Assembly (NCBI RefSeq): GCF_011683955.1
Contig: NZ_JAAQPI010000002.1
Location: 448,157-512,156 of the forward strand
Direction: 5' to 3'
Source: Pseudomaricurvus alkylphenolicus
GTDB lineage: Bacteria > Pseudomonadota > Gammaproteobacteria > Pseudomonadales > Cellvibrionaceae
Length of the DNA: 64,000 bases
In this document: one piece after another, positions 1 through 64,000 of the stretch
Numbering within the stretch: position 1 is the stretch's first letter
Layout of the letters: each line of letters begins with the position of its first letter
Notes under the pieces: generated by a model
The model's database searches: none
Told to the model about the DNA's origin: nothing
What the model saw: only the letters and a program-made list of their open reading frames with translations
Made by a program: the position numbers and the translations under genes

Positions 1-302
1 ACGCCAATACCTACATACTGATGACACGGGCACTGGACTACTTTGATCTGGCGCGCGAGTACGACGACGATCCGGTAAAGGCATTCAGCCGTGCCCAGTG
101 CCGTTACCTGGTGGTTTCGTTTACCACGGACTGGCGTTTTGCGCCGGAGCGCTCTCGAGAGATCGTCGACGCACTGGTTGGTGCCGACAAACCCGTCAGC
201 TACGCCGAGGTGGAGTCCGCCTATGGCCACGATGCCTTCCTGATTCCCATCGACCGTTATTACCGCCTGTTCAGCGAATACATGAAAGGGGTCGAGACCT
301 GA
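1..302 (+). CDS. metX: Homoserine O-acyltransferase MetX, C-terminal part
   Basis: Only the last ~100 residues are present; the reading frame is open at the left window edge (first full codon at base 3). MetX acylates homoserine to activate it for methionine synthesis in the cytoplasm and is an alpha/beta-hydrolase fold enzyme. The tail carries the family's catalytic acid and base region: an Asp in FTTDWRF and the His in YGHDAFL. The stop TGA overlaps the start of metW by one base, the usual metXW arrangement in proteobacteria. The acyl donor (acetyl or succinyl) cannot be told from this fragment. Confidence 0.93.
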   Translation, partial: ANTYILMTRALDYFDLAREYDDDPVKAFSRAQCRYLVVSFTTDWRFAPERSREIVDALVGADKPVSYAEVESAYGHDAFLIPIDRYYRLFSEYMKGVET

Positions 303-910
303 TGTCACTCTCACTACGTACTGATCTGGATGTCATCCAGGCCTGGATTCGGGATGGCAGTCGGGTTCTCGACCTGGGTTGCGGTGACGGCACTTTGATG
401 CAGAATCTGCGCGATCATAAGCGCGTCACCGGATACGGGCTGGAAATCGATCCGGACCACATCACTACCTGTATTGGCAAAGGCCTGAATGTCATTGATC
501 AAAACCTTAATGACGGCCTCGCCAACTTTGCTGACAACAGCTTCGACAGTGTGGTGATGACTCAAGCGCTGCAGACCATGCACGCCCCACACGAAGTACT
601 GCTGGAAATGTTGCGGGTGGGCAAAGAGTGTATTGTCACCTTCCCCAATTTCGGGCACTGGAAAGCCCGTTGGCACCTGCTTTACAACGGCCGCATGCCG
701 GTGTCCGATCTACTCCCCTATCAGTGGTACGACACGCCTAATATCCATTTCTGCACCTTTAAGGATTTTGAGGTCCTGTGTCGCTCTCTGGACATTAACA
801 TTCTGCAGCGGCAGGTGGTGGCTGAACGGCCGATCAGCAAACTGCTCAAGGATCTGCGACCCAACCTGTTCGGGGAAACCGCCATCTATCACCTGCGAAA
901 ACGCCAGTGA
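302..910 (+). CDS. metW: Methionine biosynthesis protein MetW
   Basis: A 202-residue SAM-dependent methyltransferase-fold protein. It has the SAM-binding motif VLDLGCGDG at residues 22-30 and the family signatures FPNFGHW and a C-terminal LRPNLFGE. MetW works with MetX in proteobacterial methionine synthesis. The open frame runs back to base 98, but the ATG at 302 is chosen because it overlaps the metX stop (TGATG-type coupling) and gives the usual family length; the extra upstream codons lie inside metX in another frame. Confidence 0.94.
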   Translation: MSLSLRTDLDVIQAWIRDGSRVLDLGCGDGTLMQNLRDHKRVTGYGLEIDPDHITTCIGKGLNVIDQNLNDGLANFADNSFDSVVMTQALQTMHAPHEVLLEMLRVGKECIVTFPNFGHWKARWHLLYNGRMPVSDLLPYQWYDTPNIHFCTFKDFEVLCRSLDINILQRQVVAERPISKLLKDLRPNLFGETAIYHLRKRQ

Positions 911-972
911 AGCGCTTGCTCGAAAGCAACTACACTTAGGGAGAGCCACTTCGCTTTTTCAAGGAGAAGAAC

Positions 973-1428
973 ATGAATAGCCTAACAATATACCGAGCAG
1001 GGCTGGCCCTGTTGCTGTTGTTGGCGAGCAGCCTGCTGCAGGCAAGCAACAAGCCATACACCACCTTTGGTGACCACAAAGTGCTGCATACGGTGTTTAA
1101 CAGCAGCTTTATTCAGCCCAATATTGCCAGCGCCTATAACCTCACGCGGGGTAAAGATCGTGCACTGATAAATGTTGCCCTGATCCGCAGTACAGAATCC
1201 GGTAACAGCAATGGCCTGCCCGCCAAGGTCACCGGAACCGTTGCCAATCTGATGCAGCAGCAACGCAGCCTGGAGTTTATTGAAATCCACGAGCAGAATG
1301 CCGTGTACTACCTGGCGCCACTGCGCTTTACCAATGAAGAAGTGCTGCACTTTAATCTGGAAGTCACCCCCAAGGGCCAGGGCAAATCCTATACCGTTAA
1401 ATTCAGTAAGAAACTCTATGTCGACTGA
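973..1428 (+). CDS. DUF4426 domain protein, exported
   Basis: A 151-residue protein with an N-terminal signal peptide (hydrophobic run around residues 9-22, cleavage likely near LQASN), so probably periplasmic. It matches the DUF4426 family, typically found next to metXW/rdgB in Pseudomonas-like bacteria; its function is unknown. AAGGAG sits just upstream of the ATG. The 3' end overlaps the rdgB start by 11 bases, so the two are translationally linked. Family assignment is from recall of the characteristic beta-rich pattern (INVALIRS..., FNLEVTPKG) and the neighbourhood. Confidence 0.8.
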
Positions 1429-2050
1429 TGCTAAGGGCGAACGCCCCCGAATTGTGCTGGCCAGTGGAAATGCCGGCAAGCTGAATGAATTCCGAACCCT
1501 GTTGCAGGGATTCGATATCCTGCCGCAGTCGGACTTTGATCTGGACAGTGCCGAGGAGACCGGCCTCAGCTTTGTGGAAAACGCGATTCTGAAAGCCCGC
1601 CACGCCTGCCAGTTTACCGGATTGCCCGCCATCGCCGACGATTCCGGCCTGGAGGTGGATGCCCTGCAAGGGCAACCCGGCATCCATTCGGCCCGCTTCG
1701 CCGGCGTGGATGGCGCCGGCAAAGACGCTGCCAACAATGCCAAGTTACTGAACAGTCTGGCCGGATTGTCCCAGGAAGAGCGCGGGGCGCGCTTCCAATG
1801 TGTGCTGGTCTATATGCGCCATGCGGAAGACCCCACGCCGCTGGTGTGCCAGGCCAGCTGGGAGGGCAAGATCCTGCACCAGCCCAGCGGCGAAGGCGGC
1901 TTTGGTTACGACCCTCTGTTTTACGTGGAGCAGCATCAGTGCAGCGCCGCCGAACTGAGCAAGGAACAGAAAAACGCCATCAGCCATCGCGGTAAAGCTA
2001 TGGACCTGCTGCTGGCCAGACTCCAGCAACAGGGCATATTGGCTCCGTAA
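1418..2050 (+). CDS. rdgB: RdgB/HAM1 non-canonical purine NTP pyrophosphatase
   Basis: This 210-residue house-cleaning enzyme hydrolyses dITP, XTP and related deaminated purine nucleotides to the monophosphate, keeping them out of DNA and RNA. Motifs seen: SGNAGK at residues 16-21 (substrate binding), ADDSGLEVD at 73-81 (metal and catalysis) and GFGYDPLF near 165. An in-frame upstream start exists at 1280, inside the DUF4426 gene; the ATG at 1418 gives normal family length and overlaps the DUF4426 stop by 11 bases. hemW follows after 5 bases, so rdgB-hemW form an operon, as in many gammaproteobacteria. Confidence 0.96.
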
Positions 2051-2055
2051 CCCCC

Positions 2056-3216
2056 ATGCTGGAACTACCGCCGCTGTCGCTCTATCTTCACATCCCCTGG
2101 TGTGTGCGTAAGTGCCCCTATTGTGACTTCAACTCCCATCAGTCAGGCGCTGAGCTTCCAGAGGCTGACTATGTGAAAGCGATCCTGGAAGACTTGCGCC
2201 GCAGCCTGCCCCTGGTACAAGGCCGTCGCCTGCAAAGTATTTTTATTGGCGGGGGCACTCCCAGCCTGTTCCAGCCCGGCGCCTTTGACACCCTTCTCAG
2301 AGCTTTCGAAAAACAGATTGGCTTTGAGCCCGACATCGAAATCACCATGGAGGCCAACCCGGGCACCTTTGAACAAAGGCGCTTTCTCGGATATCGCAGT
2401 GCCGGCATCAATCGCCTGTCCATCGGTATCCAGAGTTTTTCTGACCTTCATCTGCAACAGCTGGGCCGGATCCATGGCCGTGAGGAAGCCCTGTGTGCCG
2501 TAGCCATGGCGCGCCAGGCCGGCTTTGACAACATCAATCTCGATCTGATGCACGGACTACCGGGCCAAACCCCGATGGATGCTTCACAGGACCTGATGAC
2601 TGCCATGGACCTGGATCCGGAGCACCTTTCCTGGTACCAGCTTACCATTGAGCCCAATACCGAATTTTACAGCCGCCCTCCGGTTCTGCCCGAGGACGAT
2701 GCACTGGCTGACATCCAGCAGCATGGCGAACGTTTGCTGCGCAATGGGGGCTATCGCCAGTATGAAGTGTCGGCTTATGCCAGCCGGCCTCAGCGCCGCT
2801 CTCGCCATAACCTCAACTACTGGACGTTTGGCGATTACCTGGGGCTGGGAGCCGGCGCCCACGGCAAAATTACACTGCCCGATCAGGGCCATATCCTGCG
2901 ATTCAATAAAACCCGACTGCCCCGACACTATCTGGAGCATATGGCCGCCCAGGATGGCGGCGCTGATGGTGGAGCCAAAACCATCAAACAGGACGATCTG
3001 CCGCTTGAATATATGATGAATTGCCTGCGTTTGGTGGAGGGTACGGATCTGAAGCTGTTTGAACCCCGCACAGGACTAAAACTCGCCAGAATAGCGTCGC
3101 CACTGAAGATTCTGCAGAATCAGGGATTGATCAGCACAGAGGGTGACATGCTGCGCACCACAGAGACCGGGCAGCGGTATTTGAATCAAGTGCTGGAATC
3201 CTTTGTCAACCTGTAG
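2056..3216 (+). CDS. hemW: Radical SAM heme chaperone HemW
   Basis: A 386-residue radical SAM protein of the HemN-like family. The 4Fe-4S motif is C16-x3-C20-x2-C23, followed by D24-F25; true HemN enzymes carry a further Cys at the F25 position, so this is the HemW (heme-binding chaperone) type rather than coproporphyrinogen dehydrogenase. GGGTPS at 65-70 binds SAM. The C-terminal HemN_C domain is present. HemW is thought to insert heme into membrane respiratory enzymes. It lies 5 bases behind rdgB. Confidence 0.94.
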   Translation: MLELPPLSLYLHIPWCVRKCPYCDFNSHQSGAELPEADYVKAILEDLRRSLPLVQGRRLQSIFIGGGTPSLFQPGAFDTLLRAFEKQIGFEPDIEITMEANPGTFEQRRFLGYRSAGINRLSIGIQSFSDLHLQQLGRIHGREEALCAVAMARQAGFDNINLDLMHGLPGQTPMDASQDLMTAMDLDPEHLSWYQLTIEPNTEFYSRPPVLPEDDALADIQQHGERLLRNGGYRQYEVSAYASRPQRRSRHNLNYWTFGDYLGLGAGAHGKITLPDQGHILRFNKTRLPRHYLEHMAAQDGGADGGAKTIKQDDLPLEYMMNCLRLVEGTDLKLFEPRTGLKLARIASPLKILQNQGLISTEGDMLRTTETGQRYLNQVLESFVNL

Positions 3217-3495
3217 TCAACGAAACCCACAGTTATCAAGGCCCCTGGCCAATTAGAACGCCCTAAAACGGGGAAAAAGCGACAGCTGGCTGCTACAATT
3301 GCTATGGCGCGCCACCAAAAGGCATTCAGCCTTGCTCCGAAGGGCCAGCCTTGTTCAGGAGGATGAGTTGCGCGATAGTTGGGAAATCCCGGAGATTCAA
3401 TAAAATAGGGACAAGCGTAAGACTGCCTGAGAGGTTATCCGGCAAAGTATTTACCTCCAGTCGACAGTAAAAGGAACTGGCCATCCGCCACCTGC

Positions 3496-5913
3496 ATGCT
3501 CAACCTCAGCGAATACCGCCGACGCAACCCGATCGCCACCAAACTGATGGCGCTGATTCTGCTGACCAGCTCGATGATCGCCCTGATCGCCATCCTGCTG
3601 CAGCTGTATACCAGCTTTCGAGACGATATTTCTGAACTGGAAAAGCGCCTCGACCAGGTGCGTATCAGTACCCTGCCCAGTATTACCAAGAGCCTTTGGG
3701 GCTTTGACGAGGAGCAGCTGAACGTCCAAATCCGATCGGTGTTGGAGGTGGAAGACGTGGTCCAGGTAACCGTGGTCTGGCGCGACTGGAACAACCAGGA
3801 GCAAGCCATGATGGCCAGCTCTCTGGATTCCAGGCTGGGACTCGAGCAGGTCGAACAAGCCACAGAAAAGGTCCTGATCAAGGAATATCCCCTTGTTTAT
3901 ACCGCGGAAAATGCCCCGGACCAGACGCTGGGCAAACTGATTGTGACCGCGAGTCTAGACAGTGTTTACCAGAAGCTCTGGGAGCGGGCCTGGTTTATCG
4001 GTACCCTGCAGGGCACAAAAACCCTGATCGTGTCCCTGTTTATTCTGTGGCTGGTGCGCTCCCTGCTGACCAAACATATGGACACCATCGCCCGCTATAC
4101 CCGACAGTTGAATCTGGACAAACTGAAGATTGGCCTGCGTCTGAACCGTTCCAAATCACCGCACAGCGCGCCGGATGAGCTGGATAATGTGGTGGAGGCC
4201 ATCAATCAAATGAGGGAGTCGCTGATCGAGGATATCGACCAGCGGCAGGCGATGGAAAGTGCGCTGCTGGCCGAAAAAGAGGAAAAACTCGAAAGCCATC
4301 GTCAGAAAGCAGCCGCCGAGGAAGCCAATAAGGCCAAAAGTCAATTCCTCGCCACCATGAGCCATGAGATCCGTACCCCAATGAATGGCGTTATCGGCAT
4401 GGTGGAACTGCTGCGCGATACGCCCCTCAACGACAACCAGCAACATTATCTGGATGTCATCCACCGTTCTGGTGAGACCCTGTTAACCATCATCAATGAC
4501 ATTCTCGACTACTCCAAGATCGAAGCCGGCAAAATGGAGTTGGAGTCGGTGGTGTTCAATCTGGAAGAGTTGATTGAGGATTGTGTCCAGCTATTTGGTG
4601 CCACCGCCAACAAACGCCACATTGAGCTGGTGGGCAGTGTCAGTCCCACCACCCCCATCTACGTCTACGGTGATCCCACCCGTCTGCGTCAGATTCTCAT
4701 TAATCTGATCGGGAATGCTTTTAAGTTCACCTCGGAAGGCTGTATCTCTATCAATGCTCAACGGCAACCTGACACAGATGTGGACAATCCCGCTGTGCGA
4801 TTCGCTGTCATCGACAGCGGAATCGGCATCTCCGATGACGCCCAGCGCGGACTGTTTCAATCATTCAGCCAGGCGGACAGTTCGACAACCCGAAAATACG
4901 GGGGCACCGGCCTGGGGCTGGCCATCTGCAAACGCCTGGTTGAGCTGATGGGGGGAAGTATCGGTTGCGAGAGTGTGGAAGGGCAGGGCTCTACCTTCTG
5001 GTTTACCGCCCAATTCACCCGCGCCGATGCCCCACCGGAATCCCTGGGGCGCATTCTTCCCAGCTTGGCCGGAAAACACCTGTTAATTGTGGAAGATAAT
5101 CGACAGTTGGCCGATACCCTCTGCCACCACGCGCGCAGTTGGGGCATGCTGGTAGACTCTGTCCGCAGTGCCGATCAATGCCTGACGATGCTCGCAGAGC
5201 GACGCCAACGGGAGGAGCCCGAGTACGATTTCATCTCTCTGGACTACTACCTGACCGATGGCGATGGCATCAGCCTGGCTGGCGATATCCTCAAGGATAA
5301 CCCCAAGTGCAGCAGCAAAATGTTTATGCTCACCGCCTCCGACGACCCCTTTAGCCATGACGTCCTGGCGCAGAAACAGATATTGGCCGTGCTGCGCAAG
5401 CCAATGTCTCCGAAGAAGTTACGAATAGAGCTGGGTCAACTGCAGGGGCAAACCCTGGATACTCGTGTGGTGCCTGCGGAGAGCACCGAAAGCCAGTCCA
5501 ACTTTGCCAATTTGCGGATTTTGGTGGCGGAAGACAACTCAGTGAACCGCATGGTCATCAAGGGATTGCTGGGAAAGCTGCAGATCACACCTACTCTGGT
5601 GGAGAATGGACTCCAGGCCTGGGAACAGAGCGTGCACGCTGAGAAACCCTACGATTTGATTCTGATGGACTGTGAAATGCCTGAAATGGACGGGTTTGAA
5701 GCCACCCGGCGCATCCGCCAATATGAAAAAGAGCACCAGGTGGAGGCGACCCCAATCGTCGCCCTGACCGCTCATGCCATGCAGGAACACCGGGAAATGG
5801 TGTACGCCTGTGGCATGAATCACTTCCTGTGCAAGCCTGTTACCCTGCAGGAACTGCGCAGCGCCTTCGACAAATTGGGCTTATCCAAGTCCGTGGAAAG
5901 CGTTATTTCTTGA
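3496..5913 (+). CDS. Membrane hybrid sensor histidine kinase with two receivers
   Basis: An 805-residue inner-membrane kinase. TM1 is about residues 18-38, followed by a periplasmic sensor of ~130 residues and TM2 about 173-191, then a linker/coiled coil. The HisKA box holds H290 ([11 protein letters not shown]), and the HATPase domain (~390-510) shows N, G1 (DSGIGIS) and G2 (GGTGLGLAI) boxes. Two receiver domains follow, with phospho-acceptors D583 (weakly conserved around it, [11 protein letters not shown]) and D725 ([11 protein letters not shown]). There is no HPt domain, so the relay needs an HPt elsewhere. The overall plan resembles BarA-like kinases but BarA ends in HPt. The 279 bases upstream hold no gene; no clear promoter recognised. 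Signal unknown. Confidence 0.9.
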
Positions 5914-5929
5914 GCCTGCAGCCCTCAGC

Positions 5930-7048
5930 CTAGCAACATCCACCGGAATCGTTGCCACCGGCGTGGCTGGCTCCCTTGGTTTCTGCCGCCGGTCGCAGAG
6001 TGCCGGCGGGTTTGCAGAAGCAGCCATTATTGATCTCTTCAGCCGGGCTCATACCCACGAAATGCTCCTGATAATCTCCACTGGTAAGCAGCTCGAAGGT
6101 ACGCCGGGATACCGCCGTGCGATCACCGCGGCAATAAACGTTGCCCAGGTCGTCCTCCACTTTGCTGAAAGGTCCGCGATACAGGACCGCGTCACCACCG
6201 TCATAAAGATCTTGGCGGCTTGGTTTAGTCGCTACCAGGGTGACTGAGCGAAATTCGATACCTTCAACCACCTGCCAGGGTTCAGACTCCCACTTATCGT
6301 AGGCCACCCCGACAAATCCGGCGTCGAGAAAGGCCTGCACAAACTCTTTTTCCTGGAAGGCACCGGAAATACAACCACTCCAGAGTTGAGCGTCGTCCTG
6401 CAGGTGTTGGGGCACAGGCTCGTCACAGACAATATCCGAGATCGCCACACGACCACCGGGCTTGAGAACACGAAACACCTCTCTCAGCATCTGCGCCCGG
6501 TCATTCTGGGCCACGAGATTGAGGACGCAGTTGGATACCACCAGGCTGACGCTGTCATCCTCAACCAACGGACTGTCCGCCCTTTGACGTTGCTTCCACT
6601 GCTCCAATGCCTGCATACCGGCCAGATCTTTGACCGGGTTTTGTGCCAGCCATTGCTCCAGCGCACTGACATCCAGTGCCAGGTCCTGAATGTAGCCTTT
6701 GCGGAAATCCACTCGATCGGAGCCCAGTTTGCTGGCCATTTCATCCTGATAGCTCCGCGCCAACTCGAGCATATCATCGGTCATATCAACACCAATCACG
6801 GCTCCCTGCTCACCGACAATTTGAGCCGCCATGTAGCAGATCTTGCCGCCGCCGCTGCCCAGATCGAGTACCACATCCCCTTCACGCACATAGCGGGAGG
6901 GGTCTCCGCATCCATAGTCACGTTCGATGATTTCAGTGGGCAGCATCTTCAGCAGCGAGGTGTCGTAGTCCACCGGACAACAGAGTGCTTCCTGCACCGC
7001 TTTGGCGCCTTCGGCGTAGCGCTCACTCACAAGTGTTTCGACGTTCAT
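5930..7048 (-). CDS. arsM: ArsM-type arsenite (metalloid) methyltransferase with Cys-rich tail
   Basis: A 372-residue SAM methyltransferase. SAM motif VVLDLGSGGGK lies at 59-69. Three cysteines fall where As(III) S-adenosylmethionine methyltransferases bind arsenic: C47 (YGCGDP), C174 (SNCVLNL) and C226 (SGCISGAF); a CC pair is at 23-24. Unusual features are an insertion around residues 135-163 and a ~100-residue C-terminal extension with NVYCRGD, GCFCKP and a terminal GGCC. The start at 7048 is chosen over an in-frame ATG 24 bases upstream because AGAAGGA sits just ahead of it. It is divergent from trxA, and thioredoxin is a known reductant for ArsM. No ArsR regulator is present here. Substrate could be As, Se or Te. 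Confidence 0.8.
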   Translation of the reverse strand: MNVETLVSERYAEGAKAVQEALCCPVDYDTSLLKMLPTEIIERDYGCGDPSRYVREGDVVLDLGSGGGKICYMAAQIVGEQGAVIGVDMTDDMLELARSYQDEMASKLGSDRVDFRKGYIQDLALDVSALEQWLAQNPVKDLAGMQALEQWKQRQRADSPLVEDDSVSLVVSNCVLNLVAQNDRAQMLREVFRVLKPGGRVAISDIVCDEPVPQHLQDDAQLWSGCISGAFQEKEFVQAFLDAGFVGVAYDKWESEPWQVVEGIEFRSVTLVATKPSRQDLYDGGDAVLYRGPFSKVEDDLGNVYCRGDRTAVSRRTFELLTSGDYQEHFVGMSPAEEINNGCFCKPAGTLRPAAETKGASHAGGNDSGGCC

Positions 7049-7344
7049 AGGTAATCCTTCTATAGGCGGCAATCAGATTTTGGATTTGGGGGCATAATAG
7101 CCCACTGGCGCAGCCTCATCTATCGCACTTATTACGTTCATGGCAGATGATGGAGGGGCTGGCAGCCGCCGTCTTGGAAAGCAAGCCGCCGCGTTGGTTC
7201 CCGCATCTGGCGGTAGAAGTGGCATAAGATAAGGGGTTTCCCCTTGAGTGTTGCCCCTGCTCTTATTATCATCCCAGGTCTTTAGAGAGCGACGGAGAGG
7301 TCAATGACCTGATGTCGCGCACCGTCACTCGCAGGAGAAAGATT

Positions 7345-7671
7345 ATGAGTAACAGCATCGTGCATGTAACCGATGCCAGCTTTGAGACCGAGGTACTCAA
7401 CGCTGAGGGCCCCGTACTGGTCGATTTTTGGGCAGAATGGTGTGGTCCCTGTAAGATGATTGCCCCCGTTCTCGATGAGCTGTCTGGCGAGTACGCCGGT
7501 AAAATCAAGATCTGTAAAATGGATGTTGATGCCAATCAGGAGACCCCGGGCAAGTTCAATATTCGTGGTATTCCCACCCTGATTATCTTCAAGGGCGGTA
7601 ACGCCGAAGGAACCAAGGTTGGTGCCCTGTCGAAAGCGCAATTGGTCGAATTTATTGACGGCTGTCTGTAA
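7345..7671 (+). CDS. trxA: Thioredoxin 1 (TrxA)
   Basis: A 108-residue thioredoxin, the cytoplasmic protein-disulfide reductant. The redox motif W32-C33-G-P-C36-K is present, with cis-Pro in RGIPTL. The frame opens earlier at 7312 but the ATG at 7345 follows GGAG and gives the standard length. The gene precedes rho, as in E. coli and Pseudomonas, and lies divergent from the ArsM-type gene. Confidence 0.98.
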
Positions 7672-7684
7672 TTCGATTGACGCT

Positions 7685-7710
7685 GCCTGTGCTCAATGGC
7701 GAGTACAGGC
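7685..7710 (+). other. Hairpin behind trxA
   Basis: GCCTGTGCTC and GAGTACAGGC pair over 10 bp (one G-U) with a six-base loop, 14 bases after the trxA stop. No T-run follows, so it is more likely an mRNA 3' stabiliser or part of a factor-dependent end than an intrinsic terminator. Confidence 0.45.
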
Positions 7711-7785
7711 GGCCGGTTCCGGTTGACCGACACATCAAATCGGCCATTCTCGCCATCCCGCTGGCCAAATTTTGCTCTTTTAATT

Positions 7786-7814
7786 TTGCACAGGGTAATT
7801 TTTGCCGCTATACT
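7786..7814 (+). promoter_or_regulatory. Predicted sigma-70 promoter of rho
   Basis: TTGCAC (7786-7791) and TATACT (7809-7814) are separated by exactly 17 bases, a close match to the vegetative consensus. Transcription would begin near 7821 and give a leader of about 340 bases before the rho ATG. The 486-base trxA-rho gap therefore holds a hairpin, this promoter and a long leader. Confidence 0.65.
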
Positions 7815-7860
7815 GTCCTCCATCTATACAGGTCGCCTGGACAGACCGGCTCGCGCTACA

Positions 7861-7962
7861 ATGACAAGCAAGCGTTACAAATGCGAGATTGCTAGATATT
7901 TGCAAAGCCAGAACGAGAATTTGCAAGATAAAAAGGACGCCGTGTGGAGTATCCCCGGTTAA
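7861..7962 (+). CDS. Possible 33-codon leader ORF in the rho 5' leader
   Basis: ATG-to-TAA frame of 33 residues (begins MTSKRYKCE, ends WSIPG, lysine/glutamine-rich) about 40 bases after the predicted rho transcription start. E. coli rho has a similar-sized leader ORF (rhoL, also 33 codons) in a leader that takes part in autogenous attenuation by Rho. No sequence similarity to rhoL is claimed, and no clear ribosome binding site precedes it. It may simply be open by chance. Confidence 0.3.
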   Translation: MTSKRYKCEIARYLQSQNENLQDKKDAVWSIPG

Positions 7963-8157
7963 CTAACGTAAGCTTCTGACCAGCCAACCCCCACAATTTT
8001 CAAGCGCTCATTACCCTTATTCATCCTGCCGGATTCAATGGATAATTTCACATTGATCGACAGAAGCCCGGGTGATTATGCCGAAACATCACACAGCCAT
8101 CTAGCGGTGGTTGATCCATTAATTCAAAACTGACTATCACAGTTGCAACGAATTCCT

Positions 8158-9417
8158 ATGAACCTGACCGATCTGAAAACCAAACCCATTGAAGAACTGA
8201 TTGCCATTGCCAAAGAAATGGGCATGGAGAACCTCGCCCGTTCACGCAAACAGGACATCATATTTAACATCCTGAAACGCCACGCCAAGAGCGGTGAAGA
8301 TATCTACGGCGACGGGGTGTTGGAAATTCTTCAGGACGGGTTTGGCTTTCTGCGTTCGGCGGACAGTTCTTATCTGGCCGGCCCCGATGACATCTACGTC
8401 TCACCAAGCCAGATTCGCCGCTTCAACCTTCGCACCGGCGACACCATAGAGGGCAAGATCCGCCCACCTAAGGATGGCGAACGCTACTTCGCTATGCTCA
8501 AGGTCAACCAGATCAACTTTGATAAGCCCGAAAATTCCAAGAACAAGATTCTGTTCGAAAACCTGACGCCGCTGTTCCCCAATGATCGTCTGGTGTTGGA
8601 AGCCGGTAACGGTTCCACTGAGGACTTGACGGGTCGAATCATCGACCTGATCGCTCCGATTGGCAAAGGCCAGCGCGGTCTGATTGTGGCACCGCCAAAG
8701 GCCGGTAAGACCATTATGATGCAGAACATTGCCCAGGCGATTACCCGCAACAACCCGGAGTGTCACCTGATCGTACTGTTGATTGACGAACGCCCTGAAG
8801 AAGTGACGGAAATGCAGCGCTCTGTGCGCGGCGAAGTTGTGGCCTCCACCTTCGATGAACCACCGGCACGCCACGTACAGGTGGCCGAAATGGTGATCGA
8901 GAAAGCCAAGCGATTGGTGGAGCACAAGAAAGATGTGGTTATCCTGCTGGACTCCATTAACCGTCTTGCCCGTGCCTACAACACCATTGTACCGTCCTCC
9001 GGCAAGGTATTGACCGGTGGTGTGGACGCTCACGCCCTCGAGCGTCCAAAACGTTTCTTTGGTGCCGCCCGTAACATTGAAGAAGGCGGCAGCCTCTCCA
9101 TCGTCGCCACCGCACTGGTGGAAACCGGCTCCAAGATGGACGAGGTGATTTTTGAAGAATTTAAAGGTACAGGTAACCAGGAATTGCACCTGGATCGCAA
9201 GATTTCAGAGAAGCGGGTCTACCCGGCCATTAATATCCGTCGCTCCGGCACCCGTCGCGAAGATCTGTTGATGCGTGAAGACGAGCTGCAACGCGTCTGG
9301 ATTCTGCGCAAGCTGTTGCACGATATGGAAGATATCGGCGCAACCGAGTTTTTGGTAGACAAACTCAAAGATCACAAGACCAACGACGAGTTCTTCCTGT
9401 CGATGAAGCGCAAGTAA
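8158..9417 (+). CDS. rho: Transcription termination factor Rho
   Basis: A 419-residue hexameric RNA helicase/ATPase, the same length as E. coli Rho. N-terminal Rho_N begins MNLTDLK; a cold-shock-like RNA-binding domain is at about 50-120 (GFGFLRS). The Walker A region APPKAGKT is near residue 180 and the Q/R loops and [22 protein letters not shown]-type segment are intact. The ATG at 8158 is chosen over an upstream in-frame codon at 8143 on family alignment. It is preceded by a long leader with its own promoter, consistent with autoregulation. Confidence 0.98.
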
Positions 9418-9594
9418 CGGCAATAAAAACGACAGCAGGGAGCGCGGCGCAAGTAAATCAGACCAGGATGGACTATCCTGAAAAAGCTAATAACAGAAAC
9501 GCACCTGTAACCGGAGCGGTGCAAAGTTTCGATTTTCGTCGCAGGCACGTGAGAGTGATTGCGACGACTAATTCCGGAAATCGGCCGAACTGCC

Positions 9595-10617
9595 ATGAAC
9601 ATATTGATCTGTGATGACTCCGGGATGGCGCGCAAACAAATGATGCGGGCGCTGCCACCCCAACTGAGCTCCAACGTTCAATTTGCCGAGCACGGACAGC
9701 AGGCACTGGACATTCTGGAAGCCAGCAGTATTGATCTCTTGCTGCTGGACCTGACCATGCCGGTCATGGATGGCTACGAAACCCTTGCCCAGATCAGGGA
9801 CAGGGCTATCGAATGCATCACCATTGTGGTGTCGGGAGACATACAACCCGAGGCCCAGCAACGGGTTCTCTCTCTGGGAGCGCTGGCCTTCCACAAGAAG
9901 CCGGTGGACGGCGACCAGCTGGAAAAACTGCTGACCGATTACGGTTTATTGCAGCCCGCTGAAGCACAAGTTGCCGAAATCGAACCTCCACCGCCCGCTG
10001 TTACAGAAGCAGTCAGCCAGACCATCAGCCCCAAAGAGTGTCTGCGTGAGGTGTCAAACGTGGCCATGGGACAGGCAGCCGACAAATTGGCGAGACTGCT
10101 GAATGCCTTTATCAACCTGCCAATTCCCCGTGTAGATATTCTCAGTGCCGGTGAGCTTGCCATGACTTTGGAATCACTGGCAGGCGGCCAGCATTTGGCA
10201 GTTTCACAGGGTTTTGTCGGGCGTGGCCTGGCCGCGGAAGCCTTGCTCAGCACGGATCTTAAAGGGGTTGCCGGTCTTCAGAAATTGATGTCCGAACACA
10301 ATGCCAATACAGGCGACAGCGGAGTCGGGTCAATTCTCGATGCCGCCGCCGTGCTGACAGGCGCCTTCCTGACGGGTATCGGTGAAATTCTGGACCTGGA
10401 TTTCAGCCGCAGCCAGTCCGTGATTCTCTCTGCAGCCAATGTCTCTAACCAGGAATGGCGCGAGCGCGTAGCCAATACGGAAGACACACTGACCATTGAA
10501 ATCCCCTACCATTTTGAGGAAGGGGACTTTGTCTGCGACTTGCTGCTGCTCTTCCCGGGCAAGGCTGGGGATTACTTGCTGAATCGGGCCAGCTATTTGT
10601 CTGAGGGGGAATTCTGA
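9595..10617 (+). CDS. Response regulator with receiver and CheC-like phosphatase domains
   Basis: A 340-residue soluble protein. Residues 1-120 are a receiver domain with D7/D8, phospho-acceptor D52 (LLDLTMPVMDG) and the conserved Lys in FHKKPVD. Residues ~145-340 resemble CheC/CheX: ECLREVSNVAMGQAADKL fits the E-x2-N phosphatase signature, while the second copy (AAAVLTGAFLTGIGEIL) lacks the Asn. CheC-family proteins dephosphorylate CheY-type receivers. The ATG at 9595 directly begins the receiver fold and is preferred over a TTG at 9559. The stop is 2 bases before the GTG of the diguanylate cyclase gene, so the pair is one unit. Target receiver unknown. Confidence 0.85.
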   Translation: MNILICDDSGMARKQMMRALPPQLSSNVQFAEHGQQALDILEASSIDLLLLDLTMPVMDGYETLAQIRDRAIECITIVVSGDIQPEAQQRVLSLGALAFHKKPVDGDQLEKLLTDYGLLQPAEAQVAEIEPPPPAVTEAVSQTISPKECLREVSNVAMGQAADKLARLLNAFINLPIPRVDILSAGELAMTLESLAGGQHLAVSQGFVGRGLAAEALLSTDLKGVAGLQKLMSEHNANTGDSGVGSILDAAAVLTGAFLTGIGEILDLDFSRSQSVILSAANVSNQEWRERVANTEDTLTIEIPYHFEEGDFVCDLLLLFPGKAGDYLLNRASYLSEGEF

Positions 10618-10619
10618 TC

Positions 10620-11567
10620 GTGGATATGCGCGAAATCCACTGGCTGATGAACATGCTCACCAATATGGATGTGGGTATTGTTGTGTTCGATCGCCAGGGC
10701 CAAGTCATAGTGTGGAACCACTTTATGGAAAACCACTCCGGCATAAGTTCCACTGAAATCAAGGAACAGGGATCACTGTTCGATGTGTACCCCATCTTTA
10801 AGGAGCGCTGGCTGCAGAACAAGATAGACTCCGCCTTGTTATTGGACTGCGAGATGTTTGTCAGCTGGGAACAGGTGCCTCATCTTTTTGACTTTGCCGC
10901 CTATCGCCCCGTTACCGGTTCAGCCACCAAGATGTACCAGAACATCACCGTCAATGCCCTCAAGGACGCCAGTGGCGAAGCTTCTTATATTTCGATGATG
11001 GTGTACGATGTCAGCGACGTTGCGGTCAATAAGCAGGCTCTCGAAAAAATCAACCGCGAGCTGGAGCTGAGCAGTCGCACCGACAAGCTCACTGGATTGT
11101 TTAATCGCGGGTACTGGCAGGAAAAGCTCTCTGAAGCCGTGCAGCTGCACGCCCGCTATGAAACCGCTCACAGCCTGATTTTGTTTGATATCGACCACTT
11201 CAAGCGCGTCAACGACAGCTATGGGCACCAGGCCGGCGACGAGGTCATTCGGCAGGTAGCTGACAGCGCGGCCCAAAGCGCAAGGGTTATGGATGTCGTC
11301 GGTCGCTACGGTGGTGAAGAGTTTGGCATTATCCTGCCGGAAACTGATGCCGAAGGTGCTCGGGTTCTCGGCGAACGTTTGCGCCAGGAGGTTGAGACGC
11401 TGCAGATTCCCTTTGAAAGGGAACAGCTGACGGTGACAATCAGTCTCGGAATCGCCTCGCTCAATTCAAGTATGCTGGACGAAGACAAGTGGTTGCAGGC
11501 GGCTGACGAAGCCCTCTACCAGGCCAAGGAGCAGGGTCGCAATCAGGTAGTGGTGCATAAGGGGTAG
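10620..11567 (+). CDS. PAS-GGDEF diguanylate cyclase
   Basis: A 315-residue soluble protein with an N-terminal PAS domain (~10-125) and a GGDEF domain (~150-315). The active site GGEEF is at 231-235, and RVMD at 222-225 sits exactly five residues before it, the allosteric I-site for c-di-GMP product inhibition. Metal-binding DIDHFK is present, so it should be an active cyclase. The GTG at 10620 is preferred because GGGGGA lies 10 bases upstream; an ATG at 10626 is the alternative. It is coupled to the receiver-CheC gene upstream, suggesting phospho-signalling input to c-di-GMP output. Confidence 0.92.
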   Translation: MDMREIHWLMNMLTNMDVGIVVFDRQGQVIVWNHFMENHSGISSTEIKEQGSLFDVYPIFKERWLQNKIDSALLLDCEMFVSWEQVPHLFDFAAYRPVTGSATKMYQNITVNALKDASGEASYISMMVYDVSDVAVNKQALEKINRELELSSRTDKLTGLFNRGYWQEKLSEAVQLHARYETAHSLILFDIDHFKRVNDSYGHQAGDEVIRQVADSAAQSARVMDVVGRYGGEEFGIILPETDAEGARVLGERLRQEVETLQIPFEREQLTVTISLGIASLNSSMLDEDKWLQAADEALYQAKEQGRNQVVVHKG

Positions 11568-11582
11568 CCCTGACACAAATCA

Positions 11583-12602
11583 TCATGGCTCACCATTACT
11601 TTGCAACATCTGCAACGCACGCTTGATGGCTTTTAACCGACGCTTTTTGCGCGCCATCTGCGGGTCTTCCTCATCCAGAGCCGCCACCTCCTGCTTGAGC
11701 TCTTCGTAGTTGCTCTGCAATTCCTGTATTTGCTGTGCCCTCTCTGCTTTATCAAAGATCAGCTCTTCAGGGTCAACCCCGGAACTTCTTCCGGCAATCA
11801 TAAAGGAGCGTTCAGGAATCATGGCCGTGCTGACCTGACGTTGGTTCATAAACGAAGGCGACACAATTTCCACCCCTTGTTCGTGCAGTCGGTCCATCAT
11901 CTTTTTGTGCAATAGCGAGCGGCTCGACAGGATCTGTCGCACCTGCTGCAGAAACCCCGATACGCGATAGCTGATCGCGAAGTCTCCCAATGCCATCACG
12001 TGTACAAACGGTTCTTGCAATTCCGCGTCTGTCGCTGCCTGCAATAATAACGCCTCCACCAGTTGGTGATCGACGTCATAACCGAGACTGATCTCAGCCG
12101 AAACAATGGTCCCATCGGCGTGAACCACCTTGACCGGGTTCGTCGCCAAATAGAGGTTGGGCAGGGTCAGTAAGTTGCGATCTTCCATTTGGATTTCGGT
12201 GTGAAACAGGTCCTGCTCGGTAACACGCCCAAAGTGATCACCGACACGTATAAAGTCGCCGGGAGAGAAGTTCTTCAAGGAACGCAACATGAATCCAGCC
12301 ATGGCATTGGCGGCAATCGTGGGAGAAGACAGCGTTACAATCGCCGTCAACAACAGACCCAGTACCGTCAGCAATTGCCCGCGCACGGAATTTTCGAGTG
12401 GAAGGGTTAAGGGAAGCCCCACCAGAGTCGCCAGAATGACGGCAGCCACCACCAACTGATCCCGAAATCGTTGACCGTGTACCGAGGCTTTTGATCGCCT
12501 TCCCAACCAATGTAAGGCCAACACCGCTGCCGTTAACAGCGCCAGACTTGGCACCAGTGCCGGCATCACCTGCACCACCCCCTGCCACATGGATTCCAAC
12601 AC
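11583..12602 (-). CDS. MscS-family mechanosensitive channel
   Basis: A 339-residue inner-membrane protein with three hydrophobic segments (about 12-32, 50-67 and 77-93), the pore helix region and the MscS beta domain (GDFIRVGDHFGRVTE...). A C-terminal coiled coil of about 60 charged residues (LQSNYEELKQEVAALDEE...) is not in E. coli MscS. It should release small solutes on hypo-osmotic shock. Start is GTG at 12602 (GGGA six bases upstream); ATG at 12590 is possible. It is convergent with the diguanylate cyclase gene and divergent from ubiD. Confidence 0.88.
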   Translation of the reverse strand: MLESMWQGVVQVMPALVPSLALLTAAVLALHWLGRRSKASVHGQRFRDQLVVAAVILATLVGLPLTLPLENSVRGQLLTVLGLLLTAIVTLSSPTIAANAMAGFMLRSLKNFSPGDFIRVGDHFGRVTEQDLFHTEIQMEDRNLLTLPNLYLATNPVKVVHADGTIVSAEISLGYDVDHQLVEALLLQAATDAELQEPFVHVMALGDFAISYRVSGFLQQVRQILSSRSLLHKKMMDRLHEQGVEIVSPSFMNQRQVSTAMIPERSFMIAGRSSGVDPEELIFDKAERAQQIQELQSNYEELKQEVAALDEEDPQMARKKRRLKAIKRALQMLQSNGEP

Positions 12603-12674
12603 GCCGATTCCCTACAATAACCGCCTGTCTGACAACCATAACGCCTAATGGCTCGAACACCAAGGCAACACCCT

Positions 12675-14144
12675 ATGAAATACTCCGACCTGCGGGACTT
12701 TATCAAGCTGCTGGAAAAACGCGGTCAACTCAAGCGTGTCAAAGCGGCGGTGGATCCGAATCTGGAAATGACCGAAATTTGCGATCGTACGCTGCGAGCA
12801 GGGGGCCCCGCACTGCTGTTCGAAAATCCGGTGGGCCACGATACCCCAGTGCTCGCCAACCTGTTTGGGACACCGGAGCGAGTGGCATTGGGTATGGGCC
12901 AGGAATCGGTTGCCGCCCTGCGTGAAGTGGGTCAGCTATTGGCGTTCCTCAAGGAACCGGAACCGCCAAAAGGTTTGCGTGACGCCTGGCAGAAGATGCC
13001 CATCTTCAAACAGGTATTGAACATGGGGCCCAAGGTTGTGAACAAGGCCCCGTGCCAACAGGTGGAGATTGACGCCGCCGATGTGGACCTGTACCGCCTC
13101 CCGATCCAAACCTGCTGGCCCGGCGACGCCGCTCCACTGGTTACCTGGCCTCTGGTGATCACCCGTGGCCCCAATAAAGAGCGGCAAAACCTGGGTATCT
13201 ATCGCATGCAATTGATCGGCAAGAATCGTTTGATCATGCGCTGGCTTTCCCACCGGGGCGGCGCCCTGGATTTCAGGGAATGGCAGCAGCAACATCCCGG
13301 AGAACCCTATCCGGTTTCTGTGGCATTGGGTGCGGATCCTGCTACCATTCTCGGTGCAGTGACGCCGGTACCCGATACTTTAAGCGAATACGCCTTTGCC
13401 GGGCTACTGAGAGGCGACAAGACCGAAGTCATCAAAAGCCGCACCAATGACTTGCAGGTTCCGGCCTCGGCGGAGTTTGTGCTGGAAGGGTTTATATACC
13501 CGGACGACATGGCCGACGAAGGTCCATTTGGTGATCACACGGGCTACTACAACGAAGTCGATCGCTTCCCGGTCTTTACGGTAGAAAAAATCACCCATCG
13601 TCGCGATCCCATCTACCACAGTACTTATACGGGTCGTCCACCGGATGAACCGGCGGTTCTGGGTGTCGCACTTAACGAAGTGTTCGTCCCCATTCTGCAG
13701 AAGCAGTTTCCCGAAATTGTCGACTTTTATCTGCCACCGGAGGGCTGCTCCTATCGCCTGGCAGTGGTGACCATGAAAAAGCAGTACCCCGGCCACGCCA
13801 AACGGGTGATGATGGGGGTTTGGTCATTCCTGCGACAGTTTATGTACACCAAATTCGTGATAGTTACGGACGACGATGTTAACGCCAGAGATTGGAACGA
13901 TGTGATCTGGGCGATTACCACCCGAATGGACCCCATCCGCGATACGACGCTGGTCGACAATACCCCTATCGACTATCTGGATTTCGCCTCGCCGGTCTCG
14001 GGGTTGGGTTCGAAAATGGGGCTGGATGCCACCAATAAATGGCCCGGCGAAACAGAACGGGAGTGGGGCGAACCCATTGTCATGAGCCCCGAGGTCAAGC
14101 AAAGGGTGGACGATATCTGGGACAGTTTGGGCATTGACCCATAA
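12675..14144 (+). CDS. ubiD: 4-hydroxy-3-polyprenylbenzoate decarboxylase UbiD
   Basis: A 489-residue prenylated-FMN-dependent decarboxylase that removes the carboxyl group in ubiquinone biosynthesis. The family hallmarks are present: [11 protein letters not shown], the metal/cofactor-binding region around RNLGIYRMQ, and [16 protein letters not shown]-like central segment. The ATG at 12675 ([10 protein letters not shown]) is the family start; the frame opens earlier at 12648. The gene ends 3 bases from the convergent dgkA. Its flavin prenyltransferase partner UbiX is not in the window. Confidence 0.97.
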
Positions 14145-14147
14145 ACC

Positions 14148-14558
14148 TCAACTCAGCAGGTGACTGAAGCGCTCGAACAGGATCACACCCCACACATACA
14201 GCGTTAGCAACAGGCTTACCAGAACAGCGGCAGAGCCGAGGTCTTTGGCCCGGCCGCTGAGCTCATGGTGGTCGGTGCCAATGCGATCAATTGCGGCCTC
14301 TACCGCGCTGTTCAGCAATTCAACAATAATCACCAGTGCCAGACAGGCAATCATGGCAATGCGTTCCAGCTGTGACACATCCAGCCACAGTGCCAGCGGC
14401 AGGAGTATCGCTCCGAGTGTGATCTCCTGGCGAAAGGCAGCCTCATTTTTCCAGGCCATGGCAAAGCCATTGAGAGAATAGCCAAAGGCATTGATGACCC
14501 GGCGTATGCCGCGCTTGCCTTTTAACTCACTGGCATCCATTGGAATGTCCTCATCCAT
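14148..14558 (-). CDS. dgkA: Diacylglycerol kinase DgkA
   Basis: A 136-residue trimeric inner-membrane enzyme that phosphorylates diacylglycerol to recycle it into phospholipid. Three TM helices follow an amphipathic N-terminus; the signature VELLNSAVEAAIDRIG and ELSGRAKDLGSAAV are intact. The start at 14558 is fixed by GGAGG six bases upstream; it overlaps the hemY stop by 8 bases. Translational coupling to hemY places it at the end of the hem run. Confidence 0.96.
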   Translation of the reverse strand: MDEDIPMDASELKGKRGIRRVINAFGYSLNGFAMAWKNEAAFRQEITLGAILLPLALWLDVSQLERIAMIACLALVIIVELLNSAVEAAIDRIGTDHHELSGRAKDLGSAAVLVSLLLTLYVWGVILFERFSHLLS

Positions 14559-15777
14559 TTCGAACCTCCGGCATCGGCAAATCCGGCAGGTGATCGGCCG
14601 TGAGCAGCAAGCCCTGCTGGTAGTATTCGGTGCTGCGTTTATGTTCACCCAGATGTGCCAGCAATCGCGCCATTTCCGCAAATGCCTCCGGTGATCCCTG
14701 GATTTTCAGGCTGCTTTCGAAATAGTCCCTGGCTTTGCCCCAGAGCTGGTTGCGCATGCACAGGCGTCCTAGAGTCAACAACAGTTCCGCATTGCCCGGC
14801 CGCTCCTTGAGCCAGCCTTCAGCCGTGAGCAGCTGGCGCTGTACATCGGCACCCTTGAGCAAGCCGTAATAGAGCACCAATTGACTGTTCCACTGCTTCT
14901 GCAATACTTTGCGCAAAGTGCTTTCAGCATTGATGGCTGCCTTTTCAGCCTCCAGCAGTTTTACGTATATCAGTACCACCTCCGGGGACTGGCGCCAGTT
15001 TTTGGGGACTTTTTGCCAGGCGCTCTCGATGGCGTCCGCGCTAAAGTCCTGTTGTCCGGCCTGTTGCAACTGTCGGATATAAACCAAACGCGACAACCGC
15101 TCTAACTCGTGCTCATCCACCACATTCTGCCGCTTTAACTGTGGCAGAATTTTTTCCAGGCCCTGCCAATCCTGCAATTGTTCCAGCACCTGACGCAGCA
15201 GATCCAGCACCACGGGATGCTTTGGTGACAGCTTGCGTGCGCGTTCCAGGGTCGCGGCACACTGTTCATATTTTTTTGCCAGCAGCTGCATACGTGCCTG
15301 AGTCAAGGCTACCGCGAGGCCGGCATTAGGGTTTTCCTCTTCTGCCTTGGCCAGCATACTATTGGCCTGTTGCTCGTCGCCGAGTTCGTAGGCACTGCGA
15401 GCTGCCCCCAGATAATTCACCAGGGGTGCGCTGGAGACCGGCGCCGATCGGGTTAGCAGCCTGAGCGCCTGGCGCCAATTGCCCTCGATAAAGTAAATCA
15501 GCCCGGCGGCCGTCTGGCGCTGTCCCCGAACTTCTGCGCCCACAAATACTTTCTGCAGCTGGTTGCCAATGCCGCGAAAGCCTCCCCGCAATAACCACAA
15601 GCCGAACCAGATCAAAAATACCGTCAGCGCCAGCATGATCAGGGCAAACCAGACACTGGTTTCCCAGGAGTGATGCCCGATCACAATCAGTAAATAGCTG
15701 GGCTGGTTCAACATCCATTGGTACAACACATTGCCCCCGAACAGGGCGAGAACCAGAGCAAAGAACAGCCACTTCAC
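14551..15777 (-). CDS. hemY: HemY, TPR protein of the heme cluster
   Basis: A 408-residue inner-membrane protein with two N-terminal TM helices (about residues 1-20 and 38-60) and a C-terminal TPR-rich domain facing the periplasm or cytoplasm. It is the proteobacterial HemY of the hemCDXY operon, not protoporphyrinogen oxidase; exact role is uncertain. GTG at 15777 is chosen: GGAGGG lies seven bases upstream and it starts one base after the hemX stop. The frame opens earlier at 15840 but that is inside hemX. Confidence 0.93.
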   Translation of the reverse strand: MKWLFFALVLALFGGNVLYQWMLNQPSYLLIVIGHHSWETSVWFALIMLALTVFLIWFGLWLLRGGFRGIGNQLQKVFVGAEVRGQRQTAAGLIYFIEGNWRQALRLLTRSAPVSSAPLVNYLGAARSAYELGDEQQANSMLAKAEEENPNAGLAVALTQARMQLLAKKYEQCAATLERARKLSPKHPVVLDLLRQVLEQLQDWQGLEKILPQLKRQNVVDEHELERLSRLVYIRQLQQAGQQDFSADAIESAWQKVPKNWRQSPEVVLIYVKLLEAEKAAINAESTLRKVLQKQWNSQLVLYYGLLKGADVQRQLLTAEGWLKERPGNAELLLTLGRLCMRNQLWGKARDYFESSLKIQGSPEAFAEMARLLAHLGEHKRSTEYYQQGLLLTADHLPDLPMPEVRNG

Positions 15778-15778
15778 C

Positions 15779-16957
15779 TTACTGCCCTCCCTCATCGGTG
15801 CCGGGCTCTTCGCGCAGCTGAGGCTGACCGGCGGTGGCATCCAGCAGGTGCAGCCGTTCTATGTATTCTTGCAAAGCACTGAGTGAACCACCAAGACTAG
15901 GCAGGTCGGTGCGAACGGCTTGACCGGATAGTTGCTGCAGCTCATTGGCAATCGTTTGCGCCCGCGATTGCATAGGGAAGAACTGACGCAATGTTGAGAC
16001 AGCCTGCTCCAGGCTGTGTCGATAGATGGATGATTCCTCTCTCAACAATGCCAACTGAGCCTGCTCCAGCTTGAAGCGAAGGTTCTGGCGCAGATAACTG
16101 CCGCCATCGGGAGGCAGCAGAGGCGGCAGTGGTTTGTCATGGCGGCGGTATTGCACCTGGCTGGCAAAGCGATCCATAGCCGAGAAGAAGTGGCTTTTGA
16201 GGTTTGGCCAGAAGCCTTCTGGTGCAGGGGCTGCAGCATCGCTGACAGATTCCTGCAAGGGTCTTTGGTAGCGTGGCGTTTGAGGCAACTGCATAATCTG
16301 TTCGGAGAGGGCATCAATCTGTAAATAGAGACCGCTGCGATCAATAGCTGGCGCCAACTTCAGCGCAGCGATATCCCGCGCCAGCTTGTCACGTACAGGA
16401 AACAGTTCGTCGTCATCCATCTCCACCAGTATTTTGTCCGCCGCCTGCAACAGAGCGAGAGCACCGCTGGGTCCGCGCTCCATCAATAGTCTCTGGCTGG
16501 CCAGACGCAAGAGATATTCCGCCTCCGCCAACAGCCAGTCTTCGCGGCTGGTTGTCGCCAGGCTGCGCAGCCGGCGGCTGTGTTGTTGCAGGCGCTGGTC
16601 CAGCCCCTGAAGGCCATTCTGCCAATCTTGTACCTGACTGCGTTGCTGTTGGGCAACCTCCTGCAATTGACTGCGCGCCTGTGTGAGTTGTTGTTGTTGT
16701 TGCTGCAGTGATGAACGCCAGGCCTGTTGCTGCTGAGTTTGTTGTTGTAGCCAGTTCCACCCCAGATAACCGGTGCCTGTCATCGCCAGCAACATAACAA
16801 CCACCAGTGCCACCAGCCACAGCGGTGCACGGCTCGTCGCTGTTTTATCCTGTTTGGGCTCAGATGCCTCCGAATCCTTGATGGGTTCCGCAATATCTGC
16901 AACGGCCACCCCGGATACATCTTCGACTTGCTCGTCGGAATTGCGCTCTTCGCTCAT
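15779..16957 (-). CDS. hemX: HemX, membrane protein of the heme cluster
   Basis: A 392-residue protein with an acidic N-terminus (1-40), one TM helix (about 45-70), then a glutamine-rich coiled coil (about 72-130) and a conserved periplasmic HemX domain. It is often annotated as uroporphyrinogen-III methyltransferase, but no SAM-binding motif is visible, so that label should not be trusted. It lies between hemD and hemY in the heme operon. Confidence 0.92.
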   Translation of the reverse strand: MSEERNSDEQVEDVSGVAVADIAEPIKDSEASEPKQDKTATSRAPLWLVALVVVMLLAMTGTGYLGWNWLQQQTQQQQAWRSSLQQQQQQLTQARSQLQEVAQQQRSQVQDWQNGLQGLDQRLQQHSRRLRSLATTSREDWLLAEAEYLLRLASQRLLMERGPSGALALLQAADKILVEMDDDELFPVRDKLARDIAALKLAPAIDRSGLYLQIDALSEQIMQLPQTPRYQRPLQESVSDAAAPAPEGFWPNLKSHFFSAMDRFASQVQYRRHDKPLPPLLPPDGGSYLRQNLRFKLEQAQLALLREESSIYRHSLEQAVSTLRQFFPMQSRAQTIANELQQLSGQAVRTDLPSLGGSLSALQEYIERLHLLDATAGQPQLREEPGTDEGGQ

Positions 16958-16990
16958 GATGTTGTTGGTATTCCTTGTAATGATTCCGCG

Positions 16991-17830
16991 TTATCCACAT
17001 GTCTGCTGTTGTCGCCAAACCAGCAGTTGTTCCAGCATAGTCTGGTCAGCGGCGCTCTCGGCCACCAGCAGAGTGTTAAAATCTTTTTCCCTGGCCAGCC
17101 TGGCTACGCGTTCTCCTGGCAGCAACACGGGGAGATTGCGCCAGTCACCTTGACCCAGTTCGGCAATGACCCGATCCCAGTTCAGCAGGCCTTCACCACT
17201 GTGCACCGCCACCACGTCAGTGGACCGCCCCCAACGCCCTTTAAGCAGCTCAGAAACAACCCCTTGGGGGAAGCAACGGCGATAAAGCTCGCAGTAATCA
17301 ACTTTGGCGCCCCGTTGCTGCAATGTGTCTCCCAGCAAGGTTCGCCCTCCCTGACCCCGGAGTATCATAACCCGTTGACCGGCCAATGCTTGCAGAGTCG
17401 GCTGTGCCAGCAACGCCTCACTGTTCATACTGCCACCGGGCTCGGCTACCTCCAGGCCCCGCGCCTCTATGACCTTGAGAGCCTTTATCGCCTTTGCCGT
17501 AGCTCCACCCACTGCGTGCAAATGTGGGCCTGGTCCCGCAGGCCAATAGCGCTGCAGCCAGGGCTCAGCATGACGAACCGCATTTTGGCTGACAAAGATC
17601 AAGTGCTGGTAACTGCTCAGGCTTTGCATCCGGAAGCCAATAGTCTTCCAGGCCTCTGTATCCTGCTCAGTGATGGGTTCAATCTGTATTAATGCCGCCC
17701 TTAAGGTGGTGGCCCCCGATTGCCTCAAACACTGATCCCACTTTTCCGCCTGCGCATCCGGTCGCGTATTCAATACCCGAACACCGCTCAAAGGGGAGCT
17801 GTCTCCCTCATTCACGGGGTTGATCACCAT
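16991..17830 (-). CDS. hemD: Uroporphyrinogen-III synthase HemD
   Basis: A 279-residue cytoplasmic enzyme that closes hydroxymethylbilane with D-ring inversion to uroporphyrinogen III. The family is poorly conserved; supporting features are the start [26 protein letters not shown] and the Tyr-rich CELYRRCFP segment, plus position directly after hemC. It overlaps the hemC 3' end by 23 bases, so the two are translationally linked. Confidence 0.93.
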
Positions 17831-18758
17831 AGACTTCTGACAGGATGTCTCCGGCCCCCGCCTTCAATAGCCGTTCGGCCAGCTCTGTCCCCAAGCGTTC
17901 GGCATCGGCAACCGGACCGCGAACGTCGTCCTCCAGCATCACACTGCCATCGGGTTTACCCACCAGCCCCCGCAGCCAGAGCTGGTCGCCTTCGTGAACC
18001 GCGTAGCCACCGATCGGCACCTGGCATCCACCTTCAAGACGGCGGTTCATGGCCCGTTCGGCCAAGACCTGTTGTGCCGTGGTTTGGCAGTGCAACGGCT
18101 GCAACAACGCCAGCACCTCTTCATCATTGCTACGGGTTTCGATACCCACCGCTCCCTGACCACCGGCGGGCAAACTGAATTCCGGAGCAATACGCTCACG
18201 AATGCGATCGGCCATCTCCAGTCTCAACAATCCGGCGGTGGCCAGAATAATCGCGTCGTAATCGCCATCGTCGAGTTTCTGCAAACGGGTGTTGACGTTG
18301 CCTCGCAGAAATTTCACCTGCAGATCAGGTCGTTTGGCCAACAACTGGCATTGACGACGCAGACTGGAGGTTCCGACGACACTGCCGGCTGGCAACGCCG
18401 CAAGCGTCTCAAAGCGGTTGGAAACGAAGGCATCGCGCGGGTCTTCTCGCGGGCAGATCACCGCCAATCCCAGCCCCTGGGGAAACTCCATGGGAACATC
18501 TTTCATCGAGTGCACGGCGATATCGGCTTCGTCGCTGAGCAACGCGTGCTCGAGCTCTTTGACAAACAGCCCTTTGCCTCCCACCTTGGCGAGTGGCACA
18601 TCAAGGATTTTGTCGCCACGGCTGGTCATGGGAACCAGCTCTACCGTGAGCTGCGGATGGTGACGCTCCAGCTCAGCCTTCACGTATTCAGCCTGCCACA
18701 GTGCGAGTGCGCTTTTGCGGGTGGCGATTCTCAGGGGGCGGGTAGGGCGTATGGTCAT
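17808..18758 (-). CDS. hemC: Hydroxymethylbilane synthase HemC
   Basis: A 316-residue cytoplasmic enzyme that polymerises four porphobilinogens on a dipyrromethane cofactor. The cofactor-binding cysteine is C245 in EGGCQVPIG; the N-terminal [13 protein letters not shown] and SSLRRQCQL motifs are present. First gene of hemC-hemD-hemX-hemY-dgkA on the minus strand. It lies 168 bases after algR; a separate promoter may lie in that gap. Confidence 0.98.
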
Positions 18759-18809
18759 GTCGCGGGGCTCAGATTCCGGGGGGTTGGCAGGGTGTGCATT
18801 TGAAGCGGC

Positions 18810-18815
18810 ATAATA
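18810..18815 (-). promoter_or_regulatory. Possible extended -10 element before hemC
   Basis: On the minus strand TGGTATTAT reads as an extended -10 (TG-N-TATTAT) about 50 bases upstream of the hemC ATG. No good -35 is visible. It would let hemCDXY be transcribed apart from algZR. Confidence 0.35.
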
Positions 18816-18926
18816 CCAAAGCTACCGTTCAACATCTCCTATCGCTTGGTCTTATCTTCCACAGCAGGCTTTTTCGGGCGCCGCGGCGGCTTTGATAAAC
18901 TGTTGAAAACCAACCGCAGGGCACCT

Positions 18927-19661
18927 CTAAGGGGCAGCTGCGCCCGTCAACAATTGACGCAGGGCGGCGACATGGCGGCGACTGACCACCGGTCGCTGTT
19001 GCGTGCCTGTCAGGCGCAGGACAAATTGTCCATTGGCACCTTTCTCCATGGCCTCGATCCGGTTCAACGCGACCAGTGCGTTGCGATGAACTCTTACAAA
19101 GCGCTCGCCCAGCGATTGTTCCAGTTCTTTAAGGGTATCGTCGATCAGCGTCTCTCCCTCACGGTGATAGACGGTGACGTACTTGTGGTCAGCGGCAAAA
19201 AAGTGGATTTGCTCGATCGGGATTAATTCCACGCCGCGGCGAGTGCGCGCACTGATATGGGGTCGACCTTCACTGCCTTGATTCAGCGTTTGGCGCTGTG
19301 CCTTGTTGAGATTACAGGCTTGCTGCATTGCGGCGAGCAACTTTTCCTTGCGTACGGGCTTCAGCAGATAGTCGACGGCATTGACACCAAAGGCCTCCAG
19401 TGCGTGCTGCTCATAAGCCGTACAGAAGATCACCGCTGGAGGATCTTCCAAATCCACCAATTGTTGTGCCGCCAACAGACCACTTTCACCGGGCATATGT
19501 ATATCCAGCAGTACGATATCCGGGTCATGCTCCATGACCGCCGCCATAACCCGGTCGCCACTGGAAACTTCTGCCACCACCCGAAAGTCAGGCTCATCGG
19601 CCAACATCCGCTTTAGCCGGTCTCTGGCAAGGGGCTCATCGTCTACGATCACCACATCCAT
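18927..19661 (-). CDS. algR: LytTR response regulator, AlgR-like
   Basis: A 244-residue transcription factor. The receiver domain has D7/D8 and phospho-acceptor D53 (LLDIHMPGESG) and Lys in LLKPVRK; the C-terminal LytTR DNA-binding domain (about 140-240) includes IHFFAADHKYV and FVRVHRNALVAL. In Pseudomonas AlgR controls type IV pili, alginate and other traits. The position between algZ and hemC, with argH divergent, is the Pseudomonas order, which supports the symbol. Confidence 0.9.
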   Translation of the reverse strand: MDVVIVDDEPLARDRLKRMLADEPDFRVVAEVSSGDRVMAAVMEHDPDIVLLDIHMPGESGLLAAQQLVDLEDPPAVIFCTAYEQHALEAFGVNAVDYLLKPVRKEKLLAAMQQACNLNKAQRQTLNQGSEGRPHISARTRRGVELIPIEQIHFFAADHKYVTVYHREGETLIDDTLKELEQSLGERFVRVHRNALVALNRIEAMEKGANGQFVLRLTGTQQRPVVSRRHVAALRQLLTGAAAP

Positions 19662-19684
19662 AGCATCATCCTTTTGCAGCCGTA

Positions 19685-20746
19685 TCAGCCGGCTGACTCC
19701 TCCGCCAGATAGCCATCAACCGGATAGGCCAGATAAGCGGAAAACTCCCCGTTTTGCACCTGAGTCTTAAAGGTCGCCCGATTCCCGAACAACGCTTGCA
19801 GGCGGTTATGAATATTGGTCAGCGCCATCTGGTTACCCGGTTGGGCCGGTTGGGCCGGCAGGGGATTGGTCACCTCCAGCTCCAGGCGGCCATCGCGGAC
19901 CTCAGCGCGGACCTGCACGGTGCCCCCCTCCGGAATCGGCGCAATACCGTGCTGAATGGCATTTTCCAGCAGCGGTTGCAGCAGCAATCGGGGGATGCGC
20001 ACATCATTGTCGCCTTTCTCAAGCCCTGGCGACAAGTGCCATTTCACTTGCAATCGGGAGCCCAACCTCACCTGCTCAATAGACATGTAATGCCGACAAA
20101 GCAGCAGCTCTTCGTTAAGCGGGACCTGCCCCGGTTCCGCCAAACTGGCGCGAAACAACTCACACAGATCCTCCACAAGCTTTTCGGCTTTTTCCGGCTC
20201 CACCGATATCAGACTGGCAATGCTGTTCATCGAATTAAACAGAAAGTGAGGCTGAATCCTGGACTGCAGCGCCTGTATGCGCGCGCGCAGCTCAGCCTGC
20301 TGTTGGTTGTGCAATTGCTGCTGTAAATAGAGATAGCGTAATAGAACGCCGGCAAATATGGCTGCGAGCAACAGGCTTTCGAGGGCACGCATCCCATCTC
20401 GACTTTGCCAGCCGTCCAATATCCAGAGGCCCGTCACCGTGCAAAGCAATGTCACCGCCAGCACCAGTAAATAACTCACGGCACCAGCCAAAGCTGACGG
20501 TAACCCCCCAAGCCACAGACGCAGAGGGCAGAGGCTGGCAGCGCTGAGAAGGAAGATCCACAAAATGAGGAAGGATCTAAGCCCCAGCCCCCCCCAATTG
20601 AAGTGTTCCAGGCCGCTGTCGGCGACGGTTAATGCCACAGCCAGCAGCTCGCCGAGTAACACCAGCATAAAAACTGCTTGTATTGCGCACAGATTGGGCA
20701 GAAAAGGCTCGGGATCGCGTACCGAAAACCGGAAGTTGTCAGGCAT
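19685..20746 (-). CDS. algZ: LytS/AlgZ-type membrane sensor kinase
   Basis: A 353-residue membrane protein. Four to five hydrophobic helices fill residues ~18-150, followed by a His_kinase domain with H167 in QPHFLFNSMNSI and an ATPase domain with LLQPLLENAIQHGI. It is the cognate partner of the LytTR regulator 23 bases downstream. The frame opens at 20866, but the ATG at 20746 (MPDNFRFSV) is preferred because the upstream codons cross the argH/algZ promoter region. Confidence 0.88.
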   Translation of the reverse strand: MPDNFRFSVRDPEPFLPNLCAIQAVFMLVLLGELLAVALTVADSGLEHFNWGGLGLRSFLILWIFLLSAASLCPLRLWLGGLPSALAGAVSYLLVLAVTLLCTVTGLWILDGWQSRDGMRALESLLLAAIFAGVLLRYLYLQQQLHNQQQAELRARIQALQSRIQPHFLFNSMNSIASLISVEPEKAEKLVEDLCELFRASLAEPGQVPLNEELLLCRHYMSIEQVRLGSRLQVKWHLSPGLEKGDNDVRIPRLLLQPLLENAIQHGIAPIPEGGTVQVRAEVRDGRLELEVTNPLPAQPAQPGNQMALTNIHNRLQALFGNRATFKTQVQNGEFSAYLAYPVDGYLAEESAG

Positions 20747-20779
20747 TGAGCAATAACCCTCATTTGCATTCAGCTGAGC

Positions 20780-20785
20780 TATAAT
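20780..20785 (+). promoter_or_regulatory. Possible -10 box for argH
   Basis: A perfect TATAAT lies 109 bases upstream of the argH ATG in the argH/algZ divergent region. No good -35 at 16-18 bases is visible, so this is tentative. Confidence 0.3.
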
Positions 20786-20894
20786 AGCCAGCTTTTCCCG
20801 GAGGGGGTAATCAACGCACTGCTGCAGTGAGCGGACGTTGTTGCCGCTACCGGGCTTTCGACGCATTCTACCCGTTATTCAGAGAGTCATTTCC

Positions 20895-22295
20895 ATGAGT
20901 CAGGACGAAAAAACAAACCAGCAGTGGGGCGGCCGTTTCAGCGAAGCCACGGATGCCTTTGTGCAACGTTTCACCGCTTCCATCCAGTTTGACCAGCGCC
21001 TCTATCGCCACGACATTCAGGGTTCGATCGCCCATGCCACTATGCTGGAAACTGCCGGAGTTCTGACCACAGAGGAACGCGATCAGATCATCGAGGGGCT
21101 CAATGAAGTCCAGACGGAGATTGAGGCAGGTACCATCGAATGGTCGATCCCCCTCGAAGATGTTCATATGAACGTGGAATCCGCACTGACCGCCAAAATT
21201 GGCATTACCGGCAAGAAGCTGCATACCGGTCGTTCTCGCAATGACCAGGTGGCAACCGATATTCGACTGTGGCTGCGGGATGAAATAGACGCTATTTCCG
21301 CTGAATTGACACGCTTGCAGACCGGCATGGTGCAATTGGCTGAAACCGAAGCCGATACCATCATGCCAGGCTTCACCCACCTGCAAACGGCACAACCCGT
21401 GACTTTCGGTCACCACCTTTTGGCCTGGAACGAAATGCTTGAGCGCGACTACGGCCGTCTGCTTGACTGTCGCAAGCGTGTTAACCAGTCACCTCTGGGC
21501 GCAGCGGCCCTGGCGGGCACCACCTATCCGATCGATCGCGAACTGACCGCAAAGCTGCTGGGGTTTGAGCAACCCACCCGCAACAGCCTCGATTCTGTGT
21601 CGGACCGTGACTTCGCCATCGAATTCTGCAGTTTTGCCAGTTTGCTTCTGACCCACCTCTCTCGTATGTCGGAAGAGCTGGTTCTATGGACATCCGCCCA
21701 GTTTAACTTTATTGATCTGCCGGACCGTTTCTGCACCGGCTCCTCAATTATGCCGCAGAAGAAAAACCCGGATGTACCTGAACTGGTGCGCGGCAAGACC
21801 GGCCGCGTCAATGGCCATTTGATCAGCCTGCTGACTTTGATGAAGTCCCAGCCCCTGGCCTACAACAAGGACAATCAGGAAGACAAAGAGCCCCTGTTTG
21901 ACGCCGTTGATACGGTCAAGGATTGTCTGCGTGCCTTTGCCGATATGGTCCCGGCGATTGAAGCCAAACGCGATGCCATGCTGGAGGCTGCTCGACGCGG
22001 CTTTTCCACCGCCACTGATCTGGCCGATTACCTGGTACGTCGCGGTGTGGCTTTTCGGGATGCCCACGAAATTGTCGGCAAATCGGTTGCCTTTGGTATC
22101 GAACAGGGGAGAGATCTGTCCGAAATGACCCTGGAGGAATTGCAGCAGTTCAGCACTGATATTGACTCCGATGTCTTTGACGTACTGACTCTGGAAGGCT
22201 CTGTGGCAGCACGCGATCATGTCGGCGGCACAGCACCCAACCAGGTACGCCAGGCCGCCACCCAGGCACTGGCAACACTGACCGGACGTTCATAA
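20895..22295 (+). CDS. argH: Argininosuccinate lyase ArgH
   Basis: A 466-residue cytoplasmic tetramer that splits argininosuccinate into arginine and fumarate, the last step of arginine synthesis. The fumarase/aspartase signature [12 protein letters not shown] and the motifs QWGGRF and HTGRSRNDQ are intact. The ATG at 20895 is chosen over an earlier in-frame start at 20838 on family alignment. It is divergent from algZ. Confidence 0.97.
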
Positions 22296-22311
22296 CCCTT
22301 TCAACTCACAA

Positions 22312-22339
22312 GGTGACTGTGCTGACCAACACAGTCACC
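22312..22339 (+). other. Hairpin behind argH
   Basis: GGTGACTGTG and CACAGTCACC pair over 10 bp around an eight-base loop, 16 bases after the argH stop. No T-run follows, so it could be an mRNA 3' end processing stop or a weak terminator. The argH-kinase gap (213 bases) shows nothing else I can name. Confidence 0.45.
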
Positions 22340-22508
22340 ACCCTGCCACAAAGCTTTACGCTAATTAACTCTCTCTACACCGGACTCCACTGGCAAACCT
22401 GCGTTTCTCAACTAAGCTTAAAGGACTGCCTGCAAAAAGGAGGGGTACTTTGCGAGCAGTCGTTTTGTAACGGTGAGATGTTGAGACCAACCGCTAACCT
22501 ACTGGTAC

Positions 22509-25500
22509 ATGGCGTCTATGGCAGAGAACGGATTTAGCCCCGAACAATTGCGGCAGCGCATACGTGAACTGGAAGCACAGTTGGATTCGCGGCTCAAACA
22601 GGATGATTCTGGCGACAGCAACAGCATCACCAACATTCTACTGCGCACCACCCGGACCGCTTGCTTCAGCTGGCGCAACGATGGGCGCGGCATCGTCTAC
22701 AGCGACAATTCCGCTGAGGCCCTGGGCTACCCGCCCACCTCTCCCAATAAGGATTTTATTCGCGAGTGCATCGCCGACTGCGATCGAGAGCGCATTCGCC
22801 AGGCTTTTAAGCACTGTATTCTCAACGCCGAGGACTACAGTGCCGAGCTACAGCTGGTTAACAGCAGTGGTGAGCCCCGCTGGTTCCAGCTACATGTCAA
22901 AGTATTGGATTGCTCGGAGGACGGACAGGCCAGTCATATTATCGGCAGTATCAGCGATATCGACCGCATCAAACGCGAGCAACTGGAACAGGCATCCATT
23001 GCTCAGACAGAACAGTGGATGCGCCATACCCTGAGGCAACTATTGGAAGACGATTGCTGGAGCAATATCGAGAGAACCCTGCAGTCACTGGGGGAGTTCT
23101 TTGGTGCCGACCGAGCTGTGTTGCGGCTGCGAGACAGCGGTTCCGAGCACTTCTCCCAGGTTTGCCTCTGGAGCGCTGACGGGGATGAAGAAGACTACGG
23201 GTTTAATGGCGAAACCCTATCTCTTTATCCAATTCTGGAAGGGTTGTTGGGAAGTAATCAGCCCCTGGTCATTAACCGCCACAAGTCTGGACAAGTCGAC
23301 GAACCACTGCTGGAAAAGCTGCAACAACTGGGTATCACATCGGTGGTGGCTATTCCGATCCACTACCAGGAACATCTTGACGGTCTGCTGACTTTGGCTT
23401 GCCATCAAGGACACGGTGATTGGTCGCAACGCTTGCTCGAAGCCGCCCAGATTATTGCCGATGCCCTGGCCCGGTCCGTCAGTCGCAATCGCATGACCCG
23501 TTCTCTGGAAGAGAGCGACAAACGCTATAACCATGCGCTCGAGGCCAGTCGAGACGGGCTCTGGGATTGGAATCTGGTGGATAATTCCATCCATTTCAGC
23601 GAGAGCTATCTGCGCATGCTGGGGTACCAGCCAGGTGAGGTGGAGGAAACCTATTCCGCCTTCCAAACCCAACTGATGTACCCGGAAGACGTCAATTATC
23701 TGCGCAATGTGGCCGAACAGGGACTAAAGAACCGACTGGATGTGGTGCAATGCGAGTTCCGCATGCGCCACAAGTCCGGTCGGATACTGTGGATTTACAG
23801 TCGCTCGAAATACATCGATTTTGATAGCGAGGGCAATCCCACCCGTTGCGTAGGCATTAATGCGGACATCACCCAATTTAAGCAGGCACAGGCCGAATTA
23901 CGCCAGGCCAAAGTGGAAGCCATCGCTGCCAACCAGACCAAAAACGAATTCCTGACGCGGATGAGCCATGAAATTCGCACCCCCATGAATGCCATCATCG
24001 GCATGGGCCATTTACTTCGGGACACCCAGCTCGATCACAAGCAAAAGAATTATCTCACTAACATCAACGATGCCGCCGCCAGCCTGTTGCATATCATTGA
24101 TGAAATTCTCGACTTCTCCAAATTGGAGTCGGGCAAGTACCTGCTGGAAAACGCTCACTTCGATCTCGACAATGTTTATGACCAACTGTCTAACGCCAAC
24201 TCTCAAAAGGCCGATGAGAAGAATATCGAGCTCATATTTGATATTGCCCACGATGTCCCGCGATTTATCAAAGGGGATTCCCGGCGCTTGCATCAGATCC
24301 TCCACAACCTGATCGACAATGCCGTCAAATTCACCGATAGCGGCGGAGAAATTATCGTCCGAACCCGCAAGAAGCTGCGCCGTGGTCAGAAGAGAAACGG
24401 GCAAAACGTAGAACTGGAATTTTCGGTGGTGGACAGTGGTTTAGGGATCGACAGTGAAAAATTGCAGCACTTGTTTGACCCTTTTACCCAGGCTGACGAG
24501 TCCACATCCCGGCGCTTTGGTGGTACAGGTCTGGGGTTGACCATTTGCAAATACCTTGTCGATCAAATGGGCGGCGAACTGCAGGTGCAGAGCGAAAAAG
24601 GCAAGGGCAGCTGCTTTACCTTTAACGCCAGTTTTGACCGTAGCCAGCTGGGTGAGCAGCCGGTTCGCCACGAACCGCAGCGTTATCACAACCTTCGTAC
24701 ACTGATTGTTGACGACCACCACAGTGCCCTGGCGGTTCTGGAAAATACCGCCAAATCCCTAAAACTGAATGTGGATACCGTCACCAGCGCCGAAGAAGCC
24801 ATCACTTTACTGACCGAAGCCAACCGACAACCCGGTAGCGGTTATGAACTGGTATTTATGGATTACAAGATGCCACGCATCAATGGTCTCGAAGGATGCA
24901 AGCTTATCCGGGAACACAATGGTATTGCCCAGAAACCTAAAACCATTCTGATCTCCAGTTATAGCCGCAATGACATTGCTTCAGAGCACCCCCTGATCAA
25001 CATAGATGGATTTATCAACAAGCCCGTTACCCCGTCGCGGATGTTTGACGCGGTGGCACTGGCCTTTGGCGAAAAATTGTTCGAACAACCCCAGGAGATG
25101 TCTAACGAAACCCTGGACACAGTGCTGGCGGGGGCACGAGTGTTGCTGGCCGAGGACAATCTGGTAAATCAGAAAGTGGCCATCGGCATCCTCAAAAAGA
25201 AGCGGGTTGAAGTCATTGTTGCCAACAATGGACTTGAAGCCATTGAGCAATTGCAACGCCAGCCCATCGGGCACTTCGGGGCGATACTGATGGACATGGA
25301 GATGCCGGAAGTGGACGGCTACGAAGCCACCCGCCGCATTCGCAAAGACGGCAAACAGGGCTCCATTCCGATTATCGCCATGACCGCCCACGCTCTGCAG
25401 GGTGACCGCCAGCGTTGTCTCGAGGCCGGTATGGATGACTACATCACCAAACCGGTGAACCCGCAATTGCTCTATAAGACCCTCGCTCACCACCTTGCAG

Positions 25501-25526
25501 ATCAGGCTCACACCACCAGCGACTGA
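22509..25526 (+). CDS. Soluble hybrid histidine kinase: PAS-GAF-PAS-HisKA-ATPase-REC-REC
   Basis: A 1005-residue protein with no TM helix, so a cytoplasmic sensor. Order: short N-terminal coiled coil, PAS (~40-155), GAF (~165-325), PAS with PAC (~340-455), HisKA with H487 ([11 protein letters not shown]), HATPase (~590-715; GGTGLGLTI), receiver 1 with D785 ([11 protein letters not shown]) and receiver 2 with D929 ([11 protein letters not shown]). No HPt. Two near starts exist (22509 and 22518). It is separated from argH by 213 bases and from cyaA by only 62, so it may be co-transcribed with cyaA. The ligand of the PAS/GAF domains cannot be seen. Confidence 0.9.
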
Positions 25527-25588
25527 GAGATGAATTCAGTGGTACACTGACGCACAGACCTCCTTTGTTCGTCCATGATGCGGCAACC

Positions 25589-28417
25589 ATGGCCACTTCT
25601 TCAAATCTGCACCAAGAGCTGGGTATCGACGGCTTGCGCCTGAGGCAATATCGTCGAGCCTTTTTGAGCGTCAATCAGCAGCGACTGCAACGCACGCGTG
25701 CCAGCCTCAATGCACGCCAGCAACGGCTGTTTGATCTTCTGCCGCTGTTGTTTCACGTCAATCACCCGGTCTTGCCCGGATACGTCAATCGAGACACGCC
25801 CTGTGGAGTGTGCCAATTCACACCTGACCGGGGAAGCCTGGACCGGGCACGCCAGTTATCGAGAGGATTTCGCTACGAGCGGCTGGCGTCGCGCCAGCAA
25901 GCCATCGAGGCGCTGTTTATCATGGGCAGTATCGGCACCGTTGGCCAGAGTCGCAGCAGCGATATGGATGTGTGGGTCTGTCACCGTTCCGACCTGGACA
26001 CCAAACAACTGCAGTTGTTGCAGGCAAAGTGCGAGCGATTGCAGACCTGGGCTGCAGAACAAGGGCTCGAAGTGTGTTTCTTCCCGATGGACGCCGAGCG
26101 ATTTCGACAGGGAGAAACCGTGCCACTGTCGGAGGAATCCAGCGGCGCCAGCCAACACCATCTGTTGTTGGACGAATTCTATCGCACCGCCATCTGCCTG
26201 GCCGGGCGTTATCCACTATGGTGGTTCGTACCCGCAGAGCAAGAACACCGATATCAGCAGTACACAGAGCTTCTGTTAAAGCGGAAATTCCTGCGCAGCG
26301 ATGAGGTCATCGACTTGGGGGGGCTACCCACCATTCCCCTGGTGGAATTTGTAACGGCTGCAATCTGGCAGCTTTATAAAGGCATCGTTTCCCCATATAA
26401 GTCCATCCTGAAATTATTGCTGCTGGAGGTATATGCCAGCCAGTATCCGGATTCACGGCTACTGGCCCAGGAGTTCAAACGTCGGATACAGAGCGAATGC
26501 ACCGACATCGACCAGCTTGACCCTTACCTGTTGATCTACCGAACACTGGAAGATTACCTTGTGCGACACGATCAACAGCGCCGCTTGGAGTTGGTGCGCC
26601 GCTGTTTCTATTTCAAGGTCAATAAGGCCCTGTCACGGCCTCCCGCCACCTCTCCGGCCTCGTGGCAACGCCATTTGCTTGGGCAGATCGTGAGTGATTG
26701 GGATTGGAACAAAGCGCAATTACAACACCTGGACCGGCGCCGCCAGTGGCGTTCACCACAAGTCCTCATCGAGCGACAGCAACTGGTGTCAGAGTTGCTC
26801 AACGGTTATCGGATTTTGTCCGAATTTGTTCGAGGTCATTGCCCGGATTCTCCACCGCTGGCCCGCGAGGTCGCCATTCTCGGGCGCAAACTCTATGCAG
26901 CATTTGAACGCAAAGCGGACAAAGTGGACTGGATTAATCCAGGCATTACAGAGAACCTGGTTGAAACCGGATTGATGGCCAGCCAGCTACCCAAAGGCAA
27001 AACCGGAGAATCTCGCTGGCAATTGCAGGCGCAGAGCAACCACAATAGCCTGCCAGCCCATGTGCCCCTGAAAACGACACGTTCAGCCGCGGACCTGATC
27101 GCCTGGGCCTACTGTAATGGTCTGCTGGGGGATACCTCGGAGCTGTTAATCCAACCACTGCGGGGCCAGGCCTATCTGCTGAGAGGGCTCTGGCAGGCCT
27201 TAAACCAGTGGCTACCCTTACCCATGCCCAGCGCACAACAGAGCGCATTTGAACGCAAACCCCAGCCTGAATCCATACTGCTGCTGGTCAATCTGTCTCA
27301 ACCCACCGAGCTGCAAAGTAGCAGTCCGAAGTTGGAACTGGACCCGTTCAATGCCGGAAAACCGCCGGGGCACCTGCTGGGTGACTTGCATCTTCTGGTA
27401 CGAAACTCCTGGAACGAAGTACTGGTACATAGCTTTCAAGATGATAGAGATGCCCTGGCAGATTGTGTAAGCGAGTACTTACAACAACTGCCTCCCGGTA
27501 CTGCCACCAAACTGCCTGCGATGCAGGTATTTTGTCACTCCGGCAGTCATTCGGCGCTGCTTAAGCAGAGACTTGAACAATTGTTCGCGCAGCTGGCCAG
27601 CTGCTATCACAGTGGAATTCATCCTTCCCAAACCCGCTTCGTGCTGCAGCACAGCGGTCACTTTCACTGTTGGCAGATGCGTGATTCGCATCTGAGCTGT
27701 CAAGGTGCCGAAAGCCTGCCGCAATTGCTGGAGCTCCTCAGCCAACCGCAACAACAACTCAGTCCGATACAGCTGGACCAGCTATCCCTGACCGATCCCC
27801 CTCATCCGCTTAGAGCCATGTGTGCTTTACCTGCAACTGAGGCCATTCAGGTGGGGTATCACCGCCAGGGCGATGGGGTAGACCTCTATGTGTTGGATGA
27901 ACGCCACTCCTTGTTTGCGGCGCACATTGGTTTTCACGATGAACAGACTTTATTGAGACCTCTGCACCGTTTTCTCAGAGCCTCTGCCGAGCGTCTGTGC
28001 CTGTCATTGAGCAGCGGAGATTGCTTTGGGGTGTATCCCATAGAGTTTTATGAATTGCGGCAACTGGAAGGCCACTTCTTTGCTGAAAGGCGCCACGCCA
28101 ATACAGATCTGAATAACCTGGGCTTTTTCGATATTCAGGTAATCGCCAGTAACGAAGCCGGGGAGGACATGGTCTACTCGATTTATTGCGACGACCAGGA
28201 GTTCCACAGCAACGACCATGGTGCCGACATCTATCAACGCCTGGCCGAGAGTATCCTGGAGCGACGCCGGCATGGCGAGCGTTACCCCTGCTACATTACA
28301 GATCTCGATCTCAGCGGCTGCCGCTTGTCATCCGCAGAACCTCTACAGACCGTGGACTACCTGCGCCTGAAGCAACAACTCGAACAACGCTTGAACCGCG
28401 CCCTGCAAGATCTGTGA
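25589..28417 (+). CDS. cyaA: Class I adenylate cyclase CyaA
   Basis: A 942-residue cytoplasmic enzyme making cAMP from ATP. The nucleotidyltransferase signature GSIGTVGQSRSSDMDVW, with the two metal-binding Asp residues in DMDVW, is near residue 120, and LLLLEVYAS is typical of enterobacterial-type cyclases. The C-terminal ~400 residues are the regulatory half. The ATG at 25589 (MATSSNLHQEL) is preferred to an in-frame TTG at 25565. The following 92 bases before lptM contain no gene; CyaY, often near here in related species, is absent. Confidence 0.95.
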   Translation: MATSSNLHQELGIDGLRLRQYRRAFLSVNQQRLQRTRASLNARQQRLFDLLPLLFHVNHPVLPGYVNRDTPCGVCQFTPDRGSLDRARQLSRGFRYERLASRQQAIEALFIMGSIGTVGQSRSSDMDVWVCHRSDLDTKQLQLLQAKCERLQTWAAEQGLEVCFFPMDAERFRQGETVPLSEESSGASQHHLLLDEFYRTAICLAGRYPLWWFVPAEQEHRYQQYTELLLKRKFLRSDEVIDLGGLPTIPLVEFVTAAIWQLYKGIVSPYKSILKLLLLEVYASQYPDSRLLAQEFKRRIQSECTDIDQLDPYLLIYRTLEDYLVRHDQQRRLELVRRCFYFKVNKALSRPPATSPASWQRHLLGQIVSDWDWNKAQLQHLDRRRQWRSPQVLIERQQLVSELLNGYRILSEFVRGHCPDSPPLAREVAILGRKLYAAFERKADKVDWINPGITENLVETGLMASQLPKGKTGESRWQLQAQSNHNSLPAHVPLKTTRSAADLIAWAYCNGLLGDTSELLIQPLRGQAYLLRGLWQALNQWLPLPMPSAQQSAFERKPQPESILLLVNLSQPTELQSSSPKLELDPFNAGKPPGHLLGDLHLLVRNSWNEVLVHSFQDDRDALADCVSEYLQQLPPGTATKLPAMQVFCHSGSHSALLKQRLEQLFAQLASCYHSGIHPSQTRFVLQHSGHFHCWQMRDSHLSCQGAESLPQLLELLSQPQQQLSPIQLDQLSLTDPPHPLRAMCALPATEAIQVGYHRQGDGVDLYVLDERHSLFAAHIGFHDEQTLLRPLHRFLRASAERLCLSLSSGDCFGVYPIEFYELRQLEGHFFAERRHANTDLNNLGFFDIQVIASNEAGEDMVYSIYCDDQEFHSNDHGADIYQRLAESILERRRHGERYPCYITDLDLSGCRLSSAEPLQTVDYLRLKQQLEQRLNRALQDL

Positions 28418-28509
28418 GGATGCTGGCGCCCGGCAGCCTTACACCGGTATACTACCCGGCTTGACCCATTCCCGGGCGCCCGCCCGCCATCAGGACCGCT
28501 GGAGACCCC

Positions 28510-28629
28510 ATGAAACACCTGGCTATATTATCCTTGATTGCACTGTTTGCCGTGGGCATGGCCGGTTGTGGACAAAAGGGGCCTTTGCGCCTGCCTCAGC
28601 CCGAACAACAGTCCCAGCTGATGCCGTAA
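28510..28629 (+). CDS. lptM: LptM (YifL) small lipoprotein
   Basis: A 39-residue ORF: signal peptide with lipobox ending at C20 (GMAGC), then the conserved GQKGPL motif and a short proline/glutamine-rich tail. This fits the LptM/YifL family, which assists LptD maturation at the outer membrane in enterobacteria. Its place directly ahead of lysA-dapF matches other gammaproteobacteria. Confidence 0.9.
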   Translation: MKHLAILSLIALFAVGMAGCGQKGPLRLPQPEQQSQLMP

Positions 28630-28705
28630 AGGCACTCTCGGCGTAATAACTCAGGGACCCTACTGGCCCCTGCCGATGTTTAAGCAACACACGAATTGAC
28701 CCGAC

Positions 28706-29974
28706 ATGAACACCCCCAATGAATATTTTGAACAGCGCAATGGCCGGCTGCACGCCGAATCCCTGCCGCTGAATGAACTGGCCGCCCGTTTCGGCACACC
28801 GCTTTACGTCTACAGCGAAGAGGCATTCAGCCGCCGCTACCAAGACTACGCCAACGCCTTGGGCGATCATCCGGGCCTGGTATGTTATGCCGTCAAGGCG
28901 AACTCCAACATTGCCATCCTCAATTTGCTGGCCCGCCAGGGTGCCGGCTTCGATATTGTGTCTGAAGGAGAGCTGGAGCGAGTACTGTTAGCCGGCGGCG
29001 ATCCGGCCAAGGTGGTATTCTCCGGTGTGGGCAAGACGCCGGCGGAGATGCGTCGGGCACTTGAGGTTGGCGTCCACTGTTTTAATGTCGAATCCGAGGC
29101 CGAGCTCGAGGTCCTGGCACAGGTCGCCGCAGACATTGGCAAGCAGGCCCAGGTATCACTGCGGGTGAACCCGGATGTTGATGCCAATACCCATCCCTAT
29201 ATTTCCACCGGCCTGAAAGAGAACAAATTCGGCATCGATATTACTCAGGCGCCCCGGGTGTACGCCCGCGCTGCCGAGCTGCCATCGCTAAAAGTAGTGG
29301 GTGTCGACTGCCATATCGGTTCACAGCTGACCGAACTGACTCCGTTTGTGGATGCACTCGACAGAGTCCTGGCATTGGTAGACCAGCTGGCGGAACAGGG
29401 CATAGTGATTGAGCACCTGGACCTTGGCGGCGGCCTCGGCGTAACCTACGGCGACGAACAACCTCCGGCCGTTGCCGACTATATGGCAGCTATTAAACAA
29501 CGCCTGGGGCAACGCGAGCTGGCCCTGATCTTCGAACCCGGCCGCTCCATTGCCGCCAACGCCGGCGTTCTGGTGACGAAGGTGGAATACCTCAAACCCA
29601 CCGAACACCGCAATTTCGCCATTATTGACGCGGCAATGAATGACAACATCCGCCCGTCCCTCTACCAGGCCTGGCAGGAAGTAAAACCCGTGGAAGCCCG
29701 TTCGGGAGAAGACACCCTGACCTGGGATCTGGTTGGCCCGGTGTGTGAAACCGGCGATTTTCTCGCCAAAGAGCGGCAATTGGACCTGCAAGTGGGTGAT
29801 TTGCTGGCACTGATGTCGAGTGGCGCCTACGGTTTCACCATGAGCTCGAACTACAACAGTCGACCCAGGGCGGCAGAAGTGATGGTCAGTGGCGATCAAG
29901 CTCATCTGATCAGAGCCCGTGAAAGCCTGGCGGACCTCACACGAGGTGAACAGTTGTTGCCGGAATCCAAGTAG
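28706..29974 (+). CDS. lysA: Diaminopimelate decarboxylase LysA
   Basis: A 422-residue PLP enzyme that decarboxylates meso-diaminopimelate to lysine. PLP lysine is K64 in YAVKANSN; HIGSQ, the glycine-rich GGGLG loop and the C-terminal CETGDFLA motif with catalytic Cys are present. It is 76 bases after lptM and 18 before dapF, forming a lysine/cell-wall operon. Confidence 0.97.
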   Translation: MNTPNEYFEQRNGRLHAESLPLNELAARFGTPLYVYSEEAFSRRYQDYANALGDHPGLVCYAVKANSNIAILNLLARQGAGFDIVSEGELERVLLAGGDPAKVVFSGVGKTPAEMRRALEVGVHCFNVESEAELEVLAQVAADIGKQAQVSLRVNPDVDANTHPYISTGLKENKFGIDITQAPRVYARAAELPSLKVVGVDCHIGSQLTELTPFVDALDRVLALVDQLAEQGIVIEHLDLGGGLGVTYGDEQPPAVADYMAAIKQRLGQRELALIFEPGRSIAANAGVLVTKVEYLKPTEHRNFAIIDAAMNDNIRPSLYQAWQEVKPVEARSGEDTLTWDLVGPVCETGDFLAKERQLDLQVGDLLALMSSGAYGFTMSSNYNSRPRAAEVMVSGDQAHLIRARESLADLTRGEQLLPESK

Positions 29975-29992
29975 GTCAATAAGGATCCATTC

Positions 29993-30823
29993 GTGAGATT
30001 GCGATTTACCAAAATGCACGGTCTCGGTAACGACTTCGTCGTTATCGATGCGATTAGCCAGCGGGTCAAGTTGAATGCCGACAAGGTACGTAAACTGGCA
30101 GACCGCCGCTTTGGCATCGGCTGTGACCAGGTGCTGATCGTCGAAGTACCACAGAGCCCGGATGTGGATTTTCGCTACCGAATATACAACGCCGACGGTT
30201 CTGAAGTGGAGAATTGCGGCAACGGCGCGCGCTGTTTTGCCCGCTTTGTCACCGACCGTCGTCTGACCGGTCGTCGCAGCATTGTGGTGGAAACCGCCAA
30301 CGGACTCATGACCCTGAAAGTTCAGGAGAACGGCGAAGTCCTGGTGGATATGGGCGCGCCGCGACTGGAGCCGTCGGACCTTCCGTTCAATGCAGACAGA
30401 CGTAACGCCATATACTCACTGGAGTTGGAGGATACCGTGCTGGACATTGGCGCGGTCTCCATGGGTAACCCTCACGCGGTCACCCTGGTGGAAAACATCA
30501 AAACCGCCCCGGTGGAAACCTGGGGGCCGGCGGTGGAATCCCACCGTCAATTCCCCCAGCGCGTCAACGCCGGCTTTATGGAGGTGGTGTCACGCAACGA
30601 GATCAATCTGCGGGTCTATGAACGCGGGGCGGGAGAAACTCTGGCCTGCGGCACCGGTGCCTGTGCTGCTGTGGTAGCGGGGCGCTTGCGCGACCTGTTA
30701 GACTCCAGGGTAAAGGTCAATTTGCCGGGGGGGAGTCTGACCATTGACTGGCAGGGTGAAGGGCACTCTGTCATGATGGCGGGACCGGCCACCTCCGTCT
30801 TCCACGGACAGATCAAGATATAA
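29993..30823 (+). CDS. dapF: Diaminopimelate epimerase DapF
   Basis: A 276-residue cofactor-free epimerase that converts LL- to meso-diaminopimelate for lysine and peptidoglycan. The two catalytic cysteines are C75 (ENCGNGARC) and C219 (LACGTGAC). Start is GTG at 29993, preceded by AAGGA at seven bases. It lies between lysA and the DUF484 gene with gaps of 18 and 3 bases. Confidence 0.97.
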   Translation: MRLRFTKMHGLGNDFVVIDAISQRVKLNADKVRKLADRRFGIGCDQVLIVEVPQSPDVDFRYRIYNADGSEVENCGNGARCFARFVTDRRLTGRRSIVVETANGLMTLKVQENGEVLVDMGAPRLEPSDLPFNADRRNAIYSLELEDTVLDIGAVSMGNPHAVTLVENIKTAPVETWGPAVESHRQFPQRVNAGFMEVVSRNEINLRVYERGAGETLACGTGACAAVVAGRLRDLLDSRVKVNLPGGSLTIDWQGEGHSVMMAGPATSVFHGQIKI

Positions 30824-30826
30824 CAC

Positions 30827-31522
30827 ATGAGCGATCAAACCCTTATTGATACCGAAAGCGCCATCACTGAAGAACAGGTGGTGGAGTACCTGCGCCAACA
30901 TCCGGACTTTTTTGTGAAACAGCCCGGCCTGCTGGCGGATTTGCGCCTTCCCCATGAGAGCGGTCAGGCCATCTCCCTGGTGGAACGGCAGGTGTCGATA
31001 TTAAGGGAGCGCAACATGGACATGCGCCACCGGCTCAGCAAGCTGCTGGACAACGCCCGTGACAACGACCGGCTGTTTGATAAAACCAAACGCCTGGTGT
31101 TGGCACTGCTACAGGGAAAAACACTGGAAGACACCGTCGATGCACTCATGTACAGCTTCGGCAATGATTTTAAGATTCACTACACCACACTGCTGATATA
31201 CGGCGATCCCGCTCGCTTGCCCAACTCTGCCGCCAGAGTTGAACCACTGAGCAAGGCCCGCGAACACATTGCCCAGATTCTCAAGAGCAACAAACCGCTT
31301 TGTGGTTCATTTAACGCCGCCGAAGTCGCCTACCTGTTCCCCGATCACAGCAGCGCTGTGGGTTCAATGGCGCTGGTTCCTCTGATTCATGGCAACAGCT
31401 TTGGTTTACTGGCCATTGCCAATCGCGACCCTCACTATTACGCCTCAAGCATGGGTACGCTGTTTCTGAGCTACATCGGCGAAGTGCTGAACCGCATTCT
31501 GCCGCCACATCTCGAGTCCTAA
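30827..31522 (+). CDS. DUF484 (GAF-like) protein
   Basis: A 231-residue cytoplasmic protein of the DUF484 family: N-terminal helical part (EQVVEYLRQHPDFF) and a GAF-like C-terminal domain. It always sits between dapF and xerC in gammaproteobacteria, here 3 bases after dapF and 38 before xerC. Function unknown; no catalytic residues recognised. Confidence 0.9.
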   Translation: MSDQTLIDTESAITEEQVVEYLRQHPDFFVKQPGLLADLRLPHESGQAISLVERQVSILRERNMDMRHRLSKLLDNARDNDRLFDKTKRLVLALLQGKTLEDTVDALMYSFGNDFKIHYTTLLIYGDPARLPNSAARVEPLSKAREHIAQILKSNKPLCGSFNAAEVAYLFPDHSSAVGSMALVPLIHGNSFGLLAIANRDPHYYASSMGTLFLSYIGEVLNRILPPHLES

Positions 31523-31560
31523 GCTACTTTCGATCAACGGCTGAACGGGAGGAACCGGCA

Positions 31561-32490
31561 ATGGACACCGACGTTACTACGGTAGACCATGCTGCTGGGT
31601 GCTTTCTTGAATTTCTCCGGGTTGAGCGTCAAGCCTCTATATATACCCTGGAAAACTACGAGCGTGATCTCAGGCGGCTGTTGAAGTTTGCTGATGATCA
31701 AGGGCTGCTGTTGTCCGATTGCCGCCATCACCATATTCGCAGCTGTTTGGGCGCGTTACACCGCAAGGGATTAAGCCCTCGCAGCCTGCAACGCTGGCTT
31801 TCTGCAGTGCGCAGCCTGTTCCAGTTTTGCCTCAAACGGCACTGGGTCGAGGTGAATCCCTGCACAGGTATCCAGGCTCCAAAGGCCGCAAAGACTTTAC
31901 CCAAAGCACTGGATGCCGATCAGGCAACCCGATTTGTAGAAGTTTTGGGCGATGATTTTCTATCCTTGAGAGATCGAGCCTGTGTAGAGCTGTTCTACTC
32001 TTCCGGCCTGCGCCTGAGTGAGTTGAGTCAGCTCGATTGGCGGGACCTGGACCTGAACCAGGGCCAAGTGAGGGTGATGGGGAAAGGGCGCAAGACAAGG
32101 GATCTGCCAATAGGCCAGTACGCGCTTGAGGCCCTGCGCAACTGGCAGCAGATGCAACGGGCAGACTGCGGAGAGGTGGAGGCCGTTTTCACCTCCCGCT
32201 CTGGTAAGCGTCTGACCAACCGTAGTATACAATCCCGGTTTGAACGCCTAAGTATCAAACAGGGGCTTGAGCAGCCGGTCCACCCTCATATGCTCCGCCA
32301 CTCCTTTGCCAGCCATCTGCTGGAATCCAGCGGCGACCTGCGCACCGTGCAGGAGCTGTTGGGGCACAGCGACCTGGCCACCACGCAGATCTATACCCAT
32401 TTGGACTTCCAACATCTGGCCAAGGTTTACGACTCAGCCCACCCAAGGGCACAACGGCAATCGTCCACAGAGGACGATGATCTCCCCTGA
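31561..32490 (+). CDS. xerC: Tyrosine recombinase XerC
   Basis: A 309-residue site-specific recombinase that, with XerD, resolves chromosome dimers at dif. The N-terminal SAM-like domain and catalytic domain are intact: Arg in SGLRLSEL, H-x2-R in HMLRHSF, His in LGHSDL and the nucleophile Tyr in TTQIYTH. GGAGG lies before the ATG. The stop directly abuts the stop of sutA on the other strand. Confidence 0.96.
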   Translation: MDTDVTTVDHAAGCFLEFLRVERQASIYTLENYERDLRRLLKFADDQGLLLSDCRHHHIRSCLGALHRKGLSPRSLQRWLSAVRSLFQFCLKRHWVEVNPCTGIQAPKAAKTLPKALDADQATRFVEVLGDDFLSLRDRACVELFYSSGLRLSELSQLDWRDLDLNQGQVRVMGKGRKTRDLPIGQYALEALRNWQQMQRADCGEVEAVFTSRSGKRLTNRSIQSRFERLSIKQGLEQPVHPHMLRHSFASHLLESSGDLRTVQELLGHSDLATTQIYTHLDFQHLAKVYDSAHPRAQRQSSTEDDDLP

Positions 32491-32691
32491 TTAAATCGGG
32501 CGGCTGGTGTAGTTATTACCGGGCTTCTGAGGAGGATCCGCGGTAACGTGCGGATCAACCTTCTCGATTTTGCCGCCTTTGGCCAAAAACGCTTCGATTT
32601 CGGCCTGCAGCTGGTCTCTTTCTTTCTTGCGAGCACCCACCGTGTGTTCCTCAGGACGCTCGTTTTTTCCTTCGAAAATATCCTGACTCAT
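32491..32691 (-). CDS. sutA: Short SutA-like RNA polymerase-binding regulator
   Basis: A 66-residue protein whose C-terminal half (ARKKERDQLQAEIEAFLAKG, then DPHVTADPPQKPGNNY..SRPI) closely follows the C-terminal half of Pseudomonas SutA (family pattern KERDAL..EFL.RGGK...VVADPPKKP...SRPI). SutA binds RNA polymerase and helps transcription initiation in slow-growing cells. Pseudomonas SutA has a long acidic N-terminal tail; here only ~20 residues precede the conserved part. AAGG lies about 10 bases upstream of the ATG. It is tail-to-tail with xerC. Confidence 0.8.
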   Translation of the reverse strand: MSQDIFEGKNERPEEHTVGARKKERDQLQAEIEAFLAKGGKIEKVDPHVTADPPQKPGNNYTSRPI

Positions 32692-32936
32692 TGTGACGAA
32701 CCTTCCACATCTCTCTGGCGGCCCTAAGGCCGTAAAATCGCTGTTAGGACAAGTCTCTTTTGCAGGTTTTGACTACAGCCGAGACCGCAATCGCCGTTAT
32801 TTATAGTTCAATTTTCGTGTCATTTTCCACCGATAATCGGTGAATTTTTTAGGCTATTTTGATCTAGATTTAGAAGGTATTCTGTCAGAGTAGTTATTAC
32901 TTGCCTGCTTGCTCAGGCCAGCCTTGGAGATTGTAC

Positions 32937-33596
32937 ATGGGTGCCAAATTCCATTTGCCCGCTGCCCTGGCGCAGCGGCCCCGACCTGGCATTCTGGTGA
33001 GCGCCTGCCTCGCAGGGGATCGCGTACGTTATGACGGCACAGACAAAGCTTTACCCGACCTCATGCCGTTGCTGGAGTCGCATCTGCGGGTGCAGCGCCT
33101 GTGCCCAGAGGTTGCTGCCGGTCTGGGTGTTCCCAGGCCGCCGGTGCAATGGGTCGAAAGCGGCCACGATCAAAGGCTTCTCGGGGTCGAAGACAGTTCA
33201 CTGCGGGTTGATCCCGCTCTCCAACAGGTCGCCGACGACTGGTGCCAAAAGGGAAGTGATATTGTCTGCGGAATACTTAAAGCTCGCTCACCCAGTTGTG
33301 GTTCTGGCACCACACCCATTTATGACACCGCCGGCAAGGTGATCAGAATGGCAGATGGACTGTTTGCAAGGGAGATCAAGCGTCAACGGGGCATCTGTGT
33401 GATAGACGAAAGTTTTTTTTGCCATCGGCAAGCTGGCCACTGGTTTATTCTTGGCTGCTATCTGGCGAATGATGACTCAATCCCGGATGAGCTGGCTGGC
33501 CTGTTAGGTTGGCAAGGGGATCTGGAACAATTCCTCAGCACTGCCCCCAACCAACAGTCGATCAGGCTGGAAGCCTGTTCAGCTGAAGGTAAATAG
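32937..33596 (+). CDS. DUF523 family protein
   Basis: A 219-residue cytoplasmic protein with the DUF523 pattern: ILVSACLAGDRVRYDG, CPEVAAGLGVPRPP and LKARSPSCGSG. Several conserved Cys/Asp suggest a ligand or metal site; function unknown. GGAG lies eight bases upstream of the ATG at 32937; the open frame from 32901 uses TTG and is not preferred. The 245 bases between sutA and this gene hold the divergent promoters; no motif recognised. Confidence 0.88.
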   Translation: MGAKFHLPAALAQRPRPGILVSACLAGDRVRYDGTDKALPDLMPLLESHLRVQRLCPEVAAGLGVPRPPVQWVESGHDQRLLGVEDSSLRVDPALQQVADDWCQKGSDIVCGILKARSPSCGSGTTPIYDTAGKVIRMADGLFAREIKRQRGICVIDESFFCHRQAGHWFILGCYLANDDSIPDELAGLLGWQGDLEQFLSTAPNQQSIRLEACSAEGK

Positions 33597-33675
33597 CGCT
33601 GAAATGATGATAGTCAGAGAGCGCAGGGAGGCGGACTGAGAGACAGCAACGCCTCAATGCGGGATCGATGCAGAA

Positions 33676-35603
<1,928 letters not shown>

Positions 35604-35634
35604 TGCGTTTCTCCGGGAAAGTAATATTTAGAAT

Positions 35635-35985
<351 letters not shown>

Positions 35986-36023
35986 TTAATGACGCGGACC
36001 TCGCGTCGCCTTGATTCAGAAGA

Positions 36024-36042
36024 GCCGGGCATGAAGCCCGGC
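36024..36042 (-). other. Hairpin between torF and glnK
   Basis: GCCGGGC and GCCCGGC pair around a 5-base loop. On the minus strand a T-containing but not pure T stretch follows. It may attenuate transcription from torF into glnK-amtB, or protect the torF mRNA end. Confidence 0.4.
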
Positions 36043-36064
36043 CGTTTCCAATTAGTGAGAAGTT

Positions 36065-36697
36065 TTACAGGTCGAAAGACTTGCCGATTGAGAAAACGAT
36101 GGCTTCGTCTTCATCGCCGGCAATATCTTCGTCTGGGAAGATGAAGGAGATACCTGCGTCAAAGCCACCAATTTCGGTGCCGTACCCAGCTTCGAAATAG
36201 TCACCTTCGAAGTCCTTGCCGAAAGTACCGTACTTGGCGTAGAAGCCGTTGTGCTCCAGAGTCAGGGCAGCAAAGCTGTAGTCCTGCTCTTCGGCCGGAT
36301 CATCGTAGGTACCGACGCTGTATTCCAGGCTGGCAATGCCATAGCCCAGACCAAAGTTAACTTCCTCGTAGGTTTCGTCGAAGTCACCGGTGTAGTAGTA
36401 GCCGGTGAAACCCAGTGAAGCACTGAAACCGGACTCGGTTTCGATGCCATAACCAAAGTACCCGTCTACTTCCAGGCCATCACCTACATCAGCAGTCCAG
36501 GCACCTACGTAGAAACCGCCATTTTCGTAATCGATACCAGCAGAGGCGGAGCTGTTCTTCTGGAAGAAACCACGGTAGTAGTATTCGGAAGCGTAGCCGA
36601 CATTGGCAGACCAGCTGCCTTCCGCCATTACAGGAGCAGCGCTCATAGCGCCGGTAGCCAGTGCAATTGCAGCCGCTAGTTGGGTCATCTTTTTCAT
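36065..36697 (-). CDS. TorF family putative outer-membrane porin
   Basis: A 210-residue exported protein: signal peptide about residues 1-25 (MKKMTQ...APVMA), then an acidic beta-barrel-like sequence with alternating aromatic strands (SANVGYASEYYYRGF). It fits the TIGR02001/TorF family, often found with glnK-amtB. Its role may be outer-membrane passage of small nitrogen compounds, which is inference. The start at 36697 is chosen because AGAGGAAG precedes it; an in-frame ATG at 36718 lacks a site. Confidence 0.85.
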   Translation of the reverse strand: MKKMTQLAAAIALATGAMSAAPVMAEGSWSANVGYASEYYYRGFFQKNSSASAGIDYENGGFYVGAWTADVGDGLEVDGYFGYGIETESGFSASLGFTGYYYTGDFDETYEEVNFGLGYGIASLEYSVGTYDDPAEEQDYSFAALTLEHNGFYAKYGTFGKDFEGDYFEAGYGTEIGGFDAGISFIFPDEDIAGDEDEAIVFSIGKSFDL

Positions 36698-36798
36698 TTT
36701 ATCTTCCTCTCGTTTCACAAAGTTGTTCTGGAATTCATGGTCAAGTCGGCACCGCTATTTTCAGCTTGTTATGCGTTAAAACGACTTGCCCTGTATTA

Positions 36799-36813
36799 GC
36801 ACATAACTTGCCA
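36799..36813 (-). promoter_or_regulatory. Predicted sigma-54 promoter for torF-glnK-amtB
   Basis: Minus-strand TGGCAAGTTATGTGC places GG and GC with the exact -24/-12 spacing of the sigma-54 consensus (TGGCAC-N5-TTGC). Transcription would start near 36787, about 90 bases before the torF ATG. With an NtrC-like box about 150 bases further upstream this makes a coherent nitrogen-starvation promoter. Confidence 0.6.
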
Positions 36814-36938
36814 ACTTTAAAATTCCCATATAAATCATTGAGTTATAGACGTACCGCACTATGACGGCGCATTCCTCAATGAAGAAGCAGGCGAAGAAGC
36901 CCGCCCCTGGTGCAGATTCTAGTCGCCTGCACCATGAT

Positions 36939-36956
36939 GCGCACAAAAGTGGTGCA
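36939..36956. promoter_or_regulatory. NtrC-like enhancer box
   Basis: GCACAAAAGTGGTGC (36941-36955) fits GCAC-N7-GTGC, as in known NtrC sites. Further GGTGCA/TGCACC half-sites lie at about 36909-36934. The distance of ~150 bases to the sigma-54 start is typical for an enhancer. The 337-base torF-ubiK gap holds this, the promoter and no gene. Confidence 0.5.
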
Positions 36957-37034
36957 TCTGATTAAAGGGCGTTATTAGAACGGATGCGGTAAGATTGTCA
37001 GCTTTAAAGAAGTGGCTTCCTGACGGAAATTTTC

Positions 37035-37265
37035 ATGATTGACCAACTCGCCAAGAGTCTGTTTAACGACCTCAAAATCCTGCTGCCAACCTCGACGGCA
37101 GATTTGCCTGAAAAAGAGCTGCGCAGCCTGCTGGAATCCACCCTGAGACGCATGAATCTGGTTTCCCGGGCGGAATTCGATGCGCAACAGGCGGTGCTGC
37201 AGCGCACACGGGAAAAGCTGGAACAATTGGAGCGCCAACTGGCGGAACTGGAGCAGCAAAGCTGA
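37035..37265 (+). CDS. ubiK: UbiK (YqiC/BMFP) ubiquinone accessory factor
   Basis: A 76-residue protein with an amphipathic N-terminus (IDQLAKSLFNDL), LPEKELRSLLESTL.R and a C-terminal coiled coil (REKLEQLERQLAELEQQ). This is the BMFP family; UbiK helps UbiJ and the ubiquinone-forming enzymes in aerobic conditions. It lies divergent from torF and ahead of comM, as in Pseudomonas. Confidence 0.92.
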   Translation: MIDQLAKSLFNDLKILLPTSTADLPEKELRSLLESTLRRMNLVSRAEFDAQQAVLQRTREKLEQLERQLAELEQQS

Positions 37266-37406
37266 AGACTCAGACTATTGTTTGAAATGACCAGAAAACG
37301 GCCGGTTTAACCCGTTTCCCGGGGATTGAACGCTGGGCAATCCGGCACCGCCTTTCTTATGCTGTGACATTGTTGTAGTCAAAGGAAATCCAAGCAGGAT
37401 GCTGTT

Positions 37407-38933
37407 ATGTCACTGGCCACTCTCCACAGCCGTGCCCGACTGGGTGTGCAGGCTCCTCCGGTCACGGTTGAGGTACATCTTTCCAACGGCTTGCCCGCAC
37501 TTAACATCGTGGGCATGGCTGAAACCGCGGTAAAAGAGTCGAAAGATCGAGTCCGCAGCGCCATCATTAATAGCCAGTTCGACTTCCCCAGCCGGCGTAT
37601 CACGATCAATCTTGCCCCGGCGGATCTGCCGAAAGGCGGTGGGCAGTTTGATCTGCCCATTGCTCTTGGCATTCTTATCGCGTCCGGGCAATTACCTGCG
37701 GACACCTGCGACTCCGTGGAGTTCTTGGGGGAACTGGCACTCAATGGCGATCTGAGGCCGGTGCCCGGTTGCCTGCCCGCAGCGCTGGCGGTAGGGCAAC
37801 TGGGGCGGGCTCTGATTTGCCCCGAGACCAATGCCAAAGAAGCTTGTTTGAGCGAAAGTACACGGGTGTTGGGCGGTTTGAGCCTGCTTCAGGTAGCGGC
37901 GCACCTGAGTGGCGAGAAGCCCATCGAACCTGTTCTTGCCGGTGAGGGCTCAAGTACATCAGAATTGGGGCGGTCGGCAGCGGATCTGCGTGACGTTAAA
38001 GGTCAGGCTCAGGCCAAGAGAGCATTGGAGGTCGCTGCCGCGGGAAATCACCACCTACTGCTGTTTGGTCCCCCCGGTACCGGTAAATCCATGCTGGCCT
38101 CACGGCTGCCGGGGCTGTTGCCAGAACTGGAAAAATCGGAGGCCATTGAGGTCGCCTGTATTCAGTCGTTAACTCGTTCCACACCTCTGGCAGATTACCC
38201 GGCTCGTCCTTTTGCGGCACCTCACCATACGGCATCAGCCGTGTCTCTGGTGGGCGGAGGGTCAGACCCCAAACCCGGAGAGATCTCTTTGGCCCATCAG
38301 GGAGTGCTATTTCTGGATGAGCTTCCAGAGTTTCAGCGACGGGTACTCGAGGTCCTGAGAGAACCCTTGGAGTGTGGTGCCATACGCATTTCCAGGGCCA
38401 GCGCCCAAGTGGACTTCCCGGCCCGCTTCCAGCTCGTAGCAGCCATGAATCCCTGCCCCTGCGGGTATCATAATGACCCCACCCGAAAACAGCGCTGCCA
38501 GTGCAGTGCCAACGATATCCAGCGTTATCGCAATCGTATCTCGGGGCCATTATTGGACCGCATCGATCTGCATGTTCCGGTGTTGCCATTGGAAAAGGGT
38601 GAACTCTACAGCCCCGCCCAAGGGGAGTCGTCTTCGCAGGTCAGGATACGAGTGACCGAGGCCAGATTAAAACAGTTCCAACGGCAGGGTTGCTGTAACG
38701 CTCAACTAAGCCCAAGGCAGCTGCAGCAGCTGTGCCCACTGAACGAACGCCAGCAGCAAATTCTGGAGCACGCCATGCTGACTTTGGGGTTTTCCGCCAG
38801 GGGATTGCATCGTGTCATTAAAGTGGCTCGCACCATCGCCGACTTGAATGACGACGAACAACTGGCAGAGCGTCATTTAATTGAGGCCTTGAACTACCGC
38901 AATCTGGATCGTCAGATGGATACGTCTGCCTGA
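37407..38933 (+). CDS. comM: ComM/YifB Mg-chelatase-like AAA ATPase
   Basis: A 508-residue AAA+ protein. The N-terminal ChlI-like domain (1-165) begins MSLATLHSRARLGV; Walker A GPPGTGKS is at 221-228 and Walker B LFLDELPEF near 305; a C-terminal Mg-chelatase domain with a zinc-like CPCGYHNDPTRKQRCQC cluster is present. ComM is a helicase that promotes branch migration during integration of incoming DNA in natural transformation. Despite the domain name it does not insert magnesium. Confidence 0.95.
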   Translation: MSLATLHSRARLGVQAPPVTVEVHLSNGLPALNIVGMAETAVKESKDRVRSAIINSQFDFPSRRITINLAPADLPKGGGQFDLPIALGILIASGQLPADTCDSVEFLGELALNGDLRPVPGCLPAALAVGQLGRALICPETNAKEACLSESTRVLGGLSLLQVAAHLSGEKPIEPVLAGEGSSTSELGRSAADLRDVKGQAQAKRALEVAAAGNHHLLLFGPPGTGKSMLASRLPGLLPELEKSEAIEVACIQSLTRSTPLADYPARPFAAPHHTASAVSLVGGGSDPKPGEISLAHQGVLFLDELPEFQRRVLEVLREPLECGAIRISRASAQVDFPARFQLVAAMNPCPCGYHNDPTRKQRCQCSANDIQRYRNRISGPLLDRIDLHVPVLPLEKGELYSPAQGESSSQVRIRVTEARLKQFQRQGCCNAQLSPRQLQQLCPLNERQQQILEHAMLTLGFSARGLHRVIKVARTIADLNDDEQLAERHLIEALNYRNLDRQMDTSA

Positions 38934-38972
38934 TTGGTGCCCATCCATCATGGTTGTGGCCTCGCGCCGAAT

Positions 38973-40679
38973 TTATTGGCAATTGCTGACCAAACGGGCG
39001 CTGAGAATCTCACAGAGTACGTGGTAACTGCTGGGTCGATAACCATGAAAACCCTGGAACTGATGGCAACCAAATTGGCGCAGAAGCTCCAGCTGGCGCT
39101 GATTCTCCACACCCTCTGCAATCACCTGTTTACCCAGACTGCGGCCGAGTGCCACCATAGATGACACCAGGAGGGCCTGCTCGCTACTGCGACAGAGGTT
39201 TTCCACCAGCTGGCGTTCTATCTTCAGGGCACTCAGGGGCAGGCGCTGTAGGTTACGCAGAGACGAGTAGCCACTGCCAAAGTCATCCAAGGTGAAGCGG
39301 CAGCCGATTGTCGCCAGAGATTTCATGCATTGCTCTACTTGCTCCGGACTGTGGCGCAGGGCGGTCTCGGTGATCTCAAATTCCAGCTGCACCGGGTTGG
39401 CGCCGGTATCACGGACGATATTGCCAATTCGTTCGACCAGAAGATCGTCGCTGAACTGGCGCAAAGAGAGATTAATGGCCATTTTGAGCTGCCCCAGGCC
39501 CTCTGCCTGAATGCGCTTGAGGTCTTCGATCGCCTGGCGCAGCACCCAATAACCCAATGGCACAATAAGTCCTGTTTCTTCCGCAACGGGCATGAACTCC
39601 TGTGGGTGCACCAGCCCCCGCTCCGGATGGGACCAACGCAGCAACGCCTCCAGCGCCACGACCTCACCTGATCGAAGGTCAACGCGAGGTTGATAATAAA
39701 GGACAAATTCCTGTCGGCGCAGGGCCCGTTGCAAATCCGACTCCAGCTGCAATTGCCGACGTGCCTCGCGATTTAGCTCCTCGGTAAAAAAGTGGTAGTG
39801 GCTGCCACGAAACTGCTTGGCTTCATACATTGCCATATCGGCATGCTTTTGCAGCGTGTTGATGTCACTGCCTGCCTCCGGGTAGACAGCAATACCAATG
39901 CTGCAACCGATCATGACCTGGTGGCTGCCAATCTGGAAAGGGCATGCAAGCACATCGATCACTTTCTCTGCAATATGGGCGATATCTCCTGTTGATTCGG
40001 TATGCTCCAGCAACAGGGTGAATTCGTCGCCGCCAATGCGAGCCACGGAATCACTCTTGCGCATGCAGTCACACAGCCGTTGCGCGCATGTCCGGATCAG
40101 TTCGTCGCCAGCATCATGGCCAAAATTGTCATTTACCTGCTTGAAGCCATCCAGATCCAGGTACATTAAGGTAAAAGGCGCCTGATCACGCTCAGCCAGC
40201 AAAATGGCATGTTCCAGCCGGTCGCGAAACAGAATGCGATTGGGAATGCCGGTCAGAGGGTCATAGTGGGCCAAGCGAGCCAGTTTGTGTTCGGCCGCTT
40301 TGCGTTCAATGGCATAACGCAAGGTTCGCTCCAACAACTGGCAATCGATACGGCCTTTAATGAGGTAGTCGGAGGCCCCTGCCCGAATCGCCGAGCGATC
40401 CACATCGGCTTCCATTTCATTGGTCATCACGATGATGGGGACTTTGCACCCTTGAGCCCTGGCACCAGTGAGCACATCCGCAGCATCGCCGCTGGGCCAG
40501 TGATAATCGAGCAGAATAACGTCAAAGTGCTCGGACAGGGTCTCTTCCAGTGCCCGATCCAGCCGGTCGACCCAGGTCAAGAGGTAATCGGTATGGTGTA
40601 CCTGAGCCAGCAGATTTCGGATCGACTGGTATTCGGACTCCTGCCGATTAATAAGCAGTATCTTGATGAATGTATCCAT
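38973..40679 (-). CDS. REC-GGDEF-EAL response regulator (c-di-GMP turnover)
   Basis: A 568-residue soluble protein. Receiver domain with D near residue 56 (VILLDYHWPSGDA); GGDEF domain with RIGGDEF near 215; EAL domain (~300-560) with VALEALLRW, NLSLRQF, DDFGSGYSSL and VIAEGVENQ. All key EAL residues are there, so it should hydrolyse c-di-GMP; the GGDEF may be active or bind GTP. No paired kinase is next to it. It is convergent with comM, 39 bases apart. Confidence 0.92.
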   Translation of the reverse strand: MDTFIKILLINRQESEYQSIRNLLAQVHHTDYLLTWVDRLDRALEETLSEHFDVILLDYHWPSGDAADVLTGARAQGCKVPIIVMTNEMEADVDRSAIRAGASDYLIKGRIDCQLLERTLRYAIERKAAEHKLARLAHYDPLTGIPNRILFRDRLEHAILLAERDQAPFTLMYLDLDGFKQVNDNFGHDAGDELIRTCAQRLCDCMRKSDSVARIGGDEFTLLLEHTESTGDIAHIAEKVIDVLACPFQIGSHQVMIGCSIGIAVYPEAGSDINTLQKHADMAMYEAKQFRGSHYHFFTEELNREARRQLQLESDLQRALRRQEFVLYYQPRVDLRSGEVVALEALLRWSHPERGLVHPQEFMPVAEETGLIVPLGYWVLRQAIEDLKRIQAEGLGQLKMAINLSLRQFSDDLLVERIGNIVRDTGANPVQLEFEITETALRHSPEQVEQCMKSLATIGCRFTLDDFGSGYSSLRNLQRLPLSALKIERQLVENLCRSSEQALLVSSMVALGRSLGKQVIAEGVENQRQLELLRQFGCHQFQGFHGYRPSSYHVLCEILSARLVSNCQ

Positions 40680-40973
40680 GTCCTGTGAAAGGTGCCGATC
40701 CAGCTGGCGCCAGTGCGTTTGCCCGTAAGTAGTTGTTATTTGGTTGTAATATTCCAGGTGCCAGCCACTCTACACCACCTCCGAAGCAGTTTGAACCGGC
40801 CAAACGGCCATATGACAACAAGTTCCTTTAGCCCACCCTTTGTTCGATTTAGCTATATAAAGAGCACTGATAACCCTGCCGGTCATGTTTAGGAGTTTTG
40901 ATGATCACGGTGCCTTGTTACAATCCCGCCTTCGATTTTTCACTGCTCTTCTCTCTAGTATTTCCAGGGTGAT

Positions 40974-42986
40974 ATGGCCAAACTGAATCCGCGCCAGCGC
41001 GAAGCTGTGCACTACATTGACGGCCCCAGTCTGGTGCTCGCGGGTGCCGGCAGCGGCAAAACCAGCGTCATCACCCGTAAAATTGCCTATTTGATTGAGG
41101 AATGTGGTCTGCAAGCCCGCCACATTGCGGCGCTGACTTTTACCAATAAGGCCGCTCGGGAAATGAAAGAACGGGTCTCCGGCCTGGTCAGAGGCAGCGC
41201 CAGCAAGGGCCTGACCGTCTCCACCTTTCACAACCTCGGACTCAATATCATTCGGCGCGAACTGAAAACCCTCGGTTTCAAACCCGGCTTTTCCATCTTT
41301 GACCAGGAAGATGCCAGATCTCTGCTAAAAGAGTTGATGCTCAAGGATGGTGATCTGGATTCCGACCACCTGGATCTTGTGCAGCACCAGATCTCTAACT
41401 GGAAGAATGATCTGATTGCACCGGATCATGCCCTCAGCCGAGCCCAAAGCGCGGGAGAAGAACGAATTGCGCTTATCTATAAGCAGTACAACTCCGCTCT
41501 GCTGGCCTACAATTCCGTCGATTTTGATGACCTGATCCTGATCCCGGCCCAGTTGTTTATGGACCACCCCGAGGTCCTGCAACGCTGGCAGAGCAAGATT
41601 CGATATCTTTTGGTCGACGAGTACCAAGACACCAACTCAAGCCAATACCTGCTGGTCAAACTCTTGATTGGTGATCGAGGCGCCCTCACCGTGGTGGGAG
41701 ACGACGATCAGTCTATCTATGCCTGGCGCGGTGCCAGGCCTGAGAACCTGGCATTGTTGCGCCAGGATTTCCCCAACCTCAGATTGATCAAACTGGAACA
41801 AAACTACCGCTCCACCAGCCGAATCCTGAAATGTGCCAATCACCTCATCGCCCATAACCCTCACGAATTTGAGAAAGCCCTTTGGAGTGACATGGGTATG
41901 GGAGAGAGTTTGCGGCTTATCCGCTGTGCCAACGAGGACTCGGAAGCCGAGCGGGTGGCCACTGAGATTTTTACCCAGCGACAGACACGCAGCGCGCGGT
42001 TTGGGGATTTTGCCATTCTCTACCGAGGCAACCATCAGGCCAGATTGTTGGAACTGAAGCTGCAACAACACCAGATTCCCTACAACATCAGTGGCGGCAG
42101 CTCATTTTTCTCCAAAACTGAGATCAAGGACATCATGGCCTACCTGCGGCTGGTGGTGAATCCTGACGACGACAATGCCTTCCTGCGCATCATCAATACA
42201 CCACGCCGCCAGATCGGCACCAGCACACTGGAAGCCTTGGGTCGATATGCCAACGAACGGGAAATCAGCCTGTTCAGTGCCTGCCAGGAACTCGGTGTAC
42301 AGGGCCACATATCCAAACAGAGTCTGGACAGAATCCTGCGGTTCAGTCACTGGTTGCTGCAGGTGTCGGACAATAGCCGCAGTTCAAACCCCGTGGCTGC
42401 GATTCGCGAGCTGGTGGAAGATATCGACTATGAATCCTGGCTGCATCAGAACGCCTCCAGTCCCAAAGTGGCGGAAAAGCGTATGGAAAATGTGTGGTAC
42501 CTGATCGATTCCATCCGCAACATCATTGAGCGGGACGACGCGGAAGACGGCAGCGGCAGTCTCGAAAGCGCCATCAATAAACTGATGCTGCGTGACATGC
42601 TTGAGCGTCAGTCAGAGGAAGAAGAGGAGTTTGATCAGGTGCAGATGATGACCCTGCACGCCTCCAAAGGCCTTGAGTTCCCCTACGTGTTTCTCGTCGG
42701 CATGGAAGAAGACCTGCTGCCCCACCGCTCCAGTATCGAAGACAACAATGTGGAAGAGGAACGTCGCCTGGCCTATGTCGGGATTACCCGCGCCAAGAAG
42801 GTGCTGCACATGACCCTCGCTGCCAAGCGCAAACAGTACGGCGAAATCTGGGAAACGACTCCCAGCCGTTTTCTGGAAGAGCTGCCCGAGGAGGATATAG
42901 AGCGCGAAGGCTTTGGCGACAATTGCCCCGAGAAAAACCTGGCCAAGGGGCGCGCCACTCTCGACAGTCTGCTCGACAGCCTTTAA
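40974..42986 (+). CDS. rep: ATP-dependent DNA helicase Rep
   Basis: A 670-residue UvrD/Rep-type 3'-5' helicase that helps forks pass protein roadblocks. Walker A AGAGSGKT is at 23-30; motif Ia TFTNKAAREMKERV, motif II LLVDEYQDTN, motif III GDDDQSIYAWRGA and motif VI YVGITRAKK are all present. The length equals that of other Rep proteins. The 294 bases upstream show an AT-rich stretch (TATATAAA about 40852) but no assured promoter. Confidence 0.96.
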   Translation: MAKLNPRQREAVHYIDGPSLVLAGAGSGKTSVITRKIAYLIEECGLQARHIAALTFTNKAAREMKERVSGLVRGSASKGLTVSTFHNLGLNIIRRELKTLGFKPGFSIFDQEDARSLLKELMLKDGDLDSDHLDLVQHQISNWKNDLIAPDHALSRAQSAGEERIALIYKQYNSALLAYNSVDFDDLILIPAQLFMDHPEVLQRWQSKIRYLLVDEYQDTNSSQYLLVKLLIGDRGALTVVGDDDQSIYAWRGARPENLALLRQDFPNLRLIKLEQNYRSTSRILKCANHLIAHNPHEFEKALWSDMGMGESLRLIRCANEDSEAERVATEIFTQRQTRSARFGDFAILYRGNHQARLLELKLQQHQIPYNISGGSSFFSKTEIKDIMAYLRLVVNPDDDNAFLRIINTPRRQIGTSTLEALGRYANEREISLFSACQELGVQGHISKQSLDRILRFSHWLLQVSDNSRSSNPVAAIRELVEDIDYESWLHQNASSPKVAEKRMENVWYLIDSIRNIIERDDAEDGSGSLESAINKLMLRDMLERQSEEEEEFDQVQMMTLHASKGLEFPYVFLVGMEEDLLPHRSSIEDNNVEEERRLAYVGITRAKKVLHMTLAAKRKQYGEIWETTPSRFLEELPEEDIEREGFGDNCPEKNLAKGRATLDSLLDSL

Positions 42987-43045
42987 GGTGTCCATGCAGC
43001 AATACCCCTACTCAATACCTGTTCACCAAAAGAAGGATCGCCCTC

Positions 43046-43714
43046 GTGACCGCCAGTCGCTTGCCTCACCTGTTATCCGCCGTGTTAATTAGTTCTCTGC
43101 CTTGTCTGACTTCAGCCGGGGACATTCGGGCAACAGCGGACGATGGCCGTAAAGTGCTACTCAAATCCGACGGTAACTGGGAATACCTGTCCAATGATCG
43201 CTTTGCAACCAGCGAAGATGGCACCCGCGTGAAGCTCAAGGATGACGGCCAATGGGAGTTTATTGGCAACACTCCGATGGTGGCCAAGCAACAGGTACGC
43301 ACTCAGAGCCTGGATGTACAGTTGCATCAGGTGGTCACGGAGTACAGCAAACAAAAGGTCGGCAAGAACACCCGCCACAGCTCCCAGACCGTGTTTTATC
43401 TGGATGTGAATGTGTCCCGCTATGGCAAGGAGGTGCCGGCAAAGCTCTCCCACCATAATCTGATTGAAGTCACCGATAGCCGCGGTAACCAATACCCGGT
43501 GTTAAGTGTGTCGCCAGCGCCAAAACAACTTCAACCGGGCAAATCCTATCGTTTGGCCGTGCGGGTCGATGGCTCTCCATCGGGCCAGTTTGCCGTGGGT
43601 ATCAAACAGCTGCACATGACGATCCAGCGCGCGGTATTTGCAACCGAGCGCGACATCACCTTTAGCCGGCGAGTCGATGAGCTCGATAAAAAGAGGCTCA
43701 ACCGGCCTCTTTAA
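43046..43714 (+). CDS. Exported DUF3157-like protein
   Basis: A 222-residue protein starting at GTG 43046 (AAGGA eight bases upstream), with a signal peptide to about residue 26 (LPCLTSAGD). It then has two tandem motifs of the form DDGRKVLLKSDGNWEYL and EDGTRVKLKDDGQWEFI, followed by a beta-rich domain. This looks like the DUF3157 family, function unknown, probably periplasmic. The frame opens at 42923 inside rep. It follows rep by 59 bases and overlaps the convergent membrane-protein gene by 17 bases. Confidence 0.7.
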   Translation: MTASRLPHLLSAVLISSLPCLTSAGDIRATADDGRKVLLKSDGNWEYLSNDRFATSEDGTRVKLKDDGQWEFIGNTPMVAKQQVRTQSLDVQLHQVVTEYSKQKVGKNTRHSSQTVFYLDVNVSRYGKEVPAKLSHHNLIEVTDSRGNQYPVLSVSPAPKQLQPGKSYRLAVRVDGSPSGQFAVGIKQLHMTIQRAVFATERDITFSRRVDELDKKRLNRPL

Positions 43715-44555
43715 TCGCCTCTTCTTCGGTTTCTGCATGCCACTCAAAGATATTGAGTTCAATAAAGGCAAAGGCGACGATCCACAAAAACGCGTCCCAA
43801 AAGTCCAGAAAACTGCCATCAAAGCCCCAGTAAACAGCACACCCTATCAGTACGGTATAGAGGATGGCTTTAATCACACCTGTGACTTTCATAAAGTGAC
43901 CGGTTAATTGCCCGCGAAGCTGCAGCAAGACGTCAATCTGCAGAATAATGACAATCAATACCCAATTACTGGCGTTTACCACGTCAACGGTTGCGAGGTT
44001 CTGAGCCAATTGCAGACTGTTACTGTCAGCTACCGCCTGGGTTTCAGGTAGAGAGAAGAACTGGCTGGAAGAGGGCAGGCTGGCGCAATTGGCGGCAGTC
44101 AGCGATGTGAACTCGTTAAGACTGGTCATAAACGCCAGCTGTTGAGGCAAGTGGGAACAGAGATCGGTGATGGTCGAAGGCTCAAAATTGTGCATCAGTA
44201 TGAATTTGCTGATGTACCCATAGAGCGAATAGAGAATAAATCCATAGCAGACCCCTTTGGCAGCCCCGACAAACCACTTCACCCGCCCCTGCAGTCGCTC
44301 GTCAGACAGAATGGAGGTCTCGAGTTCGAACAGCAACAGAAGTAACACCCAGGATGCCGTATCAATGGTGGCGGCGTAACCCTCAATCAGGGTGGACCAG
44401 GTGATTCCGCCGTTAAACAAGTGTTGGCTTGCCCCAAAATCTTCCAGAAAAAACTGCCAGGTGTTGAACATCAACAATCCATACACCGTGTACTTGAATA
44501 TCTGAAACCAGGGTAGGGGGCGACGTTGGGTCGCTCCGGTATCCACCATATTCAT
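43698..44555 (-). CDS. Unknown polytopic membrane protein
   Basis: A 285-residue protein I do not recognise. Hydrophobic segments: about 20-38, 66-84, 100-122, 200-217, 230-250 and 255-272; a loop of ~75 residues (125-200) contains two cysteines (DLCSHLP, AANCAS) that could form a disulfide if periplasmic. Many acidic residues sit at the C-terminus (EWHAETEEEAIKEAG). Its 3' end overlaps the DUF3157-like gene by 17 bases. It does not belong to the puuB regulon by orientation. Confidence 0.75.
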   Translation of the reverse strand: MNMVDTGATQRRPLPWFQIFKYTVYGLLMFNTWQFFLEDFGASQHLFNGGITWSTLIEGYAATIDTASWVLLLLLFELETSILSDERLQGRVKWFVGAAKGVCYGFILYSLYGYISKFILMHNFEPSTITDLCSHLPQQLAFMTSLNEFTSLTAANCASLPSSSQFFSLPETQAVADSNSLQLAQNLATVDVVNASNWVLIVIILQIDVLLQLRGQLTGHFMKVTGVIKAILYTVLIGCAVYWGFDGSFLDFWDAFLWIVAFAFIELNIFEWHAETEEEAIKEAG

Positions 44556-44748
44556 TCAGCCTTTACTCTCTCAATTCGCTCTATCAGTTTAGTCCTGACT
44601 TTTGGCGCCTGGCCAAAAGTCGGCGTTTTATAGCTCTTATTTATAACCATCATTTATAACCATCCAGGCTGCGACTTCGCAACAGCCTTTTAAGCGCAAA
44701 ACCAATGGTTGCCAATCGCTCAAGAGGTGTCTATGATTTAGCCACAAA

Positions 44749-44786
44749 CCGAAGTATTATTCAAATATTACTGAATATTAATTCGG
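44749..44786. promoter_or_regulatory. Full inverted-repeat operator (site A) upstream of puuB
   Basis: Left arm CCGAAGTATTATTCA (44749-44763) and right arm TGAATATTAATTCGG (44772-44786), eight bases apart. The right arm is the exact reverse complement of CCGAATTAATATTCA at site D. It lies 63-100 bases before the puuB ATG. Probable binding site of the local TetR regulator. The rest of the 294-base gap shows nothing else recognised. Confidence 0.75.
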
Positions 44787-44849
44787 ATAACTTTTGATTC
44801 CCACGCTCGGGAATACCCTTAGCCAGTAGAGATTAACCAGAGGTTCTGC

Positions 44850-46148
44850 ATGACAGCCATTGCCCCCAGTCCACTCAGTCGGCACGTGGACTCCTACTAT
44901 GCCGCCAGCGCCAATGCCCTGCGCGACTTTCCTGCATTAGAGGGGGAAGTCGATGCGGATGTCTGCGTCATCGGGGGAGGCTATACGGGCTTGTCTTCAG
45001 CCCTGCACCTGGCCGAAAGAGGCTACAAGGTGGTGTTGCTGGAGGCCGAGCGAGTAGGCTGGGGGGCTTCTGGCCGTAACGGAGGCCACGTTGGTACGGG
45101 CCAGCGTCTGGATCAGCACTCCCTGGAAGCCAAAGTCGGCCGGGAAAAAGCGCGCATGATGTGGGATCTGAGTCTGGAAGCCGTACAAACGGTAAAAGAT
45201 CTGATCGAGAAACATCAGATTCAATGCGACCTGAAACCCGGTATCTTGCACACAGCCCACAAGGCCAGCCTGCGCGACGAGTACCTGCAGGAGGCTGAGT
45301 TTCTGCAGAAGAATTACGATTACGACGCCATTCGTTTTGTCGATAAGGATGAAGTCCGCCAGCTCGTTGGTTCGGACAACTACCATTGTGGCACCCTGGA
45401 CAGCTTTTCCTGCCATCTGCATCCCCTCAACTTTGCACTGGGTCTGGGCAGAGCCTGTGCCGACGCCGGCGTTCGTATCTTCGAAAACAGCCGGGTTGTG
45501 AATTACAGCGATGGCAGCAACCCCATTGTCACCACAGCCAGAGGCAGAGTGAAGGCCAAATTTGTGGTTCTGGGCTGCAATGGCTACCTGGGCAAACTGG
45601 AGCCGCGCATGGCAGGCAAGATCATGCCCATAAACAATTTTGTGCTTGCCACCGAGCCACTCAGTGATGAACTTTGCCGTGAACTGATCCGGGACGATAC
45701 GGCCGTGGCCGATTCCCTGTTCGTCATCAATTACTGGAAGCTGTCCGGTGATAACCGGTTGTTATTTGGTGGCGGTGAGAATTACACCAGTCGTTTTCCC
45801 AGGGATATGAAGTCTTTCGTGCGCAAATATATGCTGCGGGTTTACCCCCAACTGCAGAATACACGCATTGACTACGCCTGGGGCGGCACACTGGCCATCA
45901 CCCTCAATCGCATGCCGCACTTTGGTCGCCTCAGCGACAATGTGTTTTATGCCCAGGGTTATTCCGGACACGGCGTTCCCACCGCCACAATGGCCGGCAA
46001 GCTATTGGCCGAAGCGGTTGCCGGAACCGCCGAGCGCTTTGACGTGATGGCCGATTACCCCACCCATACCTTTCCTGGCGGCACGCTGCTGCGCTGGCCC
46101 GGGCTGGTGGCGGGCATGCTTTATTACTCACTGAGAGACAAACTCTAG
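44850..46148 (+). CDS. puuB: PuuB/OrdL-type FAD-dependent amine oxidase
   Basis: A 432-residue DAO-family oxidoreductase. The FAD fingerprint CVIGGGYTGLSSALHLAE is at about 39-56, and ERVGWGASGRNGGH is typical of gamma-glutamylputrescine oxidases. PuuB oxidises gamma-glutamyl-putrescine to the aldehyde, releasing ammonia and peroxide. AGAGG precedes the ATG. It is separated from puuA, puuD and puuC-like genes but shares the operator element with them. TonB-receptor gene follows after 80 bases. Confidence 0.85.
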   Translation: MTAIAPSPLSRHVDSYYAASANALRDFPALEGEVDADVCVIGGGYTGLSSALHLAERGYKVVLLEAERVGWGASGRNGGHVGTGQRLDQHSLEAKVGREKARMMWDLSLEAVQTVKDLIEKHQIQCDLKPGILHTAHKASLRDEYLQEAEFLQKNYDYDAIRFVDKDEVRQLVGSDNYHCGTLDSFSCHLHPLNFALGLGRACADAGVRIFENSRVVNYSDGSNPIVTTARGRVKAKFVVLGCNGYLGKLEPRMAGKIMPINNFVLATEPLSDELCRELIRDDTAVADSLFVINYWKLSGDNRLLFGGGENYTSRFPRDMKSFVRKYMLRVYPQLQNTRIDYAWGGTLAITLNRMPHFGRLSDNVFYAQGYSGHGVPTATMAGKLLAEAVAGTAERFDVMADYPTHTFPGGTLLRWPGLVAGMLYYSLRDKL

Positions 46149-46228
46149 ACCCACTACAAGATAACCACAATCTGTTTACAGATGAGAACAAAGAGAACAT
46201 CAACACTACCCTATAGAGGAAGAGAAAG

Positions 46229-48583
46229 ATGAACAAAAGCCGCTGTTTCAGACATCGGGCACTGCCCCTGGCCATTGGCATGACGCTCAGTGCATCCGTC
46301 ATAGCTGAAGAAAACGGTTGGGCTATCGAAGAAGTGATAGTCACTGCACAGAAACGTGAACAGAGCCTGCAGGACGTGCCCATCAGCGTATCCGCCTTTA
46401 GTGGCGAAATGATGAAGAACGCGCAGATGCAGGACGCCAAACAAATCGCCGTCATGACCCCCGGCATGTCCGGTGACAGCAACGACAGCTTTATGGATTC
46501 CATCAACATCCGTGGTATCAGCACTAACGGTTTTGGCATTGGCGCCGAGCCCTCAGTGGGTACCTATCAGAATGGCATCTATCTCGGTCGCACCGGTGGT
46601 GCGGTGACCAGCCTCTATGATATGAACCGTGTTGAAGTGGTCAAAGGGCCGCAGGGTACCCTGTTTGGCCGCAACGCCTCTGCCGGCGCAATCAGCATGC
46701 ATACCCAAGCGCCTGAGCAAGACTTTGGCGGCAGTGTGGAACTGGGCCTTGGCGAAGACGGATATCAGGAATTTGTGGGTGTCCTGAATGTTCCTTTAAC
46801 AGATCAACTGGCCTCGCGCTTTGCTGTGTATAACCGCCAGCAAGACGACTGGATCAAGAACCTGGAAGACGGTGGTCATATCGGTGGGGAAGATGTTTTT
46901 GCCGGACGCGCCAGCTTTAGCTATGAAGGTGACAGTTTCTCCGGCACCTTGGTACTGGAATACGAAGATCGTCTGGTCGCGCCCAGCTATTACCGGGCTT
47001 ACGACGATGGAAGCGGTATTTCCGCAGGACTGGGGCGCCTTGGACTCAATACCATCACTGGTGACAGAGACCAGATTCGCTCCGACATTCCCAGCGACCA
47101 ACTGCGCGATGAAGGGGAAGTCTGGGGTGCCAGCCTTAATCTCGAATTTGAACTCAGCGATCACTACAGTCTGACTTCCATCACCGGTCTGCGTGGTCAC
47201 AATTACACCTATGTCGAAGACTTCGATGGTACCGGCGCGCACCTGTTCAGCTATTTTCAGGAGCAAGAGCAATCCTATTTCAGCCAGGAATTTCGCCTGA
47301 ACTATGACAGTGAGGGAGCGGTCACCTGGTTCCTCGGTGTCTCGACCTACCGTGAGGAAATCGAAGCCCGCTTCGACCAGACTTACGATGAAGATGCAAT
47401 GTGCGAGAGCATATTCGCCGCTTATGCGGGTGACGCTGGTGCACCGGAGGCCGCAGACGAAGTCAGCGATTGCAACAGCTATTATGAATACATCGGCTAC
47501 TCTGATTACGGCCCGGGTATCGGTGTACGCAACGACTCGGTGGACGCCGAGGGCGACTATGAAGGCTGGGGCATCTATGGCGACGCCACCTGGGCCGCAA
47601 CTGATAAGTTAGACGTGACTGTTGGTGCCCGCTATACCGAAGACAGCCGTGACTTTAAAACCAGATTTGGTGGTGCGGATCGCAATTACTTCTGGTACAG
47701 CTTTCCATTCTACAGTTCAGACTTTGTCGAGGGTGACCGCACCTGGGATAACCTTTCCATGCGCCTGGCCCTCAACTACGAAGTCGATGAAAATATGTCA
47801 GCATTTGTGAACCTTTCCAGCGGATACAAAGCCGGTGGGTTTAACACCTTTGACCTGACACTTCCAGAGGGACTGACCGCCGCCGATGTCGACGGTGCTG
47901 ACGCCTCTGAATTTGGTGCCACACTGAGCGAGTTTGACGAGGAAGAAGTTGTCAGCTTTGAAGTGGGCCTGAAATCCATGTGGTGGGATGATCGCCTGCA
48001 GTTTGACGCCAGTTACTACCGCTACCAGTTTGACGGCATGCAGGCCGTCTACGCGATCGGATCGCAAATTCGCCTGGCCAACGCCGGTGATGCCGTGGGT
48101 GAGGGTGTCGAAGTGAGCATGCGGGTTCTGCCCACTGAAAATCTGGACATCTACTGGGGAGTTGCCTGGTCTGATACGGCCCTGGAAGAGCCCAATGATG
48201 TTTTCTGTGAATCCGTAGGTTGCCGCAAGGACGCCCAGTTGCCGGGCTCCGTTGACTTCAGCTCGGCATTGATCGCCACCTACAACCTGCCCCTGGCAAA
48301 CGGTGATGCCTACATCACCCTGGAGAATTTCTACCTCAGTGGCTCACCCGGCTTTGGCGACTTCAGTGGTAGTGGTACCTACGAAACCGAATCGTTCAAT
48401 GAGACCAACCTGCGTATCGGCTATCAAAGTGACGAAAACTGGAGTGCCAGCCTGTGGGTAAACAATCTTACCGATGAATTTAACTACGGCACACCGGTAG
48501 CTGCAGAGGCCAACCTGCCGGCACACCAGATTGGCATGACTGAACCCCGACGCATTGGTATCAATCTCGGCTACCAATTCTGA
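46229..48583 (+). CDS. TonB-dependent outer-membrane receptor
   Basis: A 784-residue receptor: signal peptide (about 1-28), TonB box-like IEEVIVTAQKR, plug domain with LQDVPISVSAF and VEVVKGPQGTLFGRNASAG, then a 22-strand barrel ending in the aromatic GINLGYQF. The SusC-like or FyuA-type substrate cannot be told; no iron-box seen. AGAGGAAGAG precedes the ATG. Being 80 bases behind puuB without a terminator, it is probably co-transcribed and therefore in the amine regulon. Confidence 0.92.
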   Translation: MNKSRCFRHRALPLAIGMTLSASVIAEENGWAIEEVIVTAQKREQSLQDVPISVSAFSGEMMKNAQMQDAKQIAVMTPGMSGDSNDSFMDSINIRGISTNGFGIGAEPSVGTYQNGIYLGRTGGAVTSLYDMNRVEVVKGPQGTLFGRNASAGAISMHTQAPEQDFGGSVELGLGEDGYQEFVGVLNVPLTDQLASRFAVYNRQQDDWIKNLEDGGHIGGEDVFAGRASFSYEGDSFSGTLVLEYEDRLVAPSYYRAYDDGSGISAGLGRLGLNTITGDRDQIRSDIPSDQLRDEGEVWGASLNLEFELSDHYSLTSITGLRGHNYTYVEDFDGTGAHLFSYFQEQEQSYFSQEFRLNYDSEGAVTWFLGVSTYREEIEARFDQTYDEDAMCESIFAAYAGDAGAPEAADEVSDCNSYYEYIGYSDYGPGIGVRNDSVDAEGDYEGWGIYGDATWAATDKLDVTVGARYTEDSRDFKTRFGGADRNYFWYSFPFYSSDFVEGDRTWDNLSMRLALNYEVDENMSAFVNLSSGYKAGGFNTFDLTLPEGLTAADVDGADASEFGATLSEFDEEEVVSFEVGLKSMWWDDRLQFDASYYRYQFDGMQAVYAIGSQIRLANAGDAVGEGVEVSMRVLPTENLDIYWGVAWSDTALEEPNDVFCESVGCRKDAQLPGSVDFSSALIATYNLPLANGDAYITLENFYLSGSPGFGDFSGSGTYETESFNETNLRIGYQSDENWSASLWVNNLTDEFNYGTPVAAEANLPAHQIGMTEPRRIGINLGYQF

Positions 48584-48609
48584 TTTTGTCTCCTCTGTGA
48601 CGCTTCCAC

Positions 48610-48636
48610 GGGCCGGTAACCACCGGCCCTTTTTTT
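48610..48636 (+). terminator. Intrinsic terminator behind the TonB receptor
   Basis: GGGCCGGT-AACC-ACCGGCCC followed by seven T. It ends the puuB-receptor transcript 27 bases after the stop, so the sulfotransferase gene behind it likely has its own promoter or read-through only. Confidence 0.9.
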
Positions 48637-48701
48637 CTCCCCCGTGCGGTGCAATACTTTCGGGTAGATATTGCGAATCCAATGTTGTGAATCACGAGCC
48701 T

Positions 48702-50675
48702 ATGAATCCTCGCGAGATATTCTTTCAATCGCTCGAACACTTTAAACAGGGCGAATTCGACGCCGCACAGAACGGCTGTCAAAAGCTGCTGGCTATCAAC
48801 CCCAATGACGTCAATGGTTTGCGTCTGTCGGCGCAAATTCACCACCAGAAGGGAAATCTTGATCTCGCCCGCAAGAGCTTCGAAAAAGTCCTGAGTTTGG
48901 CCCCCGACTACGCTCACGCACAGGCCGATCTGGGCAAACTGCTGTATCAGCAGCAAGAACTGAACGACGCCAGAGAACACCTGCAGCAAGCCCTTAAGCT
49001 GGACAAGCGCCTTCATAGTGCTCGACGAGTACTCTACGATGTGTTGGAGGGCCTCGGTGATGAAGAGGCTGCCGCTGCGCTGGCCCCGCAACTGCAGCAG
49101 CGTGAAGACATCAAAGCCTCTGTGGAGGAAGCATTAGAGCTCTACCGACAAAAACAGTTTGACGCCATGGAAGCCCGCTGTCAGGACATTTTGAAGGCAG
49201 ACCCAGGTAATCTGGTGGTGATCTCCCTGCTGGCTGACTATACCGTTTCCGAACATAAAGCCATCCGTGCGGAAAAGCTCTTCCGAACCATTCTGCAACG
49301 TATTCCCGAAAGCCACCGCGCCTGGAATGGATTGGCACGGGCGCAGATTTTCCAGGACAGACCCGCAGAGGCTTTAAAAAGTCTGCAGAGAAGCCGGGAA
49401 ATCAATCGCAACATTGGGGAAACCCAGGTCCTGACCGCCAATGCCTACAGCAAACAGTACGACTACGACAAAGCCATTGACATACTGCAGCAAGCGCTGG
49501 CTGCCCAACCGGAATTTACCCAGGCCATGTCACAACTCGGCTTTGCGCTAAAAACCATTGGCCAACAGCAGCAGGCCATCGAAATATTGCGCCGCTGTAT
49601 TAATACCGATGAAAGCTATGGCGAAGCCTACTGGTCACTGTCTGATATGAAGACATTCTCCTTCTCAGACACCGAAGTGGGAACCATGAAGACGATGTTG
49701 AGCTCCACCACACTAAGCGATAAAAACCGGGTGTATTTTGGATATGCCCTGGGGAAAGCATTGGAACATCGACAACAATATAGCCAGGCGTTTGAGGCAT
49801 ACGACAGTGCCAATCGCTTACAGAAGAAATACGTTGGCTATAGTGCAGAAAAGAACCGACTGGAAACCGATGAACTGATCGAGTGTTTCACCGAAGACTT
49901 TTATCAGCAAAACCGGCTGACCGATGACTCAGGCGTAACGCCCATTTTCGTGGTCAGCCTGCCCCGTTCCGGCTCGACACTACAGGAACAGATTCTTGCC
50001 AGCCATTCACAGGTGGAAGGCACCCAGGAACTGTCTTATATACCTCGACTTGCCCGCAGTTTACATCTTGGCAATCAAGCCATGGCTTCTCTGCCATTCC
50101 CCCGTGGTTTGACGGAACTCACCCGACAACAGCTTCAACATATTCGTGATCAATATCTGCAAAAGGCCGCTTTTCATCGTAAGCAGGGTCTGTCCTATTT
50201 TATCGACAAATTGCCCAACAACTTTTTCTATGCCGGCTTGATTGCACTGTGCTTTCCCAATGCCAAAATCATAAACGCCCGACGGCACCCGATGGACTCC
50301 TGTCTGGGTTGCTTTAAACAGCTTTGGGCAATGGGACAGGAGTTCACTTACAGCCAGGCAGATCTGGCTCGCTACTATGTGGATTACGACAGACTGGTGA
50401 AGCACTGGCACCAAGTCATGCCCGGGCGAATTCTGGATGTCCAGTATGAGTCAGTAGTAGAAGATCTGGAAACCAATGTCCGCAAAGTACTGGATTTCTG
50501 TGAATTGCCGTTTGAAGAAGATTGCCTCACTTTCCACAAGACCGAAAGGGCTGTTGTCACTTCAAGTTCTGAGCAGGTACGCAAACCCATTTACCGATCG
50601 GCTTTGGCCTATTGGAAGAACTTCGAAACGGAGCTTGCTCCCATGAGAGAAATATTGGGTCGGTTGGCTGACTAA
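48702..50675 (+). CDS. TPR-repeat sulfotransferase
   Basis: A 657-residue protein: about ten TPR units (residues ~1-340), then a PAPS-dependent sulfotransferase domain (~410-657) with 5'-phosphosulfate loop LPRSGSTLQEQIL around R422 and 3'-phosphate motif RRHPMDSCLGCFKQ around 527-540. It resembles bacterial relatives of tyrosylprotein sulfotransferase, often found next to TonB receptors in marine gammaproteobacteria. No signal peptide is clear from the ATG at 48702, so it is probably cytoplasmic. The frame also opens at 48555, inside the receptor. Substrate unknown. Confidence 0.85.
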   Translation: MNPREIFFQSLEHFKQGEFDAAQNGCQKLLAINPNDVNGLRLSAQIHHQKGNLDLARKSFEKVLSLAPDYAHAQADLGKLLYQQQELNDAREHLQQALKLDKRLHSARRVLYDVLEGLGDEEAAAALAPQLQQREDIKASVEEALELYRQKQFDAMEARCQDILKADPGNLVVISLLADYTVSEHKAIRAEKLFRTILQRIPESHRAWNGLARAQIFQDRPAEALKSLQRSREINRNIGETQVLTANAYSKQYDYDKAIDILQQALAAQPEFTQAMSQLGFALKTIGQQQQAIEILRRCINTDESYGEAYWSLSDMKTFSFSDTEVGTMKTMLSSTTLSDKNRVYFGYALGKALEHRQQYSQAFEAYDSANRLQKKYVGYSAEKNRLETDELIECFTEDFYQQNRLTDDSGVTPIFVVSLPRSGSTLQEQILASHSQVEGTQELSYIPRLARSLHLGNQAMASLPFPRGLTELTRQQLQHIRDQYLQKAAFHRKQGLSYFIDKLPNNFFYAGLIALCFPNAKIINARRHPMDSCLGCFKQLWAMGQEFTYSQADLARYYVDYDRLVKHWHQVMPGRILDVQYESVVEDLETNVRKVLDFCELPFEEDCLTFHKTERAVVTSSSEQVRKPIYRSALAYWKNFETELAPMREILGRLAD

Positions 50676-50832
50676 TCTGTAGTTTGGGGCTTTCGGTGTA
50701 TCGGAAGCTCGCTTGAATTTTGACTTTGGTTAACCCCGCTTCGTGCCATAAGCTGCCGTTGGAATTTGGTTTTTTGATAGAGGTTTTTCTTTGCGGAGAG
50801 GGCGAAAGGGGCTGCTGGTTCTGTGCCACAAC

Positions 50833-50975
50833 GGGCGGCTGGGTGTCCGTTTGAGGCGCGCGCGGCCGGCCCTCCTGCCTCCCTTCAGTCCCCAGGGAGC
50901 CAAGCAAAAAACGCTTGTCTCCCTGACTCCTTCAGCGTCCGCTTAAATGCGCCTCAAACGAACACCCAGCCACCC
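50833..50975. repeat. Nested long inverted repeat
   Basis: Outer arms 50833-50859 and 50949-50975 (core GGCTGGGTGTCCGTTTGAGG and its complement, two mismatches in 27). Inside, CAGGGAGCCAAGC (50893-50905) and GCTTGTCTCCCTG (50913-50925) pair with one mismatch around AAAAAAC. The DNA or RNA could fold into a two-tier cruciform/hairpin. No ORF. It lies in the 701-base gene-free gap between the sulfotransferase and cupin genes. Confidence 0.85.
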
Positions 50976-51098
50976 TTTAGACCGAGGTAGGCCTACTTTT
51001 TCGTTCTAAACGTCGCAGCTTTGAACCGGTAGTATGGAGAAGTATCCGACAATAATAGGTACGGATTTCTCGATAACGCATTTATTTCTCAGGATTAA

Positions 51099-51265
51099 GG
51101 CCCGATGGGGTGCCCCTTTCCAGAACACTCAGGGCGCGCTTAGCCTCTGCGCGTTGGCCCGATGTTTTCGCGGAGAGTTTTGAGCGTTTCCCAGCGAGTC
51201 TCGGAGCGATCGGGCCAACGCGCAGAGGCTGCGACCCGTTCTGGAAAGGGGCACCCCATCGGGCC
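51099..51265. repeat. Second long inverted repeat (two perfect stem blocks)
   Basis: Outer arms 51099-51126 and 51238-51265 are perfect 28-base complements (GGCCCGATGGGGTGCCCC... ); inner arms 51142-51163 and 51209-51230 are perfect 22-base complements (AGCCTCTGCGCGTTGGCCCG...). Between stem blocks are unequal bulges, and the central ~45 bases (TTTTCGCGGAGAG...) form the loop. GC-rich unlike the flanks. Could be a MITE-like element or a structured RNA; not a simple terminator. Confidence 0.9.
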
Positions 51266-51376
51266 GGGGCGTGGCACACAACTCATTCAAATACCACTCG
51301 AACTAGCGCACGAAAGGGCTGCCTGCCAACTTCCGGTTATGGCACCCAGCGGACGATCTAATGCTACATAAAGCCC

Positions 51377-51745
51377 CTATTTTTCGTAGATAACGTAGAG
51401 CTTTTTGGCCGATTCAATCGTTGTCCATGTGCCCTGGAAACCAGCCGGAATCGCAAACATATCTCCCTGATTGAGTTCTTTGGTATTGCCCTCGTTATCC
51501 GTTACAACAACGCGGCCTTGCAACAAGAAGCAAACCTCTTCCTCGGTATAGTTCACGCGATGGGTGCCAGGCTCACCCTGCCATATGCCCGCACCAAAGG
51601 TTTGATCCTTACTGTCGTAACAGTGCCAAAGCGTTTGAGCCGGATTACCCTCGACAATCTTCTCGGCATCGGGAAGATAAGACTCTGAGTCAACCCGATC
51701 ACAACCAATCATCGAAATCTTATCGACACTCATTCCATTACTCAT
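51377..51745 (-). CDS. Cupin domain protein of the amine operon
   Basis: A 122-residue single cupin barrel (AGIWQGEPGTHRVNYTEEEVCFLLQG, then GDMFAIPAGFQGTW), similar to EutQ-like or DUF861 cupins. The first cupin motif has only one His, so metal binding may be altered. ATG at 51745 overlaps the aminotransferase stop by 8 bases, so it is the last gene of puuD-puuA-spuC-cupin. Role unknown; perhaps aldehyde or amine handling. Confidence 0.85.
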   Translation of the reverse strand: MSNGMSVDKISMIGCDRVDSESYLPDAEKIVEGNPAQTLWHCYDSKDQTFGAGIWQGEPGTHRVNYTEEEVCFLLQGRVVVTDNEGNTKELNQGDMFAIPAGFQGTWTTIESAKKLYVIYEK

Positions 51746-53117
51746 CGTCTTCCAGCGCTCCTTTTTCAATAGCAGCCAAAGTATCGTCCAAAGACTTCTT
51801 GGCTTTTTCAATCAGCTCATCAATTTCATCTCTGGTGATCACCAACGGAGGTGAAATCAGCATGATGTCGCCCGTAGCCCGCATAATCAGACCGTTGGCG
51901 GTACAGAAATCACGACACAGTCCACCGGCTTTACCATCAGGAGCCAAACGCTCACGAGTGAACTTGTCCTTCACCAACTCCAATGCACAAACCAAACCCA
52001 CACCGCGGGTTTCTCCCACAATCGGATGATCGGCAAGTTCCTGCCAGCGCTGTTGTAGATAAGGCCCGGTATCCTCTGCAACCCGTTCGACCAGATTTTC
52101 TTCCTGTATGATCTCCAGATTCTTCAGTGCCACTGCAGCCGCAGCAGGGTGACCGGAATAGGTGTAGCCGTGATTAATCTCACCACCATCGGTCTTCAAT
52201 ACCTCTGCCACGCGATCGCTAAACAGAACACCACCGATTGGAAGATAGCCGGAGGATAACCCTTTGGCGATAGGCATGAAATCGGGCTTGATTCCAAAGG
52301 TTTCAGAACCGAACCAATTACCGGTACGGCCAAATCCACAAATCACTTCATCAGCAATTAACAAAATACCGTACTTGTCACAGATACGCTGAATTTCCGG
52401 CCAGTAGCTAGACGGCGGAATAATAACGCCGCCAGCCCCCTGCAGGGGTTCACCGATAAATGCAGCCACTTTATCCACACCCAGTTCCAGAATTTTCTCT
52501 TCCAGCTGGCGGGCGCGCTGCAAACCAAACTCCTCCGGCGACAGATCGTCACCCTCTGCGAACCAGTAGGGCTGATCGATATGCTCGATACCGGGAATTG
52601 GCAGACCACCTTGCTTATGCATATAGCCCATGCCACCCAGGCTTGCACCTGCAACCGTCGAGCCGTGATAAGCATTCTTACGGCTGATAATGACGGATTT
52701 CTCCGGCTTGCCCTGCACCGCCCAGTAATGTCTTACCAAACGCAACACCGTGTCATTGGACTCGGAGCCGGAACCGGTAAAAAACACATTGTTGACATGC
52801 TCAGGGGCGACTTCCGCCAACTTCCGGGCAAGTAAAATTGCCGGAGGAGTCGTGCATTGAAAAAAGCTGTTGTAGTAAGGCAGCTCCAGCATCTGCTGGT
52901 GAGCGACATCGGCCAACTCCTTACGGCCATAACCAACGGCCACACACCAGAGTCCTGCCATGCCGTCGAGCATCTTGTGCCCTTCGCTATCCCACAAATA
53001 AACGCCGTCCGCACGACTGATAATTCGTGTGCCGCGCTGATTTAAATCTCCCTGGTCGGTAAACGGGTGCAAGTGGTGTTGACGATCAAGTTTTTGTAAT
53101 TGCTCTGTATTAGTCAT
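51738..53117 (-). CDS. Class III aminotransferase, SpuC-like
   Basis: A 459-residue PLP-dependent omega-aminotransferase. PLP lysine K285 lies in IAKGLSSGY, with LLIADEVICGFGRTG before it and the N-terminal GLWCVAVGYGR. It is closest in pattern to putrescine/polyamine:pyruvate aminotransferases (SpuC). AGAGAGG precedes the ATG at 53117; an in-frame ATG 51 bases upstream is less likely. It follows puuA by 77 bases. Together with PuuA it gives two possible routes from a diamine. Confidence 0.85.
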   Translation of the reverse strand: MTNTEQLQKLDRQHHLHPFTDQGDLNQRGTRIISRADGVYLWDSEGHKMLDGMAGLWCVAVGYGRKELADVAHQQMLELPYYNSFFQCTTPPAILLARKLAEVAPEHVNNVFFTGSGSESNDTVLRLVRHYWAVQGKPEKSVIISRKNAYHGSTVAGASLGGMGYMHKQGGLPIPGIEHIDQPYWFAEGDDLSPEEFGLQRARQLEEKILELGVDKVAAFIGEPLQGAGGVIIPPSSYWPEIQRICDKYGILLIADEVICGFGRTGNWFGSETFGIKPDFMPIAKGLSSGYLPIGGVLFSDRVAEVLKTDGGEINHGYTYSGHPAAAAVALKNLEIIQEENLVERVAEDTGPYLQQRWQELADHPIVGETRGVGLVCALELVKDKFTRERLAPDGKAGGLCRDFCTANGLIMRATGDIMLISPPLVITRDEIDELIEKAKKSLDDTLAAIEKGALEDDE

Positions 53118-53194
53118 GGTAATACCTCTCTGTGGCCCCGTCGGAAACGGGGCCATAAATGTATTCAAATTTTAAATGGATTGGGTAAACGGGG

Positions 53195-54529
53195 TCAGAC
53201 GTTAAGCAACAGATGTTCACGCTCCCAGGAGCTGATCACCTTGTTAAACTCTTCGTATTCCGACGCCTTAACAGCAACATAGGCATCGACAAAAGTGTTG
53301 CCCAGAATGTCGCGCAGTTCCTGACATTCGTCGAGAAGGCGAGCCGCGTGCTCCAGGGTACGAGCGACTTCGATATCCTCATCGTAGGAGTTGCCTTCAC
53401 AGGGTGCACTGGGTTCAATCTGCAACTTCATACCCAGAAATCCCGAGGCCAGAGTCGCCGCAAACGCAAGATAAGGATTCACATCAACGCCAGCAAAGCG
53501 GTTTTCTACGCGTTTCGCCTGTGGTGAACTGTCCGGCACACGAATGCCGGTGGTGCGATTGTCGTATCCCCAATTGAGATTAATCGGTGCCGCGATATCC
53601 CGGGTAAAACGGCGATAGGAATTCACATTGGGCGCGTAGAAAGGCATCGCGTGTTTAGTGAATTTCTGCAGGCCACCGATATAATGTCGAAACAGCTGGT
53701 TCTCATTACCGGCGCCATCGACAAAGATATTTTTGCCGGTATTGGCATCCACAATGCTCTGGTGGATGTGCATGGAACTGCCTGGTTCTTTCTCCATCGG
53801 CTTTGCCATAAAGGTGGCAAACACACCGTGTTGCATGGCTGTTTCGCGCAAGGTGCGCTTGAAGGTAAACACCTGATCAGCCAGGTTCAACGCATCACCG
53901 TGAAGAAAATTCAGCTCCATTTGCGCGGCACCGGTCTCATCAATCAGGGAGTCAACATCAAGTCCCATCGCCTCACAGTAATCGAACATGTCTTCAATCA
54001 ACGGATCGAATTCGTTGATGGCGTCAATGGTATAGGAGCGACGCATGACTTCAGCGCGCCCGGATCGTCCAGCCGGAGCCCTGAGTTCAGAATCGGGATC
54101 AGTGGCCTGTTGCACCAGATAGAACTCCACTTCCGGAGCAACAACAGGTTTCCAACCTTCCTGCTCATACAGCGATAAAACCCGCTTTAAGACACCGCGA
54201 CTGGACAGTGGATGCAACTCGCCGTCGCGGGTTACACAGTCGTGAATGATCTGAGCCGTCGGGTCTTTGGCCCAGGGGACCAAGCGCATAGCGCCGGGAT
54301 CAGGGCGCAGAAACATGTCACTGTCCGTGACCCCCAGGATATCGTCGTATTCGTCCGGGTAACCGCCAGTGACCGACTGCAGGAGGATGCTCTCAGGCAG
54401 CCGTGTCTCTTCTTTGTAGAATTTGTCCGCCGGAACAAACTTGCCCCGGGCATTGCCGGTCATGTCCGGCACCAGACATTCAACTTCGGTAATGTTGTGC
54501 TCGTTGAGCCAGTGATTAATGGTATCCAT
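53195..54529 (-). CDS. puuA: Gamma-glutamylpolyamine synthetase PuuA (glutamine-synthetase family)
   Basis: A 444-residue GS-type ligase joining glutamate to an amine with ATP. GS signatures are present: EVEFYLVQ, MELNFLHGDAL, PGSSMHIHQS, NVNSYRRFTR and RVPDSSPQAKRVENRFAGVDVNPYL region. The N-terminus (ITEVECLVPDMTGNARGK) fits PuuA/SpuI rather than GlnA. AAAGG lies seven bases upstream of the ATG. It follows puuD by 124 bases. Confidence 0.88.
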   Translation of the reverse strand: MDTINHWLNEHNITEVECLVPDMTGNARGKFVPADKFYKEETRLPESILLQSVTGGYPDEYDDILGVTDSDMFLRPDPGAMRLVPWAKDPTAQIIHDCVTRDGELHPLSSRGVLKRVLSLYEQEGWKPVVAPEVEFYLVQQATDPDSELRAPAGRSGRAEVMRRSYTIDAINEFDPLIEDMFDYCEAMGLDVDSLIDETGAAQMELNFLHGDALNLADQVFTFKRTLRETAMQHGVFATFMAKPMEKEPGSSMHIHQSIVDANTGKNIFVDGAGNENQLFRHYIGGLQKFTKHAMPFYAPNVNSYRRFTRDIAAPINLNWGYDNRTTGIRVPDSSPQAKRVENRFAGVDVNPYLAFAATLASGFLGMKLQIEPSAPCEGNSYDEDIEVARTLEHAARLLDECQELRDILGNTFVDAYVAVKASEYEEFNKVISSWEREHLLLNV

Positions 54530-54652
54530 AGTATGCCTTTGCTATCGCAGTGCGATCGTGCGGTGGCTCCAATGGGATGCCAGGCCGCGTTAATGTATTG
54601 TCATCGATAGGGTACTTCTCAGAGTAGTTGAGTTACGCCGCTGGGTTAAACC

Positions 54653-55402
54653 TCAGCGGCGACGCTTCTCGCAGGCGGATTTGAAGGCTCCGAAGATGCT
54701 CTGGTAGAAGGGGTTGTTCATCACTTTCCACTCCGGGTGCCACTGGACGCCCAGAATAAAACGCTCGCCGAGATCAGCTCGAAACGCCTCAATCAGTCCG
54801 TCTTCTGCACGGGCTTCGACCGCCAAACCGGGCGCCAGCTTGTGGATTCCCTGTTGGTGGATACTGTTCACCTCAGCGCGATCTGCGTTATTAAGCGTTT
54901 GCAGCAAACCGCCGCTTTCCAAGGTTACCGGGTGCGCGGGTCCATACTGCACCTCCAGTGGTTGTTCCGGGTCTTCACGATGGTCCATCATTCCTGGCAG
55001 TTCCTGTACACGCTGATGCAAGGTGCCGCCCATGGCAACGTTGATCTCCTGGAAACCCCGACAGATTCCCAGCAGCGGTACATCCGCTTCCAGTGCCATA
55101 CCAATCAGAGGCAAAGTTGTGGCGTCACGTGCCGGGTCGTGCATTGGCTCTTTGGCCACTTCACCATTGTAGTGATGGGGTTCTATGTTGCTGGGAGAGC
55201 CGGTTAACAGCAAACCGTCGATATCGGCCAGAAAGGCTTCCAGCAGATGCCTGTCACCCATAGCCGGGATAAGCACAGGAATGGCTTCCATAGCTTCAGT
55301 GACAGCTCTTATGTATTTGTCACCAATGGCATGAAAGGGATGAGGGCCAATCATTTTGCAATCGGCAACCAGTCCAATTTTCAACGGTTTGCAGTCTGTC
55401 AT
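54653..55402 (-). CDS. puuD: Gamma-glutamyl-gamma-aminobutyrate hydrolase PuuD
   Basis: A 249-residue class I glutamine amidotransferase-like hydrolase that frees GABA from gamma-glutamyl-GABA. Nucleophile C114 is in LGICRGFQEINVAMGG, with the His/Glu pair in VQWHPEWK. Start MTDCKPLKIG at 55402 is preferred; an in-frame ATG at 55429 is the alternative. It is the first gene of the minus-strand amine operon and carries operator site B about 70 bases upstream. Confidence 0.9.
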   Translation of the reverse strand: MTDCKPLKIGLVADCKMIGPHPFHAIGDKYIRAVTEAMEAIPVLIPAMGDRHLLEAFLADIDGLLLTGSPSNIEPHHYNGEVAKEPMHDPARDATTLPLIGMALEADVPLLGICRGFQEINVAMGGTLHQRVQELPGMMDHREDPEQPLEVQYGPAHPVTLESGGLLQTLNNADRAEVNSIHQQGIHKLAPGLAVEARAEDGLIEAFRADLGERFILGVQWHPEWKVMNNPFYQSIFGAFKSACEKRRR

Positions 55403-55470
55403 ATTTTCGTTTACCTCAAGTCTATTCATTCTGGCGCAAGTGCTTTAGCCCATTATTCCGCACCAATAAA

Positions 55471-55485
55471 CGAATATTAATTCGG
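55471..55485 (-). promoter_or_regulatory. Operator site B upstream of puuD
   Basis: On the minus strand CCGAATTAATATTCG, 14 of 15 identical to site D. It lies 69-83 bases before the puuD start. The 405-base puuD-tetR gap holds this site and site C; a lone TTAATTCGG half is at 55562-55570. Confidence 0.7.
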
Positions 55486-55588
55486 TTTTATAATCCTGAT
55501 GGCCAATATCGACCATGTTATTAAGTGTCTATAATTCAGTGTAAACCATAGAGTTAAGCTGTTAATTCGGGAGTATCCCGACAACAAA

Positions 55589-55603
55589 CCGAATTATTAT
55601 TCA
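55589..55603 (+). promoter_or_regulatory. Operator site C upstream of tetR
   Basis: CCGAATTATTATTCA, one base different from site D, followed after six bases by TGAATTG, a degraded second arm. It lies 204-219 bases before the preferred tetR ATG, so it may control tetR itself. Confidence 0.65.
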
Positions 55604-55807
55604 GTTTATTGAATTGCTGCTGATAAATCAACCGTCACCCCTGAACGTCAGGGCAAATAGGTTCCCATTGCGCCGCACCAAAAAGCTGTGAGCGAGAACC
55701 ATTTGTCGGTACTATTAGCGCCTTTGAAACCCAACTACCAACCCCAGTCACCCGGCCGGGTTGCGAGAGAACACCCACAGATGCCCAGAGAGCGCCAAGA
55801 AAAGCGC

Positions 55808-56458
55808 ATGAATGCGCTAAATCCCCGCCGTCAGCCGATTCAGCAACGCGCCCGTGAGCGCACGCAGCAGATTCTCGATATCACGGCCCGTCTCCTCGAA
55901 GAAGTGGGCATTGACGATCTGACCACCATTTTGATCGCCAAGGAGTTGGGCATCTCCGTGGGATCTCTGTATCACTACTTCCCCAATAAACACGCCATCA
56001 TGTATGCCCTCGGTGAGCGCTGGCTGGAAGAAATGACTATCGCCATGAACGACATGGAGTCCTTTGCGGTGGAAACCATGACTCCGAACCAGTTTGTGGA
56101 CAAAGCCATTAACCGGATGCTGGCAGTTTACAAAGCCCAGCGAGCGGTGCTGCCGCTGACCCAGGCGTTGTGGGCCATTCCCGAGCTGCGCCGTCTCGAT
56201 GAAGAGCATGACTATCTGGTGATCTCCAAACTGGCTAATATCTTCGAGCGCCTGCAGCTTAAAGGCTCACGAAACGAGCTGGAGCGCGTCGGGCGGATCT
56301 ACCTTGAAACCACCCATGCCGTATTGCTGTCAGTGGTTTCGCAGAAAACCGTTCGCTCCAAGCGCAGTCTTGAAGACCTTAAAACGATGATCGCCGCTCT
56401 GGTGCAAAGCCATGCTCCGGGCGATAGTCAGGCCTCGAAGGAATCCGACCAGGCCTGA
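55808..56458 (+). CDS. TetR-family regulator of the amine cluster
   Basis: A 216-residue regulator from ATG 55808. N-terminal helix-turn-helix TTILIAKELGISVGSLYHYFPNKHAIMYAL is the TetR signature; the C-terminal ~150 residues form the ligand-binding part. The frame opens with GTG at 55688 and another ATG at 55781, so the exact start is open; 55808 gives the usual short lead-in to the HTH. Placed between the puuD operon and the aldehyde dehydrogenase gene, it is the best candidate for binding sites A-D. Confidence 0.85.
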   Translation: MNALNPRRQPIQQRARERTQQILDITARLLEEVGIDDLTTILIAKELGISVGSLYHYFPNKHAIMYALGERWLEEMTIAMNDMESFAVETMTPNQFVDKAINRMLAVYKAQRAVLPLTQALWAIPELRRLDEEHDYLVISKLANIFERLQLKGSRNELERVGRIYLETTHAVLLSVVSQKTVRSKRSLEDLKTMIAALVQSHAPGDSQASKESDQA

Positions 56459-56491
56459 TGTTCAACCCAAAAGTGCCTTATGGCGACTCTG

Positions 56492-57919
56492 TCACCCCAT
56501 AGGTTGACTAATGGCTTTGGTCTCCAGGAAATCATCAAAGCCATATTCGCCCCACTCGCGACCATTTCCTGACTGCTTGTAGCCACCAAACGGTGAGCTG
56601 TAGATGTGGGGGGCACCATTCACCCGAACCATACCCGCCCGCAAACGACGGGTGACGCGGGCGACGCGCTCTTCGTCATCGCTCTGCACGTAGGCCGCCA
56701 GTCCATAAGGGGTATCGTTGGCGATCTCGATGGCCTCTTCTTCGGTCTGGTAGGGAATCATGGCCAGAACCGGGCCAAACACCTCTTCGCGGGCGATGTT
56801 CATCTTGTTATTCACGTCGGCGAACACCGTGGGTTTGGTAAAGTAACCGGTTTCCAGTCCTTCCGGCTTGCCAGGACCGCCGGCCGCCACGCGGGCACCT
56901 TCCTCGATGGCTGCCTGTATCATTCCCTGAACTTTTTCAAAATGGGGACGGCTAACCAGAGGACCAATGTGATCACCATGCTGGTCTGACTTGCCAACTT
57001 TGACTTCGTTGGCTGCTCGGGCGGCGATTTCCACGGCTTCTTCATAACGATCGGCAGGCACCAGCATACGGGTGGGGGCGTTGCAGGACTGGCCAACATT
57101 GTCCATGCAGTGGACCACACCACGGGTGACCGCTTTTTCCAGATCGGTATCGTCAAAGATGATGTTGGGAGATTTGCCTCCCAGTTCCAGTGCAACGCGT
57201 TTTACGGTATCTGCGGCAGCGCGGGAGATAGCGGTACCTGCGCGGGTAGAGCCGGTAAAGGACACCATATCGATATCGCGGTGGGAGGAGATGGCCGCCC
57301 CCACACCCGGACCGTCACCATGAATCATATTGTAAACACCGGCAGGAAAGCCGGCTTGATGAATCATATCGCTGAACACGTGCGCGGACAGCGGTGCAAT
57401 TTCACTGGGCTTGAGAACCATAGTACAACCGGTCGCCAGGGCGGGGGCGACCTTGCAGGCGATCTGATTGATTGGCCAGTTCCAGGGGGTGATAAAACCG
57501 CAAACCCCCACGGGCTCTTTTACAATCCTGGCATTGGCGCTCTGGTGTTCAAACTCAAAACTCTTTAGAGCTTTCAGCGCTGTGGCGATATGTCCGCGAC
57601 CACAGTCGGCCTGGTCCGCCGCGGCGAAGTCCACAGGTGCTCCCATTTCGACACTGATGGCCTCAGCCATTTCATCGTAGCGCTCCTTGTAAACCGCCAG
57701 CAGCTTTTCCAGCAGTTCAATGCGCTCTTCGCGGCTGCTAAAGCCGAAGCTGTCAAAGGCTCTGCGTGCCGCTGCCACCGCCTTGTCCACATCCTCTGCC
57801 GTGCCCAGGGTAATGACGGCTACCTGCTCTTCGGTGGAAGGGTTTTCCACTGGGAAATCATTGGCTTGCATCGGATCAACCCACTGGCCATCGATATAGA
57901 ATTGTCTGCAATCTTTCAT
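56492..57919 (-). CDS. NAD(P)-dependent aldehyde dehydrogenase, probable PuuC role
   Basis: A 475-residue ALDH-superfamily enzyme. Catalytic C279 (NVGQSCNAPTRM) and general base E245 (LELGGKSPN) are both present, with the coenzyme region TPWNWPINQIACKVAPAL. It could oxidise gamma-glutamyl-aminobutyraldehyde or a free aminoaldehyde, by context. AGGAG precedes the ATG at 57919; the frame opens earlier at 58012. It lies 128 bases behind the MFS gene and tail-to-tail with tetR. Confidence 0.88.
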   Translation of the reverse strand: MKDCRQFYIDGQWVDPMQANDFPVENPSTEEQVAVITLGTAEDVDKAVAAARRAFDSFGFSSREERIELLEKLLAVYKERYDEMAEAISVEMGAPVDFAAADQADCGRGHIATALKALKSFEFEHQSANARIVKEPVGVCGFITPWNWPINQIACKVAPALATGCTMVLKPSEIAPLSAHVFSDMIHQAGFPAGVYNMIHGDGPGVGAAISSHRDIDMVSFTGSTRAGTAISRAAADTVKRVALELGGKSPNIIFDDTDLEKAVTRGVVHCMDNVGQSCNAPTRMLVPADRYEEAVEIAARAANEVKVGKSDQHGDHIGPLVSRPHFEKVQGMIQAAIEEGARVAAGGPGKPEGLETGYFTKPTVFADVNNKMNIAREEVFGPVLAMIPYQTEEEAIEIANDTPYGLAAYVQSDDEERVARVTRRLRAGMVRVNGAPHIYSSPFGGYKQSGNGREWGEYGFDDFLETKAISQPMG

Positions 57920-58047
57920 GTCTATCTCCTTTGGGTCTGTAGCGGCTACAGTCGGGTACTCCGCCACCCGGTTGGTGTTGTTTGCCCTAGCAGGGCCAGT
58001 GTTCAGAAACATTCAGTGTATCGAACCCATTTGTCAGTTCGAATAAC

Positions 58048-59433
58048 CTAAAAGGGTATAGCAGTTTTGGTCTTCTCCCGCCCTATGGGCAACGGCTGAT
58101 TTCGATAAATCTCGCTGCTGTTGAGCTGGGGAAAGCGTCTCCAAATCAACCACAGGGACACCAGAGTGACCAGCAGCATGAGGGCGCCAATCAGGCCCAT
58201 TGCCAGATCAAGGCCGCCGCCCTGGTATCCCACTTGATTTTTGATGGCCCCGCCTATGCCCACCGCCAGACCAATGCCAATGCTGTCCATCAAGCCCGTG
58301 CCAGTTGCCGTCGCTCCTTCCTTGCCTGGTTCGGTCGCCAGCATAGCGGCGGTTGCCACAGCGTTGTAGGCCAAGCCCATACCAAATCCCGCCATGGCCC
58401 AGGCCGGATAGATGGTCCAGGTGGGCGCCACAGGCAAGAGCAGCAAAGCCATGAGCCCAATGGCCAAGGCAAACAAGCCAAGCCCCCACAGTAAAGAGTT
58501 CCTGTGAGTCATATTGATTTTCGAGGACGACTGCAGAAACGATGCTGCCACCCAGGTAAAGGCTGCGCCGGTAAAGGCCAGCCCCGTCGCCGTGACACCC
58601 ATACCCCGTGCATCGATCAGGTAGAGAGGCAGAAATGACTCAAGACCGTAGAACACGAAGAATATGCCTCCATGCAAAATCAATGAGAGCGGCAGGGTGG
58701 TTCGCATGCGCCACCATTGTTGCGGCAAGGCCCGATTGAGTGGACGCCACAACAGCAAAGCGCTGATGGGTACCAGCAGCCACAATGGGCTTAATGGGGT
58801 AGAAGTCACCAATACCATCAACATACAACAGCCACCGATGCGCAGGGCGTTCCACAAGGCATTGAAATTGGGCGATTGCGGTGTGCGTTCGAGTCCGCGC
58901 AGGGGCTTCATCAACAGCAGCGCCAATACTCCCAGCAGTGGCATCTGCAGCCAGAACAAGCCTCGCCAGCTCCAGTGCTCCACCAGCAGACCACCCACGG
59001 CGGGCGCCAGCAAAGACGGCAGTAACCAGGCACTATCCAGCCAGGCTACCATTCGGGATTTGTGCTCCTCAGGACACAGCCGGTTAGTCACGCTATAGGC
59101 AACCGTAAAGGCGATGCCACCACCAAATCCCTGCAGTGCCCTGGCGATGACAAACACCCCCATGGAGTCGGATACCACGGCCAAGCCGAGGCCCAAAGCG
59201 AACGCCAGCAAGGCCACGCGAAACACGCCCGAGGGACCGTGTCGATCGAGCCAGTCTCCTGACCAGACTGTGGAGACCAGCGCCGCCAGTACGTAGGCTG
59301 CCAGGGTCACACCATACCATTCGCCACCTCCCAGATCTTTGCTGATGGTGGGAAGCGCAATGACCAGGGCCATTTCATCAAAGGCGTGTAGCGTTACCGC
59401 CAGTAAGAGTCCAATTTGCAGTGATCGATTCAT
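58048..59433 (-). CDS. MFS transporter
   Basis: A 461-residue inner-membrane permease with about 12-14 hydrophobic helices. The motif GDWLDRHGP at the 2-3 loop and GFGGGIAFTVAYSV after TM5 fit drug/proton antiporter-type MFS. In this cluster it may import or export the amine or a related compound; substrate not determinable. Operator site D is 346 bases upstream. Confidence 0.88.
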   Translation of the reverse strand: MNRSLQIGLLLAVTLHAFDEMALVIALPTISKDLGGGEWYGVTLAAYVLAALVSTVWSGDWLDRHGPSGVFRVALLAFALGLGLAVVSDSMGVFVIARALQGFGGGIAFTVAYSVTNRLCPEEHKSRMVAWLDSAWLLPSLLAPAVGGLLVEHWSWRGLFWLQMPLLGVLALLLMKPLRGLERTPQSPNFNALWNALRIGGCCMLMVLVTSTPLSPLWLLVPISALLLWRPLNRALPQQWWRMRTTLPLSLILHGGIFFVFYGLESFLPLYLIDARGMGVTATGLAFTGAAFTWVAASFLQSSSKINMTHRNSLLWGLGLFALAIGLMALLLLPVAPTWTIYPAWAMAGFGMGLAYNAVATAAMLATEPGKEGATATGTGLMDSIGIGLAVGIGGAIKNQVGYQGGGLDLAMGLIGALMLLVTLVSLWLIWRRFPQLNSSEIYRNQPLPIGREKTKTAIPF

Positions 59434-59626
59434 GACAGATCACCATTGTGTATGCATCGCCACCGGGAATGCCGGTTGAACGTATTCATGAGAATCCTCT
59501 AAAGCCAGTCACTGGATTTCAGCCAGCTACGCCTTTATAAGAACCCCCGTGCCACCCGGGTCTGAAACACAAGCAGGAAAACGGCAGACACGGAAGCCTG
59601 TCAACAGGTAGGGAGAAACAGACTCG

Positions 59627-59716
59627 TCAGCGAGGATCGGCATCCTCGCCACGGAAATAGTCCTGCCAGACAGCTGCGGTGCTGACCCAGTCCGACCATG
59701 CAATGTAATAATCCAT
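59627..59716 (-). CDS. Possible 29-residue ORF upstream of the MFS gene
   Basis: ATG 59716 to TGA 59627, rich in aromatic and acidic residues (begins MDYYIAWSDW, ends GEDADPR). It starts 65 bases downstream of operator site D on the same strand. No ribosome binding site and no known family recognised. Apart from this and site D, the 461-base MFS-kinase gap shows nothing I can name. Confidence 0.25.
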   Translation of the reverse strand: MDYYIAWSDWVSTAAVWQDYFRGEDADPR

Positions 59717-59780
59717 AGCGAGAACAGAAGAGAAATGGTGAAGTTGGCTCTACTTTAACTCAGAAAAAAAAGCCTTACAA

Positions 59781-59795
59781 CCGAATTAATATTCA
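59781..59795 (+). promoter_or_regulatory. Operator site D upstream of the MFS gene
   Basis: CCGAATTAATATTCA, the exact form of the shared element, followed by ATAAATATC. Only one strong arm is seen. It is far from the MFS ATG (346 bases), so a long leader or the small ORF may lie between. Confidence 0.65.
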
Positions 59796-59894
59796 ATAAA
59801 TATCAGAAGGCAAACCAGGCAACGTCAAGCTCAGCCAACGCCGTTATCCAATTTTTGGCGAGGGAATTTTTCAATGAACTTCGGATTCACGACA

Positions 59895-62255
59895 CTAGAG
59901 CGGTGTCACCGGACCACTGCGTTCAATAAGCTCATTGAGTTCGTGCTGAACCCTTGCCAGATTCGACGTAACGGCGGCTTCGTCTTGGTCTCGAGCTGCG
60001 TTTTCCAAGTCCAGAACCATTGTCACAAGCTGGCCTCGTGTAAACATTTGGGCGGATCCCAGCAGTTTGTGTGCGTCCTCGAACAGACGGTCCCAGCGTT
60101 TTTCTTCCAGGTAATGGAGCACATTGTGCAGCAACGTGTGAAACTCCTCATAGATCGCCTCCGGTTCTATGCCCGTTGGCAACACCAGTCGGGTTGTCTC
60201 CGGATCGCTGTCCGGGTCTTCAATGGAATCAGACACCTCTGCAGGCAGGGTGGTAACCGGCACCACCGGTGCCGTGACCTCCGATGGTCCGGAACGAGCG
60301 AGACCACTGAGTATTTCACATAGCAGGGACTCTTCGATGGGTTTGTAGAGAATTTGCTCTACTCCCACACTGCGCAGCTGGGATTCTTCGCTCCCGGTGA
60401 TATTGGCCGTCAAGGCATACACCGGACAACGTACGCCCAGATAATGAATGGCACTGGCGAGCGCGATACCGTCCATACCCGGCATATGAACGTCCATCAA
60501 GATCAGGTCAAAGTGTTTTACCTTGAGAATATCCAATGCCTCACTGCCGGTAGCCGTGTCCTCGACCGTGGCGCCAGCGTCCTGAAGCTGCGTAACAATG
60601 AGCTGACGGTTAAGGTCATTGTCTTCAACCACCAAGACTTTCAGGTTCAGTCCCGCCGCCGGCACAGGCGTGTTTTGTATCTCCACGGTGGCACTGTCTG
60701 CGGTTTGCAGCTCAACAGTCACGGTAACTTCAACGCCTTCATCGGGAGCACTTACCAGGGATACCTCACCGTTCATGTATTGCGCCAGCTTTTGTGTAAT
60801 GGACAGTCCCAGGCCACTGCCACCAAAACGGCGCGATATGCTGTCTTCTGCCTGAACAAATGGTTTGAACAGCTGTTTTTGCTGATCGAGTGCGATACCG
60901 ATACCGGTATCTTTTACCTTGAGTTGAAGTCTCAGTGTATTGGCACTGGCGACAATACCTTTGGCGGTTAAGCTGACACGACCAACTTCGGTAAATTTGA
61001 TGGCGTTGCTAAGGAGATTCGTCACAATTTGAGACAGCCGCACGGAGTCACCGCGAATAAACCTGGGTACGGAATCATCAAGGTGGCAGTCCATCTTCAG
61101 TTGCTTGCGCTGGGCCTGGGGCTGCTGCATCGATACCAGGTTGTGCAGGCAGCTGTGCAAATCAAAGTCGCGCCTTTCCAGCCGAATGGAGCCATCTTCC
61201 AGGCGAATAAAGTCGAGAATGTCGTCAATGGTGGTGAGCAGGATACTGGAGGCCTGGTCAATCACCTCTCCGTACTCGCGCCGCTTGTCCGGGTCTTCGG
61301 TATCTTCAAGCAGGCGCAAGTATCCAATCACCGAAGACAGCGGCGTACGCAGCTCATGACTCATTCGCGCCAGAAATAAATCTTTCACCCGGCTGGCTTC
61401 TTCAGCGTTGTTGCGCGCTTCTTCCAGATCGCGGTTTTTGATACGCAGTTCCGCCAGAGTTTGCAGTAATTCTGATGTGGCGTTTTCCACTTTCGCCTGC
61501 AAATCCATATTGGCCTGCTCGACCTGCACCGCCATGGTATTGATACCTTCTTCCAGCTGGCGCAGCTCTCCGCCCCCCAACATCTGTGCCCGGGCTGAGA
61601 GATCGCCGTGCTGGATCCGCTTAACCACACTGAGCAGATTGGAAATCGGGCGCGCAAATGCCTCGGCGGAAACCAGGGCGATCAATCCCGCAACCAGTGC
61701 CGCAGCTGCGCTGATCAGCAACCCGTCGATCAACAGAGTACGCTGCAGTTGCTCCAGCGGGCGTGTATCGTAGAGAAACGCAATATGACCGTAACTTTCC
61801 TCTTCGGATGCGAGGTCTTCTTCCGACAAAAGCTCCGGATTTTCACTCAGTGATATACCCTCCGGAACCACCGGTTTGTGGAAAAACATGCGTGTGGTAT
61901 ATCGCTCACAGGCCGCTTTGTCATAAAAACAGACCAGCGTGCGCTGCACATCGGCACGATCTCCGGCACTGACAATCACCTGGCCGTTGTTATCCACCAG
62001 GATCATGGACTTCACCAGGTCCGATACCCGGGTATTGGCATCAACGAAGTCCTGCAGTGCCTTGCGGTTACCGGAAAGCAGATTAAATTCACTGGCGGCA
62101 CCAAGATACTGTGCAAAGCGCTGGCCCTCGGCCTCCTGCTCGGCACGGGCGTCATCGATTCGGGCACTGATAAAATAAAAGCCGAGAATCAACCCCAGTA
62201 GCATCAGCGGCACCATGACCGATATCAGTGTACGCAGGCGGATACTCAAGTTCAC
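59895..62255 (-). CDS. Membrane hybrid histidine kinase with receiver and HPt
   Basis: A 786-residue kinase: TM1 about 12-30, periplasmic sensor ~31-175 with a CFYDKAAC cysteine pair, TM2 about 178-200, HAMP (~200-255), coiled coil, HisKA with H300 (RMSHELRTPL), HATPase (~410-520, GGSGLGLSI), receiver with D588 (LMDVHMPGMDG) and C-terminal HPt with H729 (DAHKLLGSAQMF). Start is GTG at 62255, overlapping the binding-protein TGA (GTGA), so the two are translated together. No output regulator is nearby. BarA/TorS-like plan. Confidence 0.9.
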   Translation of the reverse strand: MNLSIRLRTLISVMVPLMLLGLILGFYFISARIDDARAEQEAEGQRFAQYLGAASEFNLLSGNRKALQDFVDANTRVSDLVKSMILVDNNGQVIVSAGDRADVQRTLVCFYDKAACERYTTRMFFHKPVVPEGISLSENPELLSEEDLASEEESYGHIAFLYDTRPLEQLQRTLLIDGLLISAAAALVAGLIALVSAEAFARPISNLLSVVKRIQHGDLSARAQMLGGGELRQLEEGINTMAVQVEQANMDLQAKVENATSELLQTLAELRIKNRDLEEARNNAEEASRVKDLFLARMSHELRTPLSSVIGYLRLLEDTEDPDKRREYGEVIDQASSILLTTIDDILDFIRLEDGSIRLERRDFDLHSCLHNLVSMQQPQAQRKQLKMDCHLDDSVPRFIRGDSVRLSQIVTNLLSNAIKFTEVGRVSLTAKGIVASANTLRLQLKVKDTGIGIALDQQKQLFKPFVQAEDSISRRFGGSGLGLSITQKLAQYMNGEVSLVSAPDEGVEVTVTVELQTADSATVEIQNTPVPAAGLNLKVLVVEDNDLNRQLIVTQLQDAGATVEDTATGSEALDILKVKHFDLILMDVHMPGMDGIALASAIHYLGVRCPVYALTANITGSEESQLRSVGVEQILYKPIEESLLCEILSGLARSGPSEVTAPVVPVTTLPAEVSDSIEDPDSDPETTRLVLPTGIEPEAIYEEFHTLLHNVLHYLEEKRWDRLFEDAHKLLGSAQMFTRGQLVTMVLDLENAARDQDEAAVTSNLARVQHELNELIERSGPVTPL

Positions 62256-63262
62256 GGTAACTGCTCCTGCGCTTTCAACTGGGATTCCAGGCGAGCGGCG
62301 ATCAGAGAACCGAGCCCCATCCGACTCGCCACCTCACGGTTAACCGATACCGAGAAAATACTGGGGTGGCTTGGCGGGGGCAGAGGCTTGCCGGAATCAA
62401 GGCATTCTTGAAGCCAGGATCCGGCCTCACCCGCAATTTGCTCGGGGTTGGAGTAGACAGCGGCCAGCGCGCCCGCCGTGACGTAGTCTTCAGAGAATCC
62501 CAACAACGGCTTACGGTTGCGATAACTCAGGTATAACATCCACTTGGCGGTTGAGCGGTTAAAAATGTACTTACCGGGAACGGCCAGGAAGACATCAATA
62601 TCTCTGTACATCTCCCGCAGCACTGCAATCGGATTGTCGCTGGGCAATAAGCGTCTGGAACGGAACTCTATATCCGTGCCCCCGGCGACTTCCGACAATT
62701 GTTGAACCAACTGCTGGGAGCGAATGTCGTAGAGAGTCCCTATCGCCTTCAGATTCGGGTTGATCAATCGCGCCAGATTCAGTTGGCGCCTGGCAGGCTG
62801 GTCGAGGAATATCGCCGATAAGCGACCGCCGTCGAGACGCTGAGCGGACTGTGGATATTGCTTTGCCAAATCATAAAAGGTGCTCGATGGCAGCAGAATA
62901 CTAAGTTGCCTGGCCTCGGTAGCGGTAGCCATGACCTGCTCAGCCGCCTTTGCACCTACCGTCACCACAAAGTCATTGGCTGACAATTGGCGTTCGCCGG
63001 AAGCGATCTGCTCCAGAGTCAGAGATTCGACTTCCATTGTTGTCGGCAAATGTCGCTTCAATGCCGCCAATGAACGCTGGTAAAGACCTGAATCGCCGCT
63101 GAGTACGACGGTAATCGACTTGGAGGCGGTCGCCGCTTCCCGGGCTGCCGGCACCATTGCATCGGCCTGCACCCACATCCCAACCAGCAGCAACAGCAAT
63201 CCAAACGAGCTATTCAGCAACGCCTTAAAACCGAATTTCACTCCTTTGACTTCCATCATCAT
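62252..63262 (-). CDS. Periplasmic ABC-type substrate-binding protein
   Basis: A 336-residue exported protein: signal peptide about residues 10-35 (LLLLLVGMWVQADA), then a two-lobed fold with TVVLSGDSGLYQRSL, VTVGAKAAEQ and KPLLGFSEDYVTAGALAAVYSNPEQIA, matching the ABC_sub_bind (TrpX/YtfQ-like) family. Three ATGs in a row start it; AAAGG is best spaced to the third (63256). No permease or ATPase gene is adjacent. It lies between a TonB receptor and a sensor kinase, so it may be a sensory rather than transport protein. Confidence 0.85.
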   Translation of the reverse strand: MMMEVKGVKFGFKALLNSSFGLLLLLVGMWVQADAMVPAAREAATASKSITVVLSGDSGLYQRSLAALKRHLPTTMEVESLTLEQIASGERQLSANDFVVTVGAKAAEQVMATATEARQLSILLPSSTFYDLAKQYPQSAQRLDGGRLSAIFLDQPARRQLNLARLINPNLKAIGTLYDIRSQQLVQQLSEVAGGTDIEFRSRRLLPSDNPIAVLREMYRDIDVFLAVPGKYIFNRSTAKWMLYLSYRNRKPLLGFSEDYVTAGALAAVYSNPEQIAGEAGSWLQECLDSGKPLPPPSHPSIFSVSVNREVASRMGLGSLIAARLESQLKAQEQLP

Positions 63263-63365
63263 CCTTTCACTGTGCTTCCTGCATCAGAGACTACATCCAA
63301 TATACTGCACCGGTAACGTGAAATCTGCCCGGTGGATACCGCTGAGGCCATCATCGCAATGATAC

Positions 63366-64000
63366 TCATGGCCACGCCAAAGAAAAGCTGATGAAGGCAC
63401 GGCGGCCAAAATGATTGTTACGCTGAAACTCCAGGTAATCAGCATCTGCGACATTCTGCAGCGTCAGGGTCAGTTCAGCTTCGTTGTTCGCCCAACGCCA
63501 TGTACGGCCCAGATTGAGATCCAGCCGAGTGTAACTATCCACATCCGTTCCCGAACGCCAGGCCACCTGGTCAACATAGTGGGCAAACCCATTGAATCTC
63601 CAGTGGTTGCCCAATGCCTGCGTTAACAGCAAGCTGGCACTGTGCCGCGGTACAGCGTCCTCGTAATCACCAAAACTCAGGCCATCTTCAAGGCTCTTGA
63701 TCCTGCTTCCCTCGCTCTCCAGATAGGCATAGGTCAGTCTCAAGGAGCGGCTGTCATCCAGTTTATAGCTGAGTTCTGCCTCCAGTCCGTCGGTTTCCCA
63801 ATTGCCGCTATTGGTAAAAACCCGTTGCCGTTTATCGAAGGGTGCACCGTAGTCTCCATCCACAAAAAAGCTTTGGCAATAGCGGCGCAGCAGGGCTTCT
63901 ATTCCCGTGAGGAGGACAGAACAGCTATTCTCGTTGGTATCGATACCATCGATCGCATCGCGTACCTGTTCCTGGAACAGCTTTATATCAAGGCTCCAGC
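63366..64000 (-). CDS. TonB-dependent receptor, C-terminal part
   Basis: The frame is open from the right window edge to 63366; ~211 residues of a beta-barrel are seen. Supporting features are VFTNSGNWETDGLEAELSY, LTLTLQNVADADY and a C-terminal RRAFISFSLAWP ending in an aromatic residue. The C-terminus with TDGLE and NVADADY fits siderophore/cobalamin-type receptors. It is 103 bases upstream of the binding protein on the same strand. Substrate unknown. Confidence 0.88.
   Translation of the reverse strand, partial: WSLDIKLFQEQVRDAIDGIDTNENSCSVLLTGIEALLRRYCQSFFVDGDYGAPFDKRQRVFTNSGNWETDGLEAELSYKLDDSRSLRLTYAYLESEGSRIKSLEDGLSFGDYEDAVPRHSASLLLTQALGNHWRFNGFAHYVDQVAWRSGTDVDSYTRLDLNLGRTWRWANNEAELTLTLQNVADADYLEFQRNNHFGRRAFISFSLAWP

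Follow-up and report, generated by a model that had tools for sequence, protein, structure and literature searches.

The closest described systems, as presented in the accessible parts of the articles cited here, include three in which genes for gamma-glutamylation of amines are regulated. In Escherichia coli, the PuuR regulon (puuAP and puuDRCBE) consists of a local repressor acting on a gamma-glutamylation amine pathway (PMC9397018). PuuR is the E. coli homolog of the XRE-cupin protein PauR, which, in Pseudomonas, represses many dispersed gamma-glutamylation genes via a palindromic site, has this site upstream from its own gene, and is subject to derepression by putrescine and cadaverine (PMC7901475). 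In Streptomyces, EpuRI and EpuRII bind to the promoters of the gamma-glutamylpolyamine or ethanolamide synthetase genes and to their own promoters (PMC8998196). Several TetR regulons are listed in PMC5343134, none of those in the accessible part of that article being devoted to polyamines, and our search of the open-access literature (RegPrecise being outside its scope) retrieved no TetR-type protein regulating gamma-glutamylation. Marine dissolved organic matter is believed to include polyamines (PMC8437039), which makes their regulator ecologically interesting.

The locus reported here combines a pathway of this type with a TetR-family protein and a recurrent 15-bp motif. The motif is most likely the target of this neighbouring TetR-type repressor, which would replace PuuR, the unrelated regulator of the same kind of pathway in E. 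coli.

A Puu-type gene cluster and its candidate operators

The window, i.e. the whole 64-kb stretch of DNA that was analysed, contains a Puu gamma-glutamylation set: homologs of PuuA, PuuB, PuuC, and PuuD are present together in the cluster according to BLASTP comparison with the E. coli proteins (Table 1). The initial annotation assigned the motif to positions upstream from the puuB, puuD, tetR, and MFS genes of one pathway, and the gene identities and positions agree with this assignment. The NCBIfam equivalog cut-offs for the putrescine pathway were not reached (198 versus 650 for GGputSyn, 211.7 versus 266 for PuuD, and 307.9 versus 850 for PuuC) and, for puuB, none of the best 25 of 51 NCBIfam families reached its cut-off. 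The amine substrate is thus not fixed by sequence, and polyamines are the presumed one. The TPR-sulfotransferase gene adjoins the TonB receptor gene, an arrangement kept in the genus (three loci, L224 to L226). Cupin matches come after tetR in several Oceanospirillales loci.

Table 1. Genes of the cluster and candidate operators (window coordinates; mismatches are relative to the 15-mer of the initial annotation).
Feature	Coordinates	Strand	Remarks
Orphan membrane protein, 285 aa	43698..44555	-	Divergent from puuB across site A; predicted regulon member
Operator A, left arm, CCGAAGTATTATTCA	44749-44763	+	2 mismatches; matrix score 24.0
Operator A, right arm, CCGAATTAATATTCA	44772-44786	-	0 mismatches; matrix score 21.7
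puuB-like FAD amine oxidase (DAO)	44850..46148	+	PF01266; 44% identity to E. coli PuuB
TonB-dependent receptor	46229..48583	+	PF00593/PF07715; 80 bp after puuB
TPR-sulfotransferase	48555..50675	+	PF13469 plus TPR; membership uncertain
EutQ-like cupin	51377..51811	-	PF05899; longest ORF, shorter start likely
Class III aminotransferase	51738..53168	-	PF00202; NCBIfam NF005682, 801 bits (cut-off 510); longest ORF
Glutamine-synthetase-like ligase (GS, puuA-like)	53195..54529	-	PF00120; 32% identity to E. coli PuuA
puuD-like gamma-glutamyl hydrolase (peptidase C26)	54653..55429	-	PF07722; 43% identity to E. coli PuuD
Operator B	55471-55485	-	1 mismatch; matrix score 20.9
Operator C, CCGAATTATTATTCA	55589-55603	+	1 mismatch; matrix score 27.1; puuD/tetR divergent region
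TetR-family regulator	55781..56458	+	PF00440, PF17918; start 55781 or 55808
Aldehyde dehydrogenase (puuC-like)	56492..58012	-	PF00171; 35% identity to E. coli PuuC; downstream of MFS gene
MFS transporter (DHA2-like)	58048..59433	-	PF07690; best NCBIfam match TIGR00711, below cut-off
Operator D	59781-59795	+	0 mismatches; matrix score 21.7

A search of the window with the 15-mer, tolerating up to three mismatches, gave exactly five matches, each with two mismatches at most. This result bears out both the five positions assigned to the motif and its variants in the initial annotation and its remark that no other copy was noticed in the window. At the same threshold, shuffled windows contained 0.99 matches on average and 4 at most, and five matches were reached in 0 of 100 shuffles. 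The annotation had counted four intergenic copies, which is correct for the number of places (A to D) and too low for the number of 15-mers, since site A holds two of them. It had also described site A as a complete inverted repeat; the repeat is complete and imperfect, its two inverted 15-mers (23 bp start to start, 8-bp spacer) agreeing at 13 of 15 positions. Each 15-mer by itself forms an imperfect dyad, GAAT-N4-ATTC. Judging from sequence, the putative operator is a TetR-type dyad with CCGAAT-N4-ATTCGG as its fullest form, sometimes doubled 23 bp apart. The dyads of the window mostly end in ATTCA rather than ATTCGG.

Two of the dyads, B and C, provide a palindromic candidate operator adjoining tetR in the region that separates this gene from the divergent puuD. 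Site B is located 41 bp upstream from the start of puuD and overlaps a weak -35-like hexamer. Site D is much farther out, 347 bp upstream from the start of the MFS gene, and lies directly downstream from a promoter-like sequence. Sites A, B, and D each adjoin or overlap promoter-like sequences, which are weak consensus matches (1 to 2 found per region versus 0.4 to 0.7 expected). In this placement a bound repressor would obstruct the promoter, which faintly suggests such a role.

Scanning of the complete genome (8,876,682 bases in 70 contigs) showed that the copies of the motif with at most one mismatch, four in number, are all inside the 15-kb cluster. Eleven copies have two mismatches, one of them being the left arm of site A at 44749. 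Among the ten located outside of the window, eight lie within coding sequences and were rejected as members of the regulon. The remaining two are L009, which lies beside a paralog of TetR, and L012, which lies near a gene start and was also rejected, its matrix score (see below) being only 4.5. The scan thus revealed no spread of copies at unrelated genes, and the reading of the motif as the mark of a regulon is left standing. An intergenic site of the same genome, CCGAACAATTATTCA (L264, G000:C11:436977-436991; score 17.9), is located between two unassigned ORFs and may be a further target.

Conservation of the site and co-occurrence with TetR

TetR orthologs were detected in 57 of 144 family genomes, including the genome of the window. 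Additional relatives were retrieved from a named genome collection that overlaps with the family set (102 relatives, 80 loci kept), including loci from Aestuariicella, Microbulbifer, Pseudoteredinibacter, Oceanospirillum, Amphritea, Neptuniibacter, Marinobacterium, and Marinomonas. In these marine gammaproteobacteria, the TetR orthologs adjoin divergent GS and puuB genes. The breadth of conservation was taken from the named loci because a class-wide sample of 369 genomes searched at E 1e-45 yielded the TetR ortholog for no genome other than that of the window.

Promoter counts were based on the 67 of the 80 loci that have a divergent GS/puuB pair, the other 13 being left out. With up to two mismatches, the 15-mer of the initial annotation, fixed before any relative was examined, occurs in 34 of the 67 GS/puuB promoters; with up to three, it occurs in 50. 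For 100 permuted versions of this motif, the corresponding numbers of matched loci were 0.02 on average (maximum of 1) and 0.78 on average (maximum of 5). A consensus of the relatives, CCGAATTATTATTCA, which was picked after inspecting their loci and is identical to site C, was found with up to one, two, and three mismatches in 32, 48, and 62 of the 67 promoters, respectively; 200 permuted consensus motifs matched 0.07 loci on average and 2 at most when two mismatches were tolerated. A matrix derived from the 48 loci matched with up to two mismatches gave 65 of the 67 promoters a score beyond the 99th percentile of shuffled promoters; of the 19 promoters outside the training set, 17 were among them. 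Applied to the window, which was also outside the training set, the matrix returned exactly the five sites of the initial annotation with scores of at least 8, plus the mirror of site C. This recovery is not fully independent since likeness to the consensus, and hence to site C, had served to choose the training sites.

The same dyad emerged from a search that was blind to the motif. Among perfect 4-base dyads, GAAT-N4-ATTC ranked first with 54 of the 67 promoters, as compared to 14 for the best unrelated dyads. In the 42 loci outside the Microbulbifer set, the nested dyad CGAA-N6-TTCG led with 37 loci, followed by GAAT-N4-ATTC (29 loci) and CCGA-N8-TCGG (21 loci). A further inverted copy, offset by +23 bp as in site A, was present in 16 of 65 loci. 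A strict dyad scan of the 1.5-kb flanks of tetR in 29 relatives revealed no convincing sites, a result that is misleading because the sites are located at puuB/GS, mostly 2 to 5 kb from tetR.

The site was also found where tetR is not close by. In four genomes (G117 to G120), tetR is on another contig or far off, yet the site is present in the puuB/GS promoter; two of the assemblies (G118 and G119) are fragmented. G121 also has the site at puuB/GS while tetR is distant (Pseudoteredinibacter-type genomes). Twenty regions were picked around sites distant from tetR, 14 in TetR-positive and 6 in TetR-negative genomes. In the former, 11 of the 14 sites are at amine-pathway or membrane-protein genes, namely puuB/GS (4), an aminotransferase plus an aldehyde dehydrogenase (3), an aldehyde dehydrogenase (2), a second puuB-like gene (1), and the membrane protein (1), and 3 are not. 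In the latter, none of the 6 sites is at such genes. In three Microbulbifer-type loci (L182, L187, and L188), which are distant from tetR, a site is located upstream from paired aminotransferase and aldehyde dehydrogenase genes, and this pair perhaps carries out a downstream step of amine breakdown.

Presence of the site parallels that of TetR. With a site scored as present for at most one mismatch or a matrix score of at least 8, 53 of the 57 TetR-positive family genomes, including that of the window, have it at the promoter of puuB or at the head of the operon, as compared to 0 of the 7 TetR-negative genomes that keep puuB (Fisher p 5e-7, a value that overstates independence since the genomes are related). 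These counts include two genomes in which the site heads an operon that includes puuB (G008 and G009) and one in which puuB is cut by a contig end (G119). The four TetR-positive genomes without a clear puuB site are G072, G094, G108, and G109, one of which has a weak site with a score of 10. Few independent events are represented since the seven TetR-negative and the four exceptional genomes all belong to one genus. Seven of these 11 Microbulbifer-type genomes without a clear puuB site also lack tetR, and 10 of the 11 lack the orphan membrane protein; regulatory decay is possible.

Predicted additional targets: an orphan membrane protein and a TonB receptor

Across site A from puuB lies a divergent gene encoding a membrane protein, a predicted target that the initial annotation had not counted. 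In all three same-genus genomes with TetR (L224 to L226), a single site with a score of at least 8 is located between this gene and puuB. The protein has no Pfam or NCBIfam family; its structure model (pLDDT 84) shows a small domain in addition to six long helices and found no PDB match at E 0.001 or better. It occurs in 53 of the 144 family genomes, 52 of which are TetR-positive, and is absent from five TetR-positive genomes. Thirty of the 54 matches to the protein were inspected as loci, and 21 of these loci have a site upstream from the gene: four loci of this genus, in which the site is shared with puuB, and 17 Microbulbifer loci. The Microbulbifer copies are unlinked from puuB and have a site of their own in 17 of 17 cases, with the dyad located 120 to 176 bp upstream from the start of the match. 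In the nine loci devoid of an own site, the gene is a few kilobases or less from puuB or GS. The regulon is therefore predicted to be wider than first reported and to include the orphan membrane protein.

The TonB receptor probably also belongs to the regulon. In loci with the order puuB-tonB-tetR, a site with up to two mismatches is present in the gap between puuB and tonB in 16 of 23 cases. The TonB receptor encoded between puuB and tetR in a Microbulbifer locus (L104) has the receptor of the window as its best match in the window's genome (437 bits, the next match scoring 404). A bolder proposal, which we regard as rather unlikely, is that the TonB receptor and the six-helix membrane protein, under the control of an amine-responsive TetR, form a new acquisition system that would import polyamines or polyamine-containing compounds for gamma-glutamylation and replace PuuP-type permeases.

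The candidate regulator and its place among known systems

The protein encoded in the cluster has a TetR_N helix-turn-helix (HTH) domain (PF00440, 47.6 bits for a cut-off of 24) and a TetR_C_15 domain (PF17918, 41.8 bits for a cut-off of 26.8). Its structure model is all-helical (pLDDT 89) and matches TetR structures in Foldseek. The family search thus gave TetR and not the XRE-cupin type of PuuR and PauR. Searching the genome with E. coli PuuR revealed no convincing ortholog and five weak matches. Their identity is 24 to 28% across most of the protein length or, where the alignment is restricted to 63 HTH residues, 51%; the best match, limited to the HTH, adjoins an ORF that, judged by eye, resembles a ketosynthase. 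The E. coli puu region contains no counterpart of the GAAT-N4-ATTC dyad. In light of the weak PuuR matches and of the lack of such a dyad in E. coli puu, the motif was rejected as a site for a PuuR of the E. coli type. The proposal of a Puu-type regulon operating without PuuR is supported, the genome being devoid of a convincing PuuR ortholog.

With a probability that we place at close to 0.9, the 15-mers are the operators of the adjacent TetR-family protein, which would repress the amine-breakdown units and be released by an amine or a gamma-glutamyl intermediate. One TetR dimer would sit on each dyad, and site A would accommodate two dimers, 23 bp apart. Bound TetR would shut the promoters of puuB-tonB together with the divergent membrane-protein gene (site A), of the puuD-GS-aminotransferase-cupin unit, of its own gene, and of the unit formed by the MFS and aldehyde dehydrogenase genes. 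If the operons are as gene spacing suggests, every unit of the pathway has one of the four sites (A to D) at its head. Binding of the amine or gamma-glutamyl intermediate would then release TetR.

The initial annotation attributed the sites to the local TetR protein, a pairing backed by promoter conservation, the blind search, the unlinked sites, and the lack of a site at puuB in TetR-negative genomes. Alternatively, the local TetR could be a bystander, the sites being bound by another regulator, either a paralogous TetR (G000:C11:192186-192845, 35% identity) or an XRE-cupin protein resembling PuuR, for which the five matches mentioned above are the candidates. The paralog gives this explanation some substance because a nearly identical motif, CCGAATAATTATTCA, is located between its gene and a cupin gene, and cross-binding is possible since the paralog adjoins its own copy of the motif in the same genome. 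Matches of the paralog type (33 to 42% identity) were detected at E 1e-20 in only 6 of the 144 family genomes, as opposed to 53 of 57 for the site at puuB. This lower-scoring class does not explain the conservation, and the PuuR candidates have the shortcomings already stated. Binding by another regulator is consequently quite improbable. The region of the paralog (G000:C11:191751-192845; L009, L061, and L227) also has a TonB receptor and an EutQ-like cupin nearby. Its content suggests another amine module equipped with a related operator, and a wider TetR subfamily may share this type of operator.

The local TetR might also act at these sites as an activator or as a dual regulator, a role for which the 347 bp between site D and its gene could speak; the doubled 23-bp layout would fit either role. 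Most characterised TetR-family proteins are repressors, and the blocking positions of the weak promoter-like sequences at A, B, and D lean slightly in the same direction; activation or dual regulation is quite improbable. Finally, the copies could be non-functional and owed to chance or to likeness to AT-rich promoters, given the AT-rich composition of the motif and the wide genomic scatter of its loose variants (34 matches to a loose pattern versus 20 for the reversed control). This explanation has virtually no chance of being correct: it is refuted by conservation across genera, and neither the window shuffles, nor the genome-wide scan, nor the permuted motifs, which reached 1 to 2 loci at most with up to two mismatches, nor the recovery of the dyad in the blind search speak for it.

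Repression by the local TetR, the preferred reading, would mean that pathways of the same kind are controlled by repressors of two unrelated types, TetR in many marine gammaproteobacteria versus PuuR/PauR. It also yields an operator and a set of targets with which a candidate regulator of amine catabolism can be tested, offers a sequence tag for finding further genes of the pathway, and links amine use to a TonB receptor and to a conserved, uncharacterised membrane protein.

The predicted circuit shares the repressor logic of PuuR with the E. coli Puu system, to which it is also related by its puuB and puuD homologs. It differs by the regulator, PuuR being a homolog of the XRE-cupin protein PauR whereas a TetR protein with a TetR_C_15 domain is present here, and by the transcription units, the transporter, the TonB and membrane-protein members, and the operator, which is unmatched in the puu region. 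PauR and the TetR of the window would have a similar repressor logic and a palindromic site but belong to different protein families. EpuRI and EpuRII, as described in the accessible part of PMC8998196, resemble the predicted behaviour of the TetR of the window in acting at a synthetase promoter and at their own, whereas their lineage differs and that part gives neither their protein family nor such an operator. The solved TetR-family structures that best match the model in Foldseek (2oer, 3mvp, EthR, and AmtR) share its fold and HTH, but display about 20% identity with the protein, and none is described there as a regulator of amine catabolism. A local TetR repressor with dyad operators is of a familiar kind; its predicted combination with a Puu-type pathway appears to be new with respect to the open-access literature searched.
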